64,000 bases of DNA from NCBI GenBank assembly GCA_947626785.1, contig CANQTO010000003.1, positions 1 to 64,000 of the forward strand. The letters are read 5' to 3'. Below are positions 1 to 64,000 of the stretch, one piece after another. Position numbers and translations under genes: made by a program. The stretch is from an uncultured Oscillospiraceae bacterium. Its GTDB lineage: Bacteria; Bacillota; Clostridia; Oscillospirales; Oscillospiraceae. Each line of letters starts with the position of its first letter. Position 1 is the first letter of the stretch. The notes beneath the pieces are model-generated. The model searched no databases, was not told where the DNA came from, and was given only the letters and a program-made list of their open reading frames with translations.

Positions 1-96
1 TAAGCTTTCTTACATTGTTCAATTTTCAAGGTGCATCCCGCCGACCCCTTCCGGCGTCAGCCTGATTAATATACCACGGGTATCCCCAATTGTCAA
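1..96 (-). promoter_or_regulatory. Promoter and leader of a probable rRNA operon leaving the left edge
   Basis: On the minus strand TTGACA (91-96) and TATATT (68-73) are separated by 17 nt, a near-consensus sigma-A promoter. Downstream, positions 1-31 read as a CTTGAAAATTGAACAATG-type sequence, which resembles the boxA-like antitermination leaders found before 16S rRNA genes in Bacillota. The rRNA itself is outside the window, so the target is inferred. The stretch from 97 to 209 is A/T-rich and holds nothing else that I recognise. Confidence 0.6.
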
Positions 97-209
97 GCAA
101 AAATTTTTAGTTTTCCAAAAAATTTTTTCTTCTACTTTCGACGCATATTTTTCCCTGTTTTTTGGCCATTTTCTGCATATCCGGGCCTTATTTGGGAACA
201 ATAGCTCCT

Positions 210-1721
210 ATGAACAAAAACAGGGATTCAAAACCGGGCCCCCATCCGGCCGGAAAGCCGGAGTTTCCGGGGCCCGCCGGCGCCAAGGCGCTGAAGGAGA
301 TCTTCTCCGCCTGCGGAGACTATGAGTGTCGCCCCATCGACGTGGGGCTGGAGGGGAAGCTTTTCGTCACGGTCTGCTGGCTGGACGGCCTGGTCTCCGC
401 CGGGGACGTGGCGGACAACGTGCTCCGCCCGCTGACCCAGGGCTGGCGGCTGGAGGGCATCCAGTCGGAGGCCGAGTGCCTGGAGCGTCTGCTCCAGGGG
501 GCCGTGACCAGCTGCTCCGTCAAGCGGCGGAGCTGCCTGGACGAGCTGGTCTCGGACCTGACCCACGGCTGCTGCGCCGTGGTCTTTGAGGGCCTGGGGG
601 AGGCGCTGAGCTTTGAGCTGCGCTCCCAGCAGACCCGGGCCGTCTCGGAGCCCACTTTGGAGAAGTCCCTCAAGGGGGCCAAGGACTCCTTTGTGGAGAC
701 CCTGCGGGTGAACACCGCCCTGGTGCGGCGGCGCATCTGCTCGCCCCGTCTGAAGCTGGCGGAGAGCAGCGTGGGCCGTAAAACAAAAACCAGAGTCGCC
801 ATCCTCTTCGTGGAGGGCGTGGCCGCGCCGGACACGGTGCGGGAGCTGGCCCGGCGGCTGGACCGGCTGGACCTGGACGCCCTGCTGGCCACCGGGGCTC
901 TGGAGGAGTATATCGTGGACGCGCCCCTCTCCCCCTTCCCCCAGCTGATCCACACCGAGAGGCCGGACCGCTTCGCCATGTACCTGATGGACGGGCGGGT
1001 GGGCCTGCTGGTGGACGGGCTGCCGGTGGGGCTGGTGCTGCCGGTGACCTTCGCGGAGTTCATGAAGGTCACCGGGGACAGCAACACCCATTTCATGGTG
1101 GCGACCGTCCTGACCCTGCTGCGCTATCTGGCCCTGCTGCTGAGCCTGTTTCTGCCGGCGCTGTACGTGGCGGTGGCCATGTACCACCAGGAGATGATCC
1201 CCACCCGGCTGCTGCTGTCCATCATCCAGGCCAAGCACGACGTGCCCTTCTCCACGGCGGTGGAGGTGCTGAGCATGATCATCGCCTTCAGCCTTTTGCA
1301 GGAGGCCGGACTGCGCCTGCCCAACCCCATCGGCGACACGGTGTCCATCATCGGGGCGCTGATCGTGGGCCAGTCGGCGGTGGAGGCCCGGGTGGTCTCG
1401 CCTATCGCTATCATCGTGGTGGCCGTGGCGGGGATCGCCTGCTACACGCTGCCCAGTCAGGATCTGGGCTCGGCGGTGCGGCTGGCCCGCTTCGCCCTGC
1501 TGCTGTCGGCCATCTTAGGGGGGCTCTTCGGCATTGGGGTCATGTCCTGCCTGCTCCTGCTGCACCTGGCGGACCTGGACAGCTTCGGCGTCAACTACAC
1601 TGAGCCCCTCAGCGGCGGCCGGCCCCACGGGCTGTTCCGGCTGCTGATCCGCGTGCCGAAGCCGCTGGACAAATTTCGCGATCCGCTGCTGCGGACGCCG
1701 GACAGGAGGCGGCAAAAGTGA
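210..1721 (+). CDS. gerKA: Spore germination receptor subunit A (GerA/GerKA family)
   Basis: This is the A subunit of a GerA-type nutrient germinant receptor in the spore inner membrane, 503 aa. The first ~295 residues are soluble. About five hydrophobic helices follow from ~300 to ~465, including the family-typical block PNPIGDTVSIIGALIVGQ near residues 370-390. I chose the ATG at 210 over an in-frame TTG at 162 because the family starts with a short polar tail. No strong ribosome binding site is visible before it. The stop overlaps the GTG start of the next gene, so the three ger genes form one operon in A-C-B order, as in B. subtilis gerK. Expression in the forespore is expected from the family, but I could not place a clear sigma-G promoter. 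Which germinant it senses cannot be read from the sequence. Confidence 0.93.
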   Translation: MNKNRDSKPGPHPAGKPEFPGPAGAKALKEIFSACGDYECRPIDVGLEGKLFVTVCWLDGLVSAGDVADNVLRPLTQGWRLEGIQSEAECLERLLQGAVTSCSVKRRSCLDELVSDLTHGCCAVVFEGLGEALSFELRSQQTRAVSEPTLEKSLKGAKDSFVETLRVNTALVRRRICSPRLKLAESSVGRKTKTRVAILFVEGVAAPDTVRELARRLDRLDLDALLATGALEEYIVDAPLSPFPQLIHTERPDRFAMYLMDGRVGLLVDGLPVGLVLPVTFAEFMKVTGDSNTHFMVATVLTLLRYLALLLSLFLPALYVAVAMYHQEMIPTRLLLSIIQAKHDVPFSTAVEVLSMIIAFSLLQEAGLRLPNPIGDTVSIIGALIVGQSAVEARVVSPIAIIVVAVAGIACYTLPSQDLGSAVRLARFALLLSAILGGLFGIGVMSCLLLLHLADLDSFGVNYTEPLSGGRPHGLFRLLIRVPKPLDKFRDPLLRTPDRRRQK

Positions 1722-2923
1722 AAAAACTCCTCGCGCTCCTGCTGGCGCTGGCCCTGGCGCCGGGGCTTACCGGCTGCGGCTCCATCTACTCTAATTATCG
1801 GGAGGTGGAGCAGATCCTGGCGGTGCAGACCATGGGTCTGGACAGCCAGGACGACAGCCTGCGCCTGAGCCTGGCCGCCCCCTCCACCACCCGGGCCGAC
1901 GGGAAGCCCGTCTGCCTCAGCGGCAGCGGCCAGAGCATCACCACCGCCATCGAGCGGGTGCGGAACTTCTCCTCGGAGGAGGACCTGTTCTGCGCCCACA
2001 TCAACCACGTGGTCCTGGGGGAGAGCCTGGCCAAGGAAGGGATCGGCGACACGCTGACCTACCTCTGCCGCTCCCCGGAGATGCGCATCGACACGCCCTT
2101 GTACGTGGTGCGCCAGTGCCCGGCGGAGGAGCTGATGGCCGGCGTAGTGGCCGGGGGGACCGGCATCTGCGAGGTCCTGGACGCGGTGAAGAGCAACGCC
2201 GACGAGCGGGGCGACAGTACCGTCTTCACCGCCGCCCAGGTGGCGCAGGGCCTGGCCCGGCACGGCAGCGCCCTGATCTGCGCGCTGCAATACACCGACT
2301 CTGACGAGCTGACCCCCGCCTCCGGCGGGGAATCCCTGCCGGAGGAACGCCCTTCCGGGCGGCCGGCAGAGGAGATACAGTCCGGCGGCGTGGGCAAGAC
2401 CGCCGCCGTAGACGGCTACGCCATTCTCCGGGATGGGAAGCTCTGCGGCTATCTCAGCCGGGAGGAGGCCATCGGCGCCAACTTCCTGCTGAACCGGGTG
2501 GGCGTCAGCGATCTGACCGTGCAGGACCAGGAGGGGGAGACCCTGACCCTGGAGATCTCCCAGGGCGGCGCGGAATTCGTCCCGGTCTGGGACGAGAAGG
2601 ACGGCGGCCTGCGGGGGATCGACATCTATGCCCATGTGCGCGCCTCGGTCCGGGAGGCCGGGGAGGGCAGCGCCAGCCAGGAGGAGACGGACGCCCTCAC
2701 GGGGCTTTTGGAGGCGGCGGTCTCCGAGCGGATCCGGGCCGCCCTCCAGAGCTCCAAGCGGCTCCAGGCGGATTTTCTGGGCCTGGCCAGCCAGGTAGAG
2801 CTGGCGGCCCCCCTCCGCTTCCGGGCCCTGGACAGCTCCTTTCCGGAGCTGCTGCCCGGGCTGGAATTTCGCATCTCCGTCAGCGGGGAGCTGAGCCATA
2901 TCAACAACTTAAAGGATGCCTGA
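1718..2923 (+). CDS. gerKC: Germination receptor lipoprotein subunit C (Ger(x)C family)
   Basis: This is the lipoprotein subunit of the GerA-type germinant receptor, 401 aa. The N-terminus has a lysine-containing hydrophobic signal followed by the lipobox LTGC with Cys20, predicting diacylglyceryl anchoring on the outer face of the spore inner membrane. The motif QILAVQTMGLD just after it is characteristic of Ger(x)C proteins. The GTG start at 1718 overlaps the preceding stop by 4 nt and is preceded by an AGGAGG-type site, indicating translational coupling. The B subunit begins 2 nt after this stop. The length is normal for the family. Confidence 0.93.
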   Translation: MKKLLALLLALALAPGLTGCGSIYSNYREVEQILAVQTMGLDSQDDSLRLSLAAPSTTRADGKPVCLSGSGQSITTAIERVRNFSSEEDLFCAHINHVVLGESLAKEGIGDTLTYLCRSPEMRIDTPLYVVRQCPAEELMAGVVAGGTGICEVLDAVKSNADERGDSTVFTAAQVAQGLARHGSALICALQYTDSDELTPASGGESLPEERPSGRPAEEIQSGGVGKTAAVDGYAILRDGKLCGYLSREEAIGANFLLNRVGVSDLTVQDQEGETLTLEISQGGAEFVPVWDEKDGGLRGIDIYAHVRASVREAGEGSASQEETDALTGLLEAAVSERIRAALQSSKRLQADFLGLASQVELAAPLRFRALDSSFPELLPGLEFRISVSGELSHINNLKDA

Positions 2924-2925
2924 CC

Positions 2926-4053
2926 GTGAATTCTAAGCATGTCTATAACTGGCGGCAGCTGATCGCCCTGGCCTTTGTGGCGCTGCTCTCGCCCTCTCTG
3001 CGGATCTTCCCCACAGGCTCCGTCCAGCTGGCCGGGAGAGCCGCCTGGCTCTCCGCCCTGGCGGCGGGGCTGCTCATGCTGCTGTACCTGCGCTTTTTGT
3101 GCCTGTTCCTGGGGACCCGGCGGGAGGGGGAGGGGCTGGCGGAGCTGACCCTGCGGGCTCTGGGGCAGAAGACCGGGCGGGCGGCCCTGGTCCTCATCCC
3201 CCTCTGGCTGCTGCTCTACGCGGGCTTCGTGCTCCGCTCCGGGGCGGACCGCTTCATCACCACCATCTTCCCTCTCAGCAGCCCCGGCGTCTTCACCGTC
3301 ACCATGGGGCTGGTCAGTCTGATCGCCGCTTTGGGCTCGGCCCGCTCCCTGGTCCGGGTGGCCCGGCTGGCGCTGCCCGCCCTGCTGGGGATCCTCCTGC
3401 TGATCTTAGCCTTCGCCCTCTTCAAGGTGGAAAAGCTCAATCTCCTGCCGGTGACCGTGGCCGACGCGGGCCCCGTCCTCTTAGGGACGCTGCCGGTCAT
3501 CGACGTACTGTCGGCGGTCTGCTATCTGATCTGCTTTCTGGCCGGGCCCGCCCCCAAGGAGGAGGGTCCCTTTCGCTCCGGCGCCCGGGCCCTGCTGGGC
3601 ACCTGTCTGCTGCTGACCGCCCTGTGTGTGGCGGTGGTGGGCAGCTTCGGCGCGGAGCTGACCGGCCGGCTCACCCGGCCCTTCTTCTCCCTGGTTCGGA
3701 ACCTGGTCTTCTTCAACAGCCTGGAGCGGATCGAGGCCCTGGTGGTGACGCTCTGGGTCCTCCCGGACTTTCTGCTGACCTCGCTGCTGCTCTTCGCCGC
3801 CCAATTCTGCCTGCGGCTGGCCCTGGGGGAAACGCCCGCCTACCACGGGGAGAAGCGCCTGGACCTGAGCTGCCGGCGCTGGGTGGTCTGGGCCTGCGCC
3901 GCCGCGGCCATCGGCTGCGGCCTGCTCATCGCCCCGGACCCGGAGAGCATGAGCTTCTGGTCGGAGAAGCTGATCCCAGGCCTGAACATGCTCTTCGCCT
4001 TTGTCGTCCTGCCCGCCATCTGGGCCGCCGGACGATTGAGGAAGAAGCTGTAG
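2926..4053 (+). CDS. gerKB: Germination receptor permease-like subunit B (GerAB family)
   Basis: This is an integral membrane subunit of the germinant receptor, 375 aa, in the spore-permease branch of the amino acid-polyamine-organocation superfamily. About ten hydrophobic helices span nearly the whole protein, starting with NWRQLIALAF. In characterised receptors this subunit binds the germinant. The GTG start lies 2 nt behind gerKC, and a strong bidirectional terminator follows the stop, ending the three-gene operon. The length is typical. Confidence 0.92.
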   Translation: MNSKHVYNWRQLIALAFVALLSPSLRIFPTGSVQLAGRAAWLSALAAGLLMLLYLRFLCLFLGTRREGEGLAELTLRALGQKTGRAALVLIPLWLLLYAGFVLRSGADRFITTIFPLSSPGVFTVTMGLVSLIAALGSARSLVRVARLALPALLGILLLILAFALFKVEKLNLLPVTVADAGPVLLGTLPVIDVLSAVCYLICFLAGPAPKEEGPFRSGARALLGTCLLLTALCVAVVGSFGAELTGRLTRPFFSLVRNLVFFNSLERIEALVVTLWVLPDFLLTSLLLFAAQFCLRLALGETPAYHGEKRLDLSCRRWVVWACAAAAIGCGLLIAPDPESMSFWSEKLIPGLNMLFAFVVLPAIWAAGRLRKKL

Positions 4054-4062
4054 ACATCGACA

Positions 4063-4100
4063 AAAAACTGCGAAAAGCCGTTTGGCTTTTCGCAGTTTTT
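4063..4100. terminator. Bidirectional intrinsic terminator
   Basis: A 17-bp perfect stem (AAAAACTGCGAAAAGCC, loop GTTT, then its complement) ends in T runs on both strands. It lies between the convergent gerKB and the surface-protein gene and can serve both. Confidence 0.93.
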
Positions 4101-4138
4101 GTTTGGGTTATTTATAGATTTTTCGCTGTTCTACCGGA

Positions 4139-7100
4139 TCAGGTGGAGACTTCCTCCACGCCGTTCTCGATCTCAGGCAGGCCGTTTTCCTCGATGAGGG
4201 TCATGAACTTAGCCAGGATCGTAGCGGCCTCGGCCCGGTTCACCACGCTGTCTGCCGTCACGGCCTCGTCGCCGTAGAGCTCCTCGGTCAGGCCCTGGTC
4301 GGCGGCCCAGGCCATAGCCTCGGCGGCCTCGGCCTCATCGGCGTCCTTGGGAGCCTCAAAGCCCTTGACGTCGGTCTTCCAGCCGGCGGTCTGGGCGAAG
4401 CGCCACAGGAGGGTGACCATCTCTTCCATGGTGGTGGCCTTGTCGGCGTTGAACTCATCGCCCTCGACTTCCACGATGCTGTTGGCGGTGATCCAGGCAG
4501 CGGCGGAGGCGAAGTAATCGCCGGCCTTCACGTCCTTGAACTTGGTCTCGGTGGAGGCGGCGGGGCTGCCGGCCAGACGGTAGAGAGCGTCCACCGTGTC
4601 AGCCAGGCTCACCTCGTCGGTGGGCTTGAAGCTGGTGTTCTTATCCGCGGACTTGCCGCCGCTGAGCAGGCCGGCCTCCACGACCGTCTTGACGGAATCG
4701 TAGAACCAGTCCTTAGTGGACACGTCCTTGACCTTCTCAATGGCCGGAAGCTGGTAGCCGCAGGTCATGCAGGAGCCGTTGAGTATGGTATGAGCCGTTT
4801 TCTCGGCCTGCAGACCGCAGATGGTGCAGACGCGCCAGTGGTACTGGCCGTCGGAGATCAGATCGCCGTACTTGTGGGCATGAGCCTTCTCGGCGGCATT
4901 GGGATCATCCACTCCGCAGACAGTGCACTTGCCGTTGATGAAGGTGTGGGCCGCTTTGCGGCTGACCTCGCCGCAGCTGCAGTCCTTCCAGTGGTTGTTG
5001 GCGTCGCTGTTCCAGGTGGAGGAGTACTTGTGCACGTGGTTCTCCGCCAGGGCCTTGATCTCAGTGCCCTTGGTGAGGAGTTTGCCGCAGCCCTGGCAGT
5101 AGGTGTCGCCGGTGTAGCCGGCCTTGCCCACAGCAGCGGCAACGTGGCCGCGCAGCTCCGTGCCGCCCACATGGTTATTGCCGGAGCAGGTCTTCACATA
5201 GTTGGGATCGACCACGCCGCAGACGGAGCAGACGCCGTTTTTGAAGCTGTGCGCGGACTTCTGGGCAATGTCGCCGCAGGTGCAGTCCTTCCAGTGGCTG
5301 GCGCCGTCCGTACGCCAGACCACGGAGTATTCATGCACATGGTCGGCCTTCAGAGCGGGGATATTGGTGCCCTTGGTGAGCATCTTGCCGCAGGCAGTGC
5401 AGTACAGGTCGCCGGTGTAGCCGGCCTTGCCCACCTCGGCGGCCTTGGCATTCTTCAGCTCGGTGCCGCCCACATGGCTGCTGCCGGAACAGACCTTGTA
5501 GTTGGGATCGGCCACGCCGCAGACGGAGCACTTGCCGTTTTTGAAGCTGTGGGCCGCCTCATCCCCGCGCTCGCCGCAGGAGCACTGATGCCAGTGGCTG
5601 GCGCTGTCGCTGTGCCAGGCGCCGGTGAAGCTGTGCTTATGGTTCTCGGACAGAGCCTTGATGGTGCTGCCGGAGCTGATCTTCTTGCCGCAGCCCAGGC
5701 AGTAGGTGTCGCCGGTGTAGCCAGCCTTGCCCACCTCGGCGGGCTTGGCGTTGCGGATCTCGGTGCCGCCTACATGGCTGTTGGACTTGCTGCCGTAGCT
5801 GGCGCCGCAGATGCTGCACACGGCCGCGGAGGTGCAGGTGGCCTTACCGCCGGTATGGGCGGAGCTCTGCTGAGCGGTGCAGCCGGGGTGGGTGCAGGTG
5901 CGGTAGTGGGTGCTGCCGTTGGACATCCAGACGCCGAAGGAGTGGTCGGAATAGCCCTTGGTCACCACGTAGCCGCAGGTGGTGCAGGTGATGGAGGTGG
6001 TGCAGCTGCCGTTGCCGCTGCGGTTGGCGGTGTGGGAAGCGGTCTGGGTGTAGCCGCAGATGGTGCAGGTCCGGCTGTGGCCGGAAGCGGTGGCCGTCCA
6101 GCCGCCGTAGCTGTGGGAGCCGGAGGCATCGGACATCTTGACTCCGCAGAAGTCGCACCACTGCGCCACTCCGCAGACTTTTGCGTTACTGGTGTAGTGG
6201 TCCTCTCTGATGGTGGACGAGCAGCCGGGGTTGCTGCATTTCTTCTCGTGGTAGGCCAGCACTGAGCTGCCCTTGATCGTATAGTTGTGCTGCTTGCCGC
6301 TGTCGATCGCGGGCGCGCCGCAGACGGTGCACTTGCCCAGCTTGGTGCAGTCGGTAGAATTGGCTCTGGTGTGCGCTACCTTCTGCTCGACTGCGCAGCG
6401 GGCACATTTCTGCCAATGGGAATCGTTGTCATAGCCGTACTGCCCGGTGAAGCTGTGGCTGGAGTAGCCTTTCGAGGTCGTGCCGCAAACCGAGCATGTC
6501 TTGGACTTGGTGCAGTCGTCGGAATTGTCGCTGTACTTGTGGGGAGCGAGGGGAAGGCTGTTGTTCTCATTCCTCTTGGCCCCGCAGAGGCTGCACTGCT
6601 CATAGGAAGAGCCATGGACGGTGCAGGTGCTGGGCGTCTCGTGCTTCACCCAGTTGTGGCTGCAGATCTTGCTCTCGGTCTTGTTGCAGGAGGAACAGGT
6701 CCGCGTCTGGTTGGCGCCGGAACCGGTCCAGGGGCCCCAAGTGTGGCCTCCCTGCTCAAACTTAGAATATCCGCATTTATTGCACGTCAGCTGTTTAGAC
6801 GGATTGCCCGGGCAGCCGCTGTCAATGTTTTCTGTTCTGAATTCATGTTCCTGTTTGGTCCATGTGCCGACGGGGCGGGACGCGGTGTCCGTGCGGGCGC
6901 CGCAAAGGGTGCACACCTCGTAATACCGCTCAGTAGTCCCGTAGTAGCAGTCAAACGAGCTGCTTTCAACGCGGGTCTCCCACTTGTGGGGGCACTGGGT
7001 CGCGGCCGGAGGCGGAGTGGTCGTGTCCGCCGGGGGCTCCGGAGAGGTCGTGTCCGCGGGCGGCTCCTGTGTCGCCTCAGGGGTCGGTTCCGGAGTGGAT

Positions 7101-7387
7101 TCCGGTGTGGGCGTAGGCGTCGGTTCCGGAGCAGTCGTGGACTCCTGCTGGGGTTCCGGAGAGGCCTCGTCTTCAAGGGAGACGACTTCCGGGTCGCCGG
7201 CCAGAGGGACGGCCTCGAAATCCAGGCTGGTCACCAGGGGGGAGGCCAGCACGGCGTTCAGAGCTTCGCTCTCATGGTCATGGTCGTGGTCATCGTGGGC
7301 GGTCCCGGCTACGGTAAAGCCGGCCAGCGTGCACAGCAGGGCCGCGCACAGCAGAAACGCCAAAAGCTTCCTGTGATTTTTGATCAT
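4139..7387 (-). CDS. Secreted CxxC-repeat protein with SLH-like C-terminus
   Basis: This is a large extracellular protein of 1082 aa with unknown function. The ATG at 7387 is chosen because TGGAGGAAAA precedes it closely; an in-frame start further upstream has no such site. Residues 1-30 form a signal peptide. Cleavage after GTA would expose a mature N-terminus HDDHDHDHE. A Pro/Thr/Glu-rich linker follows (about 75-130). From ~130 to ~885 there are dozens of CxxC pairs (CxxCG, CSVCG, CTTCG) with recurrent His, arranged like small zinc knuckles. Three of these units form near-identical tandem repeats of about 100 aa. From ~886 there are three SLH-like stretches (DVSTKDWFYDSV, then KFKDVKAGDYF, then a weaker third), suggesting cell-wall attachment. 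Zinc or other metal binding is inferred from the residue pattern only. It is monocistronic between two terminator-like structures. Confidence 0.8.
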   Translation of the reverse strand: MIKNHRKLLAFLLCAALLCTLAGFTVAGTAHDDHDHDHESEALNAVLASPLVTSLDFEAVPLAGDPEVVSLEDEASPEPQQESTTAPEPTPTPTPESTPEPTPEATQEPPADTTSPEPPADTTTPPPAATQCPHKWETRVESSSFDCYYGTTERYYEVCTLCGARTDTASRPVGTWTKQEHEFRTENIDSGCPGNPSKQLTCNKCGYSKFEQGGHTWGPWTGSGANQTRTCSSCNKTESKICSHNWVKHETPSTCTVHGSSYEQCSLCGAKRNENNSLPLAPHKYSDNSDDCTKSKTCSVCGTTSKGYSSHSFTGQYGYDNDSHWQKCARCAVEQKVAHTRANSTDCTKLGKCTVCGAPAIDSGKQHNYTIKGSSVLAYHEKKCSNPGCSSTIREDHYTSNAKVCGVAQWCDFCGVKMSDASGSHSYGGWTATASGHSRTCTICGYTQTASHTANRSGNGSCTTSITCTTCGYVVTKGYSDHSFGVWMSNGSTHYRTCTHPGCTAQQSSAHTGGKATCTSAAVCSICGASYGSKSNSHVGGTEIRNAKPAEVGKAGYTGDTYCLGCGKKISSGSTIKALSENHKHSFTGAWHSDSASHWHQCSCGERGDEAAHSFKNGKCSVCGVADPNYKVCSGSSHVGGTELKNAKAAEVGKAGYTGDLYCTACGKMLTKGTNIPALKADHVHEYSVVWRTDGASHWKDCTCGDIAQKSAHSFKNGVCSVCGVVDPNYVKTCSGNNHVGGTELRGHVAAAVGKAGYTGDTYCQGCGKLLTKGTEIKALAENHVHKYSSTWNSDANNHWKDCSCGEVSRKAAHTFINGKCTVCGVDDPNAAEKAHAHKYGDLISDGQYHWRVCTICGLQAEKTAHTILNGSCMTCGYQLPAIEKVKDVSTKDWFYDSVKTVVEAGLLSGGKSADKNTSFKPTDEVSLADTVDALYRLAGSPAASTETKFKDVKAGDYFASAAAWITANSIVEVEGDEFNADKATTMEEMVTLLWRFAQTAGWKTDVKGFEAPKDADEAEAAEAMAWAADQGLTEELYGDEAVTADSVVNRAEAATILAKFMTLIEENGLPEIENGVEEVST
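4870..5775 (-). repeat. Three tandem ~300-bp repeats inside the CxxC protein gene
   Basis: Units each begin at a HVGGTE block (near 5775, 5475 and 5174) and run through AGYTGD, a YC..CGK pair, H.HSF/H.HEY, SHW..C.CG and a CSVCG or CTVCG pair ending in DPN. The period is about 300 nt (100 aa). High similarity between units points to recent duplication or conversion. Confidence 0.85.
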
Positions 7388-7412
7388 GTGTTTTCCTCCA
7401 ATCATAAGGGCC

Positions 7413-7484
7413 GTTTTAACGCGTTCCGCCATTTTAACGCGTACCTAATAGGTATAGGGTATGCTTTTTGGCGAAAATTGTCAA
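7413..7484 (-). promoter_or_regulatory. Promoter and direct repeats upstream of the CxxC protein
   Basis: On the minus strand TTGACA (7479-7484) is followed after 17 nt by TACCCT (7456-7461), a sigma-A-like promoter with a weak -10. Between it and the start codon TTTTAACGCGT occurs twice (7414-7424 and 7432-7442), exactly 18 bp apart. A perfect 11-bp palindrome ACCTAATAGGT lies next to it. These could bind a regulator; no regulator is assigned. Confidence 0.45.
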
Positions 7485-7607
7485 GTCTCTTTTTTCGCCT
7501 TTCAAGTCCCTTCACTTATTAAGACGCAGCCCTCGCCAAAAACGGCTCATCTTTTTTTAGTTTTTTTAAAAAATTTTTTCGCGGGTATATTTTCCTCTGA
7601 CGCGCTT

Positions 7608-7635
7608 ATGGCCCCCCCTTGCACAGGGGGGCCAT
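7608..7635. terminator. G/C-rich hairpin downstream of codA
   Basis: A perfect 10-bp stem ATGGCCCCCC with an 8-nt loop lies about 75 nt beyond the codA stop. No T run follows immediately on either strand, so its role as a terminator is uncertain. The rest of the gap between 7485 and 7709 is A/T-rich and I see nothing else in it. Confidence 0.45.
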
Positions 7636-7709
7636 GTTGGTGCGCAGTAAATCGAGCGTCGGAGAGTCTGCCAGAGAATGATCCTATATTATATATAGTA
7701 GGAAAGTTT

Positions 7710-8945
7710 TCAGAACAGCAGCTCCGCCTCGGCAGGCTTGGTCCGGCTCAGCAGCTTCCCGGCCTTATAGGAGGCCAGGACGGGGGCGTTCCGGTTCAGG
7801 GCGTCGTAGTAGTTCTCCGCGTCCAGCACGATGAAGCTGGCGGGGCGGCCGGCCTCCAGGCCGTAGCTCTCGCCCAGGTGCAGGGTCCGGGCCGCGTTGT
7901 GGGTGATGAACTTATAGGAGTTCATGATCTCCTCGTAGCCCATCATCTGGGTCACATGCAGTCCCAGGAACACCACGTCCCGCAGGCTGCCGCTGCCCAT
8001 GGGATACCAGGGGTCGAAGATATCGTCATGGCCGAAGGAGACGTTGAGCCCCTCCGCCGTCAGCTCCTTGACCCGGGTCACGCCCCGGCGGCGGGGATAG
8101 GTGTCGATCCGGCCCTGGAGATGGGTGTTCACCAGGGGGTTGCAAACGAAGTTGATCCGGCTCATCTTCAAAAGCCGCATCAGGCGCAGCACATAGGCGT
8201 TGTTGTAGGAGTGCATGGCGGTGGTGTGGCTGGCGGTGACCTTGTCGAAGAGGCCCAGCTCCAGCGCCCGGGCCGCCACGGTCTCCAGGCCACGGGAGGC
8301 CTCGTCGTCGATCTCGTCGCAGTGGACGTCCACCAAGCGGTCGTTCTCCGCGGCCAGCTCCAGGGCGAAGTTCAGAGATTCCACGCTGTACTCCCGGGTG
8401 AACTCATAGTGGGGGATGGCGCCCACGCAATCGGCCCCCATCTTCACGGCCTCCTCCAGCAGCTCCTTGCCGTTGGGGTAGCTGAGGATGCCCTCCTGGG
8501 GGAAGGCCACGATCTGGATGGTCATCACGTCCCGCAGCTCCTCCCGGAGCTCCAGCATGGTCTCCATGGCGGTGAGCTTGGGGTCGGTCACGTCCACATG
8601 GCTGCGGATGAACTGGACGCCGTTGCGGGCGTAGAGCCGGACGGCCTGCCGGACCCGCTGGCGGATATCCTCCGGGCTCAGCTTGTCCTTGCGCTTGGCC
8701 CAGCACTCGATGCCCTCAAAGAGGGTGCCGGACATGTTCCACACCGGGTCCCCCGCCGTCAGGCAGGTGTCCAGGTGCACGTGGGACTCGATGAAGGGCG
8801 GCAGGACCAGCTTACCGGCCAGGTCCACCGTCTCCTCCCCCTCCAGGGGCCGGAGCTTTTCGGCGAAGGCCAGGAACTTCCCGTCCTCCACACGAAAGTC
8901 GGCCGTCTTCTCCGCGTTCTCGATCCGGGCATTCTGAAACAGCAT
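7710..8945 (-). CDS. codA: Cytosine deaminase (amidohydrolase family)
   Basis: Deaminates cytosine to uracil and ammonia in pyrimidine salvage, 411 aa, cytosolic. Metal and catalytic residues of the family are in place: HVHLD with His55 and His57, VDVHCDE with His208 and Glu211, and FGHDD with Asp307. These keep a constant 6-residue offset from the E. coli CodA numbering as I recall it. A GGGGGAGAGA site precedes the ATG. The gene lies 13 nt behind the cytosine permease gene, so uptake and deamination are co-transcribed, and the leader of that operon carries a PyrR-type attenuator. A related isocytosine or creatinine deaminase activity cannot be excluded, but the permease partner favours cytosine. 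Confidence 0.9.
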   Translation of the reverse strand: MLFQNARIENAEKTADFRVEDGKFLAFAEKLRPLEGEETVDLAGKLVLPPFIESHVHLDTCLTAGDPVWNMSGTLFEGIECWAKRKDKLSPEDIRQRVRQAVRLYARNGVQFIRSHVDVTDPKLTAMETMLELREELRDVMTIQIVAFPQEGILSYPNGKELLEEAVKMGADCVGAIPHYEFTREYSVESLNFALELAAENDRLVDVHCDEIDDEASRGLETVAARALELGLFDKVTASHTTAMHSYNNAYVLRLMRLLKMSRINFVCNPLVNTHLQGRIDTYPRRRGVTRVKELTAEGLNVSFGHDDIFDPWYPMGSGSLRDVVFLGLHVTQMMGYEEIMNSYKFITHNAARTLHLGESYGLEAGRPASFIVLDAENYYDALNRNAPVLASYKAGKLLSRTKPAEAELLF

Positions 8946-8958
8946 GCTCTCTCCCCCC

Positions 8959-10194
8959 TTACTTCTTCTTGGTCAGCACCGCGCAGACCCCGTAGCACAG
9001 GCAGGCCACGACCATGGCGTTGATGGAGGCGATGCCCCAGCTGACGAAGTTGCCCACCAGCGCGCCGGCCACCACACCCAGCACCGCGCCGATGTTCACA
9101 GGCCGCTCCACGGGGATATCGTCGGAGTAGGACTTGCTGTTGAGGAAGAAGTCCAGCACGATGATAGCGCCCACCGGGGGCAGGGTGGCGTTGAGGAAGT
9201 TGAGCCAGCCGATGAAGTTGTTGTACAGCCAGATGGCGGTGACGGTGCCGATGATGCCGGCCACCAGGACCATGGGCTTTTTGCGGACCCGGGTGATGTT
9301 GGACAGGCCCAGGCCGGAGGTGTACAGGGCGTTGTCATTGGTGGTCCAGATGTTGGCGCCCAGCACGATCAGCGCCGGGACCAGCAGGCCCTGGGCCATC
9401 ATGACGTAGAAGATATCGTCCTTGCCGGTGAAAGCGCCGCCCACCGCGCCGAAGGCGAACATCAGGGTGTTGCCCACAAAGAAGGCGATGACGGTGGTGA
9501 TAACGGCCACCTTATTGTCCCGGGCAAAGCGGGTGAAGTTGGGGGTGGCGGTGCCGCCGCTGACGAAGGAGCCGATGACCAGGCCCACGCCCGCGAACAG
9601 GCTCACGCCGCCGGTGCTCTTGGCGAACACCGCGGCCAGGCCGCCGCCGTCCACCGTGGCGGTGACCATGGAGTAGACGCCCAGCACGGCGATCAGCGGC
9701 ACGGAGACATAGCTGACGATCTCCAGGCCCTTGATGCCGAAATAAGCGGAGGAGGTCATGCACACGCCGGCGATCACCACCAGCAGCACGGGGCTGACAT
9801 GCAGCGCCTCCGCCGCCGGGATGGCGAACATGGCCACGCCCACGCCGAACCAGCCGATCTGGGTGAAGCTGATGAGGGCGGAGGGCAGATAGGAGCCGTA
9901 GCGGCCGAAGGAGCGCTGGGCCAGCAGGTCCAGGGACATGCCGGTGCGGCTGCCGATGTAGCCAAGAGCGCCGGTATAGGCCCCTAAAATGACGCCGCCG
10001 ATGAGCACCGCCCAGACAAAGCCGGACAGATCCATGCCGTTGCCCAGCTTGGCGCCTACAGACATACTGGCGGAGAAGAAGGTGAAGCCCAGCATGATGA
10101 AGAACATGGGCCAGAAGCCCTTCCGGGCGCTGTGCGGTACGCTCTCAAGGGAGTAGTCCTGATCCTTTACAGCCTGTTTCTTGTTCTCGTCCAT
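8959..10194 (-). CDS. codB: Cytosine permease (NCS1 family)
   Basis: An inner-membrane cytosine transporter of the nucleobase-cation symporter-1 family, 411 aa, with about twelve hydrophobic helices. The first begins near residue 30 after the charged N-terminus, with conserved stretches such as SMSVGAKLGNGMDLSGF and later GTATPNFTRFARD. An AGGAGG site at 10204-10209 sets the start. It is the first gene of a codBA operon, about 165 nt downstream of a consensus promoter, with an attenuator between. Adjacent codA supports cytosine as the substrate. Confidence 0.9.
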   Translation of the reverse strand: MDENKKQAVKDQDYSLESVPHSARKGFWPMFFIMLGFTFFSASMSVGAKLGNGMDLSGFVWAVLIGGVILGAYTGALGYIGSRTGMSLDLLAQRSFGRYGSYLPSALISFTQIGWFGVGVAMFAIPAAEALHVSPVLLVVIAGVCMTSSAYFGIKGLEIVSYVSVPLIAVLGVYSMVTATVDGGGLAAVFAKSTGGVSLFAGVGLVIGSFVSGGTATPNFTRFARDNKVAVITTVIAFFVGNTLMFAFGAVGGAFTGKDDIFYVMMAQGLLVPALIVLGANIWTTNDNALYTSGLGLSNITRVRKKPMVLVAGIIGTVTAIWLYNNFIGWLNFLNATLPPVGAIIVLDFFLNSKSYSDDIPVERPVNIGAVLGVVAGALVGNFVSWGIASINAMVVACLCYGVCAVLTKKK

Positions 10195-10249
10195 TTCGAT
10201 GATCCTCCTCTTTCTCTATTCGATTTTCCCGGTACTCCAGAGAACCACG

Positions 10250-10280
10250 AAAAAACGCGGCTCTCCCAAGGAGAGCCGCG
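10250..10280 (-). terminator. Attenuator terminator in the codBA leader
   Basis: On the minus strand an 11-bp stem CGCGGCTCTCC/GGAGAGCCGCG with a short loop is followed by TTTTTT. It lies between the codBA promoter and codB, about 55 nt before the start codon, so it can only stop transcription prematurely. This is the OFF structure of the proposed PyrR switch. Confidence 0.88.
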
Positions 10281-10295
10281 TCTGAACGACATGGC

Positions 10296-10350
10296 ACTGC
10301 GGAAGCCCATGGCTCCGCGGCAGTCCTTGGAGGTCTCTCTGTACCTCACT
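10296..10350 (-). promoter_or_regulatory. PyrR-binding RNA element of codBA
   Basis: The minus-strand leader contains ACAGAGAGACCTCCAAGG (10327-10344). This matches the conserved core of PyrR anti-antiterminator loops as known from Bacillus pyr leaders (AGAGAGGC..AAGG). It is followed by GCGGAGCC/GGCTTCCGC, an alternative pairing upstream of the terminator. UMP-bound PyrR would be expected to stabilise this element and favour termination. PyrR is encoded at 36575-37120. The motif is read by eye; the exact alternative folds were not computed. Confidence 0.72.
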
Positions 10351-10365
10351 TAAAGCACCGGCGAC

Positions 10366-10395
10366 ATTATATGCGCCCTTTCGGGGCCTTGTCAA
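10366..10395 (-). promoter_or_regulatory. Consensus sigma-A promoter of codBA
   Basis: Perfect TTGACA (10390-10395) and TATAAT (10366-10371) with an 18-nt spacer on the minus strand. Such a strong promoter fits control by attenuation downstream rather than by activation. Confidence 0.9.
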
Positions 10396-10443
10396 TCGCT
10401 TTTATAAAATTTTCCGTTTTGCCCGTTTTCGCCCCTCCGGTGC

Positions 10444-10471
10444 TTGCAAAATTCATACACTATGGTAAAAT
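10444..10471 (+). promoter_or_regulatory. Promoter of the threonine aldolase gene
   Basis: TTGCAA (10444-10449) and TAAAAT (10466-10471) with a 16-nt spacer, about 40 nt before the start codon of the aldolase gene. It diverges from the codBA promoter. Confidence 0.65.
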
Positions 10472-10511
10472 CTAAGAGAAAATTTTCTTAGAGGACCGGG
10501 AGGTTTTCCCC

Positions 10512-11546
10512 ATGCTCTTCTTTCAGAACGACTATTCCGAGGGCGCCCATCCCCAGGTGCTCCGGGCCCTGGCGGACACCAACGCCCTCTCCCTGCCGGG
10601 CTACGGCACGGACGAATACTGCGAGCGAGCCGCCAAAAAGCTCCGGGCCTTCTGCGGGGATGCGGAGGCCGATGTGAGCTTCGTCAGCGGCGGCACCCAG
10701 GCCAATCTCCTGGTGCTCTCGGCCCTGCTCCGGCGCTATGAGGCGGTGCTCTGCGCCGGCACCGGGCATATCAACACCCACGAGGCCGGGGCCGTGGAGT
10801 TCACGGGCCACAAGGTGATCCCCCTGCCGGGCCGGGAGGGCAAGCTGCCCCCGGAGGTCTTAGAGGCGTATTTGGAGCGCTTTTACGCCGACGAGACCCA
10901 CAGCCACATGCCCTTTCCGGGCATGGTCTATCTCTCCCACCCCACCGAGCTGGGCACGCTCTATACCAAAGCGGAGCTGAGCGCCCTGGCCGCCCTCTGC
11001 CGGCGCTATGACCTGCGCCTGTACATAGATGGGGCTCGCCTGGGCTACGGCCTGGCCTCCCCCGCCTCCGACCTGGGCATCGGGGACATCGCCGCCTGCT
11101 GCGACGCCTTTTCCGTGGGCGGCACCAAGGTGGGGGCCCTCTTCGGGGAGGCCCTGGTCTTCCCCCGGCACGGCATGCCGCCCCATTTCGACACCATGAC
11201 CAAGCAGCAGGGGGCCATGCTGGCTAAGGGCCGGCTCCTGGGCGTGCAGTTCGATGCCCTGTTCACCGATGGGCTGTACCTTCAGATCGGCCGGCAGGCG
11301 GTGGAGCTGGCTCTGGAGCTGAAGGCCGCGGCGCTCAAGGCAGGGCTGGAGCTCTTTATCGACTCGCCCACCAACCAGCAGTTCTTCGTTCTGGACAACG
11401 GCCGGATCGCCGCTCTGCGCAAAGAGGCGGCCTTCAATCTCTGGGAGCCGGTGGACGAGAGGCGCAGCGCCATCCGCCTGGTCACCGGCTGGGCCACCCG
11501 CCGGGAGGACGTGGAGGCCCTGGCGGATCTGCTCCGTGGTAAGTAA
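10512..11546 (+). CDS. ltaE: Low-specificity L-threonine aldolase
   Basis: A PLP-dependent lyase of fold type I that cleaves L-threonine or L-allo-threonine to glycine and acetaldehyde, 344 aa, cytosolic. The N-terminal FQNDYSEGAHP and the block SGGTQANLL match the family, and SVGGTKVGALFG carries the Schiff-base lysine (Lys206). GGGAGG precedes the ATG. It is a single gene with its own promoter and a terminator behind it. Threonine aldolases and related beta-eliminating lyases are hard to separate by sequence, so the stereospecificity is open. Confidence 0.87.
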   Translation: MLFFQNDYSEGAHPQVLRALADTNALSLPGYGTDEYCERAAKKLRAFCGDAEADVSFVSGGTQANLLVLSALLRRYEAVLCAGTGHINTHEAGAVEFTGHKVIPLPGREGKLPPEVLEAYLERFYADETHSHMPFPGMVYLSHPTELGTLYTKAELSALAALCRRYDLRLYIDGARLGYGLASPASDLGIGDIAACCDAFSVGGTKVGALFGEALVFPRHGMPPHFDTMTKQQGAMLAKGRLLGVQFDALFTDGLYLQIGRQAVELALELKAAALKAGLELFIDSPTNQQFFVLDNGRIAALRKEAAFNLWEPVDERRSAIRLVTGWATRREDVEALADLLRGK

Positions 11547-11587
11547 AGGCTCCGGGTGAGGGCATTTTGCCTTCACCCGGAGCCTTT
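11545..11587. terminator. Bidirectional hairpin between ltaE and ktrA
   Basis: A long inverted repeat (AAAGGCTCCGGGTGA... and its complement, loop ATTTT, one G·T wobble) lies between the convergent genes. The flanking T runs are short (three bases), so termination may be partial. Confidence 0.7.
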
Positions 11588-11591
11588 ACTC

Positions 11592-12239
11592 TTACAGCTT
11601 CAAAAAGCGGTTCATGTCCTTCCGGGCGCCTAAGATCAGCAGGGTCTCCCCGGAGGAGAACACGTGCCCGGGGCCGGTCAGCGGCGTCAGGACGCCCGCG
11701 CGCTTCACCGCCAGGACATTGATGTTGTAGCGCCGGCGCACGTCCAGGTCCACCACCGTCTTCCCCTGCCAGGCGGCCGGGACCGAGGCCTCGTAGATGG
11801 CGTAGTCGTTGCTGAGCTGCATGTAGTCGAAGATCCTGTCGTCGCTGTAGGTGACGGCGGTCCAGCGGGCCATATGCCGCTCCATGCGGATCACCTCGTC
11901 CGCACCGTTGTGCAGGAGGAACTTGGCGTGGCTGTCCCCGGTGGCCCGGGAGAGGACGAAGGGGGCCCCTTTCTCCTTCAGGAGCGCGGTGGCCTCCAGG
12001 GAGCTGCGGAAATCGTCCCCGATGCTGACGATGCACAGCTCAAAGTTCCGCACCCCCAGGGACTCGATGAAGCGCTCGCTGGTGGCGTCCCCGATCTGGG
12101 CGCTGGTGACGTATTTCAGCGCGTCGTTGACCCGGGCCTCGTCCCGGTCCACGGCCAGGACCTCGTTGCCCTGCTCGCTCAGGGCCTGGGCCAGGTCCAT
12201 GCCGAAGCGGCCCAGCCCAATCAAAAGTACCGATTTCAT
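11592..12239 (-). CDS. ktrA: Potassium channel regulatory RCK subunit (KtrA/TrkA family)
   Basis: The cytosolic gating subunit of a Ktr potassium transporter, 215 aa, one RCK unit. The N-terminal Rossmann motif GLGRFG with the acidic VDRDEAR binds a nucleotide, and the C-terminal ~80 residues form a TrkA-C domain, which in characterised KtrA proteins binds c-di-AMP. It lies 22 nt behind a TrkH/KtrB membrane subunit and forms the second channel/gate pair of the cluster. Length and layout match KtrA/KtrC rather than the double-domain TrkA encoded further upstream. Confidence 0.88.
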   Translation of the reverse strand: MKSVLLIGLGRFGMDLAQALSEQGNEVLAVDRDEARVNDALKYVTSAQIGDATSERFIESLGVRNFELCIVSIGDDFRSSLEATALLKEKGAPFVLSRATGDSHAKFLLHNGADEVIRMERHMARWTAVTYSDDRIFDYMQLSNDYAIYEASVPAAWQGKTVVDLDVRRRYNINVLAVKRAGVLTPLTGPGHVFSSGETLLILGARKDMNRFLKL

Positions 12240-12261
12240 GGGGTCCTCCTTATATTATATA

Positions 12262-13605
12262 TTATCCAACGGCTACGTTTTCCAGGGGATAGCGGGCCCC
12301 GTCGTCGGCAGTCCGGGACGCGGCGGCGTAGAGCAGGGTCAGGCCGCCCACGCGCCCGCAGTACATCAGCAGGATCAGCAGCAGGTGGGACAGGGTCCCC
12401 AGTTGAGGCGTCAGCGATAGGGACAGGCCCACCGTGGCGACGGCGGAGGCGGACTCAAACAAAGCGGGCATCAGGGGCAGGCCCTCCAGGCAGGCGATCA
12501 GCAGCCCCGCGCCGAGAAACAGCAGGATGTACAGCAGAAAGAGCGCCGCCGCGGAGCGGACCGCCCCGTCGGCGATCCGGCGGCCGAAGGCGTAGACGCT
12601 GTCCTTCCCCCGGAACACGCTGCGCACGCTCAGCAGCAGCAGGGCCAGGGTGGTCAGCTTGAAGCCGCCGGCGGTGGAGCCGGGGGCCCCGCCCACCAGC
12701 ATCAGCGCCAGGGTGACCAGCTGGCCGCCGGCGCTCATGGCGTTCAGGTCCAGGGTGTTGAAGCCGGCGGTCCGGGGCGTCACCGCGTGGAACAGGGCGG
12801 TGACCGCCTTTTCCGGGGCGCTGAGCCCCTGCCACTGGGGCTGCCGCAGCTCCCAGAGGAGCATGAACAGGAAGCCCCCCAGGACTAGCGCGGCGGAGAG
12901 GCTGAGGATCAGCTTGCTCTGGGCGCTGTAGCGCTTCAGGTGCCGCCCGTGCTCCCGGATGTCCCGCCAGGTCCAGAAGCCCAGGCCGCCGGTGAGGATC
13001 AGCGCCGTCACCGTCAGGTTCACCAGGACGTCGCCCCGGAAGGCGGTCAGGGAGGAGAAGGCCTCCCCGCCCCGGCCCATCAGGTCAAAGCCCGCGTTGC
13101 AGAAGGCGGAGACGGAGGTGAACAGGGCCGCCCAGAGCCCCCGGCCCAGGCCGAAGCGGGGGCAGAAGCGCAGGGCCAGCAGCGCAGCCCCCAGCAGCTC
13201 CGCGCAGAGGGTGATCTTCAGGATCATGCCCGTCATGCGCACGATGCCGCCCACCTGGGGTGCGGCGATGGACTCCTGCATGATCCAGCGCTGGCGCAGG
13301 CCGATCTTCCGGCCGGAGAATACCATCAGCAGCACCGCCATAGTCACCACGCCCATGCCGCCCACCTGGATGAGGCACAGGATCACCCCCTGGCCGAAGA
13401 GGGACCAGTATTGGGCCGTGTCCTGGAGCACCAGGCCCGTGACGCAGGAGGCGGAGACGGCGGTAAACAGGGCCGTCTCCAAGGGGGCCCGGAGGCCCTG
13501 GGCCGTGGCAAAGGGCAGGGACAGCAGCGCCGTGCCCAGGCAGATCATCAGCAGAAAGCTCAGCAGGATGATCCGGGCGGGCGTCAGCCGAAAGCGGGTC
13601 TTCAT
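12262..13605 (-). CDS. ktrB: Potassium uptake membrane subunit (KtrB/TrkH family)
   Basis: The ion-conducting subunit of a Trk/Ktr-type potassium transporter, 447 aa, with four M1-P-M2 repeats. Selectivity-filter-like glycines are visible in SASCVTGL, SAFCNAGF, TPRTAGFNT and SASAVATVGLS. GGAGAGG precedes the start. It is followed by ktrA and lies 48 nt behind a second TrkH gene. With the single-RCK partner next to it I assign it to the Ktr type, although sequence alone does not separate sodium-coupled Ktr from Trk. Confidence 0.87.
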   Translation of the reverse strand: MKTRFRLTPARIILLSFLLMICLGTALLSLPFATAQGLRAPLETALFTAVSASCVTGLVLQDTAQYWSLFGQGVILCLIQVGGMGVVTMAVLLMVFSGRKIGLRQRWIMQESIAAPQVGGIVRMTGMILKITLCAELLGAALLALRFCPRFGLGRGLWAALFTSVSAFCNAGFDLMGRGGEAFSSLTAFRGDVLVNLTVTALILTGGLGFWTWRDIREHGRHLKRYSAQSKLILSLSAALVLGGFLFMLLWELRQPQWQGLSAPEKAVTALFHAVTPRTAGFNTLDLNAMSAGGQLVTLALMLVGGAPGSTAGGFKLTTLALLLLSVRSVFRGKDSVYAFGRRIADGAVRSAAALFLLYILLFLGAGLLIACLEGLPLMPALFESASAVATVGLSLSLTPQLGTLSHLLLILLMYCGRVGGLTLLYAAASRTADDGARYPLENVAVG

Positions 13606-13653
13606 GGGCCTCTCCTTTCAGTTTCTGGTGTGCAGGGTCGCGTTTGAAGCATG

Positions 13654-15087
13654 CTAATTTTTCCAGGTGCGCGGGGTCAGGAGCACCAGGATCGGATAGA
13701 TCTCAAGCCGGCCGATGAGCATGGCCAGGGACAGCAGCAGCTTGGAGGGGGCCGAAAAAATTGCGAAGTTCCCCGTGGGGCCCACCAGGCCCATGCCGGG
13801 GCCGATATTGGACAGGCAGGACAGGGCCGCGGTGAAGGTGGTGGCGATGTCGTAGCCGTCAAAGGAGAGCAGAAAGCTGAACAGCAGCAGCAAAAACAGA
13901 TAGAGCATCAGAAACAGGAGGGTCGCCCGGACGGTCCCGTCGGCCACCCGGCGGCCGTCCAGCTGCACCCGGGTGACGCTTCGGGGGCGGACCATGGTCC
14001 GGATCTCCACTCCGGCGGCCTTGCAGAGGATGGCCACACGGGAGATCTTCAGCCCGCCGCCGGTGCTGCCGGCGCAGGCGCCGGTAAACATCAGCAGGAT
14101 GAGGACCCACTTGCAGAACTCCGGCCAGAGCACAAAATCCTCCGTGCCGAAGCCGGTGGTGCTGATGATGGAGGCCACGTTGAAATAGGCGTGGCGCAGG
14201 GCGGTGAGGAAGCCGTAGCGGCCGGAGATGCCCAGGGTGATCAGCAGCACCGCCGCCGCCACGATACCGGCGTACCAGCGCAGTTCCTCGTTTTTGAGCG
14301 CGTCCCGGACCCGGCCGATGAGCAGGAGAAAGTACAGGTTAAAGTTCACGCCGAACAGCAGCATAAAGGTCGCGATGACCAGCTCGATATACGCGCTGCC
14401 GAAGCCCCCCACGCTGTTGGGCAGGGAGGAAAAGCCGCCTGTGCCGGCGGTGGCAAAGGAGTGGACCAGCGCGTCATAGAGATCCATGCCCCCCAGCAGG
14501 AGCAGCAACGTCTCCAGGAGGGTCATGGCGATGTAGATCATATACAGGATGGAGGCGGTCCTCCGGGTGCGGGGCACCAGCTTGCCCACCGTGGGGCCGG
14601 GCACCTCCGCCCGCATGATGTGCATGGAGTGGTCCTCCCCCATGGGCAGCACCGCCATCATGAACACCAGCACCCCCATGCCGCCCACCCAGTGGGTGAA
14701 GCAGCGCCAGAACATGTCCGCCCGGCCCATGACGCCGAAGTCCGTCAGGATGGAGGCCCCGGTGGTGGTAAAGCCGGAGACGGTCTCAAACACCGCGTCG
14801 ATATAAGAGGGGATGCTGCCGCTGAGGACAAAGGGCAGCGCCCCGATGAGGGACATGGCGATCCAGCCCAGGCCCACGATCATGAAGCCCTCCCGGGCGA
14901 AAAAGCTGCTCCGGGCGGGTTTGATGCGGGTGAGGGCAAAGCCCAGGGCGGCGGAAAGGGCGATGGTGATAAGGAAGTTGGAGACATTTTCTCCGTACAG
15001 CAGCCCCGTGAGCAGGGGCAGAAGCATCAGCGCGGCCAGCGTGAGCAGGATCAGGCCCAGCACGCGGCAGATCATTTTCCCGTTCAT
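13654..15087 (-). CDS. trkH: Potassium uptake membrane subunit TrkH
   Basis: The channel-forming subunit of a second Trk-type potassium transporter, 477 aa. Filter regions with glycine are seen in SGFTTTGASI, ATAGTGGFSS, STTGFGTED and SCLSNIGPGMG. Its ATG overlaps the trkA stop as ATGA, so the two are translationally coupled and belong together. The next gene in the same direction is ktrB, so one transcript probably encodes two complete potassium systems. Confidence 0.9.
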   Translation of the reverse strand: MNGKMICRVLGLILLTLAALMLLPLLTGLLYGENVSNFLITIALSAALGFALTRIKPARSSFFAREGFMIVGLGWIAMSLIGALPFVLSGSIPSYIDAVFETVSGFTTTGASILTDFGVMGRADMFWRCFTHWVGGMGVLVFMMAVLPMGEDHSMHIMRAEVPGPTVGKLVPRTRRTASILYMIYIAMTLLETLLLLLGGMDLYDALVHSFATAGTGGFSSLPNSVGGFGSAYIELVIATFMLLFGVNFNLYFLLLIGRVRDALKNEELRWYAGIVAAAVLLITLGISGRYGFLTALRHAYFNVASIISTTGFGTEDFVLWPEFCKWVLILLMFTGACAGSTGGGLKISRVAILCKAAGVEIRTMVRPRSVTRVQLDGRRVADGTVRATLLFLMLYLFLLLLFSFLLSFDGYDIATTFTAALSCLSNIGPGMGLVGPTGNFAIFSAPSKLLLSLAMLIGRLEIYPILVLLTPRTWKN

Positions 15088-16448
15088 CAGCTGTCCTCAA
15101 GGATGTCGTCCAGATCGTGCAGCCGCCCGGCGGCGCTGATCACCACCGCGTGGTCCCCGGCCAGGAGCCGGGTATTGCCGTCTGGGAGCAGGCTGCGGCT
15201 GCCCCGGATCACGGCGCTGAGCAGGATGTTGGGCTTGAGCTTCAGGTCCTTCAGGGGCACATTCAGGCAGGCCGCGTCCTCCCGGACCTTGAACTCCAGG
15301 GCCTCCACCTTCCCGTCCGCCAGGCGGTAGAGGGTCTCGATGCTGCTGCCCAGGGAGTTGCTCATGGCCCGGACGTAGCGGGCCAGCTGCTGGGTGACCA
15401 GGTTCTTGGGCGCCACCACGCTCTCCAGGCCCGAGCTCTCTAAGATCTCCGAAAAGTGCTCCCGGTTCACCTTGGTGACGATCTTCCCCACCTGACAGCT
15501 CTGGGCGTAGAGGGAGGTGATGATGTTGTCCCCGTCGTCCCCGGTGACGGCCACAAAGGCGTCGGCGTTCAGAAGGCCCTCCTCCAGCAGCACGTCCCGC
15601 CGGGTGGCGTCGCCGCAGATGACCCGGACCTTGGGGACCAGATCGCAGAGCCGGTCGCAGCGCTCCCGGCTGCGCTCGATGATGGTCACGGTCATGCCGC
15701 TCTCCAGCAGCATCCGGGCCAGGTACACGGCGATCCGGCCCCCGCCCATGATGATGACCCGGCGCACCGGCCTTTTATACAGGCCGGTGGCCATAAAGAA
15801 GCGGCGCAGCTCGCCGGTGGAGCCGGTGATGCTCAGCCTGTCCCCGGAGCGGAGGGTGAAGCCGCCGTTGGGGATGATGGCCTCCCCGCCCCGCTCCACC
15901 ATGCCCACCAGGACCTTGGCGCCGGACTGCTGGGGCAGCTGCTTCAGCTGGAGGCCGTCCAGCTTGCCGCCGGGGCGCACCCAGTATTCCACGATCTCCA
16001 CGCTGCCCTTGGAAAAGGAGTCCACCCGCACGGCGCTGGGGAAGTGGAGGATGCGGGAGATCTCCTTGGCGCACTCATACTCCGGGTTGACGATGACGGA
16101 CAGGCCCAGGGCCTCCCGCAGAAACTCCGTCTGGCTCAGGTACTCCGGGTCCCGGATGCGGGCCACCACATGCTTGGTGCCCAGCTGCCGGGCGGAGATG
16201 CCGCAGACCATGTTCACCTCGTCCAGCTGGGTGGCCGCCACCAGGAGATCCGCGTGGGCGGCCCCGGCCTCCAGCAGAGTCTCCGGGTTCGTGGCGCTGC
16301 CCTCCACGCAGATCACGTCCAGCGCGTTGGACAAGACGCCAATGGTCTCCGGGTCCCGGTCGATCACCGTCACGTCGTGCCCCTCGGCGGCCAGGGTGGC
16401 GGCCACCGAGTGCCCGATCTTCCCGGCCCCGGCAATGATCACTTTCAT
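15087..16448 (-). CDS. trkA: Trk potassium regulatory subunit with two RCK units
   Basis: Cytosolic NAD(H)/nucleotide-binding gate of the Trk transporter, 453 aa from the ATG at 16448 (preceded by GGAAG; weaker in-frame starts lie at 16460 and 16478). Two Rossmann units are visible, GAGKIG at the start and MGGGRIAVYLA after residue ~225, each followed by a TrkA-C domain. It is the first gene of the potassium cluster and overlaps trkH by one base. The doubled architecture is typical of TrkA. Confidence 0.92.
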   Translation of the reverse strand: MKVIIAGAGKIGHSVAATLAAEGHDVTVIDRDPETIGVLSNALDVICVEGSATNPETLLEAGAAHADLLVAATQLDEVNMVCGISARQLGTKHVVARIRDPEYLSQTEFLREALGLSVIVNPEYECAKEISRILHFPSAVRVDSFSKGSVEIVEYWVRPGGKLDGLQLKQLPQQSGAKVLVGMVERGGEAIIPNGGFTLRSGDRLSITGSTGELRRFFMATGLYKRPVRRVIIMGGGRIAVYLARMLLESGMTVTIIERSRERCDRLCDLVPKVRVICGDATRRDVLLEEGLLNADAFVAVTGDDGDNIITSLYAQSCQVGKIVTKVNREHFSEILESSGLESVVAPKNLVTQQLARYVRAMSNSLGSSIETLYRLADGKVEALEFKVREDAACLNVPLKDLKLKPNILLSAVIRGSRSLLPDGNTRLLAGDHAVVISAAGRLHDLDDILEDS

Positions 16449-16510
16449 CAGAGCTTCCATAGCGCTCCCATCCGCCAAAACAGGCGTCCTTTACTCGAAA
16501 AATTGAAAAT

Positions 16511-16539
16511 AGTTTACCACATTTTTTCCCTTTTGTACA
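16511..16539 (-). promoter_or_regulatory. Promoter of the potassium uptake cluster
   Basis: TGTACA (16534-16539) and TAAACT (16511-16516) with a 17-nt spacer on the minus strand, about 60 nt before trkA. It is moderate in strength. No c-di-AMP riboswitch consensus is apparent in the short leader. Confidence 0.55.
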
Positions 16540-16564
16540 GAGGCGGCGCTTTCCAGGACATGAA

Positions 16565-16588
16565 AAGGCCGCCCTTTCGGGCGGCCTT
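16565..16588 (-). terminator. Terminator of the msmK-like gene
   Basis: Perfect 10-bp stem AAGGCCGCCC/GGGCGGCCTT with a 4-nt loop, followed on the minus strand by TTTTC. It lies about 20 nt after the stop codon. Confidence 0.85.
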
Positions 16589-16607
16589 AAGGCTGCTATG
16601 TTATGAA

Positions 16608-17789
16608 TCAGTACTCCAGGTTCTTCTCGGTCTCCTTGCTGAACACGTGGGCCACGTTGCCGCCGAAGGTGAAGTGAACCTTGTCGCCAATGGCGTAGTG
16701 CCCCTTCATCTCGATGGTGGGGACGATGATGATGACGTCCTTGCCCTCGGCAGTGACGTGCAGGTGCACGGAGGAGCCCATCATTTCGGACACGTCCACG
16801 GTGGCCTCGATGCCGGTCTCGCCCAGGTCGGTGTGGTCAGGCCGCACGCCCAGGGTGACGGCCTGCGGAGCCACGTTGTTGGCGGCCAGGCGGGCCTGCT
16901 TCTCCTCGTCCAGAACGACCTTGATGCCGCCCACTTCCACAGCGTACTTGCCGCCGTCTTTGACCAGCTGGGCGTCAAAGAAGTTCATCTGAGGCGTGCC
17001 GATGAAGCCGGCGACGAACAGATTCCGGGGATGATCGAAGACTTCCTGAGGAGTGCCGATCTGCTGGATGTAGCCGTCACGCATGATGACGATCCGGTCG
17101 CCCAGGGTCATGGCCTCGGTCTGGTCATGGGTGACATACATGAAGGTGGTGTTGATCCGCTCACGGAGCTTGATGATCTCAGCGCGCATCTGGTTACGGA
17201 GCTTGGCGTCCAGGTTGGACAGAGGCTCGTCCATCAGCAGCACGGCGGGGTCACGGACGATGGCGCGGCCGATAGCCACACGCTGACGCTGGCCACCGGA
17301 CAGAGCCTTGGGCTTCCGGTCCAGGTACTGGGTGATGTCCAGGATCTCGGCGGCCTCACGGACCTTCTTGTCGATAACGTCCTTGTTCTCCTTGCGCAGC
17401 TTCAGAGAGAAGGCGATGTTGTCATACACGGTCATGTGGGGATACAGAGCGTAGTTCTGGAAGACCATGGCGATGTCGCGGTCTTTGGGGGCCACGTCGT
17501 TCATGAGCTTGCCGTTGATGTACAGCTCGCCGCCGGAGATCTCCTCCAGGCCGGCCACCATACGCAGGGTGGTGGACTTGCCGCAGCCGGAGGGGCCGAC
17601 CAGAACGATGAACTCACGGTCCGCGATGTCCAGGCTGAACTCCTGCACCGCTACGACGCCTTCGTCAGTGATCTGAAGGTTGGCCTTCTTCTCTTCGGGA
17701 GCATCGTCCTTTTTCTTTTTCTTCTTCTTGGTCTCTCCGCTGATGAACGGATACACCTTCTTGATGTTTTTCAGGGTAACAGATGCCAT
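16608..17789 (-). CDS. msmK: Orphan carbohydrate ABC transporter ATPase (MsmK/UgpC/MsmX family)
   Basis: ATP-hydrolysing subunit that energises carbohydrate ABC importers, 393 aa, peripheral to the membrane. Walker A GPSGCGKST (65-73), the Q-loop VFQNYALYP, signature LSGGQRQR, Walker B VLLMDEP and a C-terminal TOBE/MalK-type regulatory domain are present. No permease or binding-protein genes adjoin it. In other Bacillota such stand-alone ATPases serve several sugar transporters, and that is the likely job here. Odd: residues 21-27 are seven consecutive lysines within a ~20-residue charged insertion between the first strand and Walker A, a region that is short in most MalK homologues. It has its own promoter with a palindrome over the start site. 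Confidence 0.92.
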   Translation of the reverse strand: MASVTLKNIKKVYPFISGETKKKKKKKDDAPEEKKANLQITDEGVVAVQEFSLDIADREFIVLVGPSGCGKSTTLRMVAGLEEISGGELYINGKLMNDVAPKDRDIAMVFQNYALYPHMTVYDNIAFSLKLRKENKDVIDKKVREAAEILDITQYLDRKPKALSGGQRQRVAIGRAIVRDPAVLLMDEPLSNLDAKLRNQMRAEIIKLRERINTTFMYVTHDQTEAMTLGDRIVIMRDGYIQQIGTPQEVFDHPRNLFVAGFIGTPQMNFFDAQLVKDGGKYAVEVGGIKVVLDEEKQARLAANNVAPQAVTLGVRPDHTDLGETGIEATVDVSEMMGSSVHLHVTAEGKDVIIIVPTIEMKGHYAIGDKVHFTFGGNVAHVFSKETEKNLEY

Positions 17790-17976
17790 ACTTCTCGACT
17801 CCGAACACAGGGCCTCCGCGCCTGTGCCCTCACGGCCGCCGGTATACAGCGCGCCGCTTTACGACAGGTCTCCACACTGCCGCACCCCGAGCCCCAGGGA
17901 ACTTGCATTTCCTCCTTTTTTAGTGCTGTACACGACTATAGAAATATGGAGAGCCGTGCACGCAATCAAATTTTTT

Positions 17977-17993
17977 GGGATTATCATAATCCC
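17977..17993. promoter_or_regulatory. Palindromic operator candidate at the msmK promoter
   Basis: GGGATTATCATAATCCC is a perfect 8-bp inverted repeat around one base. It begins 7 nt beyond the -10 box, so it covers the predicted transcription start. The position is that of a repressor operator. Its binder is not identifiable here. Confidence 0.55.
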
Positions 17994-17999
17994 GTGCCT

Positions 18000-18028
18000 A
18001 TTATACCGGAGAACCGGGCGCTAAACAA
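18000..18028 (-). promoter_or_regulatory. Promoter of the msmK-like gene
   Basis: TTGTTT (18023-18028), 17-nt spacer, perfect TATAAT (18000-18005) on the minus strand. The leader to the start codon is about 200 nt. Confidence 0.75.
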
Positions 18029-18046
18029 TTGGAGGATCTGATAAAA

Positions 18047-18080
18047 ATTTCCGTCCTTTTTTGTGGAAAAGGACGGAAAT
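18047..18080 (-). terminator. Terminator of the nucleoside transporter operon
   Basis: Perfect 14-bp stem ATTTCCGTCCTTTT and complement with a 6-nt loop, followed on the minus strand by TTTTTAT. It lies 14 nt behind the nupQ stop. Confidence 0.92.
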
Positions 18081-18094
18081 CATGTCTGGATATC

Positions 18095-19081
18095 TTATCT
18101 TTCCTCTCGGAAGTAGGCCAGGCCCAGTGCAGCGGGGGGCTGGTTCTCCCGCTTGTTGCGCATGCTGGTGATCACGAGGACGACGATCGTCACCACATAG
18201 GGGATCATCTTATACAGCTCTTTGACCGCCAGGTTCATGCCGGAGGGGATATACATATGCAGGATATACAGCCCGCCGAAGAGGAAGGAGGACAGTACGC
18301 CCACATTGGGCCGCCAGATGGTGAAGATGACCAGCGCGATAGCCAGCCAGCCCCGGTCGCCGAAGCCGTTGTTGGACCAGACGCCGGAGGCGTAGTCCAT
18401 CACGTAGTACAGTCCGCCCAGGCCGGCGATCATGCTGCCGGTACAGGTGGCCACGTATTTGTAACGGTTGACGTTGATGCCGGCGGCGTCGGCGGTGTTG
18501 GGGCTCTCGCCCACGGCCCGCAGGTGCAGGCCCACCCGCGTGTGCTTGAGCACGTAGCCGGCCACCAGGGCGATGATCACCGCCAGGTAGGCCAGAAAAC
18601 CGTAGGAGAGGAAGATCTTGCCAAAGGCGCTGGATACAGGCAGGGACTTGCTGAAGTAACCGCTGGTGGCCGAGAGCGCCAGGGAGGGCACATCCGCCCC
18701 CGCCAGCTTGATCAGCGAGCCTCCGAAGAAGTTGCCGATGCCCACGCCGAAGGTGGTCAGGGCCAGGCCGGTGACGTTCTGGTTGGCCCGAAGGGTGACC
18801 GTCAGGAAGCAGTAGAGCAGGCCCATGAGCAGGGAGCCCAGCAGGGAGCAGAGCAGGGGGATCAGCACCGCCAAGGCGGGGACGATGGCCTCCGGGGAGG
18901 GCAGGGACTGCTCGTAGAAGAAGGCCCCGATCACGCCGCCGATGGCGCCCACGTACATGACGCCGGGGATGCCCAGGTTCAGGTTGCCGGACTTCTCGGT
19001 CAGCGTCTCGCCGGTGCTGCCCAGCAGCAGGGGGACGCCCTGCACCACCGCCCGGGGGATGAAGGAAAGGATATCAAACAT
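18095..19081 (-). CDS. nupQ: Nucleoside ABC transporter permease (NupQ/YufQ-like)
   Basis: Inner-membrane permease subunit of a BMP-type purine nucleoside ABC importer, 328 aa, about nine hydrophobic helices. The N-terminal TGETLTEKSGNLNLGIPG and the loop AVGESPNTADAAGINV match the branched-chain-permease-like family used by nucleoside transporters. The start is 3 nt behind nupP. It is the last gene of the operon. The substrate is inferred from the operon and its guanine riboswitch. Confidence 0.88.
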   Translation of the reverse strand: MFDILSFIPRAVVQGVPLLLGSTGETLTEKSGNLNLGIPGVMYVGAIGGVIGAFFYEQSLPSPEAIVPALAVLIPLLCSLLGSLLMGLLYCFLTVTLRANQNVTGLALTTFGVGIGNFFGGSLIKLAGADVPSLALSATSGYFSKSLPVSSAFGKIFLSYGFLAYLAVIIALVAGYVLKHTRVGLHLRAVGESPNTADAAGINVNRYKYVATCTGSMIAGLGGLYYVMDYASGVWSNNGFGDRGWLAIALVIFTIWRPNVGVLSSFLFGGLYILHMYIPSGMNLAVKELYKMIPYVVTIVVLVITSMRNKRENQPPAALGLAYFREER

Positions 19082-19084
19082 GGC

Positions 19085-20185
19085 TCAGTCCTCCTTTTCC
19101 GCCGTCTTCCGGAAGCAGAGCCGGTAGTTGATGAAGAACTCGCTTCCGATGATAAAGAACAGGATCACGCCGGTGAGGATATCCGCAAAGGACTGGTTCA
19201 GGCCGAAGTTGGTGGAGATCTCTCCGGCTCCCCGCTCCAGAAAAACCAGCAGGAAGCTGGTCGCCACCATCCAGATGGGGTTGAACTTGGCAAGCCAGGA
19301 GACCATGACGACGGTGAAGCCCCGGCCGGCGGCGATGGTCGTCGTCAGGGTATGGTTGGTGCTGCCCACCAGCAGCAGTCCGGTCAGGCCGCAGATGGCG
19401 CCGGAGAGGAGCATGGTGCGGATGATGACCTTTTCCACCTTGATGCCCACGTAGCGGGCCGTGCGCTCGCTCTCGCCCACCACGGAGATCTCATAGCCGT
19501 GCTTGGTATAGTTCAGATAGACGTACACAAAGACCAGCACCACCAGCACCACCAGCACATTCAGCAGATAGCGCTGCCCGCCGATCACCGGCAGCCAGCC
19601 CAGCTCGGTGCTCTGGTTGATCACGCCGATCTGCCCGGAGCCCTTGGGGGACTCCCAGACCACGCAGAAGTAGGCCACCAGCTGGGTCGCCACATAGTTC
19701 ATCATCAGCGTGAACAGGGTCTCGTTGGTGTTCCATTTGGCCTTGAAAAACGCGGGGATGCCGCCCCAGACCGCTCCGGCCGCGATGCTGCTGACGATCA
19801 TCAGGGCGATGATGGCGGCGTTGGGCAAGCTGTCCCGCAGGCAGATCATGCAGGCCGCCGCGGCCAGGCCGCCGATCAGCACCTGGCCCTCGCCGCCGAT
19901 GTTCCAGAAGCGCATCTTAAAGGCCGGCGTCACGGCCAGGGCCACGCACAGCAGCATGGCCACGTTCTGGAGCAGCGTCCAGAATTTTCGGACCGTGCCG
20001 AAGGAGCCGTTGAACACCGTGACATAGACAGCCAGAGGGTTTTCCCCGGTGACAACGGTGGTGATGAGGCCGCAGGCCACCAGGGAGAGCAGGATCGCTC
20101 CGCCCCGGATCAGCCAGGCCTTCCAGGCGGGAACGGCGCCGCGCCGCGCCACATGGAACAGGGGATTGCGCGCTGCGTTATTCAT
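19085..20185 (-). CDS. nupP: Nucleoside ABC transporter permease (NupP/YufP-like)
   Basis: Second permease subunit of the nucleoside importer, 366 aa from the ATG at 20185. An in-frame GTG at 20197 is possible but sits directly on the GGGAGG site. Helices run through most of the protein, with the family block FWNIGGEGQVLIGGLAAA and the cytosolic loop VVGESERTARYVGI that contacts the ATPase. The start overlaps the end of nupO by 8 nt, implying coupled translation. Confidence 0.87.
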   Translation of the reverse strand: MNNAARNPLFHVARRGAVPAWKAWLIRGGAILLSLVACGLITTVVTGENPLAVYVTVFNGSFGTVRKFWTLLQNVAMLLCVALAVTPAFKMRFWNIGGEGQVLIGGLAAAACMICLRDSLPNAAIIALMIVSSIAAGAVWGGIPAFFKAKWNTNETLFTLMMNYVATQLVAYFCVVWESPKGSGQIGVINQSTELGWLPVIGGQRYLLNVLVVLVVLVFVYVYLNYTKHGYEISVVGESERTARYVGIKVEKVIIRTMLLSGAICGLTGLLLVGSTNHTLTTTIAAGRGFTVVMVSWLAKFNPIWMVATSFLLVFLERGAGEISTNFGLNQSFADILTGVILFFIIGSEFFINYRLCFRKTAEKED

Positions 20186-21710
20186 GCTTCCCGTCACCTC
20201 CCAGTCTGGTCATCATCATGCCCACATCTCTCTTTTTGGCCCCCCGGCCGGGGACGATGCCGCTGACCTTGCCGCCGCAGAGGACCAGGATCCGGTCGGA
20301 CAGCTCCAGCAGCACATCCAGATCCTCGCCCACGTAAATGACGGCGACACCGGCCTCCTTCTGCTTGTTGATCAGGTCGTAGATGGTATAGGAGGAATTG
20401 ATATCCAGGCCCCGGACGGCGTAGGCCGTCAGCAGCACGGTGGGGGCGGAGGAGATCTCCCGGCCCACCAGCACCTTCTGCACGTTGCCGCCGGACAGCC
20501 GCCGGACCGGAGTGGAGACGCCGGGGGTGTTGACCTCCAGCCGCGTCACCACGCTCTCCGCCAGGGCATGGGGGCTTTTCCGGTCGGTAAAGGGGCCCTT
20601 TCCCCGGCGGTAGGAGCGGAGCATCATGTTGTCGGACAGGTCCATATTGCCGACCAGGCCCATGCCCAGCCGGTCCTCCGGCACAAAGGACAGGGCCACG
20701 CCCATTTGGGCGATGCTCAGGGGGTCCTTGCCGATGAGCTGCTCCCGGCTGCCGTCGTCCTCGATATACTCGATGCTGCCCTTCTCCACCGGCTGAAGCC
20801 CCGCGATGGACTCCAGCAGCTCCTTTTGGCCGCAGCCGGAGATACCGGCGATGCCCAGGATCTCGCCGCTGTTGGCGGTGAAGGACACGTCGTCCAGCTT
20901 TAAGATCCCGTCGATGCTGCGCACGGTCAGGTTTTTGACTTCGATGCGGGGCTTGGGGTCTTTGGGCTCGGGCCGGTCGATATTCAAGGTCACCGCGTGG
21001 CCCACCATCATGTTGGTCATTTCCTGGGCGTTGGTCTTTTTCGTGGGCATATCGCCGATGAACTGGCCGTGGCGCAGGATGGCCACCCGGTCGGACAGCT
21101 CTTCCACCTCGTGCATCTTGTGGGTGATGATGACGATGGCCTTGCCGTCGTCGCGCATATTGCGCAGGACGTTGAAGAGCTTGTCCGTCTCCTGGGGGGT
21201 GAGCACCGCCGTGGGCTCGTCCAGGATCAGGATGTCCGCGCCCCGGTAGAGGACCTTGACGATCTCCACCGTCTGCTTCTGGGAGACGGACATGTCGTAG
21301 ATCTTCTGGTCCGGGTCCACCTCGAAGCCGTAGGCGTCGCAGATCCCCCGGATCTTCTCCGTGGCCGCCTTCAGATCCAGCTTGCCCTCCAGGCCCAGGA
21401 CGATATTCTCCGCGGCGGAGAGCACGTCCACCAGCTTGAAGTGCTGATGGATCATGCCGATGCCCAGGTCAAAGGCGTCCTTGGGGGAGCGGATGACCAC
21501 CTCTTTTCCGTCGATGGCGATCTGCCCCTCGTCGGGGAAATAGATGCCGGAGAGCATATTCATCAGGGTCGTCTTGCCGCTGCCGTTTTCCCCCAGCAGG
21601 GCCAGGATCTCCCCCCGGTAGATGTTCAGCCAGACCTTGTCGTTGGCCACCACGCTGCCGAAGGTCTTGGTGATGTTCCGCATCGTCACGGCTGCCGTTT
21701 TGTTGTCCAC
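20178..21710 (-). CDS. nupO: Nucleoside ABC transporter double ATPase (NupO/YufO-like)
   Basis: ATPase subunit with two tandem nucleotide-binding domains, 510 aa, as in ribose and nucleoside importers. Domain 1 (about 1-240) has GENGSGKTT, the signature MSVSQKQTVEI and Walker B ILILDEPTAVL. Domain 2 (about 250-510) has the degenerate GISGCGQKEL, the signature LSGGNVQKV and a Walker B without the usual Glu (VLLTAYAVRGLD). That is common for the degenerate half of this family. The GTG start is preceded by GGGAGGG. A 135-nt spacer with two strong hairpins separates it from the binding-protein gene. Confidence 0.9.
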   Translation of the reverse strand: MDNKTAAVTMRNITKTFGSVVANDKVWLNIYRGEILALLGENGSGKTTLMNMLSGIYFPDEGQIAIDGKEVVIRSPKDAFDLGIGMIHQHFKLVDVLSAAENIVLGLEGKLDLKAATEKIRGICDAYGFEVDPDQKIYDMSVSQKQTVEIVKVLYRGADILILDEPTAVLTPQETDKLFNVLRNMRDDGKAIVIITHKMHEVEELSDRVAILRHGQFIGDMPTKKTNAQEMTNMMVGHAVTLNIDRPEPKDPKPRIEVKNLTVRSIDGILKLDDVSFTANSGEILGIAGISGCGQKELLESIAGLQPVEKGSIEYIEDDGSREQLIGKDPLSIAQMGVALSFVPEDRLGMGLVGNMDLSDNMMLRSYRRGKGPFTDRKSPHALAESVVTRLEVNTPGVSTPVRRLSGGNVQKVLVGREISSAPTVLLTAYAVRGLDINSSYTIYDLINKQKEAGVAVIYVGEDLDVLLELSDRILVLCGGKVSGIVPGRGAKKRDVGMMMTRLGGDGKHE

Positions 21711-21740
21711 GGGAACCCTCCCTTTCTCCGTAATACAAAT

Positions 21741-21832
21741 CGCAAAGGGCAGCGCGGCGGCAAACGGTCACTGCGCTGCCCTTTGCGGTCTGGCAGGCTC
21801 CGCAAGCTCCGGCAGTTTGCCGGAGCTTGCGG
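21741..21832 (-). promoter_or_regulatory. Twin intercistronic hairpins
   Basis: Two perfect 15-bp stems stand in tandem between the BMP gene and nupO: CCGCAAGCTCCGGCA with a 3-nt loop (21800-21832), and CGCAAAGGGCAGCGC with a 17-nt loop (21741-21787). Neither has a T run. They may block 3' exonucleases so that the binding protein mRNA outlasts the rest, or may partly terminate. Confidence 0.7.
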
Positions 21833-21845
21833 GAAAAAGCGTATC

Positions 21846-23111
21846 TCAGGCGTCGATATTGGTGATGCCGTCGATGTCGATATCGAAATAAGGCGCGGAG
21901 CGGAAGCCTTCGCCGGACTCGTTGAAGTACCCGTCGGCGATGACGTTGGTCTCGGGCTGGAAGTCGCCCATGTCGTCCACGTCGGCCATGTACTCTGTGA
22001 GGGTCTCGCCGCCCACGGTCCAGGTGGAGGTGTCGAAGACGTGCAGCTCGCCGGCGACCAGCTTGGCCTTGACCTCGTCGATGGCGTCCTGAGTGCCCTC
22101 AGCGGCAACGGCGGTGTTCACGTCGGTCAGGACCACGGAGCCGGTCTCGATGGTACCGCACCAATCGGTGGCAATGGCCTCGCCGTTCTGGACGCAGCTG
22201 ATCATGTACTCATAGTAGGGGCTCCAGTCGATACGGGAGGAGACGATGAAGGTGTTGGGGCAGGCGGCGATGGTGCTGCCGTTGTAGGACACGTCGGGCA
22301 CACCGGCATTCTCGCAGGCAGTGGGGGCTCCCATGGAGTCCGCGTGCTGGCTGATGAGCTTGCAGCCGTCGTTGATCAGGCGGGTGGCGCCTTCCTTCTC
22401 CAGGGCCTCGTCATACCAGGAGTTGGTGAAGGTCACTTCCATGGTGACAGAGGGGCAGACGGAGCGGACGCCCAGGAAGAAGGAGGTGTAGCCGGACTTC
22501 ACCTCGGCATAGGGGAACGCGCCCACATAGCCGATCTTGGCCTCGTCGGCGGTGAACTCACCGGCGTCGATCATCTCGTTGAGCTTCATACCGGCGGCCA
22601 CGCCCGCCAGGTAGCGGCCCTCATAGATGGAGGCGAAGGCGTTGTGATAGTTGGCCAGGCCCTCGGTGTGGGCCTTGGTGCCGGTGGCGTGGCAGAACTG
22701 GACCTCGGGGAAATCCTTGGCGGCCTGGATCATGTAGGACTCATGGCCGAAGGAGTCGGCAAAGACCAGATTGCAGCCGGCATCGACCAACTCGGCGGCG
22801 GCGTCATAGCACTCCTGGCCCTCGGGGATGTTGCTCTTCACAACATACTCCACACCCATCTTTTCGCAGGAAGCCACAGCGGCGTCCAGGAAGTTCTTGT
22901 CGTAGGTGGAGTTCTCATCATGCAGGAGGATGAAGCCGACCTTGACCTCAGCGGCGGCAGGGGCCTCGGCAGCGGGAGCGTCAGCCGCGGGGGCGTCGGC
23001 AGCCGGAGCTTCGGCGGCGGGCTCTTCGGCAGCGGGGGCGGAATTTCCGCCGCAGGCGGCCAGAGCGAAGACCATCGTCAGAGCAAGCAGCAGGGAAAGA
23101 AGCTTTTTCAT
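21846..23111 (-). CDS. BMP-family nucleoside-binding lipoprotein
   Basis: Extracellular substrate-binding lipoprotein of the nucleoside importer (BMP/Med/TmpC family), 421 aa. The ATG at 23111 is chosen because GAGGAG precedes it and it opens a proper signal: MKKLLSLLLALTMVFALAAC, with the lipid-modified Cys20. A low-complexity Ala/Pro/Glu/Asp tether follows (about 25-50). The periplasmic-binding fold then starts with KVGFILLHDENSTYDK and includes the family-typical FADSFGHES and KIGYVGAFPYAEV. It is the first gene of the operon, downstream of a guanine riboswitch, so guanosine, inosine or a purine base is the likely ligand. Confidence 0.9.
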   Translation of the reverse strand: MKKLLSLLLALTMVFALAACGGNSAPAAEEPAAEAPAADAPAADAPAAEAPAAAEVKVGFILLHDENSTYDKNFLDAAVASCEKMGVEYVVKSNIPEGQECYDAAAELVDAGCNLVFADSFGHESYMIQAAKDFPEVQFCHATGTKAHTEGLANYHNAFASIYEGRYLAGVAAGMKLNEMIDAGEFTADEAKIGYVGAFPYAEVKSGYTSFFLGVRSVCPSVTMEVTFTNSWYDEALEKEGATRLINDGCKLISQHADSMGAPTACENAGVPDVSYNGSTIAACPNTFIVSSRIDWSPYYEYMISCVQNGEAIATDWCGTIETGSVVLTDVNTAVAAEGTQDAIDEVKAKLVAGELHVFDTSTWTVGGETLTEYMADVDDMGDFQPETNVIADGYFNESGEGFRSAPYFDIDIDGITNIDA

Positions 23112-23170
23112 TCTGTTTCTCCTCAAAAAGTATTTATCAAAGCCGCGTCCGCGGCGTTGACAGCGACAGA

Positions 23171-23207
23171 AAAAACAAAACGCATCGGAGAGAGAAGTCT
23201 CCAATGC
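23171..23207 (-). terminator. Riboswitch-controlled terminator
   Basis: Minus-strand stem CGCATTGGAGA/TCTCCGATGCG (11 bp including one wobble) is followed by TTTTGTTTTTT. It lies between the purine aptamer and the BMP gene and is the expression platform: ligand-bound aptamer is expected to leave it free to form. Confidence 0.9.
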
Positions 23208-23242
23208 GCCGGCCGGCGCGGGAATACGCGCCGGAAAAAGCA

Positions 23243-23315
23243 TTTTCGATAGTCCGGGCATTTACGGCGCCCGGGTAGAGACTTCAAATCCACATCATTT
23301 GAGATATATCGAAAA
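23243..23315 (-). ncRNA. Guanine-type purine riboswitch aptamer
   Basis: All elements of the purine aptamer are visible on the minus strand. P1 is TTTTCGATA/TATCGAAAA. P2 is TCAAAT/ATTTGA with loop GATGTGG. J2/3 reads AGTCTCTAC. P3 is CCGGGC/GCCCGG with loop GCCGTAAAT. J3/1 is ACTAT. The C in ACTAT is the specificity base (U in adenine riboswitches), so guanine or hypoxanthine is the predicted ligand. It controls the nucleoside importer operon. Confidence 0.96.
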
Positions 23316-23335
23316 GGTTCTTTATTATGGCCCTA

Positions 23336-23364
23336 AGCCTATCAGATTCCCCCAAAAAAGTCAA
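23336..23364 (-). promoter_or_regulatory. Promoter of the riboswitch-controlled operon
   Basis: TTGACT (23359-23364), 17-nt spacer and TAGGCT (23336-23341) on the minus strand. It lies about 20 nt ahead of the aptamer, as expected for a short riboswitch leader. Confidence 0.65.
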
Positions 23365-23459
23365 GTAGAATTTTGGGAAATCTGCTGTTTTTTGGTTTAA
23401 AATTTTGTAAGTTTTGCCGAAAACGCAGGGATCATACCGCGCTCGTATCGTGGGCCGGT

Positions 23460-24032
23460 TCAGCAAAAACGGATGCTGCCGTCATCCCCCATTTCGGCGA
23501 TCCGGGCCAGGGACTCCACCCGCAGGCCCTGGGCCCGCAGGAGCTCCCCGCCGCCCTGGAAGGCCTTCTCGATGGCGATGCCCGCGCCCTCGACCTGGCC
23601 GCCCGCCTGCTCCACCAGGGCCTTGAGACCCACCAAAGCGGCGCCGGTGGCCAGAAAATCGTCGATGAGGAGCACCCGGTCCCCGGGCCCCAGGTATTCC
23701 TTGGAGACCAGCACCGTGTTGGTGTTGCCGTGGGTGAAGGACTCCACCTCCACGGCGTACACGTCGTCCGCGATGTTGCGGGACTTGCTCTTCTTGGCAA
23801 AGACCAGGGGGCAGCGGAACACATAGCCCGCCATGCAGGCCAGGGCGATGCCGGAGGCCTCGATGGTCAGCACCTTGTTGATCTCCTCCCCGGCGAAGAG
23901 CCGCTTCCACTCCAGGGCCATCTCGTAGGCCAGGGCCGGGTCGATCTGGTGGTTGAGGAAGCCGTCCACCTTCAAAATGCCGCCGGGAAGGATCTTCCCG
24001 TCCTTTAAGATCCGCTGTTCCAAAAGCTCCAT
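23460..24032 (-). CDS. xpt: Xanthine phosphoribosyltransferase
   Basis: Converts xanthine (and more slowly guanine) with PRPP to the nucleotide in purine salvage, 190 aa, cytosolic. The 13-residue PRPP loop VLLIDDFLATGAA is present, and the flanking ASGIALA, FAKKSKS and VESFTHG stretches match Xpt rather than adenine PRTase. GAGGAGAG precedes the ATG. It lies between the rpmB terminator (26 nt upstream) and the promoter of the riboswitch operon. In B. subtilis xpt itself is behind a guanine riboswitch; here the aptamer follows the gene and drives the transporter instead. I see no promoter of its own in the short gap, so expression may depend on read-through. Confidence 0.92.
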   Translation of the reverse strand: MELLEQRILKDGKILPGGILKVDGFLNHQIDPALAYEMALEWKRLFAGEEINKVLTIEASGIALACMAGYVFRCPLVFAKKSKSRNIADDVYAVEVESFTHGNTNTVLVSKEYLGPGDRVLLIDDFLATGAALVGLKALVEQAGGQVEGAGIAIEKAFQGGGELLRAQGLRVESLARIAEMGDDGSIRFC

Positions 24033-24056
24033 GTTCTCTCTCCTCTGTCTGTAACC

Positions 24057-24088
24057 GAAAAAAGCCCGTCGGACATACGACAGGCTTT
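24057..24088 (-). terminator. Terminator behind rpmB
   Basis: Minus-strand stem AAAGCCTGTCG/CGACGGGCTTT (11 bp with one wobble, loop TATGTC) runs into TTTTTT. It sits between rpmB and xpt. Confidence 0.85.
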
Positions 24089-24116
24089 GTTTCGGGTAAT
24101 TTTGAATAAGATGAAA

Positions 24117-24305
24117 TTACACAGCGCGGGTGACCTTTCCGCTGCGCAGGCAGCGGGTGCAGACGTAGACGTGCTTGGGAGAGCCGTCCACGATGGCCTT
24201 GACGCGCTTCACATTCGGCTTCCAGGACCGGTTGGAGCGTCTGTGCGAATGGCTGACCTGGATACCAAAGGTCACGCCCTTATCGCAAAACTGACACTTT
24301 GCCAT
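24117..24305 (-). CDS. rpmB: 50S ribosomal protein L28
   Basis: Ribosomal protein L28, 62 aa. MAKCQFCDKGV begins at 24305, with an AGGAGG site upstream; a longer in-frame opening has no support. Two CxxC pairs (CQFC, CTRC) make this the zinc-binding form. HSHRRSNR.W.PN is the family core. It is monocistronic, with its own promoter and terminator. Confidence 0.97.
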   Translation of the reverse strand: MAKCQFCDKGVTFGIQVSHSHRRSNRSWKPNVKRVKAIVDGSPKHVYVCTRCLRSGKVTRAV

Positions 24306-24344
24306 AGCTTGAAGCACCTCCTTTACTGAATAGACAGCTTTATT

Positions 24345-24373
24345 ATAATAGCAGAAGCGAAACGCAAATGCAA
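24345..24373 (-). promoter_or_regulatory. Promoter of rpmB
   Basis: TTGCAT (24368-24373), 17-nt spacer, TATTAT (24345-24350) on the minus strand, about 40 nt before the start codon. Confidence 0.75.
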
Positions 24374-24455
24374 GCACAATTTTTATCAAATGGGCAAAGA
24401 GCCGAAAATTTTTCCCGTTCCGGCCCTGTTTTCAAAGATTTAAGAAGGAAAGTTA

Positions 24456-24484
24456 TTGCCAAATCGAAAGGAAATGGTTAATAT
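24456..24484 (+). promoter_or_regulatory. Promoter of the hprK-murB-rapZ-whiA operon
   Basis: TTGCCA (24456-24461), 17-nt spacer, TAATAT (24479-24484), about 40 nt ahead of hprK. Confidence 0.65.
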
Positions 24485-24523
24485 ATAGTGTAGAGAAAAA
24501 TGCGCCGCACGGAGGGGATCTCT

Positions 24524-25465
24524 ATGGCAAGCAGACGTTCCGTCAAACTCAGCACCATCGTAAAGGAGCTGGGGCTTACGCCCGCCCATCTGTCCAAGGA
24601 TTATGAGAGCGCGGTCCTGACCACGGCGGACGTGAACCGCCCCGCCCTTCAGCTGACCGGCTTTTACAATTACTTCGACCCCAAGCGCCTGCAGATCATC
24701 GGCAACGTGGAAGCCACCTATTTGGACACCCTGAGCTCCGAGGAGCGCCGGGAGGCCTACGACCGCTTCATGGCCTACGACATCGCCGCCCTGGTGGTCT
24801 GCCACGGGGTGAAGCCCTCCAAGGAATGCCTGGAGATGGCCGCCCAGTATGACCGGAACCTGTTTGTCACCGACCAGGACACCTCCGAGTTCCAGGCGGA
24901 TGTGATCCGCTCCCTGCACAACTATCTGGCCCCCCGCACCACCGTCCACGGGGTGCTGGTGGAGGTCTACGGCGAGGGCGTTCTGTTGGTGGGCGACAGC
25001 GGCATCGGCAAGAGCGAGACCGCCCTGGAGCTCATCAAGCGGGGCCACCGGCTGGTGGCGGACGACGCGGTGGAGGTCAAGCAGATCGGCAAGGACGCCC
25101 TGGTGGGCACCGCCCCGGAGATGATCCGCTATTACATGGAGCTGCGGGGCATCGGCGTGATCAACGTGCGGCACATCTACGGCGTGGGCGCGGTAAAGCC
25201 GGAGACCTCTATCGACGTGGTGGTGCGCATGGAGGCCTGGAAAGAGGGCAAGGTCTACGACCGGCTGGGCCTGACCGATGAGAAGGAGACCATCCTGGGG
25301 GTGGAGCTGCCCTTGGTCACCATCCCGGTGACGCCGGGCCGGAACCTGGCGGTGATCTTGGAGCTGGCCGCCATGAACAACCGGCAGAAGAAGATGGGCT
25401 TCAACGCGGCGGAGGCCCTGGCCGCCGCCCACGATCAGGCCATCGATAATGGTGGCATATTTTAA
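24524..25465 (+). CDS. hprK: HPr kinase/phosphorylase
   Basis: Phosphorylates and dephosphorylates Ser46 of HPr (and Crh) in carbon catabolite control, 313 aa, cytosolic. The P-loop GDSGIGKS (157-164) and the following family signature with ADDAVEVK are intact. The ATG at 24524 is preceded by GGAGGGG at good spacing; an upstream in-frame ATG at 24500 lacks a site. First gene of the operon with murB, rapZ and whiA. It implies PTS-based carbon regulation in this organism. Confidence 0.95.
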   Translation: MASRRSVKLSTIVKELGLTPAHLSKDYESAVLTTADVNRPALQLTGFYNYFDPKRLQIIGNVEATYLDTLSSEERREAYDRFMAYDIAALVVCHGVKPSKECLEMAAQYDRNLFVTDQDTSEFQADVIRSLHNYLAPRTTVHGVLVEVYGEGVLLVGDSGIGKSETALELIKRGHRLVADDAVEVKQIGKDALVGTAPEMIRYYMELRGIGVINVRHIYGVGAVKPETSIDVVVRMEAWKEGKVYDRLGLTDEKETILGVELPLVTIPVTPGRNLAVILELAAMNNRQKKMGFNAAEALAAAHDQAIDNGGIF

Positions 25466-25513
25466 ACCGCCTGTTTTCTTGCATATATCTCTGACTGATT
25501 TTGGGAGATCGGA

Positions 25514-26515
25514 ATGGAAAAGCTCGAAAAAGCCATTTCTGAGATAAAAGCCAGCCTGCCCGCTCTGCGGCTGCTGGAGAACGAGCCTATGGCAGAGCAC
25601 TGCTCCTTCCGGATCGGCGGGCCGGTCCGGGCCTTGGCCGTCCCGTCGGACGTGATGAGCCTGACGAAGATCTGCGCCATCTTGAAGGAGCACCAGCTGG
25701 CCCCCATGCTCCTGGGCAACGGCACCAACCTGCTCTTCCCCGACGAGGGGCTGCCGGAGCTGTTCATCATCAGCACGGAAAAGCTCACCAAGCTCTTCCG
25801 CCTGCCCGACGGGGCCGTCTACGCCGAGGCGGGCGTGTCCCTGTCCAGGCTCTCCGGCTACGCCCAGCAGAACGGCCTGGCGGGGCTGGAGTTCGCCTCC
25901 GGCATCCCAGGCAGTCTGGGGGGCGGCTGCGTCATGAACGCGGGCGCCTACGGCGGCGAGCTGAAGGATGTTCTCGAGAGCGTGGTGTGCTACTATCTGC
26001 CGGAGCAGCGGCTCTATGAGCTGACAAAGGAGCAGTGCCGCTTCGGCTACCGGAGCAGCCTGTTCCAGAAGCTGGGCGGCTGCGTCATCCTCAGCGCGGT
26101 GTTCCGCCTGGAGGAGGGCAGCCGGGAAGAGATCGCCGCCAAAATGCGGCAGCTGAACGAGCGCCGCCGGGAAAAGCAGCCTCTGGACCTGCCCTCGGCG
26201 GGCAGCGCCTTCAAGCGCCCGGAGGGGCACTACGCCGCCGCCCTCATCGAGCAGGCGGGGCTGAAGGGCTTTCGGGTGGGCGGGGCCCAGGTGTCGGAAA
26301 AGCACGCGGGCTTTGTGGTCAACACCGGGGGCGCCACATCCCACGACGTGCACGAGCTGATGCTCCACGTCCGCAAGACCGTCTATGAGCAGACCGGCGT
26401 CGCCCTGGAGCCGGAGATCATCCTTCTCCCGCCGGACTACAAGCTGGAGGACCTGGGGCCCGCCGTGCCGCGGCACATCCTCTTTGAGCCGGAGGAGAGC
26501 GGAGACCGGAGCTGA
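25514..26515 (+). CDS. murB: UDP-N-acetylenolpyruvoylglucosamine reductase
   Basis: FAD- and NADPH-dependent reductase making UDP-N-acetylmuramate for peptidoglycan, 333 aa. FAD-binding blocks GNGTNLLFPDEG and IPGSLGGGCVMNAGAYGGE, the Tyr/Arg-containing CRFGYRSSLF, and the C-terminal domain motifs PSAGSAFKRPEG and LEPEIILL are present. It lies 48 nt behind hprK and 15 nt ahead of rapZ, an arrangement common in Clostridia. Confidence 0.95.
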   Translation: MEKLEKAISEIKASLPALRLLENEPMAEHCSFRIGGPVRALAVPSDVMSLTKICAILKEHQLAPMLLGNGTNLLFPDEGLPELFIISTEKLTKLFRLPDGAVYAEAGVSLSRLSGYAQQNGLAGLEFASGIPGSLGGGCVMNAGAYGGELKDVLESVVCYYLPEQRLYELTKEQCRFGYRSSLFQKLGGCVILSAVFRLEEGSREEIAAKMRQLNERRREKQPLDLPSAGSAFKRPEGHYAAALIEQAGLKGFRVGGAQVSEKHAGFVVNTGGATSHDVHELMLHVRKTVYEQTGVALEPEIILLPPDYKLEDLGPAVPRHILFEPEESGDRS

Positions 26516-26530
26516 AACGGAGACAGAGAG

Positions 26531-27388
26531 ATGGAATTTTTGATCATCACCGGCCTCTCCGGCGCGGGAAAGAGCCGCGCGGCGGACGTGCTGGAGGACC
26601 TGGACTACTACTGCGTGGACAATCTGCCGGTGGCGCTGATGCCCCGCTTCGCGGAGCTGTGCCTGGCCACCCGGGGCCGCTACGAGCGGGTGGCCCTGGT
26701 GACGGATGTGCGGGAGCGGGACGGCTTCGGCCAGCTGCTGAGCACTCTGGAGGAGCTCAAGGCCATGGACTGCTCCGTCCACATCCTGTATATGGACGCG
26801 GACCTGCGCACGCTGGTGCGCCGCTATAAGGAGAGCCGCCGCCCCCACCCCCTGGCTGTGCCGGGCGGGAGCGTGGAGCAGGCGGTGAAGAAGGAGGAGG
26901 AGCTGCTCCGGCCCATCAAGGACCGGGCGGACTATGTGCTCAACAGCTCCAGTATGACCCTGGGCATGCTCCAGAACCGGCTGTTCTCCCTCTTTGCCGG
27001 CGAGGGCCGGGAGCGGGAGCTGGACGTGACGGTGATGTCCTTCGGCTACAAGCACGGCCTGCCCATGGACGCGGACCTGGTCTTTGACGCCCGCTTCCTG
27101 CCCAATCCCTATTACGTGGAGGAGCTGCGGCCCCTCTGCGGGCTGGACCGGCCCGTGGCGGAGTATGTGTTCTCCTACCAGCAGACCCGGAGCTTTATGG
27201 CGAAGGTGGAGGATCTGATCGATTTCCTCCTGCCGCTCTATATCGAGGAGGGCAAGCTGAGCCTGACCGTGGCCATCGGCTGCACCGGCGGCCGGCACCG
27301 GAGCGTGGCCATCGCCGCCGCGCTGAACGAGCATCTGCTGTCCCAGGGCGTCCACTCGGTGAACACCAACCGGGACCTGGATAAATAA
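26531..27388 (+). CDS. rapZ: RNase adapter / nucleotide-binding protein RapZ (YvcJ)
   Basis: P-loop protein of the RapZ/YvcJ family, 285 aa. In enterobacteria RapZ directs RNase E to a small RNA that senses glucosamine-6-phosphate; the role in Bacillota is less defined. Walker A GLSGAGKS lies at residues 8-15, and the C-terminal domain has the conserved GCTGGRHRSVAIA. It lies next to murB, consistent with an amino-sugar or cell-wall link, and is followed directly by whiA. The yvcK gene that often separates the two is missing. Confidence 0.94.
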   Translation: MEFLIITGLSGAGKSRAADVLEDLDYYCVDNLPVALMPRFAELCLATRGRYERVALVTDVRERDGFGQLLSTLEELKAMDCSVHILYMDADLRTLVRRYKESRRPHPLAVPGGSVEQAVKKEEELLRPIKDRADYVLNSSSMTLGMLQNRLFSLFAGEGRERELDVTVMSFGYKHGLPMDADLVFDARFLPNPYYVEELRPLCGLDRPVAEYVFSYQQTRSFMAKVEDLIDFLLPLYIEEGKLSLTVAIGCTGGRHRSVAIAAALNEHLLSQGVHSVNTNRDLDK

Positions 27389-27424
27389 GAAGCTTCACAG
27401 AACACAGAGAAGGGGGGCGCGGGC

Positions 27425-28327
27425 ATGTCCTTTTCATCCCAGGCCAAGGCGGAGCTCTGCCAGGCGAGGACGGACAGAAAATGCTGCGCCCTGGCCGAGT
27501 GCTACGGGGCACTGCTGTACGGCAACACCTTCTCCGCCCGGGAGATCCGGATCATCACCGCCAGCCCCGCCTTCGCGGCCCGGCTGCCCCGGCTGTTCAA
27601 GCGGGCCTTCGGCCTCAGCTTCGACCAGGCGCCCGGACCGGAGGGGGACGGGAAAAAGACCTTCGTCATCCGGGACCGGGAGAAGCTGCTGCGGATCTTC
27701 TCCGCCTACGGCGCGGAGATCGACGCGACGGTCTCCCACCACGTGAATTTCGGCGTGCTGGAGGAGGACTGCTGCCGGACCTCCTTTATCCGGGGGGCCT
27801 TTCTGGCCGGCGGCAGCGTCACCGACCCGGACAAGCGCTTCCACCTGGAGCTGGGCACCCCCCACCGCAGCGTCAGCCGGGAGACCATGACCCTGCTGTT
27901 GGACCTGGGCTTCAGCCCCAAGGAGACGGTCCGGGGCAGCAACGCCCTGCTGTACTTCAAAAAGGCCGACGCCATCGCGGATTTCTGCACCAGCATCGGC
28001 GCGCCGGTGACGGCTATGAACGTCATGACCGCCAAGGTGGACAAGGAGATGCGAAACACCGTCACCAGGCAGATCAATTGCGACTCGGCCAACGCAGATA
28101 AGACCGTGACCGCCGCCCAGGAGCAGCTGGACGCCATCCGCCGCCTGGCCCGGGCCCACGGGCTGGACGCGCTGCCGGAGCCCCTGCATGCCGCGGCCCT
28201 GCTGCGCATCGCAAACCCCGCAGCCAGCCTGGCGGACCTGGCGCTGCTGTCCGACCCGCCGGTGACCAAGAGCTGCCTGTCCCACCGGCTGCGGAAGATC
28301 ATGCAGCTGGCGGAGGCCGCCGAGTGA
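27425..28327 (+). CDS. whiA: WhiA-family DNA-binding regulator
   Basis: DNA-binding protein WhiA, 300 aa. The family joins an N-terminal LAGLIDADG-homing-endonuclease-like domain (FIRGAFLAGGSVTDP lies near residue 120) to a C-terminal helix-turn-helix, visible as LADLALLSDPPVTKSCLSHR. In sporulating actinobacteria it controls septation; in Bacillus it affects cell division and chromosome segregation. A GGGGGCGCGGG stretch precedes the ATG. Last gene of the hprK operon; no strong terminator was seen before the next gene. Confidence 0.94.
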   Translation: MSFSSQAKAELCQARTDRKCCALAECYGALLYGNTFSAREIRIITASPAFAARLPRLFKRAFGLSFDQAPGPEGDGKKTFVIRDREKLLRIFSAYGAEIDATVSHHVNFGVLEEDCCRTSFIRGAFLAGGSVTDPDKRFHLELGTPHRSVSRETMTLLLDLGFSPKETVRGSNALLYFKKADAIADFCTSIGAPVTAMNVMTAKVDKEMRNTVTRQINCDSANADKTVTAAQEQLDAIRRLARAHGLDALPEPLHAAALLRIANPAASLADLALLSDPPVTKSCLSHRLRKIMQLAEAAE

Positions 28328-28430
28328 AACAATCGAGGTGGCTTTCCGTCTGTTCATATATCACATAGGTATATATCCGTTTAACGGATTTCATATATAC
28401 AGAAAACATAGATCAAAGGAGATTCAGACC

Positions 28431-29510
28431 ATGAAGAACCTGAAGAAGAGCCTTTCCCTGCTGCTGGCCGCGGCTATGCTGTTTGCCCTGGCCGCCTGCG
28501 GCAAAACGGAGACCGAGGCGGAGACCAACGTCTCCGCGGAGGACCTGTACATATCCGCCAACGGCAGCGTGGTGGACAAGTATAACAACCCCGCCGCCGG
28601 CTACGAGGTGGACAAGAAAGGCAACATCACCACTGCCAAGGGCAAGGTCGTCGTGGAGGCGGCCAACGCCAACAGCTATGTCCCCGTGGAGGACCTGACG
28701 GTCAACAACACCACCGTGGTCTCCTACCCTGTGGCGCTGAGCACCAACGCCGCCGGCCAGGTCCAGCCTGTCACCCTGGACCTGCTGATCACCATCAAGC
28801 CCCTGACCGCCACCTGCAAGGAGATCCGCATCAGCTCGGACAACCCCTCGGTAGCCGACCTGGCAAACCCCGCCTACGCCTTCACCCCCGGCTATGACAG
28901 CATGACCGTACCCGTTACCCTGAAGGCCGCGGGCACCGCCGTCATCACCGTCAGCTCCCCTGCCTCGGAGGGCACCTCCATCCGCTCCACGCTGACCATC
29001 AGCGCCACCGCGGACGGCAGCAGCACCGTGGGTGGCACTACCGGCACCCTGGGCCAGCCCGGCACTTCCGCCGCGCCCAATGCCAGCGCCTCTCCCAACG
29101 CCTCCGCCTCCCCCTCGGCCTCTCCCTCCGCCAGCCCCAACGCCACGCCCTCCGGCAACGGCCAGACCGGCTATGTCACCGGGGACGGGGTCAACTTCCG
29201 CGAGACGCCCAACGGTGATATCATCACCTCTCTGGGCCTGGGCAAGCAGATCACCATCTACACCATCTCCAACGGCTGGGCCAATGTGGTGGTAGACGGC
29301 CGGGCGGGCTACATCAGCGCCAGCTATGTGAGCTATAACCGGCCCGCGGCCACCCCCACGCCCACCGCCACGCCTACGCCCACGCCCGACGACCCCTATG
29401 CCAGCAATTCCACTCCGGCGCCCACCACGGTGCCCACTGCGGAACCCACCGCCACGCCTGAGCCTTCGCAGGCCCCCTCGGAAGAGGACGATCCCTACGT
29501 GATCGGGTAA
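28431..29510 (+). CDS. SH3b-domain lipoprotein
   Basis: A predicted surface lipoprotein of unknown role, 359 aa. The ATG at 28431 follows AAAGGAG and starts a signal ending in FALAAC, so the Cys is the lipid site. The central part (about 30-200) contains Ig/BIG2-like strands (ITIKPLTATCKEIRISSDNPS). A low-complexity Ala/Ser/Pro/Asn linker follows (about 210-240), then one bacterial SH3 domain (GYVTGDGVNFRETPNG...ISASYVSY, about 243-303), which in other proteins binds peptidoglycan. The end is a Pro/Thr spacer. Likely a wall-associated lipoprotein. A terminator separates it from dnaE. Confidence 0.82.
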   Translation: MKNLKKSLSLLLAAAMLFALAACGKTETEAETNVSAEDLYISANGSVVDKYNNPAAGYEVDKKGNITTAKGKVVVEAANANSYVPVEDLTVNNTTVVSYPVALSTNAAGQVQPVTLDLLITIKPLTATCKEIRISSDNPSVADLANPAYAFTPGYDSMTVPVTLKAAGTAVITVSSPASEGTSIRSTLTISATADGSSTVGGTTGTLGQPGTSAAPNASASPNASASPSASPSASPNATPSGNGQTGYVTGDGVNFRETPNGDIITSLGLGKQITIYTISNGWANVVVDGRAGYISASYVSYNRPAATPTPTATPTPTPDDPYASNSTPAPTTVPTAEPTATPEPSQAPSEEDDPYVIG

Positions 29511-29530
29511 GTTAAAAAGCCTATACTGTA

Positions 29531-29558
29531 AAAAAGGGCGGCTTCCGTCGCCCTTTTT
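29531..29558 (+). terminator. Terminator between the SH3 lipoprotein gene and dnaE
   Basis: Perfect 10-bp stem AAAAAGGGCG/CGCCCTTTTT with an 8-nt loop and a T run built into the 3' arm. It ends only 27 nt before the dnaE start. Confidence 0.85.
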
Positions 29559-29584
29559 GCTCTTTTTTCGCACAGGAGGAAGCC

Positions 29585-32500
29585 ATGAGTTTTGTCCATC
29601 TGCATGTGCATACGGAATATTCTCTGCTGGACGGGGCCTGCCGGATCGACCAGGTGGCCCGGAGGGCCAAAGAGCTGGGCCAGACCGCCCTGGCTGTCAC
29701 CGACCACGGGGTCATGTACGGCGCGGTGGCCTTCTACAAGGCCTGCCGGGCCGAGGGCGTAAAGCCCATCATCGGCTGCGAGGTTTATGTGGCCCCCCGG
29801 AGCATGGACGACAAGGTCCACGGTATAGACAACGAGTACAGCCACCTGATCCTCCTGTGCCAGAACGAGACCGGCTACAAAAACCTCTGTTATCTGGTCA
29901 GCCAGGGCTTCACAAGGGGTTTCTACGTCAAGCCCCGGATCGACTGGGCCCTGCTCCATGAGCACGCCGAGGGCTTGATCTGCCTGTCCGGCTGCATCGC
30001 CGGGGCCATCCCCCGGATGCTGGGGGCGGGAGACTATGAGGGGGCCAAGGCCAAGGCCTTGGAGCTGGACGCCCTCTTCGGCCGGGACAACTTCTATCTG
30101 GAGATCCAGGACCACGGCCTGCGGGAGGAGCAGGAGGCGGCCCGGGGCCTGATCCGCATCCACAAGGAGACGGGCATCCCCCTGGCCCTGACCAACGACG
30201 CCCACTATATCGAGAAGAGCGACGCCTATTACCAGGATGTGCTCATGTGCATCCAGATGGGCAAGACCGTGGACGACCCGAACCGGATGCGCTTTGAGTC
30301 CAAGGAGCTGTATTTAAAGAGCGAGGAGGAGATGCGCGCCCTGTTCCCGGACCTGCCGGAGGCGGCGGACAACACGGTGAAGATCGCGGAGCGCTGCAAT
30401 TTCGACTTTGAATTCGGCCACTACCATCTGCCCCGCTTCAAGCTGCCCGAAGGGGAGACCGACGCCTTCGCGTATCTGCGGCGGCTGTGCTATGATGGGC
30501 TGGCCCAGCGATACCCAGGCTACGGCAAGGAGCTGACCGACCGGCTGGACTATGAGTTGGGCGTCATTCGCCAGATGGGCTTTGTAGACTATTTCCTCAT
30601 AGTCTGGGACTTTATCGCCTTTGCCAAGGGTCAGGGCATCCCCGTGGGGCCGGGGCGCGGCTCCGGCGCCGGGGCCCTCGTCAGCTACACGCTGCACATA
30701 ACCGACGTTGACCCCATAAAATACAGCCTCTATTTTGAGCGGTTCCTCAACCCGGAGCGGGTCACCATGCCGGATATCGACATGGACTTCTGCGTCAACC
30801 GCCGGGGCGAGGTCATCGACTACGTGAACCGGCGCTACGGCTCAGACCACGTGGCCCAGATCGTCACCTTCGGCACCATGGCCGCCCGGGCCTCCATCCG
30901 GGACGTGGGCCGGGCCCTCTCCGTCAGCTACGCAGAGACGGACGCGGTGGCAAAGCAGGTGCCCATGGCCTTGAATATGACTTTGGACGAGGCCCTGCGC
31001 CTGTCCAAGCCCCTCAAGGAGATGTACGACAGCGACGAGAACCTCCGCCGGCTCATCGACGTGGCCAAGGCCCTGGAGGGAATGCCCCGCCATGCCTCCA
31101 CCCACGCCGCCGGCGTGGTCATCACGGAAAAGCCGGTGTACGAGTACGTGCCCCTGGCCACGAACGACGAGTCCGTGGTCTGCCAGTACCCCATGACCAC
31201 CCTGGAGGAGCTGGGTCTTTTAAAGATGGACTTTCTGGGCCTGCGGAACCTGACGGTGCTGGAGGACGCGGCCAAGCTGGTGCGCCGTAAGGAGCCGGGC
31301 TTCCGGGTGGAGACCATCCCGGAGGACGATCCGGCCACCTTCGAGATGCTGTCCCAGGGCCGCACGGAGGGCGTTTTCCAGCTGGAGAGCAGCGGCATCA
31401 CCGCCGTGTGCCTGGGCATCAAGCCCAAGAACATCGAGGACATCACCGCCATCATAGCCCTCTACCGGCCCGGCCCCATGGACTCCATCCCCCGCTTTAC
31501 CGATTGCTCCACCCACCCGGAGCATATCCGCTACAAGCACGAGCTGCTCCGGCCCATCCTGGAGGTCACCTACGGCTGCATCGTCTACCAGGAGCAGGTC
31601 ATCGAGATCTTCCGCCGCCTGGCGGGCTTCTCCCTGGGCCAGGCGGACATGATCCGCCGGGCCATGAGCAAGAAAAAACACGCCGTCATCGACGCGGAGC
31701 GGAAGGCCTTCGTCCACGGGGACCCGGAGCGGAACATCCCCGGCTGCATCGCCAACGGCGTGCCGGAGGACGTGGCCAACAGCATCTATGACGAGATCCT
31801 GGATTTCGCCAGCTACGCCTTCAACAAGGCCCACGCAGTGAGCTACGCCTTCGTCACCTACCGCACGGCCTACATGAAGCGGCACTACCCCCGGGAGTAC
31901 ATGGCCGCCCTGCTGACCTCCGTGCTGGACAGCAGCGTCAAGGTGGCCGAGTACATCGCCGAGTGCAAGGAGATGGGCATCCGCCTGCTGCCCCCGGATG
32001 TGAACGAGTCCGGCGCCAACTTCACCGTGGCCGGGGAGAACCTGCGCTTCGGCCTGGTGGCCATCAAGGGCGTGGGCTGGGGCGCCATCGAGAGTCTGGT
32101 TGCTGAGCGGGAGGCCAACGGCCTTTTCACCGGCTTTGAGGACTTCTGCCGCCGCATGTCCGGCAAGGAACTGAACCGCCGGGCGGTGGAAAATCTCATC
32201 AAGGCCGGGGCCTTTGACAGCATGGGCTACACCCGCCGGGCCCTGATGCAGGCGGCCGGCACGGTGATCGACAGCATCAGCCAGGCCCAGCGGGACAACA
32301 TCTCCGGCCAGTTGGATCTCTTCGGCCTCCAGGCGGAGGAGGAGGGCGAGAAGCGGGAGGCCATCCCCATCCCGCCGGCGGAGGAGTACAGCCGGCAGGA
32401 GCTGATGGCCATGGAGAAGGAGATCACCGGCCTGTACCTGACCGGCCACCCCATGGATGAGTACCGGGACGCGGCGCGGAAGCTGGGCGCGGCTCCCATC

Positions 32501-33052
32501 GGGGCCCTGCTGGCGGACTTTGCCGCCGAGGACGGCCCCAGCCGCTGGTCGGACAACCAGGCCGTCACCCTGGCAGGAGTAGTGGCCTCCGCCCGCACCC
32601 GGGCCACCCGGAACAACTCCCTCATGAGCTACATCACCCTGGAGGACGACACCGGCGCTATGGAGCTGATCGCCTTCCAGAAGGCGCTGGACAACGGCGG
32701 CTCCTACGTGAAGGAGAACGCCGCGCTGATCGTCCGGGGCCGCATCTCCGTCCGGGACGAGAAGGAGCCCCAGCTGATGGTGGACAGCTTCCGCCCCCTG
32801 TCGGATCTGAACGCCCCCGGCTCCTCCGCGCCGCCACCGGCGGAGAAGAAGCTCTGGGTGAAGCTGCCCAGCCGGGACGACCCGGCCCTGGCCCGGATCG
32901 AGTTGATCTTGACCATGTTCCCCGGCACGGGGCAGATGATCATCTGGTGCGAGAAGGAGAAGAAGCGCATCGGCGCCCGCTGCCTCATCCACGAGGGCCT
33001 GATCTTAGAGCTGGAAGAGATGCTGGGGAAGGAAAATGTGGTCGTAAAGTAA
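29585..33052 (+). CDS. dnaE: DNA polymerase III alpha subunit DnaE
   Basis: Replicative DNA polymerase of the C family, 1155 aa. The PHP domain opens with HLHVHTEYSLLDG. The palm carries the catalytic PDIDMDFC. A helix-hairpin-helix region and an OB fold (VTLAGVVASARTRATRNN, about residue 995) follow. Size and domain order fit DnaE1-type proteins; in Bacillota the main leading-strand enzyme is usually PolC and DnaE works with the primase. AGGAGG precedes the ATG. The nth gene follows behind a terminator. Confidence 0.96.
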   Translation: MSFVHLHVHTEYSLLDGACRIDQVARRAKELGQTALAVTDHGVMYGAVAFYKACRAEGVKPIIGCEVYVAPRSMDDKVHGIDNEYSHLILLCQNETGYKNLCYLVSQGFTRGFYVKPRIDWALLHEHAEGLICLSGCIAGAIPRMLGAGDYEGAKAKALELDALFGRDNFYLEIQDHGLREEQEAARGLIRIHKETGIPLALTNDAHYIEKSDAYYQDVLMCIQMGKTVDDPNRMRFESKELYLKSEEEMRALFPDLPEAADNTVKIAERCNFDFEFGHYHLPRFKLPEGETDAFAYLRRLCYDGLAQRYPGYGKELTDRLDYELGVIRQMGFVDYFLIVWDFIAFAKGQGIPVGPGRGSGAGALVSYTLHITDVDPIKYSLYFERFLNPERVTMPDIDMDFCVNRRGEVIDYVNRRYGSDHVAQIVTFGTMAARASIRDVGRALSVSYAETDAVAKQVPMALNMTLDEALRLSKPLKEMYDSDENLRRLIDVAKALEGMPRHASTHAAGVVITEKPVYEYVPLATNDESVVCQYPMTTLEELGLLKMDFLGLRNLTVLEDAAKLVRRKEPGFRVETIPEDDPATFEMLSQGRTEGVFQLESSGITAVCLGIKPKNIEDITAIIALYRPGPMDSIPRFTDCSTHPEHIRYKHELLRPILEVTYGCIVYQEQVIEIFRRLAGFSLGQADMIRRAMSKKKHAVIDAERKAFVHGDPERNIPGCIANGVPEDVANSIYDEILDFASYAFNKAHAVSYAFVTYRTAYMKRHYPREYMAALLTSVLDSSVKVAEYIAECKEMGIRLLPPDVNESGANFTVAGENLRFGLVAIKGVGWGAIESLVAEREANGLFTGFEDFCRRMSGKELNRRAVENLIKAGAFDSMGYTRRALMQAAGTVIDSISQAQRDNISGQLDLFGLQAEEEGEKREAIPIPPAEEYSRQELMAMEKEITGLYLTGHPMDEYRDAARKLGAAPIGALLADFAAEDGPSRWSDNQAVTLAGVVASARTRATRNNSLMSYITLEDDTGAMELIAFQKALDNGGSYVKENAALIVRGRISVRDEKEPQLMVDSFRPLSDLNAPGSSAPPPAEKKLWVKLPSRDDPALARIELILTMFPGTGQMIIWCEKEKKRIGARCLIHEGLILELEEMLGKENVVVK

Positions 33053-33055
33053 ATC

Positions 33056-33089
33056 AAAACGGAGCTTGATTTGAGTCAAGCTCCGTTTT
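33056..33089 (+). terminator. dnaE terminator
   Basis: Perfect 14-bp stem AAAACGGAGCTTGA and complement with loop TTTGAG, ending in TTTT, directly behind the dnaE stop. Confidence 0.92.
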
Positions 33090-33094
33090 ATAAT
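33066..33094 (+). promoter_or_regulatory. nth promoter nested in the dnaE terminator
   Basis: TTGATT (33066-33071), 17-nt spacer, perfect TATAAT (33089-33094). Both boxes overlap the terminator stem, so one short stretch both ends dnaE transcription and starts nth transcription. Confidence 0.7.
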
Positions 33095-33130
33095 GACAGA
33101 AAGACTACATATTCGACGGAGGGCGCGCCT

Positions 33131-33766
33131 ATGCGTACACAGGAACAGGTCAACGAGATCGTCCGGCTGCTGCTGGAGGAATACCCCCAGGCCGACTGCA
33201 CCCTGGACTGGCGGAAGGACTACGAGCTGCTGTTCTCCGTTCGCCTGGCCGCCCAGTGCACCGACGAGCGGGTCAATCAGATCACCCCCGCCCTTTTCGC
33301 CCGCTTTCCCAGCTTGGAGGATTTCGCCCGGGCGGATGTGGAGGAGGTGGAGAAGTATGTCCACTCCTGCGGCTTCTACCGGGCCAAGGCCCGGGACATC
33401 GTGGCCTGCGCCCAGGTGCTGCTGGCAAAATACGGCGGGCAGCTACCCCGCACTATGGAGGAGCTGACCGCCCTGCCCGGTGTGGGCCGCAAGACCGCCA
33501 ACCTGATCCTGGGGGACGTGTTCAAGGTCCCCGGCTCCACGGTGGTGGACACCCACTGCATCCGCATCAGCAACCGGCTGGGCCTGGTGGACGGCCTGAA
33601 GGACCCGGTCAAGATCGAAAAGGAGCTGCGTAAGGTGCTCCCGCCGGAGCACTCCTCGGACTTCTGCCACTGTATCGTGCTCCACGGCCGGGCCGTCTGC
33701 GACGCGCGGAAGCCCCGCTGCGAGGCCTGCTGCGTCCGGCATCTGTGCCAGTTTTTCTCAGGCTAA
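33131..33766 (+). CDS. nth: Endonuclease III
   Basis: Base-excision repair DNA glycosylase/AP lyase for oxidised pyrimidines, 211 aa. The ATG at 33131 is preceded by GGAGGG; the ORF extends upstream to a TTG inside the dnaE terminator, which is not credible. The helix-hairpin-helix LPGVGRKTANLIL holds the catalytic lysine, VDTHCIRISNRLG the catalytic aspartate, and the C-terminus has the C-x6-C-x2-C-x5-C [4Fe-4S] motif. Confidence 0.95.
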   Translation: MRTQEQVNEIVRLLLEEYPQADCTLDWRKDYELLFSVRLAAQCTDERVNQITPALFARFPSLEDFARADVEEVEKYVHSCGFYRAKARDIVACAQVLLAKYGGQLPRTMEELTALPGVGRKTANLILGDVFKVPGSTVVDTHCIRISNRLGLVDGLKDPVKIEKELRKVLPPEHSSDFCHCIVLHGRAVCDARKPRCEACCVRHLCQFFSG

Positions 33767-33774
33767 AGACAAAT

Positions 33775-33802
33775 ACCGCCAACGCCCTGTGGCGTTGGCG
33801 GT
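33775..33802. terminator. Terminator between convergent nth and citXG
   Basis: Perfect 12-bp stem ACCGCCAACGCC/GGCGTTGGCGGT with loop CTGT. T runs are weak on both sides. Confidence 0.7.
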
Positions 33803-33811
33803 CGTTTCATA

Positions 33812-35170
33812 TCAGAGTTTCGAGTCCTTCATAAAGTGCAGGAAATAGCAGATGGCCAGCAGGTCGGCGCAGCCGCCGGGGGAGAGGCGGCGGGCGGTCA
33901 TCTCCCGGTCCAGCTCCTCCAGCTCCTCCCGGCTGGGGATGGGGGAGGACAGCTTTCCGGCGGCCTGGGCGGCCCACTGGGCCCCCTCTTGCCCGCCCCG
34001 GGCCAGGAGGTTCGTGTCCGCAACATTGGCCATCAGGGCGGCCAGGGCCGCCAGGCCCGCCTCTTCCAGACCGGCCCCCGCGGCCAGGGCCCGCTCCAGG
34101 GCCGGCAGGCCCAGCGTCCCCACCGAGGGCAGGCCCTTGGCCAGCTCTCCGCGGACGCCCCGGAGCCCCCGCTCCTGATAGAAGCGCTGGCCCGCCGTCC
34201 GGGGGGCGGACTTTTCCAGGGCCTGAAAGTCCTCCTCCGCAACCGCGCTGTATAAAAGCCCGCTCTCTTGGAGGACCGCCTCCGGCGCGGCCCAGGGCCT
34301 GTCCGGCTGCCAGAGCCGGCCGGCGGCGGCCAGGACGGTCCCCAGGGAGAAGACGGCCCCCTTGTGGGCGTTCACCCCGCCGGTGGCGGCCAGCATGGCC
34401 CGCTCGGCGGCCAGGCCCTCCTCCCGCAGGCGGAGAAAAGCCTCCCGGCGGGGAAGCTGGGCCGTCTCTATGCCCAGCCCGGCGGCCCGCCGCAGATAGG
34501 GCAGCAGGGCGGCGGCGCTGTCTATAAAGGTGAAGATATCCATATCCCTGTGGCTGCCGCAGTTGAAGCGGTCCACCAGCCCCGGCTTAGGCGAGGCGCA
34601 GACCTCATACAGCAGGGCCCGGACCGCCTGGGCGGCCAGAAGCTCCGCGTCCTGCCGGGCGAAGGCCTCCCGCAGGACGGCGGCGGTCTTTGCCTGGAGC
34701 TCCGGCACCGGATGGAGCCGGCGGGAGGCGCAGGCCTTGCCGTCCCCGCTGCAGATCAGGCAGGGGCGGGGCGGAAAGCCCAGCTCCGCCCGGTCCAGCT
34801 TGTCCCCGGCCGGGCTCAGCACGTCCATATCGAACAGGCGGCCCAGGGCGTCCGCGTCCTCCAGCCGGACGCAGATCTGCTTGACCGCCTCCGGCGGGGC
34901 CTCCACGGCCAGCAGCGCCTCGCAGCCGGTGTGCCGGTCGATCAGCTCCCGGCGGCGGAGAGGCATCCGCCTGGCGGCAAGGGCGTCCTCCAGACGGCGA
35001 AGCCCCTCCCGGAAGGCCCGGCGGAGCAGGGGGCCGTTTTTGACCGGCCCCGCGATATTCAGGGTAAAGGACACCAGCGGCAGCCCGGTCTCCGCCAGCA
35101 GCTCCCGCTGGCGCAGGGCGCGGCCCTCCCGGGCGTCCAGCATATCGGCAAGGGTGACCTCCCGGTCCAT
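33812..35170 (-). CDS. citXG: CitX-CitG fusion for citrate lyase prosthetic group transfer
   Basis: Fusion enzyme, 452 aa. The N-terminal part (about 1-160) is CitX, the apo-citrate lyase phosphoribosyl-dephospho-CoA transferase; it opens with LADMLDAREGRALRQREL and contains IDRHTGCEALLAV. The rest is CitG, which makes 2'-(5''-triphosphoribosyl)-3'-dephospho-CoA from ATP and dephospho-CoA; ALLYEVCASPKPGLVDR is its hallmark, with SHRDMD and GVNAHKGAVFSLG further on. It lies 22 nt behind citC in the same direction. The lyase subunits citDEF are not in the window and no terminator or promoter separates the two genes, so this is an accessory mini-operon. Confidence 0.93.
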   Translation of the reverse strand: MDREVTLADMLDAREGRALRQRELLAETGLPLVSFTLNIAGPVKNGPLLRRAFREGLRRLEDALAARRMPLRRRELIDRHTGCEALLAVEAPPEAVKQICVRLEDADALGRLFDMDVLSPAGDKLDRAELGFPPRPCLICSGDGKACASRRLHPVPELQAKTAAVLREAFARQDAELLAAQAVRALLYEVCASPKPGLVDRFNCGSHRDMDIFTFIDSAAALLPYLRRAAGLGIETAQLPRREAFLRLREEGLAAERAMLAATGGVNAHKGAVFSLGTVLAAAGRLWQPDRPWAAPEAVLQESGLLYSAVAEEDFQALEKSAPRTAGQRFYQERGLRGVRGELAKGLPSVGTLGLPALERALAAGAGLEEAGLAALAALMANVADTNLLARGGQEGAQWAAQAAGKLSSPIPSREELEELDREMTARRLSPGGCADLLAICYFLHFMKDSKL

Positions 35171-35192
35171 CCGTCCGCCTCCTTTTTATCGA

Positions 35193-36233
35193 TCAATAGT
35201 GTACGGTCTGGCCGCTCTCCCGGATGGCCCGCAGCACCGGCTCCGCCTCCGGAGAATGGAAATACGCCCAGGTGCTCTCGGGCACCAGATCCCGGATCTC
35301 CTCCAGGCGGCCGTCGTGGATCAGCCGGCGGACCGTGCTGGCGCTGACCGGCGCGCCCTCCGCGCAGCGGCGGGGAATGACGATACATTCGACGCCCTGC
35401 CGGGGCAGCTCCCGGGCCATCACTTGATTATACAGCCCGGTCACCAGGCTGGCGGGCTCCTCGCCCACATAGCGGGCGCTGACGCCCAGAGCGGCGGCGA
35501 TGGGGCCGAAGAGGGCCAGGTCCAGCCGGGCGTGGCCCAGGATCACCGCCTCCTCATCCCGCAGAAAGTAGCTGGGGAAGGTGGAGGAGCTGATAATGTA
35601 GGGCCCGCTGTCATGGAGGAGGACGTTTTTCAGATCGGCCGTCCCCTCCGCCACCAGGCGGCGGCGCACAGCGAAGGGCACAAGGCTTGCGTCCTCGCTG
35701 AGGACGAAGAGATGCACCGTGTCGTTCTCCGCGGCGGCCCGCTCCACCAGAGCCCGGTGGCCCAGGGTGAAGGGGTTGGCGTTCATGACGATGGCGGCGC
35801 TTTTTCCCGGCCGCCGCTGCTTTTCCAGGGCGGCGCAGAAGCTCCGAAAGCCTCCGGCCCGGTTTTCCAGGAAGGAGAGGCTGTTCTCCACCCGGGCGAT
35901 CTCCGAAAAGCCCAGGTCCCGGAAAAAGCCCGCGCTCTGGCATTTCGTGTAGACGAAGAGGTGGAAATTCCCCCGCTCCGCCTGGACCTCCATCAGATGG
36001 CCCACCACCTGATTCAGCAGGCCCTCGCCCTGCCGGCTCTTGTCCACGGCAAAGCAGCGCAGGGTGTTGCCAAAGCAGCTGCCGGTGGCCACCAGACGGT
36101 AATCGCCGTCAAAAATGCCGCAGCTGTAGTCCAGATTGGCATCCCGGCGGATGCCCTCCTGCTCCAGCAGGGCGTCCATCTGCTTTTGGGCCCGGGTATC
36201 TCCGGGGGAAATGGCGCTGAGAAAGTCGCTCAT
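35193..36233 (-). CDS. citC: [Citrate (pro-3S)-lyase] ligase
   Basis: Acetylates the thiol of the citrate lyase acyl carrier protein with ATP and acetate, activating the enzyme, 346 aa. The ATG at 36233 follows GGGAGG; an upstream in-frame ATG has no site. The N-terminal part (about 1-130) is a GNAT-like domain (FAVDKSRQGEGLLNQVV), the C-terminal part a nucleotidyltransferase domain with the HxGH-type motif NANPFTLGHR and ISSSTFPSYF. First gene of the citC-citXG pair with its own promoter. Confidence 0.93.
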   Translation of the reverse strand: MSDFLSAISPGDTRAQKQMDALLEQEGIRRDANLDYSCGIFDGDYRLVATGSCFGNTLRCFAVDKSRQGEGLLNQVVGHLMEVQAERGNFHLFVYTKCQSAGFFRDLGFSEIARVENSLSFLENRAGGFRSFCAALEKQRRPGKSAAIVMNANPFTLGHRALVERAAAENDTVHLFVLSEDASLVPFAVRRRLVAEGTADLKNVLLHDSGPYIISSSTFPSYFLRDEEAVILGHARLDLALFGPIAAALGVSARYVGEEPASLVTGLYNQVMARELPRQGVECIVIPRRCAEGAPVSASTVRRLIHDGRLEEIRDLVPESTWAYFHSPEAEPVLRAIRESGQTVHY

Positions 36234-36265
36234 AAGGCAGCCTCCCAAAATAGCTCGTCTTTTTC

Positions 36266-36295
36266 AGTATAGCAGAAAAGCGGCGCTGGTATCAA
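36266..36295 (-). promoter_or_regulatory. Promoter of citC-citXG
   Basis: TTGATA (36290-36295), 18-nt spacer, TATACT (36266-36271) on the minus strand, about 30 nt before citC. Confidence 0.75.
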
Positions 36296-36389
36296 AAATG
36301 AGCCGTTTTTACGCCGGACGGCGTCTTAATATATAAAAGGACTCGAAAACGGTCTCCGTTTGAAAACGCACAGGAAAAGGGGAAAACAT

Positions 36390-37201
<812 letters not shown>

Positions 37202-37203
37202 TC

Positions 37204-37232
37204 AAAACCTCCGGCTTTGCGCCAGAGGTTTT
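37204..37232 (-). terminator. Terminator of the anchored hypothetical gene
   Basis: Stem AAAACCTC.GGC/GCC.GAGGTTTT with loop TTTGC, one mismatch. It lies about 25 nt behind the stop of the gene at 37256. Confidence 0.7.
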
Positions 37233-37255
37233 GTTCGTTGTGTGCCGGGGAAGAT

Positions 37256-37966
37256 TTATCGGCTCAAGGTGATGCTGCCGCCGCACTCGATGGCGGGCAG
37301 CTCCACCTCCTGATAGGTGCCGCCAAAGTTCCAGACCACGTCCAGGTGCAGATCTCTCGTCTCACCGGAGGCCAGATCCACGGTAAAGCTCCGGTTGCCC
37401 ACGCCGGTGGTGATGGAGCCCGAGCCGTCATATTCCACCGCTGGGCCGTCCATGGAGACATACTGTCCGTCCAGGCTCAGGTTCACCGCCCCGGGCAGGG
37501 CGTTCAGGTGCAGGCTGTAGGACACGATGGACACCGAGACCGTCACTTCCGCCTGGCTGTCCCCGGCGGTCCGGGCGCTCCAGTCGGCCCGGATATTCAG
37601 GCCGGTGCCGGTATCAGAGCTGAAGGACCCGGCGCCCAGATCGCTGACCGCCGGCTGCTGGGGCGGGTCGGGGAAGAGCTGGGTCTCCACCGGTTCCGGC
37701 GTGGGGGCCGGAGTCGGGACAGGGGTCGGGATGGGCGTCGGGACCGGCGTGGCTGCCGGCGCCTGGGTAGCGGCGGGGGCCGGGGCTGTGTAGGGGTCGC
37801 CGGTCTCGGCCGGGGTCTGCACCACCGCGTCCTGCTCGCCGGGGGCGACGGTCTCCTCGGCAGGGGGCTCCTGGGCGCTCTTCCGGTCGCCGATATAGGC
37901 GCCGATCACTGAGGCGGTCAGCAAAAACACGATAATAAACAGCACGGCGGCTGACTTTCCTTTCAT
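37256..37966 (-). CDS. Membrane-anchored secreted protein with Pro/Thr linker
   Basis: Hypothetical protein of 236 aa. AAAGGAG precedes the ATG. A single N-terminal hydrophobic helix (about 5-24) without a lipobox acts as signal anchor. An Ala/Pro/Thr linker with PTPIPTPVPTPAPTPEP follows (about 50-95). The remaining ~135 residues look like one beta-rich domain (VSVSIVSYSLHLNALPG, GNRSFTVDLASGETRDLHL). No catalytic motif is recognised. Extracytoplasmic location is inferred. It is a single gene between hairpin-rich DNA and pyrR. Confidence 0.75.
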   Translation of the reverse strand: MKGKSAAVLFIIVFLLTASVIGAYIGDRKSAQEPPAEETVAPGEQDAVVQTPAETGDPYTAPAPAATQAPAATPVPTPIPTPVPTPAPTPEPVETQLFPDPPQQPAVSDLGAGSFSSDTGTGLNIRADWSARTAGDSQAEVTVSVSIVSYSLHLNALPGAVNLSLDGQYVSMDGPAVEYDGSGSITTGVGNRSFTVDLASGETRDLHLDVVWNFGGTYQEVELPAIECGGSITLSR

Positions 37967-38068
37967 AACAACGCGCTCCTTTTGCTTCTGGTTTCTTCTT
38001 TATTGTACCGCAGAGCCCGCCTCTTGTCCAGCGGCAGGACTCTTAATTTTAACTTAAGGAGTTTCGCT

Positions 38069-38319
38069 TCAAATGCGACCCGCTGCGCTGGGCTCGCATT
38101 TGATACTCGCGCTTATCGCAGGGGCTTTGCCCCGTTTGGTCGGCGCGGCGTCAGAACAAGGCTGCAAAGCCATTTTGCCGCGCAAGCACAGCAAAATCGG
38201 CGGGCAGCCTCGTTCTTCCTTACCAAAACCAAAGCGTCTGCTTTGGTTTTGAGAGGAGGCAGAGCGGCGTGAACGAGCTTTCGGCTTTCAGACGGAAGCG
38301 AGTGAATGGAGCTTCTGCC
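38069..38319. repeat. Palindrome cluster in the 37967-38399 intergenic region
   Basis: This 430-nt gap has no credible gene. It holds a chain of hairpins: TCAAATGCGA/TCGCATTTGA (38069-38103); GGGGC TTT GCCCC (near 38121-38133); a nested structure with outer arms AGAACAAGGCTGC/GCAGCCTCGTTCT (38153-38216, one mismatch) and inner ATTTTGC/GCAAAAT; CAAAACCAAAGC/GCTTTGGTTTTG (38224-38251); and weaker arms GGCAGAGC/GCTTCTGCC up to 38319. The CAAAACCAAAGC hairpin recurs at 63165-63192, marking a dispersed repeat family. Confidence 0.75.
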
Positions 38320-38399
38320 GACGAGGCAAAGCTGCCCCAAAAACAAATTTAAAATTTTTTACATCTTCATTAATAATTTAGAACGAGGTTATTTACGGT

Positions 38400-38435
38400 A
38401 AAAACGCTCCCTGCTTTTCAACAGGGAGCGTTTTT
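38400..38435 (-). terminator. Terminator behind rplA
   Basis: Perfect 14-bp stem AAAAACGCTCCCTG and complement, 8-nt loop, T-rich 3' end on the minus strand. It ends the rpmG-secE-nusG-rplK-rplA operon. Confidence 0.93.
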
Positions 38436-38449
38436 GAAGACCGGTTTTC

Positions 38450-39142
38450 TCACACCTGGCGCTGGGCGTTGATCTTCACGCCGGGGCCCATGGTGGAGGC
38501 GGTGACGCAGGAGCGGATGTACTGGCCTTTGGCCGCCGCGGGCTTGGCCCGGTTGATGGCGCCGATCAGGGCCACGTAGTTCTCATACAGCTTCTCCGCG
38601 CCAAAGCTGACCTTGCCGATGGGGCAGTGGATGATGTTGGTCTTGTCCAGACGGTACTCCACCTTACCGGCTTTGGCCTCCTTGATGGCCTGGGCGATAT
38701 TGGGGGTGACGGTGCCCGCCTTGGGGGAGGGCATCAGGCCCTTGGGGCCCAGGGTCTTACCGAGACGGCCCACGATGCCCATCATGTCGGGGCTGGCGAT
38801 CACGGTGTCGAATTCGAACCAGTTCTCTTTCTGGATGCGCTCCACCAGGTCCTGGCCGCCGGCATAGTCGGCGCCCGCCTGAAGGGCCTCGTCCACGCGC
38901 TCGGGCTTGCAGAAGCACAGCACGCGCACGCTCTTGCCGGTGCCGTTGGGCAGGACGATAGCGCCGCGGACCTGCTGGTCGGCGTGGCGGCCGTCCACGC
39001 CCAGCTTGACGTGCAGCTCAACGGTCTCGTCGAACTTGGCCTTGCTGGCCTGGATGACCAGATTCAGAGCGTCCATGGGATCGTAAAGGGTCTGTCTATC
39101 GATGAGCTTAGCGCTCTCTTTGTAATTTTTACCTCTAAACAA
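38450..39142 (-). CDS. rplA: 50S ribosomal protein L1
   Basis: Ribosomal protein L1 of the L1 stalk, 230 aa. The signature [15 protein letters not shown] and the [12 protein letters not shown] stretch are intact. Translation starts at a TTG (39142) preceded by AGGAGG at good spacing. It is the last gene of its operon; a strong terminator follows, so rplJ-rplL, which often come next in Bacillota, are not linked here. L1 represses its own operon in many bacteria; a binding site was not identified. Confidence 0.97.
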
Positions 39143-39244
39143 TGTCGTTTCCTCCTAATAATGTGGTTGAGTCGGATGGATCTATCCTCCCACGTGAAGC
39201 GCGGCGGAACCGCGCCGGGAGCGGAGCTCTTCTCTCGTTCCCGC

Positions 39245-39670
39245 TTAATCGCCGACGACGACGCCCATGGAGCGGCAGGTACCGGCGATCATGCTGATGG
39301 CGGAGTCGATGTCGGTGCAGTTCAGGTCGGGCATCTTCTGCTCGGCGATCTTGCGGACATCCTCCTTGCTGATCGTGGCCACCTTGTCCCGCTGGGGAAC
39401 ACCGGAGGCGGTCTCGATGCCGCAGGCCTTCTTGATCAGGAGGGCGGCAGGAGGGGTCTTGGTGATGAAGGTGAAGCTGCGGTCGGAGTACACGGTGATG
39501 ACCACGGGGATCATCAGGCCCATGTCGCCCTTCGTGCGCTCATTGAAATCCTTGGTGAATTGGCCGATATTGACGCCGTACTGACCCAGAGCGGGGCCCA
39601 CAGGGGGGGCCGGGGTCGCTTTGCCGGCAGGGACCTGGAATCGAACGTATCCTACTACTTTCTGTGCCAT
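39245..39670 (-). CDS. rplK: 50S ribosomal protein L11
   Basis: Ribosomal protein L11, 141 aa, forms the GTPase-associated centre with 23S rRNA. The N-terminal [20 protein letters not shown] and the C-terminal RNA-binding domain ending in [10 protein letters not shown] are typical. An AGGTGC-type site precedes the ATG. It lies 23 nt behind nusG and about 100 nt before rplA. Confidence 0.97.
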
Positions 39671-39693
39671 TTACAGCACCTCTTTCTTATAAA

Positions 39694-40218
39694 TTATTCT
39701 GTGATCGCTTCGACCTGGTCCAGCTCCAGATCCACCGGAGTCTCCCGGCCGAACATGGAGACCACCACCCGGACCCTGTTCTTCTCAGGCTCCAGCTCGT
39801 CCACCACGCCGATAAAGCCGCTCAAAGGCCCGTCGTTGACCTTCACGCTGTCGCCTATCGCGTAGCCGACCACGATCTCCCTGTGCTCGACGCCCAGGTC
39901 GTATACTTCCTGCTCCGTCAGGGGAACGGCCTTGCCGTCAGACCCTACGAAGCCTGTCGCGCCGCGGACATTGTGGATCAGGTGCCAGCTGTCGTCGGTG
40001 AGGATCATCTTCACCAGCACGTAGCCGGGGAACACCTTCCTGTCCACGGTCTTCTCGCCCGCGTCCGTGTACTCGGTGACGGTCTCCATGGGGATGTTGA
40101 CTTCCTTGATCAGATCCGTCATACGGCGGTTCTCGGCGGATTTCATGATCGCCGCCGCCACCGCGTTTTCATAGCCCGAGTACGTGTGGACCACGTACCA
40201 CCTTGCCTCTTCAGCCAT
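39694..40218 (-). CDS. nusG: Transcription antitermination factor NusG
   Basis: RNA polymerase-binding elongation factor, 174 aa. The NGN domain (WYVVHTYSGYENAVAA, then PGYVLVKMILTDDSWHLI and GATGFVG) is followed by a KOW domain (GDSVKVNDGPLSGFIGVV). It lies 6 nt behind secE, the standard arrangement. Confidence 0.97.
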   Translation of the reverse strand: MAEEARWYVVHTYSGYENAVAAAIMKSAENRRMTDLIKEVNIPMETVTEYTDAGEKTVDRKVFPGYVLVKMILTDDSWHLIHNVRGATGFVGSDGKAVPLTEQEVYDLGVEHREIVVGYAIGDSVKVNDGPLSGFIGVVDELEPEKNRVRVVVSMFGRETPVDLELDQVEAITE

Positions 40219-40224
40219 GTCCGC

Positions 40225-40497
40225 TTAACCCAACAGCGTGAAGACGGCGTTGATCAGGCCCTGCGCCACCAGGTCAAGGCCCCAGAGCACCACCGAGGAG
40301 ACCACGATGGCGCCCACAGAGATCAGGGTGTTCTTGGCAAGGACCTTGCGGGTGGGCCAGATGACCTTCTTCAGCTCGCTCTTCATTTCCCGGAACCATT
40401 TGCCGATCCTCTTGAAAAAGCCGGGCTTGGTGTTTTCCTTCTTGACAGCCGTGACAGCCTTAGAGGGGGCGGCTTTGGTCTTCTTCTCGTCAGCCAT
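40225..40497 (-). CDS. secE: Preprotein translocase subunit SecE
   Basis: Essential Sec translocon subunit, 90 aa. A Lys/Ala-rich cytosolic N-terminus (about 1-27) precedes the conserved amphipathic stretch KRIGKWFREMKSELKKVIWP and one transmembrane helix (about 57-80). Located between rpmG and nusG as usual. Confidence 0.95.
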   Translation of the reverse strand: MADEKKTKAAPSKAVTAVKKENTKPGFFKRIGKWFREMKSELKKVIWPTRKVLAKNTLISVGAIVVSSVVLWGLDLVAQGLINAVFTLLG

Positions 40498-40512
40498 GTC
40501 GTCTACTCCTCC

Positions 40513-40674
40513 TTACTTGGTCTCCACGTGCTTGGTGTGCTTGCGGCAGAAGGGGCAGTACTTGCTGCGCTCCAAACGGTCCGACGTGTTCTTCTTGTTC
40601 TTGACCGTGTTGTAATTCCTCTGCTTGCATTCTTCGCATCTGAGTGTGATCTTTACTCTTGCGCCTGCAGCCAT
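40513..40674 (-). CDS. rpmG: 50S ribosomal protein L33
   Basis: Ribosomal protein L33, 53 aa, translated here directly from the sequence. It begins [20 protein letters not shown] and ends KHTKHVETK. Two CxxC pairs (CEEC, CPFC) show the zinc-binding form. AGGAGG precedes the ATG. First gene of the operon rpmG-secE-nusG-rplK-rplA, 15 nt ahead of secE. Confidence 0.96.
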
Positions 40675-40801
40675 TTTTTCGGCACCTCCTAAACATATTT
40701 ACCCGCGGGGCGGGCATTGCCTCCCTGTGTGGTCAGAGCCGGATTTTTCTGACGCCAAAAAAGCGCACAAAAACAAACCCATCTGCCGACAGGTAAATCA
40801 T

Positions 40802-40830
40802 ACTATACCACAGGCGCGGCCCCAGGTCAA
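40802..40830 (-). promoter_or_regulatory. Promoter of the rpmG-secE-nusG-rplK-rplA operon
   Basis: TTGACC (40825-40830), 17-nt spacer, TATAGT (40802-40807) on the minus strand, leaving a leader of about 120 nt. Confidence 0.85.
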
Positions 40831-40871
40831 CCGCTTTTTTCCGCGAAAAGCGAATTTTTTTGCCTTTTCCC

Positions 40872-40899
40872 TTGCAGCTTTGCCCCGTGGTGCTATAAT
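40872..40899 (+). promoter_or_regulatory. Promoter of folC
   Basis: TTGCAG (40872-40877), 16-nt spacer, perfect TATAAT (40894-40899). Transcription would start just ahead of three hairpins and about 150 nt before folC. Confidence 0.7.
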
Positions 40900-40910
40900 G
40901 ATCATATGAT

Positions 40911-40977
40911 GGCGAAACGCCTTTTTGCGTTTCGCCGGGCAGCTTTGCTGCTCAGCAAAACAGCATGGCTGTTTTGC
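40911..40977 (+). promoter_or_regulatory. Three consecutive hairpins in the folC leader
   Basis: Perfect stems follow one another: GGCGAAACGC/GCGTTTCGCC (40911-40936), GCAGC/GCTGC (40939-40951) and GCAAAACAGC/GCTGTTTTGC (40955-40977). The last two have 3-nt loops. None is followed by a long T run. The set may be a regulatory leader or another palindromic repeat copy. Confidence 0.6.
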
Positions 40978-41055
40978 CATATACTCATTTCATTGTTTTC
41001 CGCGTAGCGATAATCCTTATAGTCTCGGTAGAGTTTTTTTCGAGGTTTTGATGCG

Positions 41056-42324
41056 ATGGATATTCAGGAAGCGCTGGCTTATATAGACGGGACCCTCTGG
41101 TTCGGCTCCAAACCCGGCCTGGAGCGGGTGGGGGAGCTGCTGGACCGGCTGAGAAATCCCCAGGACGATCTGAAGTTCGTCCACATCGCGGGCACCAACG
41201 GCAAGGGCAGCTGCGCCGCTATGTGCGCGTCCATCCTCCGCTCCGCGGGTTTACGAACGGGGCTCTTCACCTCCCCCTACCTCTTCCGCTTCAACGAGCG
41301 GATGCAGATCGACGGCCGGGAGATCGACAATGCCGCCCTGGCGGAGCTGATCGGCCGGATCGCCCCTCTGGCGGAGAGCATGGCCGAACACCCCACGGAA
41401 TTCGAGCTCATCACCGCCGCCGCCCTGCTCTGGTATAAGGAGCAGAACTGCGACATCGTGGTACTGGAGGTGGGTCTGGGCGGACGGCTGGACGCCACCA
41501 ACATCATCGGCCCGCCGGAGGCGGCGGTAATTATGAACATCGGCCTGGACCACACGGAGATCTTGGGGGATACCCCGGAGAAGATCGCCGCGGAGAAGGC
41601 TGGGATCATCAAGGGCGGCTGCCCCGTCGTGCTCTACAGCCAGAGCGAGGGCGTGGAGCAGGTGGTCCGGCAGCGCTGCATGGATGCGGGCTCCGAGCTG
41701 ACGGTGACCGAACCCGAGGCTCTGGTCAGCCTGTCCGACGGCCCGGAGGGCCAGGTCTTTTCCTATAAAGAGGTGACTTACCGGCTGCCTCTGCTGGGGG
41801 CCCACCAGCTCCGCAACGCCGCCGCCGCCATTGAGACGGCCCGGCTGCTCCGGCGCCGGGGCTGGCCTGTGGACGAGGAGGCCGTCCGGCAGGGCCTGGC
41901 AACCGTCTCCTGGCCGGCCCGCTTTGAGATCCTGCGGCCGGAGAGGCCCTGCTTTGTGGTGGACGGGGGGCACAATCCCCAGTGCGCCGAGACCGTGGCG
42001 GCCAACCTCCTGCGCTATTTTCCGGACCGGCGGCGGGTGCTGCTGCTGGGCGTTCTGGCGGACAAGGACTATCCCCGCCTGCTGGAGATCCTGGCCCCGG
42101 CGGCGGACGCCTTTGTCTGCGTCACGCCGGACAGCCCCCGGGCCCTGCCGGCGGAGGCGCTGGCAGAGCATCTGGCGCGCTTCGGAAAGCCCGTCCGCGC
42201 CTGCGGCAGCATTGAGGAGGGCGTGGCCGCGGCCTTAGCGGAGGCCGGGGAGACAGGCATGGCCTGCGCAGTGGGTTCGCTGTATATGGCGGGCCGGGTC
42301 CGGGCCTGCTTCGGCAGGTTTTAA
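41056..42324 (+). CDS. folC: Folylpolyglutamate synthase / dihydrofolate synthase
   Basis: Mur-ligase-family enzyme adding glutamate to folates (and possibly to dihydropteroate), 422 aa. The P-loop AGTNGKGS (45-52), the motif LEVGLGGRLDATN, DHTEILGDT and GGHNP in the C-terminal domain are all present. The ribosome site before the ATG is weak. The next gene is ruvX, 60 nt downstream. Confidence 0.94.
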   Translation: MDIQEALAYIDGTLWFGSKPGLERVGELLDRLRNPQDDLKFVHIAGTNGKGSCAAMCASILRSAGLRTGLFTSPYLFRFNERMQIDGREIDNAALAELIGRIAPLAESMAEHPTEFELITAAALLWYKEQNCDIVVLEVGLGGRLDATNIIGPPEAAVIMNIGLDHTEILGDTPEKIAAEKAGIIKGGCPVVLYSQSEGVEQVVRQRCMDAGSELTVTEPEALVSLSDGPEGQVFSYKEVTYRLPLLGAHQLRNAAAAIETARLLRRRGWPVDEEAVRQGLATVSWPARFEILRPERPCFVVDGGHNPQCAETVAANLLRYFPDRRRVLLLGVLADKDYPRLLEILAPAADAFVCVTPDSPRALPAEALAEHLARFGKPVRACGSIEEGVAAALAEAGETGMACAVGSLYMAGRVRACFGRF

Positions 42325-42384
42325 AAAAATTTTCCTTCTATTAGATTATATTTATTTTCATAAATTAAAGGAGGCGGAAAAGCG

Positions 42385-42792
42385 ATGCGGATCATGGCCA
42401 TCGACTACGGCGACCGGCGGATCGGCCTGGCGGTGTCGGACGCGCTGGGCGTCCTCTGCGGCGAGGCCTGGACCATGGAGGAGTGGGACATGGAGCGGGC
42501 GGCCCAGCGCATCAGCAAAGCCGCCGCGGAGCGGGGCGTGGAGCGGCTGGTGCTGGGCCTGCCTAAAAACATGGACGGCAGCGAAGGGCCCCGGGCGGAG
42601 AAGAGCCGGGAATTTGCCCAACTGCTGGAGGCCGGCAGCGGCCTGCCCGTGGTCCTCTGGGACGAGCGGCGCAGCAGCGTGGAGGCCCACGCCATCCTCC
42701 ACGCCAACGGCAAAAAAGAAAAAAAGCACCGCCGGACCGTGGACGCGGTGGCGGCCAGCCTCATATTGGAGGGCTATCTGGGCAGTATATAA
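42385..42792 (+). CDS. ruvX: YqgF/RuvX-family nuclease
   Basis: RNase H-fold protein of the YqgF family, 135 aa, implicated in pre-16S rRNA 5' processing and earlier named Holliday junction resolvase. MRIMAIDYGDRRIGLAVSD, GLPKNMDG and VLWDERRSS carry the acidic active-site residues, and a late Asp in TVDAVAASLIL completes them. AAAGGAGG precedes the ATG. Confidence 0.94.
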   Translation: MRIMAIDYGDRRIGLAVSDALGVLCGEAWTMEEWDMERAAQRISKAAAERGVERLVLGLPKNMDGSEGPRAEKSREFAQLLEAGSGLPVVLWDERRSSVEAHAILHANGKKEKKHRRTVDAVAASLILEGYLGSI

Positions 42793-42924
42793 AAGAGACT
42801 TTTTCGTTTATTAAAATTTTTGAATAAAAACCTGAATGTTCCTTCTTTAATTTCTCCCGGACCGCGCATACTTATCCATGAGCGTTTTTGCGTTCGCAGT
42901 TCATGCGCGGGAGGGAGATTTTTT

Positions 42925-43920
42925 ATGAAAAAAACCGTGTGTACAGCACTTTTCAGTCTTTTTCTGGCGGCGGCCTTCCCTGTGGCGGCCTATGCACAGG
43001 AGCTGCTGGTGGGCGGTCAGGTGGTGGGCATCCAGATCAGCACTGACGGCGTCCTGGTGGCGGGCGTGGCGGAGGTGGAGACGGAGAACGGCCTGCGCTC
43101 ACCGGCGGAGGAGGCGGGGATAAAGGAAGGGGACTTTATCACCGAGTTGGACGGGCAGAAGCTCCGCTCCGCCAAGGAGCTGGTGGACGGCGTAGGGGCC
43201 CGGAACGGCCAGAGCGTGGCGCTGACGGTGCGCCGGGGGGACCAGAAGCTCAGCCTGGAGATCAGCCCTGTCCGATCCGGCGGCGGCAAGTGGATGCTGG
43301 GCATGTGGCTGCGGGACGGGGTCTCCGGCATCGGCACCCTGACCTACTGCGACCCGGCCACCGGCACCTACGGGGCCCTGGGCCACAGCATCAGCGATTT
43401 TGAGACCGGCGTCACGGTGCCCCTGGGCGAGGGCAGCATCACCGACGCGGAGGTAGTCAGCATCACCAAGGGCGCCTCCGGCGCGCCGGGCGAGCTCAAC
43501 GGCTGCGCTGACCTGGGCCGGGTGCTGGGCAGCGTCTTAGGCAACACCGACCACGGCATCTACGGCAAGGCCAGCGCCGGCCTGGGGGGCCGGATGGTGG
43601 AGACCGGGCAGATCACGGCCGGAGAGGCCTCCATCGTCTGTACCGTAGCGGGCCGGGAGCCGGGGGAGTATAAGGTGGAGATCAACCGGGTCTACCAGGA
43701 TACCGACGGAGAGCACGTGATCCTCACGGTCACGGACCCGGCCCTCCAGGCGCTGACCGGGGGCATCGTCCAGGGCATGAGCGGCAGCCCCATCCTGCAA
43801 AACGGGAAGCTGGTCGGGGCCGTGACCCATGTCTTCGTGAATCAGCCCTGCCGGGGCTACGGCATCAGCATCCAGGACATGCTGGACGACGCGGGCATCG
43901 CCTCCGACCAGGCGGCATAA
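42925..43920 (+). CDS. spoIVB: Sporulation signalling protease SpoIVB
   Basis: Forespore-secreted S55 serine peptidase that triggers sigma-K activation by cleaving SpoIVFA, 331 aa. The ATG at 42925 follows GGGAGGGAGA; the reading frame opens earlier but without a site. A signal sequence (about 1-25) leads to a PDZ domain (SPAEEAGIKEGDFITELDG) and a protease domain with GALGHSISD (His154) and GMSGSPI (284-290). At 331 aa it is shorter than the B. subtilis protein (about 426 aa). A CATACTT box upstream resembles a sigma-G -10 element, but no convincing -35 was seen. Confidence 0.93.
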   Translation: MKKTVCTALFSLFLAAAFPVAAYAQELLVGGQVVGIQISTDGVLVAGVAEVETENGLRSPAEEAGIKEGDFITELDGQKLRSAKELVDGVGARNGQSVALTVRRGDQKLSLEISPVRSGGGKWMLGMWLRDGVSGIGTLTYCDPATGTYGALGHSISDFETGVTVPLGEGSITDAEVVSITKGASGAPGELNGCADLGRVLGSVLGNTDHGIYGKASAGLGGRMVETGQITAGEASIVCTVAGREPGEYKVEINRVYQDTDGEHVILTVTDPALQALTGGIVQGMSGSPILQNGKLVGAVTHVFVNQPCRGYGISIQDMLDDAGIASDQAA

Positions 43921-43926
43921 AAGCAG

Positions 43927-43960
43927 ACCCTCCGGCTTCTGGAATAAAGCCGGAGGGTTT
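43927..43960 (+). terminator. Terminator behind spoIVB
   Basis: Perfect 12-bp stem ACCCTCCGGCTT... with loop and 3' GGGTTTGTCTT. Between convergent spoIVB and the acetyltransferase gene. Confidence 0.88.
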
Positions 43961-43963
43961 GTC

Positions 43964-44542
43964 TTACTTTTTCACAGGCCGGATATCCACCATCTTCTCC
44001 ATGGCCAGGGGACTCAGGCAGCGGGAGTAGAAGTCCCGGATGATCCGGTGGGCCACCGGGCTTATCTCCCAGGTGCCCTTGATGGGCTTGACCATCAGAA
44101 ACACCGGCTCGCCGCCCAGCTTATAGTCGCAGGGGACCTGCACATAGCCGAAGCGGGCAAAGAATTTTTGCTGCTTTTTCAGGTAGGAGCCGTCCTCGTC
44201 GTCAAAGGAGGTGAGCTCGGCCAGGATCCCCTGCCGTCCGGCATAGCGCTTGTTCAGCGCCCGCATCAGCTCCACACCGATCCCCCGCTCCCGGCACCAG
44301 GGCATGACAGCCAGGTACTTGACCAGCACATAGCCGTACAGATTTTTGTGCATCACCAGGGCGTAGGCCACGTCCATCTGGGATTGCTCGTCGCTGAGGA
44401 CCAGCAGCTCCATCTCCCCTTTCAGCATGGCCCGGTGGATGGCCAGCTTTGGCAGCAGCTCCTTCTTGTCAAAATCCAGGTCTATCAGGCTGTAATAGCG
44501 CTGAAGCTCCCGGTGTCCGGCTTTTCTCAGGGTAAACATCAT
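43964..44542 (-). CDS. GNAT-family acetyltransferase
   Basis: Probable N-acetyltransferase, 192 aa, substrate unknown. The coenzyme A-binding stretch is VKYLAVMPWCRERGIGVELMRAL (R/Q-x-x-G-x-G/A type), preceded by beta strands VAYALVMHKN and followed by FFARFGYVQVP. The C-terminal ~45 residues are an extension. The start ATG-ATG overlaps the end of the ABC exporter gene by 4 nt, so the two are translationally coupled. Confidence 0.85.
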   Translation of the reverse strand: MMFTLRKAGHRELQRYYSLIDLDFDKKELLPKLAIHRAMLKGEMELLVLSDEQSQMDVAYALVMHKNLYGYVLVKYLAVMPWCRERGIGVELMRALNKRYAGRQGILAELTSFDDEDGSYLKKQQKFFARFGYVQVPCDYKLGGEPVFLMVKPIKGTWEISPVAHRIIRDFYSRCLSPLAMEKMVDIRPVKK

Positions 44543-46293
44543 TCGGCCTCCTTTTCCAGCGCCTGGGCCCGGCAGAGCCGGGCGTAGATCCCGTTCTTTT
44601 CCATCAGCTCCTCGTGGGTGCCCAGCTCGGCGATCCCCGTCCCCTCCACCACGGCGATCCTGTCCGCGTGGCGGACGGTGGAGAGCCGGTGGGCGATGAC
44701 AATGGTGGTGCGGCCCTGGCTCAGCTTGTCCAGCGCCGCCTGGATGTGCTGCTCGGTGACCGTATCCAGGGCGGAGGTGGCCTCGTCCAGGATCAGCACC
44801 TTGGGGTTTTTCAGAAACACCCGGGCGATGGAGATCCGCTGCTTCTGTCCGCCGGAGAGCATCACGCCCCGCTCGCCGATGTAGCTGTCGTAGCCGTCGG
44901 GCATGGCCATGATCTCCTGGTGGATCTCCGCCCGGATGGCCGCCTGGACGATCTCCTCGTCGCTGGCGTCCGGCCGGCCGTAGCGAATATTGTCCCGGAT
45001 GGTGCCGGCAAACATGAACACGTCCTGCTGCAAGAGCCCGATGTTTTTTCGCAGGCTCCGCTGGGTCACAGAGCGGACATCCATCCCGTCCACCGTGACG
45101 CTGCCGCCGCAGACATCGTAGAAGCGGGGGATCAGCTGGCAGAGGGTGGTCTTTCCGCCGCCTGAGGCGCCCACGACGGCCATGCACTGGCCGGGCGCGA
45201 TGTGCAGATCCACATGGTTCAGCACCGGCACGCCGTTGTCGTAGGCAAAGCTCACGTCATTCAAGTCCACCCGGCCCTCGATATCCCCCATCTCTTTCGC
45301 GTCAGGGGCGTCGGTCACCGCGGGCTCGGTGCGCATGATCTCCAGAAAGCGGCTGAAGCCGGCGGTGCCCTGCATGTACATCTCGGCAAACTGGGTGAGC
45401 CGCCGCACGGGAGAGACAAAGGTGGACACATACAGGGAGAAGGTCACCAGGTCCACATAGTCCATCTGCCCCTGCATGATCAGCAGGCCGCCCACGGTGA
45501 TGACCAGCACCTGCATGATGCCGGTGGTGAACTCCATGCCGCTCATGTACAGGCCCATGCTTCGGTAGTACTCCGTCTTGGCCCCCCGGAACACGGCGTT
45601 GGCCGCGTCAAATTTATCGCTCTCCTGCTCCTCGTTGGCAAAGGCCTTGGCGGTGCGCACGCCGGAGATGCTGCTCTCGATGGCGGCGTAGATCTCGGCG
45701 GTCTTGCGCTTGACCTCCACGTTGGCCTCCTTCATCCGCTGCCGCTGGGACAGGGTGAACCACAGGCACAGGGGCATCACCACCGTCAGCACCAGGGCCA
45801 GGCGCCACTCCACAAAGGCCATCATGCCCAAAGCCCCCACGATGGTCAGGGTGCAGATCAGCAGGTTTTCCGGCCCGTGGTGGGCAAGCTCCGTCACCTC
45901 AAACAGGTCGCTGGTGATGCGGCTCATCAAAACGCCGGTGCGGTTCTTGTCGTAAAAGCTGCAGGACAGGTCCTGCATGTGGGTGAAGATGTCCTCCCGC
46001 ATGTCCGACTCCACCAGCACGCCCATCCGGTGCCCCACCACGGTGATCACATAGTACAGCACCGAGCGGAGCAGGTAGGCGGCGATCATGATGCCCATGA
46101 CGGTGAAGAAGGCGGCGAAGAGCCGCTCCGGCAGCAGCCGCGTCATGGACTGGCGGGACACATAGGGGAACACCAGGTCGATCAGGGAGACCGTCACCGC
46201 GCAGATCATGTCGATTGCGAAGAGCTTCCGCCGCCCGGCTATGTAAGAGATAAAAATTTTCAGAGGTTTATCCTGATAGTTTTTCTTGTTCAT
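44539..46293 (-). CDS. ABC exporter, fused membrane and ATPase domains
   Basis: Half-transporter of the MsbA/BmrA type, 584 aa. Six transmembrane helices occupy about 1-310. The nucleotide-binding domain has GASGGGKTT, Q-loop LLQQDVFMF, signature LSGGQKQRISIARV and VLILDEATSALD, so it is catalytically complete and probably homodimeric. The ATG at 46293 is preceded by GGAG and lies about 20 nt behind rnhA. The substrate (drug, lipid or peptide) is not evident. Confidence 0.9.
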   Translation of the reverse strand: MNKKNYQDKPLKIFISYIAGRRKLFAIDMICAVTVSLIDLVFPYVSRQSMTRLLPERLFAAFFTVMGIMIAAYLLRSVLYYVITVVGHRMGVLVESDMREDIFTHMQDLSCSFYDKNRTGVLMSRITSDLFEVTELAHHGPENLLICTLTIVGALGMMAFVEWRLALVLTVVMPLCLWFTLSQRQRMKEANVEVKRKTAEIYAAIESSISGVRTAKAFANEEQESDKFDAANAVFRGAKTEYYRSMGLYMSGMEFTTGIMQVLVITVGGLLIMQGQMDYVDLVTFSLYVSTFVSPVRRLTQFAEMYMQGTAGFSRFLEIMRTEPAVTDAPDAKEMGDIEGRVDLNDVSFAYDNGVPVLNHVDLHIAPGQCMAVVGASGGGKTTLCQLIPRFYDVCGGSVTVDGMDVRSVTQRSLRKNIGLLQQDVFMFAGTIRDNIRYGRPDASDEEIVQAAIRAEIHQEIMAMPDGYDSYIGERGVMLSGGQKQRISIARVFLKNPKVLILDEATSALDTVTEQHIQAALDKLSQGRTTIVIAHRLSTVRHADRIAVVEGTGIAELGTHEELMEKNGIYARLCRAQALEKEAE

Positions 46294-46312
46294 GGGGTCA
46301 TAGCTCTCCGGC

Positions 46313-46756
46313 TCATTTCGCGTATTTGTCCCGCTGGGCGACCGCCAGAGCGTCGCAGCGGTTGTTGTAAGCATTGTCTGCGTGGCCCTTGACCCAGTGG
46401 CAGCACAGTTCGTGCTGCCCGGCCAGGTCCAGCAGCTCCTCCCACAGGTCCGGGTTCAGAGCGGGCTTTTTGTCGCTCTTGATCCAGCCCTTTTTCCGCC
46501 AGGAAGCGGCCCAGCCCTTTTCCAGGGCGTCCACCACGTACTTGGAGTCCGAGTACAGCTCCACCCGGCAGGGCTCCTTCAGGGCCCGCAGGGCGGAGAT
46601 GACGCCCGTCAGTTCCATGCGGTTGTTGGTGGTCTTCGCCTCGCCGCCGGAGAGCTCCCGCTCGGAGCCCTTATAGCGCAGGATGGCCCCCCAGCCGCCA
46701 GGGCCGGGGTTGCCGCTGCAAGCCCCGTCGGTATAGATCTCTACCGTTTTTTTCAT
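46313..46756 (-). CDS. rnhA: Ribonuclease HI
   Basis: Degrades RNA in RNA-DNA hybrids, 147 aa. The four catalytic acids are visible in [28 protein letters not shown] and RCDALA, with His in KGHADN. Start at the ATG 46756 ([11 protein letters not shown]); a GTG at 46765 is also in frame. It overlaps the preceding gene by 4 nt. Confidence 0.95.
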
Positions 46757-48147
46757 TCGCTCCACTCTCGCTGTTTTCCTATCGGCAGCAGCCGGTATTC
46801 CCCGGCGTCCAGCCCCCGGGTCTCGTCAAAGGTCCAGGAGAAGACGCTCAGAGAAAAGGCGTTCTCGGTGATCACGTTGTGCTCGTCGTGCTCGCAGATC
46901 ACCCAGGTCACCGGGCATCCGGCGGCGGAGAGCAGCTCCCCGGCGTCTTCGCTGGTCAGGTCTCCAGGCTGCTCGAAGAAATAGAAGGCGGCGCCGGCCT
47001 GGCCCAGAAGGGCCCGCTGCTCCTCCGACGGCCAGCAGTTCGGCCGCCAGTCCAGCTCCGTGTCAAAGCTGAGGACCTTCCGGGGGATCACCAGATCCCG
47101 CTCAGAGAAGACCCCGGCAGCCGCCAGGGCGGCATAGCCGCCGTTGCTGGAGCCCGCCAGCACCAGATCCCCCATGCAGATGCCGCAGTCCGCCGCGGCC
47201 TGCTCGGCAAGGTCCACCATCTCCAGGCAGGCCTCGTCTATCTCCGGCATGCCGGAGTTCTCCCGGAAGAGCAGCAGCGCGCCGCTGTCGTTTCCGTAGA
47301 GATATTCGTACATGCTCTCCACATAGAGCATCGGCTCCCCGAAGCCGCCGGAAAAGTAGACCAGCACCTGGCCGTCCTCATCCAGCTCCCGGGGCACATA
47401 GAAATAGGTGGCGCGGCTGTAGTACAAGTCGCCGTAGGCAAAGCTCTCCACCAGGTTTTCTTTCCGGATCAGGGGCTCTCCGGTTGGGCTCTCCAGCCGG
47501 AGGCGGCAGTAAGCCTCCTCCCGCGCGCTCTCCTCGCCCCGGTCCGCCAGGGCAAAGAGCGCCAGCGCCCCTTCAAAGTCCCGCCGCTTCATAAAGGTCC
47601 GGGCCTGCTCCAGGGCCTTATCCCGGCAGATCTCTGCCTGCTCCGCGCTGTCCCGGTAGTCTCCCAGGGCCTGAAAGGCGGGCAGCGCCGTCTCCAGCGC
47701 CCCATCCGCCTGGGCCAGGGAGGCCCGGACATAGCCTCGCAGCAGCCGGAGCTCCTTCTCTGCCGGCTCCCCGTCCAGAGCGGCGAACAGCTCCGTCAGG
47801 CGCTCTTCCGGGCCGGAAAGCCCGGCCAGGCGGCAGAGGTCCGCCTTGACCAGGGCGCTCTTGTATTCCCCCAGCTCCCGGAAAGCGGCCTCCGCCCCGG
47901 GGTAGTCCCCGGCTTCGAAGAGGCCGTCTGCCAGCCGGTAGGCACATTCCCTCCGCTTTTCGGCCGCGTCCCGATAGGCAAGGCCCTCATAGAACTGCTC
48001 CGCCAGCTCGTACCGGCCCCGGTCCATCAGCCATCCGGCCGCGCTGTAGCGCAGCGGCGGCCAGGCCAGCCGGAGGAACAGCAGGCCTCCCAGCAGAACG
48101 GCAACGCCCAGAGCCGGGAGCCACCCGCTTTTTAGGGCCTTTTTCAT
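46753..48147 (-). CDS. Membrane-anchored TPR / alpha-beta hydrolase fusion protein
   Basis: Unrecognised protein of 464 aa. One N-terminal helix (about 9-27) anchors it, with the rest probably outside. Residues ~35-220 are repeated helical hairpins of TPR type ([58 protein letters not shown]). Residues ~240-464 look like an alpha/beta hydrolase: strand-rich [12 protein letters not shown], nucleophile elbow GSSNGG with Ser334 (332-337), and a late His pair in CEHDEHN (420, 423). The acid is not certain. GxSxG plus His suggests an esterase or lipase-like activity; the substrate is unknown. It lies between a SHOCT protein and rnhA. Confidence 0.7.
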
Positions 48148-48621
48148 TCAGCTTTTTGAATAGCGGTTTTTCAAAAGGAGATACTCCTCCTTTTCAATGA
48201 TCCCGTTTTTATAGAAGTCCTCCAGCTGCCGCAGGCGGCGCTCCCGGTCCTGCCGGCTGCTGTCCTCCCGGAGATTTTCGTCATAGACCGCCGGGGAGAA
48301 GCTCCGCTGGGGCGCGGGCAGGGGCCGGTCCTCTATCTGCCGGTCGCGGCGGTGAGGTATTCTGCCGTTCCAGGCCTGTCTCCGGCCCGGTACAGCCTGC
48401 CTCTGACTCTTTTGCTCTCTTTTCTTCGACCAGGCGACCTTGAGAGCCAGGAGGAAGCCCGCCGCCGCGATCGCTACGCTGACGATGGAGAAGAGCGCCG
48501 AAACGTTGTCAAAATCGAAGTTCTCCTTCTCCATCACCGCCGTGAAGATGAAATAGACGGCCGCAACAGCTACGATCCATTTCCAGGATACGCCCTTTTT
48601 CTGCTTCTTGTCCTCTCTCAT
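48148..48621 (-). CDS. Membrane protein with C-terminal SHOCT domain
   Basis: Hypothetical protein, 157 aa. Two transmembrane helices (about 13-29 and 41-63) are followed by a basic, probably cytosolic, linker and a SHOCT-type short helical motif at the C-terminus (RRLRQLEDFYKNGIIEKEEYL). SHOCT motifs are thought to mediate oligomerisation. It abuts the TPR-hydrolase gene (no gap) and follows gyrA by 19 nt, so all may share a transcript. Confidence 0.8.
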   Translation of the reverse strand: MREDKKQKKGVSWKWIVAVAAVYFIFTAVMEKENFDFDNVSALFSIVSVAIAAAGFLLALKVAWSKKREQKSQRQAVPGRRQAWNGRIPHRRDRQIEDRPLPAPQRSFSPAVYDENLREDSSRQDRERRLRQLEDFYKNGIIEKEEYLLLKNRYSKS

Positions 48622-48640
48622 GCCCTCGCCCCCTTAAGTC

Positions 48641-51139
48641 TTATTCCTCTTCCGGAGCCGGCTCTTCCCCGGCGGGCTCCCGCTCGGTCTTCTCCAGGGA
48701 GATGACCCGGTTCTCGCCGCTCAGGCGCATGACGCGCACGCCCTGGGTGGCCCGGCCCAGCAGGGAGATATGGGCCGCCGCCAGGCGGATGATGGTGCCG
48801 TCGTCGGTGATGACCAACACGTCGTCCCCCTCGTCCACCATCTTCACCGCGGCTACCTTGCCGGTCTTGTCCGTGAGACTGTAGTTGCGGATGCCCAGGC
48901 CGCCCCGGCCGTGGACGCTGTACTCTTCGATCCGGGTGCGCTTGCCGTAGCCCTTCTCCGTGAGGGTCAGGACCGCGGCGCCCTCGCCGGTGCTGCCCGC
49001 GCCGACCACATAGTCGCCCTCCCGGAGCCGGATGCCCCGGACGCCCACGGCCACCCGGCCCATGGGCCGGGCGTCGGTCTCCTTGAAGCAGACGGCCATG
49101 CCGTCGTGGGTGGCGATGAGGATATTCTCATTGCCCGTGGTGGGCAGGACGGCGATCAGCTCGTCCCCCTCGTCCAGCACCACGGCCCGCAGGCCGTTGG
49201 AGCGGATGTTCCGCAGGGCCGCCTGGCTCATGCGCTTGACGGTGCCGTTGCGGGTCACCATGACCAGGAAGCTCTCCTCGTCCAGGCCCCGGCCCCGGAT
49301 CATGGCGCTGACCTTCTCCGGGTTCTCGCCGTTGTCCAGGGGGAGGATGTTGACGATATTGGTACCCCGGGCGCTGCGGCCGGCCTCCGGGATATGGTAG
49401 CCCTTCTTGAGAAAGACCCGGCCCTTGCTGGTGAAGAAGAGGATGTTGTCGTGGGTGGACGCGGTGAACACCGTCTCCACATAGTCCTCCTCCTTGGTAG
49501 CCATGGCCCGGATGCCCTTGCCGCCCCGGCCCTGGGCCCGGTACTCGCTGACGGGCAGGCGCTTGATATAGCCGCCGTGGGTCAGGGTGTAGACGCACTG
49601 CTCCTCCTCGATCAGATCCTCGATATCGATCTCGTCGGCCACGTCCTGGATCTCGGTCAGGCGCTCGTCGCCGTACTTGTCCCGCAGGGCGATCAGCTCG
49701 TCCTTCAAGACGCCCTTGATCTTCTCCGGGTCAGCTAGCAGGCTCTCGAAGTAGGCGATCTTCTCCTCCAGCTCCTTATACTCCTGCTCCAGCTTTTCCC
49801 GGTTCAGGCCCTGTAGCTGGATAAGCCGCATGTCGCAGATGGCCTGGGCCTGGACCTCGGACAGGCCGAAGCGCTCCATCAGCCGCTGCCGGGCGTCGTC
49901 ATAGCTGCTGCGGATGATGCGGATGACCTCGTCGATATTGTCCTGGGCGATGAGCAGGCCCTCCAGCAGATGGGCCCGTTCCTTGGCTTTTTTCAGATCG
50001 TAGACTGTGCGGCGGGTGATGACCTCCTCCTGGAAGCTCAGGTACTCGTCCAGGATGTGCCGCAGGGAGAGGATCTTGGGCTGGGACTGGTTGTTGACCA
50101 GGGCCAGCATATTGATGGAGAAGCTGGTCTGGAGGGCGGTCTGGGCAAAGAGCCGGTTCAGGACCACCTGGGGATTGGCGTCCTTCTTCAGCTCAATGAC
50201 CATGCGCATGCCGTTGCGGTCCGTCTCGTCCCGCAGGTCGGAGATGCCCTCCAGGCGCTTGTCATGGACCTGGTCGGCGATGTTCTTGATCAGCTGCCGC
50301 TTGTTGACCTGGTAGGGCAGCTCGGTGACGATGATGCGGGTCCGGTTCTGGCCGTATTCCTCAAATTCCGTCCGGGCCCGGACCACGATCTTGCCCCGGC
50401 CGGTGGCGTAGGCCTGGCGGATGCCGCTGCGGCCCATGATGATGCCCCGGGTGGGGAAGTCCGGCCCGGAGATGTGCTGCATCAGGTCCGAGAGAGTGGC
50501 CTCCGGATCGTCCAGCACGCAGACACAGGCGTTGATGACCTCCTTCAGGTTGTGAGGGGGGATATTGGTGGCCATGCCCACGGCGATGCCGCTGGAGCCG
50601 TTGACCAGCAGGTTGGGGAAACGGCTGGTCAGGACCCGGGGCTCTTTTCTCGTCTCGTCAAAGTTGGGGTCCCAGTCCACCGTGTCCTTGTCGATATCCC
50701 GCAGCATCTCGTTGCAGATCTTGGACATGCGGGCCTCAGTGTACCGGTAGGCCGCCGGGGGGTCCCCGTCCACGGAGCCGAAGTTGCCGTGGCCGTCCAC
50801 CAGCATATATCGCATGGAGAAGTCCTGGGCCAGGCGGACCATGGCGTCATAGACGCTGGCGTCCCCGTGGGGGTGGTAGTGGCCCAGCACGTCGCCCACG
50901 CAGGTGGCGGACTTCTTAAAGGGCTTGTCGCTGGTCAGGCCGCCCTCGTACATGGTGTAGAGGATGCGGCGGTGCACCGGCTTCAGGCCGTCCCGCACGT
51001 CGGGCAGGGCCCGGCCCACGATGACGGACATGGCGTAGTCGATGTAGCTGTTCTGCATCTCGCTGACCAGCTCTGACTCGGTGATATGCTGATTGGGAAA
51101 CCGGATGTCCTCCGGGGAATAGTCTCTTTTATGTGCCAT
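48641..51139 (-). CDS. gyrA: DNA gyrase subunit A
   Basis: Breakage-reunion subunit of gyrase, 832 aa. Catalytic Tyr133 lies in YRYTEARM; the C-terminal beta-pinwheel contains a GyrA box (QGRGGKGI). The tail is acidic. In the quinolone-binding loop HGDASVYD the position equivalent to E. coli Ser83 is Ala94, while the acidic position is Asp98. Ala there is the natural state in mycobacteria and some Clostridia and is associated with lower quinolone binding. Directly behind gyrB (16 nt). Confidence 0.97.
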
Positions 51140-51155
51140 CTTCTCTTACGCTCCG

Positions 51156-53087
51156 TTAAATATCCAGGTTCACCACGTACTTGGCGTTCTGCTCGATCCA
51201 GTCCCGCCGGGGCTCCACCTCTTCGCCCATGAGCACGGTGAAGACCTGGTCGGCCTGGATGGCGTCGTTGAGGGTGATGCGCCGCAGGGTCCGAGTCTCC
51301 GGGTCCATGGTGGTCTCCCAGAGCTCGTGGGGGTCCATCTCGCCCAGGCCCTTGAAGCGGGAGATGTCCACCTTGGCGTTGGGGTTGCCCTCCCGCAGCT
51401 CGGCGCTGATTTTGTCCCGCTCCGGCTCAGAATAGGCCACCCGCTGGGTCTTGCCCCGGGTGAGCTTGAAGAGGGGCGGCACAGCGGAGTACACATAGCC
51501 CTTCTCGATGAGCGGGCGCATGTAGCGGAAGAAGAAGGTCAGCAGCAGGGTCCGGATATGGGCCCCGTCCACGTCCGCATCCGCCATGATGATGATCTTG
51601 TGATAGCGGAGCTTGTCGATATTGAACTCGTCCCCGATGCCGGCCCCCAGGGCCACGATGAGGGGATAGAGCTTGTCGTTGCCGTAGATCTTATCCGCCC
51701 GGGCTTTCTCCACGTTCAGCATCTTGCCCCACATGGCCAGAATGGCCTGGAAGCGGCTGTCCCGGCCCTGGATGGCGGAGCCGGCGGCAGAGTCGCCCTC
51801 CACGATGTAGATCTCGCAGAGGGAGGGGTCCCTCTCGTTGCAGTCCTGGAGCTTGTCGGGCATCTGCCCGCCCTCCAGGCCGGTCTTCCGGCGGACGGAC
51901 TCCCGGGCCTTCCGGGCGGCCTCCCGGGCCCGGTTGGCCATCATGGCCTTCTCCAGAATGGTCTTGGCGGCCTGGGGGTGCTCCTCAAAGTACTCTGTCA
52001 GCTGCTCGTTGACCAGATTGTCCACCAGGGTGCGGATATAGGCGTTGCCCAGCTTCTGCTTGGTCTGGCCCTCGAACTGGGCCTCCGGCAGCTTCACGGA
52101 GATGACCGCGGAGATGCCCTCCCGCACGTCGTCCCCGGAGACCTTGTCGTCCCCCTTCAGGGCGTTGGTCTTGACGCCGTAGGCGTTGATGACCCGGGTC
52201 AGAGCCGTTTTGAAACCGGTCTCGTGCATGCCGCCCTCGGGGGTGTGGATGTCGTTTGCGAAGGAGACCAGATTCTCGTTGTACCCGTCGTTATACTGCA
52301 GGGCGATCTCCGCCATAGCGTCGCCCTTGGTGCCGCTGATATAGATCACGTCGCTGTGGATGGGCGTTTTGTGCTTATTCAGATAGGTGACGAACTCCCG
52401 GATGCCGCCCTCGTAGCACATCACGTCGGCCCGCTCCTTGCCGGGGCGCTGGTCGATCAGGGCGATGCTCAGACCACCGTTCAAAAAGGCCTGCTCCCGC
52501 AGACGGGTGTGCAGGATGTCGTAGTCGAAGACCGTGTCGTCGAACATCTCCGGGTCCGGCTTGAAGCGCACGGTGGTCCCGGTGCGGTCTGTCTCCCCCA
52601 CCACGCGGATCTCCTCCGTGATATCGCCCCGGGAGAAGCGCATCTGATAGATCTTGCCGTCCTTATGGACCTGGACCTCCAGCCACTCGGACAGGGCGTT
52701 GACCACCGAGGCGCCCACGCCATGCAGGCCGCCGGAGACCTTATAGCCTCCTCCGCCGAACTTGCCGCCGGCGTGCAGCACGGTGAAGACCACTTCCAGA
52801 GCGGACTTTCCCGTCTGCTCCTGGATATCCACGGGGATGCCCCGGCCGTTGTCGGAGACCTTGACGATGTCGCCCTCCTCGACGGTCACGCTCACCCCGG
52901 TGCAGAAGCCGGCCAGGGCCTCATCGATGGAGTTGTCCACGATCTCATAGACCAGATGGTGCAGGCCTGAGGACGAGGTGGAGCCGATATACATGCCCGG
53001 GCGCTTCCGGACGGCCTCCAGCCCCTCCAGGACCTGGATCTGTGACGCGTCGTATTCCTGACTGACTTTTTCGATTTGATCGGACAT
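51156..53087 (-). CDS. gyrB: DNA gyrase subunit B
   Basis: ATPase and TOPRIM subunit of gyrase, 643 aa. GHKL ATPase motifs ([39 protein letters not shown]), the TOPRIM block EGDSAAGSA and [14 protein letters not shown] are intact. It lies behind remB in the conserved origin cluster. QRDR-equivalent EGDSA shows no unusual residue that I recognise. Confidence 0.97.
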
Positions 53088-53109
53088 AAGTTCCTCCAGA
53101 CGGTAGTAT

Positions 53110-53367
53110 TTAAAGTGAACCTTGCTCCGCCCGCCGCAGCAGCGTGGCGGCGGACATTTGGCTCAAATAGACGGCGGAGCGTCCGTTCTCCCTGCATACC
53201 ACAAAGGATTTTGGAATATCCTCCGCCGCGTTGACGACCTGGCCGTTTTTCTCGGCCATAGTCAGGTATTTCCTTGTCAGATGGGACTGGGAGCAGATAT
53301 CCAGATCGAAGATCCCGATGATCCCCCGATCGTCGATAACAGTCCCTTTTCCCAGATGCAGATACAT
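53110..53367 (-). CDS. remB: Extracellular matrix regulator RemB (DUF370)
   Basis: Small DUF370 protein, 85 aa, matching RemB/Yaa[24 protein letters not shown] and [21 protein letters not shown]. In B. subtilis RemB works with RemA in control of biofilm matrix genes. It overlaps recF by one base and precedes gyrB, the usual position. Confidence 0.93.
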
Positions 53368-54467
53368 CAGCGGACCCTGCCCTTCTCCACAAACAGCAGT
53401 TTTCCCCCTGTTTTTCCGGAGATGCCCTCGTCCTCACAGCAGGTGATGAGGGTCTGGCCGCCGCCGATCCGATTGAGGACGAACTCCTGCCTCTTCTCGT
53501 CCAGCTCCGAGAGCACGTCGTCCAGCAGCAGGATGGGGTATTCCCCCGTCTCCGAGAGCATGATCTCCCGCTCGGCAAGCTTGATGGACAGGGCGGCGGT
53601 GCGGGTCTGGCCTTGGGAGGCAAAGCTCCGGGCGGGGACGCCGTTGATAGCGATCTCCAGATCGTCCTTGTGGGCGCCGGTCAGGCACTGGCCGCTGTCC
53701 AGCTCCGCCTGCCGGTGGCTCTCGTGGTGCTCGCAGATATCGTAATAGATCTCCTTGGCGCTGGCGAAGGGGTCCTTCACGGTGCTGACCGTGCGGTAGC
53801 GGATGCTCAGCTCCTCGCCGCTGCCGGAGAACTCCCTATGGATGGCGGGGGCCTCCTGATCCAGCCGGGCCGCGTAGGAGGCCCGGTAGCGGATCAGCTG
53901 GGCGGAGAGGCGGTACATCCCGTCGGAAAACTCGTCCAGCATGTCCAGCATGGAGGGCTTTTCGTGCCAGTCCTTCAAAATGCGGGTCTTGTGCTCATAC
54001 AGCCGGTTGAATTCCGAAAGGAGCTCCGCGTAGCGGGGCCGGATCTGGCTGATGGCCTCGTCCAGAAGCCGGCGCCGGACAGCGGCCCCCTCTTTGATCA
54101 GGTTCAGGTCGTCCGGGCAGAAGAGTACGGCGTTTAAAAGCTCAGAGAGCTCCGTCCGGTTTTTCTTCACGCCGTTGACCAGGATCTTCTTCGGTTGTCC
54201 TGGCCGGAGGCTGATGTCGATATCGTGCTCCCGGCCGTGGCTCTCCGCCCGGGCCAGGATCTGCCCGGAGGAAAAGCCGAAGCCCACCAGTTCCCTGTCC
54301 GTCCGGGTGCGGAAGCTGCGCCCGGTGGAGAGCAGGTAGACGCTCTCCAAAAGATTGGTCTTTCCCTGGGCGTTCCGGCCGGTGATGACGTTGATCCCGC
54401 CGTCAAACTCCACCGTCTCCCACTCGTAGTTCCGAAAGCCGTTGAGGGCTATTTTCAGGACCTTCAT
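53367..54467 (-). CDS. recF: DNA replication and repair protein RecF
   Basis: SMC-like ATPase loading RecA at gaps, 366 aa. Walker A GRNAQGKTN, the signature region LSIKLAEREIML and Walker B PILLLDDVLSELD are present. It lies 1 nt behind yaaA. Standard length. Confidence 0.96.
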   Translation of the reverse strand: MKVLKIALNGFRNYEWETVEFDGGINVITGRNAQGKTNLLESVYLLSTGRSFRTRTDRELVGFGFSSGQILARAESHGREHDIDISLRPGQPKKILVNGVKKNRTELSELLNAVLFCPDDLNLIKEGAAVRRRLLDEAISQIRPRYAELLSEFNRLYEHKTRILKDWHEKPSMLDMLDEFSDGMYRLSAQLIRYRASYAARLDQEAPAIHREFSGSGEELSIRYRTVSTVKDPFASAKEIYYDICEHHESHRQAELDSGQCLTGAHKDDLEIAINGVPARSFASQGQTRTAALSIKLAEREIMLSETGEYPILLLDDVLSELDEKRQEFVLNRIGGGQTLITCCEDEGISGKTGGKLLFVEKGRVR

Positions 54468-54468
54468 C

Positions 54469-54675
54469 CTATTCCACTTCCACCAGAGACCCGGCGAACT
54501 CCACCCGGTCCCCGGGAAGGAGCTTCTTGCCCCGCATGGTGCAGACCTGGCCGTTGACCTTCACCAGGCCCTCCTGGATGGCGGCCTTTGCCTCGCCCCC
54601 GGTCCCCACCAGGGCCGCGAATTTGAGCAGCGACTCCAGCTTGATAAATTCCGTCTCTATCTTTATTCTTTCCAT
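54469..54675 (-). CDS. yaaA: S4-domain RNA-binding protein YaaA
   Basis: Small S4 RNA-binding protein, 68 aa, found between dnaN and recF in Bacillota (also called RlbA). [31 protein letters not shown] is the S4 core. A role in ribosome assembly is suspected for the family. It is 7 nt behind dnaN. Confidence 0.94.
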
Positions 54676-54682
54676 CTTATCC

Positions 54683-55798
54683 TCAGTCGCCGGCCCGCAG
54701 ACGGACGGGCAGGATCATATAGGTGAAGGCCTCCGTGCCGTCAGCCGCCTTGATGATGCAGGGAGAGGAGGCGGTGTTCAGGCAGACCAGCAGCTTGTCC
54801 TTCCCGGCCGCCTTCAGCGCGTCGGTCAGGTACCGGTCGTTAAAGCCGATCTCCAGCCCGTTTCCGCTGCCCTCGCAGGTGCAGACGTCCTCCGCCTTGC
54901 CGATGGGAGTCACGCAGACGCAGTCGATCATGCCGTCGCCGAAGATCATCCTCACGGGACTGCTGTTCTTCTCGCTGACGATCAGGGACACCCGGTCGAT
55001 GGTGGACATGAACTCTGTCCGCTCCACCTGGACGATGGTGCGGAAATTTTCGGGGATGGAGCGCCTGTAGTTGAGAAATTCCCCTTCCAGACGCCGGGAG
55101 ATGACCACCGTCTCCCCGATAGAGAAGGAGATGTGCTTTGCGCCCACGGAGATCTTGACCTCCTCGTCGTTATCGCCGCAGATGCGCTCGATATCCGACA
55201 GAGCGGCGCCGGGGACCACGAAGCTGCAATTTTCCATCTTGGCGCTGTCCAGCTTTTCGCTGCGCTTGGCCAGGCGGTAGCCGTCCACAGAGACCAGGGT
55301 CAGCTCGTCCCCCTCGATCTCAAACAGGGTGCCGGTGTAGATGGGCCTTACGTCGTTGTCCGACACGGCGAAGATGGTCTGGTTGATCATGCTCTTAAGG
55401 ATCTTGGCCGGCAGGGCGATCGCGTTGAGCTGGTCCACGGCGGGCATCTCCGGATAGTCGTCCGCGCTGATGCCCATGAAGTGGAATTCGCTCTTGCCGC
55501 ACTGGACGCTGACGTTCAGATCGTTGTCGGAGGAGACGGTGACGATCCCGTCCGGCATGCGGCGCATCATCTCGCCGAAGAAGCGGGCGCCTACCACGAC
55601 GGAGCCGGGCTCTTCTACCTGGGCCTCCTGCAGGCGCGTATAAATGCCCTCCTTCAGGTCATAGCCGGTCAGTCTCACCTCGGCGCCGGCCTGGATCAAA
55701 ATGCCCTCCAGCGCGGGGATAGGGCTCTTGGAGGCGGCGGCTCTGGAAGCGACGGCGCAGGCGGCTTGGAGCAGGTACTTTTCGCTGTTGAATTTCAT
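54683..55798 (-). CDS. dnaN: DNA polymerase III beta sliding clamp
   Basis: Processivity clamp, 371 aa, three topologically equal domains; ends with the conserved MILPVRL motif. [21 protein letters not shown] is a typical start, with GGGAGGGAAAG upstream. The probable origin lies between it and dnaA. Confidence 0.97.
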
Positions 55799-56032
55799 AT
55801 CTTTCCCTCCCGGATAAAAGGTAGCTTTCTGTCATCTATCTTTTTCTTAATTTTTAGTAACGGTAGTAGTAGAAAAAAATTTTGTGGAAAAGGGGAAAAA
55901 ACGCCGGAAACGGCGGGCTTTTGCCTGTGGAACTTTTTGTGGCTTTTTTCCGCGGTTTTCAACAGGCGGAGGTTTTGAAAAAATGCCCACAGGCGAAGTT
56001 TTCCACCCGCTGTTGAAATGTGGAGACGTGGG
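55799..56032. other. oriC: Probable chromosomal origin of replication (oriC)
   Basis: The 234-nt dnaA-dnaN spacer holds DnaA-box-like nonamers: TTTTCCACA (55883-55891, minus), TTTTCAACA (55956-55964, plus), TTTTCCACC (55999-56007, plus), ATTTCAACA (56011-56019, minus) and a weaker AGTTCCACA (55926-55934, minus). Reading away from dnaA on the minus strand, TTTTCCACA is followed by an A/T tract and then CTACTACTACCGTTACTA (55855-55872). This agrees with DnaA-trios (3'-GAT-5' repeats on the melted strand). An A/T-rich stretch follows. No perfect TTATCCACA is present. Confidence 0.75.
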
Positions 56033-57343
56033 TCAGACGGAATTGATGTTGGAGGTGATGTCCCGCACGGTACCGGCCATGGAGGGGTCGGTGCGCAGCA
56101 GGTCCTCTACCTTCCGGATGGAGCTGAGGACGGTGGTATGATCCCGGCCCCCGTACTGGGCGCCGATGTCCTTTAAGGAGAGATTGGTCAGCGAGCGCAT
56201 CAGGTACATAGAGACCTGCCGGGCCATGGCGGTATTTTTGGAGCGGTTCTGCCCGCGCAGGTCCTCCTCCTTCAGGGAGTAGTAACGGGCTGTCTCCCGG
56301 ATGATGCTCTCCGGCGTGGGAATATAGGTCCCGGTGCGGATCACGTCCTTGATGGCTCTCTTCACAGAGTCGATGGTGATCACGTCGTCCAAAATCTCCT
56401 TATAGGCCGTCAGGCGCTTGATGACGCCCTCCAGCTGCCGGATATTAGCAGTGATGCTCTCGGCGATGTACTCCACCGCCTCGTCCGACAGGAGCAGGCC
56501 CAGCTGGGCGGCCTTGTTGCGGATGATGGCCATCCGGGTCTCCAGATCCGGCGGCTGGATATCCGCCATGAGCCCGCCCTCGAAGCGGGTGCGCAGCCGG
56601 TCGTCCAGCAGGGACATCTCCAGCGGCGTCCGGTCGGAGGTGATGACGATTTGGTGCCCGGCCTCATAGATGTTGTTGAAGGTGTGGAAGAACTCGTTCT
56701 GGGTCTGCTGCTTGCCGGCGATGAACTGGATATCGTCCACTAAAAACAGGTCCACGTTCCGGTACTTGGTCCGAAACTCCTCGGCGGTCCCGTCCTTGAT
56801 GGATTTGACCAGTTGGTTGGTGAACTCGTCGCCCTTGATGTAGGCGATTTTTTTCGCCGCGTCCCGTTCATGGATCGCCTGGCCGATGGCCAGCAGCAGA
56901 TGGGTCTTGCCCAGGCCGGAGTTGCCGTAGATAAACAGGGGATTGTAGTTCTTTCCGGGATTTTCCGCCACGGCCACCGCGGCGGCGTGGGCGAATTTGT
57001 TAGAGTTTCCAACGATGAAGCGGTCGAAGGTGTAGCCGGCCATCTCAGGCAGGGCGTTGTCCTCCTCCTTCTTGGAGGATGTGTACTCGTTGATCTCGTC
57101 CCCGGCCAGAACGGTCAGCTCAAAGTCGCAGGAGAAGAGCTCATACAGGGCGGCCTTGATGGTGTCCGCGAAGCGGGACATGATGATGCTGCGCTTGAAA
57201 TCCGTCGTGGTGTGCAAAACCAGGCGGCAGTCCTCCACCTCCACCGGCTCACAGTCGGAAAACCAGGTGGTGATAGCCGTCGGCGTCAGCTGGGTGGAGA
57301 GGATCTTCAAGATCTCATTCCATATATCTCTGAGCGAATTCAT
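56033..57343 (-). CDS. dnaA: Chromosomal replication initiator DnaA
   Basis: AAA+ initiator protein, 436 aa. N-terminal DnaB-interaction domain, variable linker near residue 85, Walker A GNSGLGKTHL, Walker B LFLVDDIQF, sensor motifs and the C-terminal DNA-binding signature GGRDHTTVL. Domain II is short. A TTTTCAACA nonamer lies at 57345-57353 directly before the start codon, suggesting autoregulation. Confidence 0.97.
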   Translation of the reverse strand: MNSLRDIWNEILKILSTQLTPTAITTWFSDCEPVEVEDCRLVLHTTTDFKRSIIMSRFADTIKAALYELFSCDFELTVLAGDEINEYTSSKKEEDNALPEMAGYTFDRFIVGNSNKFAHAAAVAVAENPGKNYNPLFIYGNSGLGKTHLLLAIGQAIHERDAAKKIAYIKGDEFTNQLVKSIKDGTAEEFRTKYRNVDLFLVDDIQFIAGKQQTQNEFFHTFNNIYEAGHQIVITSDRTPLEMSLLDDRLRTRFEGGLMADIQPPDLETRMAIIRNKAAQLGLLLSDEAVEYIAESITANIRQLEGVIKRLTAYKEILDDVITIDSVKRAIKDVIRTGTYIPTPESIIRETARYYSLKEEDLRGQNRSKNTAMARQVSMYLMRSLTNLSLKDIGAQYGGRDHTTVLSSIRKVEDLLRTDPSMAGTVRDITSNINSV

Positions 57344-57385
57344 CTGTTGAAAACCTCACACAATGAAGAACTTTCTAACTGATTT

Positions 57386-57414
57386 ATTATAACAAACAGT
57401 AGGCATATTTGCAA
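57386..57414 (-). promoter_or_regulatory. dnaA promoter
   Basis: TTGCAA (57409-57414), 17-nt spacer, perfect TATAAT (57386-57391) on the minus strand, about 40 nt before dnaA. The DnaA-box-like TTTTCAACA lies between promoter and gene. Confidence 0.85.
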
Positions 57415-57464
57415 GTAAAAAAAGAAGATATAAATTTAATATAGTAGAGATCGAATAAAGAAGG

Positions 57465-57523
57465 ACATCACCGCAAAACCGTGTGAGCGGCCTGAAAGCT
57501 GCCACACCGGCGGGCGGTGATGT
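57465..57523 (-). terminator. Multi-stem structure between gtrII and dnaA
   Basis: Outer stem ACATCACCGC/GCGGTGATGT (57465-57474 with 57514-57523) encloses CCGTGTG/CACACCGG and a short GCGGC/GCTGC stem. On the minus strand it is followed by TCCTTCTTT, a weak T tract. It lies 8 nt behind the membrane protein gene and probably terminates it. Confidence 0.6.
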
Positions 57524-57531
57524 TCTGACGC

Positions 57532-59106
57532 TTATATGCCGGGGACCGGCGTCTCGCCCAGCTTCACGACCATATAGTCCCCAATACGGCGGACAGAGCC
57601 GTAATACGGATAAAGAGGCATTTCTTTAAACTCGTCTGTCTGAACGATGTTCCACTGCTCCTGCTCGTCGGCGTATTGGTCAAAGAAACCCAGGTAATAC
57701 TGAATAAAGGCAGTGCGGGAGTAGACGTTCTTCAGGCTTTTCAGCGCGCCCTGCACATTTGTGTCCCCCACCTCGTTGAGGGGATAGGTAAAGGTATCGG
57801 TATAACCGATCAGAGCGATCTTGCAGTTCTCGTCAAAAGAGGGATTCGCGAAAATATCGGATAAAACCGTGGTAAAGAAGGAATAGGCGTTTTCATAGGC
57901 CAGGTGCATCATCAGAGAGGTGCGGTTAAGGACGCAGACATTGTTGACGATGATGAGGGTGAGCATCCAGAGCAGCAGCTGCCGGGAGAGCGTTCTGACA
58001 AGCCCCTCTTCTATGATATGCTCCGCCGCCAGCGCGATGAAGGCGTAGAAGCCGGTGAAGCCAAAGGACATCATCGCCCGGATGCTGTCGCCTTCAAAGA
58101 AGAGAAACATGGCGTTCATGCTCAGGGGCAGAAGCGCCAGACAGAGCAGCAAGAGAAGGCCCTTCTTCCAATCCCGGAAGCGAAACAGAAGCCAGAGGGA
58201 CCAGAGCAGAAGAAAGAGGGCGCAGAGAAGGTGAGCGAGGGCCGAGTAAGGGTTATTGATAAGCCCCATGCGGTTTTTGGAGAAGATCTCTATAAAGCCG
58301 CCGTAGGCCGCGATGATCCTCCCAAAAAAGCTGAGCTTCGCCTCCATATCGCTCCCATAGGTATTGAAAGCGCTGTGAAAAACGACGAAGAACAGCTCCG
58401 TCAGAGCAAAGTAGACGGCCGCCGTTACGAGCAGGAAGAAGAGGCTTTTCAGCCCATCCAGAAAGATCTGCCCGCCGCTTTTTTCATTCTCCGCCAAGTC
58501 TTTTATCAGCAGCAGGAGCAGGAGAGAAGAGCTCAGCGCTATGTAGGACTGGTAGATCCCCAGCGAGAGAACGGCAAAGAGGACCCCGGCAGAGGATCCG
58601 GCCTTTCCGCCCCTCCGGTAAAAGAAAACGGCCAGGACGGAAAAGAGCTGTGCCAGGGCGTAGGCCGTGCTGGTAAACATGTAGCAGAACACGTCCATCT
58701 GGCCGGGGAAAACCATCATCGCGGCGGACAAAAGGATCTGAAGGAAGGGACTCTTGATCTCCAACAGATCCACAAGGGCGCAGTTTGCCAGAGCCAGAAG
58801 AAAGACTGCCGTGACGCCGTTCAGCCAGGGCATAGACCCGGTGATCGTGAGCTTCGCGAGCAGGTCGATCATCCATCTGCCGGAGGAGATCCCCGTGCCT
58901 AAATCGAAAAGGGCGAGAATGTCGTCATGATTGACCAGCTTGTTGGTGAAGAGAAACATATAAGCCATTCCGGCAGACAGAAAGGAGGCAAAGAGAACGG
59001 CCTTATGCTTCTTCAAATAGGCCCAGAGGGAGGAGAAGACCGTCTCCAGGCGGAACAGATCTACGAAAGACAACAATTTGTTGTACTGGCTGCTTGGTTC
59101 TTGCAA
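57532..59106 (-). CDS. GtrII-type polytopic membrane protein (glucosyltransferase-like)
   Basis: Integral membrane protein, 524 aa, about a dozen helices. HDDILALF and SSGRWMIDLL after the first helix and SLGIYQSYIALS further on resemble the GtrII/DUF family of phage-type glucosyltransferases that modify O-antigen or wall polymers from the outer face of the membrane. The TTG start (59106) is preceded by GGGGGG. The gene has visibly lower G+C than its neighbours, with many AAA, AGA and ATA codons, which suggests horizontal acquisition. It is behind the phosphodiester-glycosidase-type gene by 48 nt. The acceptor is unknown. Confidence 0.75.
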   Translation of the reverse strand: MQEPSSQYNKLLSFVDLFRLETVFSSLWAYLKKHKAVLFASFLSAGMAYMFLFTNKLVNHDDILALFDLGTGISSGRWMIDLLAKLTITGSMPWLNGVTAVFLLALANCALVDLLEIKSPFLQILLSAAMMVFPGQMDVFCYMFTSTAYALAQLFSVLAVFFYRRGGKAGSSAGVLFAVLSLGIYQSYIALSSSLLLLLLIKDLAENEKSGGQIFLDGLKSLFFLLVTAAVYFALTELFFVVFHSAFNTYGSDMEAKLSFFGRIIAAYGGFIEIFSKNRMGLINNPYSALAHLLCALFLLLWSLWLLFRFRDWKKGLLLLLCLALLPLSMNAMFLFFEGDSIRAMMSFGFTGFYAFIALAAEHIIEEGLVRTLSRQLLLWMLTLIIVNNVCVLNRTSLMMHLAYENAYSFFTTVLSDIFANPSFDENCKIALIGYTDTFTYPLNEVGDTNVQGALKSLKNVYSRTAFIQYYLGFFDQYADEQEQWNIVQTDEFKEMPLYPYYGSVRRIGDYMVVKLGETPVPGI

Positions 59107-59154
59107 GAAGGATCCCCCCTGTAAAGAGAAATGAGTTCTTGTTTTTACCGGCCG

Positions 59155-60729
59155 CTATTCGTTTGGAATGGCGCTGGCGAAGTAGATCACGTCGCTGATC
59201 TGCTTCTCCCAGCCGAACTGGACCGGATTGATCAGCTGCCCGTGAAAGACCGTGGTGGCGGTCTGCCCCCCGTCCAGGGCATAGGCCTTGACGCAGCCCT
59301 TGGCGATCGCCGCGTCCGCGGCCTGGCGGAGGGTCACCAGATAGTAGTAGTCCGGCATTTGGCAGTTGATGTTGATGGTGAGGTAGTGCTTTTCGCCCAG
59401 CATGCCCAGAACACTGCGGGCATATTCGCTGTTGACCTCGCCCCAGGGGTAGTTTGCCGGGGTCACATCCTGTCCATTATCGATGAGTACCGGACCAAAG
59501 CACAGAGAGAAGACCACGTCATTTTCCTCCACAAAGCGCTGGGCCTCCTCCTGACTGTCGAAGGCGCCCAGATAGGAGAAGAGCATATCCCCATCGGCGG
59601 TGATGTAACAGGTGTCGCAGTTGTAGGGGTGGAAGCGGTAGATGTCCCTCTGGTACACGACGATGCCGCAGGAGCGGCCGTGGTGGTAGTAGTCCCCGCC
59701 CAGGGCCAGCACGGCGTTGGTCTTGGCCGCGAAGGCGGAGGTGGTCTCAAAATTGAAGTCCTCAAAGGCGTCCCCGGCGATCCGGCGCCGGAGTTGGGAG
59801 CCGTCGGCGATAAAGACCTCCGAATAGGTGCCCACCGCCCGGGAAGTCTCCTCCTGCCAGACCAGCACCAGCAGGCTCTCGTCCAGATAACAGTAGAGGC
59901 TGCTGCCGGGCAGAAAGGCGAGGTCCTTATTCCAGGCAAGGCTCTGGTCCCCGATGAGGGCCTTGGCCTGGGGCATCTCCAGCAGAGCCTGGATCTCCGC
60001 CGGGTCCTGGGTCTCTAAAAAGCCGCTCTCGTCCGGGACGGGCCCGGCCAGAGCGTCCTCATCGATCTTGTAGTGGACGGGGACATAAGCGGTCCCGTCC
60101 ACAGCCGCCTCATAGAGCGTCCGGGTGAAAGCGTCCCAATCGGCGGCGCAGGAGAGAAACAGAGTCTCCAGCTCCTCCCGGTTGTCCAGGACCCAGGCGT
60201 CTCCCTGGAAGGAAAAGCGCAGAGTCATGCTCAGGCTGGAGAGGCAGGCCCCCGCCTCCTTCAGCCGGGCCGTCAGCGCCTGCTCAAAGGCGGCGGCGCT
60301 GAGCTCCTCTTTAAAGGCAAGCGTATCGGTATAGACCTCGTCCGGCCGCCGGGCGGCCTGTGCCGCCTGAGTCAGCAGTTCGGAGACCTGCTCCTCCAGC
60401 CCCTGGGCCAGCTTGTCCCCGTCCAGATAGCGCAGCTCCAGGGGCATGGTGCAGGCCCAGCGCCCCTTCTCCTCAACGGAACCGGCGCGCAGGGAGCGCA
60501 GATCTTCCGCCTTTTCAGAGACCAGCTGCCCCCAGGCGGTCTCCGCCGCCGGGGCCCGGAGCGTCTCCACGACAGAGGAAAAGACCTCCTCCGGCGGCAA
60601 AGCTTTGCCGAGCCGGTGAAGCTTCAGCCCGTACAGACCGCCCACAGCCGCCCCGGCCAGCAGCGCCAGGAGCAGCAGAACGAGAAAGAAGGCCCGGACC
60701 GGATTCTTCTTTTTCCCTTTCGTGTGCAT
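59155..60729 (-). CDS. Anchored phosphodiester glycosidase-like protein (NAGPA domain)
   Basis: Membrane-anchored extracellular protein, 524 aa. The ATG at 60729 follows GAGGAGG; the frame opens earlier. One helix (about 10-33) anchors it. The middle ~220 residues (about 40-260) are helical with no recognised domain. The C-terminal ~230 residues match the phosphodiester glycosidase (NAGPA) family: GGDYYHHGRSCGIVVYQRDIYR, FGPVLIDNGQ, and the hallmark ALDGGQTATTVFHGQLIN followed by ISDVIYFASAIP. Such domains cleave glycan phosphodiesters, a plausible step in wall-polymer turnover. It lies next to the GtrII-like gene. Confidence 0.82.
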   Translation of the reverse strand: MHTKGKKKNPVRAFFLVLLLLALLAGAAVGGLYGLKLHRLGKALPPEEVFSSVVETLRAPAAETAWGQLVSEKAEDLRSLRAGSVEEKGRWACTMPLELRYLDGDKLAQGLEEQVSELLTQAAQAARRPDEVYTDTLAFKEELSAAAFEQALTARLKEAGACLSSLSMTLRFSFQGDAWVLDNREELETLFLSCAADWDAFTRTLYEAAVDGTAYVPVHYKIDEDALAGPVPDESGFLETQDPAEIQALLEMPQAKALIGDQSLAWNKDLAFLPGSSLYCYLDESLLVLVWQEETSRAVGTYSEVFIADGSQLRRRIAGDAFEDFNFETTSAFAAKTNAVLALGGDYYHHGRSCGIVVYQRDIYRFHPYNCDTCYITADGDMLFSYLGAFDSQEEAQRFVEENDVVFSLCFGPVLIDNGQDVTPANYPWGEVNSEYARSVLGMLGEKHYLTININCQMPDYYYLVTLRQAADAAIAKGCVKAYALDGGQTATTVFHGQLINPVQFGWEKQISDVIYFASAIPNE

Positions 60730-60751
60730 AGCGGCCTCCTCACTCTTACGG

Positions 60752-60773
60752 AAAAAGGGCCTTAAAAGGCCCT
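60752..60773 (-). terminator. Terminator behind asnS
   Basis: Hairpin AGGGCCTT/AAGGCCCT followed on the minus strand by TTTTT, 16 nt after the asnS stop. Confidence 0.8.
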
Positions 60774-60788
60774 CTTTCATGTGTTTTC

Positions 60789-62183
<1,395 letters not shown>

Positions 62184-62200
62184 ATGCGATCCCTCATTTT

Positions 62201-63091
62201 TCAAAAGATAAAGTTGATGGCGGCCTGGTAGTTGCGCAGCTCGATATCCGTCACCTCGCCGCCGGCCTCCCCGTCCCGGGTCCAGGCCACGGGCTTGTCG
62301 AAATGGAAGCGGGCCTTCTTGGTGTGCAGGATGGTCAGGCCGCCGCTGTCGTAGCGCTGGGTGAGGACGCTGGCGGCGATATCCCGCAGATCCTCTATAT
62401 TCAGCGGGGTCTTGACCAGTACCAGCTCAGACATGCCGTCCCCCAGGCTGACCAGGGTCTCCGGCAGGCGGACGATCCCAGCGACCGAGGTGGAATTGGA
62501 CATGCTGCCGTAGAGCAGATCCTCCTCGATGACCCCGTCGTCGTACTCGACCCGGGTGTGGATGGGCTCGATCTTCCCCAGCTGGGACGCCCCCTGGATC
62601 ACATAGGCCAGGTGGCCCAGGGCCCGCTTCTGGTTCTGGGGGGTGGCGTAGCTGGCCTCGGTGAAAGCGCCGAAGGCGGCGATATAGGCAAAATATTGGG
62701 CATCCCCGAAGCCCCCCACGTCAAAGGGGTGGGGCACTCCGTAGAGGATCCGCTTGGCCGCGCCCACGGTGTCGTTCTTGGGCAGGTCCAGGGTAGTGGC
62801 CACGTCGTTGGCCGTGCCCATGGGGATATAGCCCAGCGGGGGCGGATTTTTCAGCTGCATCAAGCCGGAGATGACCTCGCTGAGGGTGCCGTCTCCGCCG
62901 ACGCAGGCCACGACGTCATATTCGGAGGCGTACTGAGCGGCAAAGCGGGTGGCTTCCCCCCGGCCGGCGGTGAAGAACAGCGTGGGCCGGCAGCCGCCCT
63001 TTGCCAGGGTGTTCATCGCCTCGCCGAAGTTCAGCTTGTACCCGCCCTTCCCCGCGGCCGGATTTACGATCAGCATCAATTTCTTATCCAT
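62201..63091 (-). CDS. dagK: Diacylglycerol kinase family lipid kinase
   Basis: Cytosolic lipid kinase of the DagK/YegS family, 296 aa. [12 protein letters not shown] and the nucleotide-binding [14 protein letters not shown] with [13 protein letters not shown] are present. In Bacillota DgkB recycles diacylglycerol released by lipoteichoic acid synthesis. Whether this copy acts on diacylglycerol or another lipid is not decided by sequence. AGAGGT precedes the ATG. Confidence 0.9.
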
Positions 63092-63164
63092 ATCCGAGAC
63101 CTCTTACCGTACAACGACTTGTAAAAGTCATGAAGGAACAGAAAAAATCCTGCCCCGTTCCATA

Positions 63165-63299
63165 CAAAACCAAAGCGCACGCTTTGGTTTTGAGAAGGGA
63201 AACGTTTGCTGACGGTCGACCATGCCGCGCTTGCGCGGCATGGTGACCTTACAGCAAAGGTTTCCCGTAATGCCCAAGGGGCGCATCTCTGCGCCCCTT
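63165..63299. repeat. Palindrome cluster between dagK and rpsT
   Basis: The 220-nt gap between dagK and rpsT holds: CAAAACCAAAGCG/CGCTTTGGTTTTG (63165-63192, 13 bp, same as the hairpin at 38224); outer arms GGGAAACGTTTGCTG/CAGCAAAGGTTTCCC (63197-63266, one mismatch) around a long stem with core CCATGCCGCGC/GCGCGGCATGG (63220-63243); and AAGGGGCGCA/TGCGCCCCTT (63276-63299). The last may act as the rpsT terminator, but it lacks a T run. Confidence 0.75.
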
Positions 63300-63311
63300 G
63301 TACGTTGCATA

Positions 63312-63575
63312 TTACGCCATCTTATTGAGCTTACCGGCCATCGCGGACTTCTTGTGTGCTGCGTTGTTCTTGTGCAGCAGGCCCTTGCCGGCAGCGCGGT
63401 CAACAGTTTTAACAGCAACTTTATAGGCACTGACGGCTGTCTCGCGGTCGCCCCCGGCGACAGCAGCGTCAAATTTCTTCATCATGGTCTTAAGCTCGGT
63501 CTTATCGGCGCGGTTCTTGGCTCTGAGCTCTTTGGACTTGAGATCTCTCTTGGCGGAAGACTTAATGTTGGCCAT
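63312..63575 (-). CDS. rpsT: 30S ribosomal protein S20
   Basis: Ribosomal protein S20, 87 aa, Lys/Ala-rich helical bundle: MANIKSSAKRDLKSKELRAKN and GKGLLHKNNAAHKKSAMAGKLN. AGGAGGAGGTGG precedes the ATG. Divergent from gpr, as in Bacillus. Confidence 0.97.
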   Translation of the reverse strand: MANIKSSAKRDLKSKELRAKNRADKTELKTMMKKFDAAVAGGDRETAVSAYKVAVKTVDRAAGKGLLHKNNAAHKKSAMAGKLNKMA

Positions 63576-63631
63576 GCGTACTTTGCCACCTCCTCCTACA
63601 AAATTGTGTTTACGGTAACCCGCATTTTGTG

Positions 63632-63660
63632 ATTATAGCAAACAGAAGGCTAAAAATCAA
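63632..63660 (-). promoter_or_regulatory. Promoter of rpsT
   Basis: TTGATT (63655-63660), 17-nt spacer, perfect TATAAT (63632-63637) on the minus strand. Confidence 0.85.
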
Positions 63661-63697
63661 GCATTTTTTCAGAAAAAAGCTGAGAATTTTCCCCCTT

Positions 63698-63728
63698 GTA
63701 CTCATAGTCCCCGTTTGCGGGAAAAATA
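63698..63728 (+). promoter_or_regulatory. Candidate forespore (sigma-F type) promoter of gpr
   Basis: GGGAAAAATA (63719-63728) fits the sigma-F -10 pattern GGNNANANTR, with GTACT (63698-63702) 16 nt upstream where GYATA is expected (partial match). B. subtilis gpr is known to be forespore-transcribed. The -35 is weak. Confidence 0.4.
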
Positions 63729-63768
63729 ATACAACATATAGAAATCAAAAGCAAAGGAGCGACAAGAT

Positions 63769-64000
63769 ATGGTAAGATTTGGCAGAACTGACTTAGCTTC
63801 CGAGGCCCGCCAGAGAGCGGCCGCGGGCGCGGCGGACAGCAGCCTCCCGGGCGTTCGGGCCCGGGAATACCGGCTGTCCGGCCTGCCGGTGACGGAGGTG
63901 GAGGTCCTGGACCGGCAGGGCGCCCAGGCCCTGGGAAAGCCGGAGGGCCTGTATTTCACCCTGAACTTGGAGGGGCGCTTTGAGCGGGGCGCGGAGGCCT
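63769..64000 (+). CDS. gpr: Germination protease Gpr (5' part, runs off the window)
   Basis: The first 77 codons of the A25 aspartic-type peptidase that degrades small acid-soluble spore proteins during germination. RTDLASEA near the start and GVRAREY, VTEVEVLDRQGAQALGKPEGLYFTL match the family; RTDLA contains the pattern around the zymogen processing region. AAAGGAG precedes the ATG. The right edge cuts the gene. Divergent from rpsT. Confidence 0.88.
   Translation, partial: MVRFGRTDLASEARQRAAAGAADSSLPGVRAREYRLSGLPVTEVEVLDRQGAQALGKPEGLYFTLNLEGRFERGAEA

What the first reader, a model, noticed from the sequence alone, without database searches (positions are those of the whole stretch)
4139..7387. 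Surface protein with dozens of CxxC pairs, a His-rich mature N-terminus and SLH-like end
The predicted signal peptidase cut would leave HDDHDHDHE at the N-terminus, followed by ~750 residues of CxxC/His modules, three of them near-identical ~100-aa repeats, then SLH-like repeats. This looks like a wall-bound metal-binding or redox-sensitive fibre. CxxC-rich repeats of this kind occur in gut Clostridia, but their function is, to my knowledge, not established.
Basis: partly seen in the sequence, partly recalled or inferred. Interest (0 to 1): 0.6.

Follow-up and report, generated by a model that had tools for sequence, protein, structure and literature searches.

The report
Zinc-clamped surface fibre of gut bacteria
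The gene encodes a long surface protein of an uncultured gut bacterium, built from about two dozen small modules that each appear to be pinned by one metal ion (probably zinc); the same modules sit as short stalks in many gut-bacterial surface proteins, including a human IgA-cutting enzyme, but a protein made almost only of them has, to my knowledge, not been described.

Summary
Minus-strand ORF 4139-7387 (1082 aa) has a signal peptide, HDDHDHDHE, a Pro/Thr linker, ~750 residues with 60 Cys in 24 Cys pairs (19 CxxC; 4.7 expected), and an SLH end. The three ~100-aa repeats are 60-61% identical, not near-identical.

The modules match one protein in the whole PDB, Thomasclavelia ramosa IgA protease (profile E=3e-15), inside domains ZBD1/ZBD2 that its authors call putative zinc domains with no density or metal data. 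Full-length orthologs in four more genomes keep the architecture. Core Cys are 95% and His 88% conserved against 48% for other residues. The Cys/His form 23 four-ligand sets (11 C3H, 12 C2H2). This favours metal over disulfides.

Best explanation: an elongated zinc-clamped spacer held at the wall by divergent SLH repeats, with a His-rich tip outward. It is the only SLH protein found in its genome, and the SLH-ligand enzyme CsaB was not found there. An unusual promoter element (TGAGCCGTTTTT-N11-CGTCTTA; six genomic sites) precedes it and several exported or surface proteins.

Metal binding, 3D ligand clustering and function are unproven. New variant of a known kind.

The parts
4139..7387 (-). 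Gene for the 1082-aa modular surface protein (P0001)
   Evidence: ORF and translation; orthologs in four other genomes
7298..7387 (-). Signal peptide (residues 1-30)
   Evidence: Basic start, hydrophobic core, AGTA end read from sequence; predicted N-terminal helix 2-22 in the low-confidence full-length model; 74% identical in G018 ortholog
7271..7297 (-). His/Asp-rich mature N-terminus HDDHDHDHE (residues 31-39)
   Evidence: Kept with changed letters in orthologs: HDHEHDHG, HDHEHEYE, EHDHDHES; only HEH in the most distant one
6995..7270 (-). Low-complexity Pro/Thr/Glu linker (residues 40-131), with the conserved start SEALNAVLASPLV...VPLA
   Evidence: Sequence and alignment
4754..6994 (-). 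Module array (residues 132-878): 24 Cys-pair units giving 23 complete four-ligand sets (11 C3H, 12 C2H2)
   Evidence: Ligand bookkeeping and conservation; homologous to IgA protease ZBD1/ZBD2
5477..5776 (-). ~100-aa repeat 1 (residues 538-637)
5174..5476 (-). ~100-aa repeat 2 (residues 638-738)
4883..5173 (-). ~100-aa repeat 3 (residues 739-835); the four orthologs have one such repeat fewer
4184..4729 (-). Three SLH-like repeats (residues 887-1068); only the third keeps a TRAE-like motif (NRAE)
   Evidence: Pfam SLH E=6.7e-7 and in all five orthologs; sequence similarity to Sap SLH structures; three helix pairs in the low-confidence full-length model
7520..7549 (-). ECF-sigma-like promoter element TGAGCCGTTTTT-N11-CGTCTTA
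   Evidence: Six sites in the genome, none with the reversed control pattern; conserved upstream of orthologs L120 and L124
7395..7399 (-). Ribosome-binding site GGAGG
   Evidence: Sequence
4063..4100 (.). Strong stem-loop flanked by A and T runs, probably a terminator shared with the convergent germination-receptor operon
   Evidence: 17-pair stem

Best explanation
The protein is a secreted, elongated surface fibre. A tandem array of small beta modules runs from residue 132 to 878. Each module contributes a Cys pair plus one or two further Cys/His; together with the first His of the next module these make a four-ligand site that holds one metal ion, most likely structural Zn2+. That gives about 23 metals per chain and removes the need for disulfides. 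The C-terminal SLH-like repeats hold the protein at the cell wall, and the Pro/Thr linker with the His-rich tip points outward. It works as a stiff, protease-resistant spacer or coat element that extends or displays its N-terminus; a secondary role of the His-rich tip in loosely binding metal is possible. Shown here: architecture, homology of the modules to IgA protease ZBDs, conservation of ligand sets, SLH similarity, shared promoter element. Inferred: identity of the metal, 3D geometry, length, orientation, function.
For: Module profile hits only IgA protease in the PDB, in two stretches lying in ZBD1 and ZBD2, E=3.1e-15; those domains are predicted to have 2His2Cys and 3Cys1His sites at subdomain interfaces, three-stranded subdomains, ~110 A for three, and no disulfides (PMC12237041). 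Five orthologs: Cys 95%, His 88%, other residues 48% conserved in the core; 92 of 102 core Cys/His fall in 23 four-ligand sets that are 96% conserved; misses are alignment offsets or local replacements, and one ortholog gains a whole extra unit. AF2 model of residues 531-741: mean pLDDT 82, short strands only. In most complete proteins of the 80 related loci, one to a few modules sit near a C-terminal hydrophobic segment, often with a sortase-like signal, beside unrelated domains such as LRR, cellulase, Ig and cohesin. SLH in all five orthologs.
Against: No metal has been measured here, nor reported for the ZBDs of IgA protease, which gave no cryo-EM density. The full-length model is poor (pLDDT 42). 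CsaB, which makes the usual SLH ligand, was not found in the window genome or two of the other ortholog genomes and was only weak in a third. There is no domain at the tip for a stalk to display.
Confidence: 0.55

Rival explanations
1. A zinc (or nickel/copper) sponge: the protein's purpose is to bind and hold metal at the surface, for storage, detoxification or feeding uptake, with the His-rich tip as the entry point.
For: About 23 potential metals per chain, and a His/Asp-rich N-terminus kept in four of five orthologs although its letters change.
Against: C3H and C2H2 sets in a fold are typical of buried structural zinc, which exchanges poorly (general knowledge). The same modules occur singly next to anchors in enzymes and adhesins, which fits a structural role. 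No metal transporter or regulator lies beside the gene: the neighbours are a germination-receptor operon and cytosine deaminase/permease (my reading of the translations). No metal riboswitch upstream.
Confidence: 0.15
2. A disulfide-bonded, redox-responsive Cys-rich protein.
For: Extracellular location with many CxxC.
Against: His residues are conserved almost as strongly as Cys and in register with the Cys pairs; 11 of 23 sets hold three Cys and one His, an odd number. IgA protease showed no disulfides in its structures or models and needed reducing agent to stay monodisperse. The gut lumen is anoxic.
Confidence: 0.08
3. An S-layer-like coat protein: the main SLH-anchored subunit of a two-dimensional surface lattice.
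For: It is the only SLH protein found in its genome and shares a promoter element with large surface proteins.
Against: Found in only 3 of 102 genomes of the genus (3 of 34 good ones), unlike a house-keeping coat. SLH motifs are partly degenerate and CsaB was not found in most carriers. No assembly domain is recognisable.
Confidence: 0.1
4. A host- or polysaccharide-binding adhesin in which the modules themselves are the binding sites.
For: Modules co-occur with cellulase, CBM and cohesin/dockerin domains, and the carriers seen are mostly from animal guts.
Against: [quoted passage not shown] Besides the ligands, mainly Gly and Trp are conserved.
Confidence: 0.12

Closest known systems
ZBD1/ZBD2 of Thomasclavelia (Clostridium) ramosa IgA protease (IgAse, PDB 9qa6; PMC12237041)
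   Same: Same module family by profile search (E=3.1e-15, both ZBDs), with the same H..HW..C..C..H..C..C pattern; 2His2Cys and 3Cys1His sets; next to a wall anchor.
   Different: IgAse has five putative zinc sites in its two ZBDs behind a catalytic domain and before a sortase signal; this protein has about 23 in one array, no catalytic domain, a His-rich tip and an SLH anchor.
SLH-domain surface proteins (PF00395; Sap-type S-layer anchors)
   Same: Three SLH-like repeats at the C-terminus, Pfam above cut-off, similarity to Sap structures.
   Different: TRAE-type motif kept only in the third repeat; the only SLH protein found in the genome; CsaB not found there.
Single-module membrane-anchored proteins of the same genus (L002, L049 type)
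   Same: Signal peptide, linker and the same module (own genome, C7); related ~400-470-aa frames in many congeners.
   Different: One module and a C-terminal transmembrane segment; no SLH, no His-rich tip.
Giardia variant-specific surface proteins
   Same: CxxC-rich gut surface coats, reported to resist proteolysis and extreme conditions (PMC6341118).
   Different: Eukaryotic, no homology tested or claimed; an analogy of design only.

Membership tests
IgA-protease-type ZBD modules | Sequence similarity of the module | tested here: met
   Profile A1 finds only 9qa6 in the PDB, E=3.1e-15, stretches in ZBD1 and ZBD2; single-sequence E=8e-7
IgA-protease-type ZBD modules | Four-ligand Cys/His sets of 2H2C or 3C1H type | tested here: met
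   23 sets by sequence, 96% conserved in orthologs; assignment was made with ortholog alignments in view, so partly post hoc
IgA-protease-type ZBD modules | Small antiparallel beta subdomains with ligands meeting at interfaces | tested here: inconclusive
   AF2 shows short strands and no helix of four or more residues, pLDDT 82; coordinates not available, so clustering untested
IgA-protease-type ZBD modules | Bound zinc | not testable with these tools
   No metal measured here; none shown for the ZBDs in the reference paper
IgA-protease-type ZBD modules | Position next to a cell-wall anchor | tested here: met
   Array abuts the SLH region; other loci: often before sortase-like signals or C-terminal hydrophobic segments
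SLH-anchored protein | SLH domains above curated cut-off | tested here: met
   PF00395 E=6.7e-7, all five orthologs
SLH-anchored protein | Intact ligand-binding motifs (TRAE) in the SLH trimer | tested here: inconclusive
   Only the third repeat keeps NRAE/TRAE (sequence)
SLH-anchored protein | CsaB pyruvyltransferase making the wall ligand | tested here: inconclusive
   No TIGR03609 match in G000, G436, G438; weak in G018; above cut-off in G437; a shorter PF04230 protein exists in G000
IgA protease (peptidase M64) | Catalytic domain | tested here: not met
   No Pfam or NCBIfam peptidase match

The most novel reading that the evidence does not exclude
A previously unnamed extracellular metal-clamped module family, absent from Pfam and with no significant match found among solved folds, is used by gut bacteria as building blocks of surface fibres, and in this protein the array is long enough that its stiffness and reach depend on free zinc in the gut lumen, so that host zinc withholding or release would change what the bacterium displays.
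Probability: 0.1. Interest if true: 0.75.

Novelty: new variant of a known kind. Interest (0 to 1): 0.5.

Why it matters
The module family is widespread in gut Clostridia and occurs in a therapeutically studied IgA protease, yet has no Pfam model that matched here, no solved structure and no measured metal. A natural array with about 23 metal sites and five orthologs gives conservation evidence that the IgA protease models alone do not, suggests which residues are the ligands, and offers a convenient construct for proving the metal and the fold. If confirmed, it would show that gut anaerobes build long extracellular rods with metal clamps in place of disulfides, which suits an anoxic lumen where disulfides are hard to form.

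Tried and rejected
Pfam, NCBIfam and PHROGs scans found no named module family. The BimA hit is only the Pro-rich linker, and the bPH_11 hit is below cut-off. Protein-level scan of genome contigs with the full protein found nothing; a tight four-sequence module alignment did. A broad module profile was too diverse for that scan and found few genomes across the phylum (3 of 298 others), so prevalence outside gut Clostridia is not settled. Foldseek against PDB and viral models found nothing with E below 0.001. VIA-align gave only weak matches (best Z 2.6: Churchill zinc protein, NrdR zinc ribbon); this does not exclude a known fold. The full-length AF2 model is too poor to use. Zinc-responsive regulation was looked for only indirectly: no metal riboswitch. 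A unique direct repeat (ACGCGTTAAAAYGGC, 7410-7424 and 7428-7442) is not seen upstream of the G018 ortholog and remains unexplained. I tried to find the sigma factor for the promoter element: none of the 20 best sigma-70 region-4.2 loci carries it. Literature searches for this protein type or the promoter element gave nothing relevant.

Full report
What is there. The minus-strand ORF 4139-7387 encodes 1082 residues. From the N-terminus it has a signal peptide, HDDHDHDHE, a Pro/Thr/Glu-rich linker to about residue 131, a Cys/His-rich array to residue 878, and an SLH-like end. There are 19 CxxC in the core against 4.7 +/- 2.0 in shuffles, and 24 Cys pairs if CxC and Cx4C are counted. The three ~100-aa repeats are 60-61% identical, so 'near-identical' was too strong. 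Pfam knows only the SLH part.

What the modules are. A phmmer search of the PDB gave one convincing sequence besides weak S-layer matches: the IgA protease of Thomasclavelia ramosa. A profile built from 17 module sequences hits only that protein in the whole PDB, in two stretches, E=3.1e-15. These lie in domains ZBD1 and ZBD2 of PMC12237041. [quoted passage not shown] The cryo-EM map showed nothing beyond the O-beta domain, so neither fold nor metal is proven there either. The 17 sequences were picked by a pattern that already asks for the Cys and His, so their invariance inside that alignment is not evidence; the hit to IgA protease and the ortholog comparison are.

Orthologs and the ligand test. 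A congener (G018) has a 1024-aa ortholog with one ~100-aa repeat fewer. The module scan of named genomes brought three further full-length orthologs from uncultured Oscillospiraceae assembled from samples named 'Lapin', which I read as rabbit gut: L120, L124, L081. L120 is the same gene as the one in G436 of this genus. All five keep the order signal peptide - modules - SLH. Across the array Cys are 95% and His 88% conserved, against 48% for all other residues together; only Trp (91%) and Gly (82%) come near. The Cys and His can be sorted into 23 sets of exactly four (11 C3H, 12 C2H2), which use 92 of the 102 core Cys/His. Positions in sets are 96% conserved; the ten left over are 56% conserved. 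The few apparent losses are alignment offsets (the second Cys of the 328 pair; H397) or a local replacement (the window has C242 where orthologs have a Cys before the pair). L081 has one extra whole unit. I made the assignment with ortholog alignments in view, so it is partly post hoc; the plain Cys/His conservation is not. Conserved His in register with Cys, and odd Cys numbers in almost half the sets, argue for metal and against disulfides.

Structure. AF2 of residues 531-741 with 15 rows gave mean pLDDT 82 with short strands and no helix of four or more residues. No solved or viral structure matched at E<0.001; the best VIA-align rows are weak (Z 2.6 or less), and some of the top rows are zinc-binding proteins. 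The full-length model is poor, though it shows three helix pairs where three SLH repeats would lie.

How the modules are used elsewhere. In 80 named loci, mostly Oscillospiraceae, Ruminococcaceae and Lachnospiraceae from animal guts, with an Erysipelotrichaceae, Anaeroplasma and one Treponema, many complete proteins carry one to a few modules just before a C-terminal hydrophobic segment, often with a sortase-like signal. Partner domains vary: LRR, cohesin, dockerin, Ig, cellulase. This is what a generic stalk or spacer next to an anchor would look like. Many congeners have a ~400-470-aa frame with one module; only 3 of 102 genomes of the genus have the long array. The phylum-wide sample found few carriers with my profile, so the gut bias is suggestive only.

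Anchor. SLH is present in all five orthologs and this is the only SLH protein found in its genome. Only the third repeat keeps a TRAE-like motif. The pyruvyltransferase CsaB, needed for the usual SLH ligand (PMC6030368, abstract), has no TIGR03609 match in G000, G436 and G438, a weak one in G018, and one above cut-off in G437. A shorter PF04230 protein beside a glycosyltransferase exists in G000. Wall anchoring is therefore likely but not secure.

Regulation. Upstream of the gene (7520-7549) lies TGAGCCGTTTTT-N11-CGTCTTA after an A/T-rich stretch. With a looser pattern the genome still has only six sites, all of nearly identical form, and none for the reversed control. The others precede a 62-aa membrane-type ORF inside the window (site 36299-36328), a small exported protein, two exported proteins of over 1300 aa, and an operon-like group with a signal peptidase I and a large surface protein. 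The element also precedes the orthologs L120 and L124 and occurs nowhere else with two or fewer mismatches in 564 kb of module-bearing loci; G018 and L081 lack it. It resembles an ECF sigma promoter (-10 CGTC; my reading). The cognate sigma factor was not found.

Mechanism. I favour a metal-clamped, elongated surface spacer with structural zinc, SLH at the wall and the His-rich tip outside. Scaling the ZBD1 model (about 3.7 nm per unit) gives 80-90 nm if fully extended; this is an extrapolation. Metal storage or capture by the His-rich tip is a rival or an added role. Redox switching has no support.

Novelty. The module kind is known from IgA protease; the array architecture, the SLH anchor, the ortholog-based ligand map and the shared promoter element are additions. 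I rate it a new variant of a known kind, interest 0.5.

Noticed in passing
window 7520-7549 (-) and 36299-36328 (+); G000 C31:24959-24988, C32:22591-22620 and 28649-28678, C73:4250-4279: ECF-sigma-like element TGAGCCGTTTTT-N11-CGTCTTA at six genomic sites, upstream of exported or large surface proteins; looks like a small surface-protein regulon with unknown sigma factor.
   Followed up: partly
window 7410-7424 and 7428-7442 (-): Direct repeat ACGCGTTAAAAYGGC, two copies 18 bases apart in the presumed 5' leader, found nowhere else in the genome and not seen upstream of the G018 ortholog.
   Followed up: partly
window 36390-36578 (+), approximately: A 62-aa ORF with a single hydrophobic stretch and charged tail ([33 protein letters not shown]...) directly behind the second promoter element.
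   Followed up: no
L143 6363-11558 and 12291-15599; L139: Large surface proteins (1731 aa; 1102 aa piece) ending in a shared CC-containing hydrophobic tail (GQCCILHLIIMLCALTV...DRKKRQKEEFE), perhaps an unrecognised membrane anchor; a short exported protein carries a similar tail.
   Followed up: no
window 1-7387 and 33-38 kb compared with L033: In G018 the gene sits between nth and a ~240-aa gene upstream of rplA; in the window that slot holds citrate-lyase accessory-type genes and a pyrR-like gene, and the gene sits beside the germination-receptor operon.
   Followed up: partly
window 17784-17969 (-) and 23230-23331 (-): malK-I RNA motif and purine riboswitch.
   Followed up: no
L070:140-4405 and L103:3887-7738: Other very Cys-rich exported proteins (42 and 33 CxxC/CxC motifs), in Pseudoruminococcus massiliensis and a Clostridiales MAG, with different architecture.
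   Followed up: no
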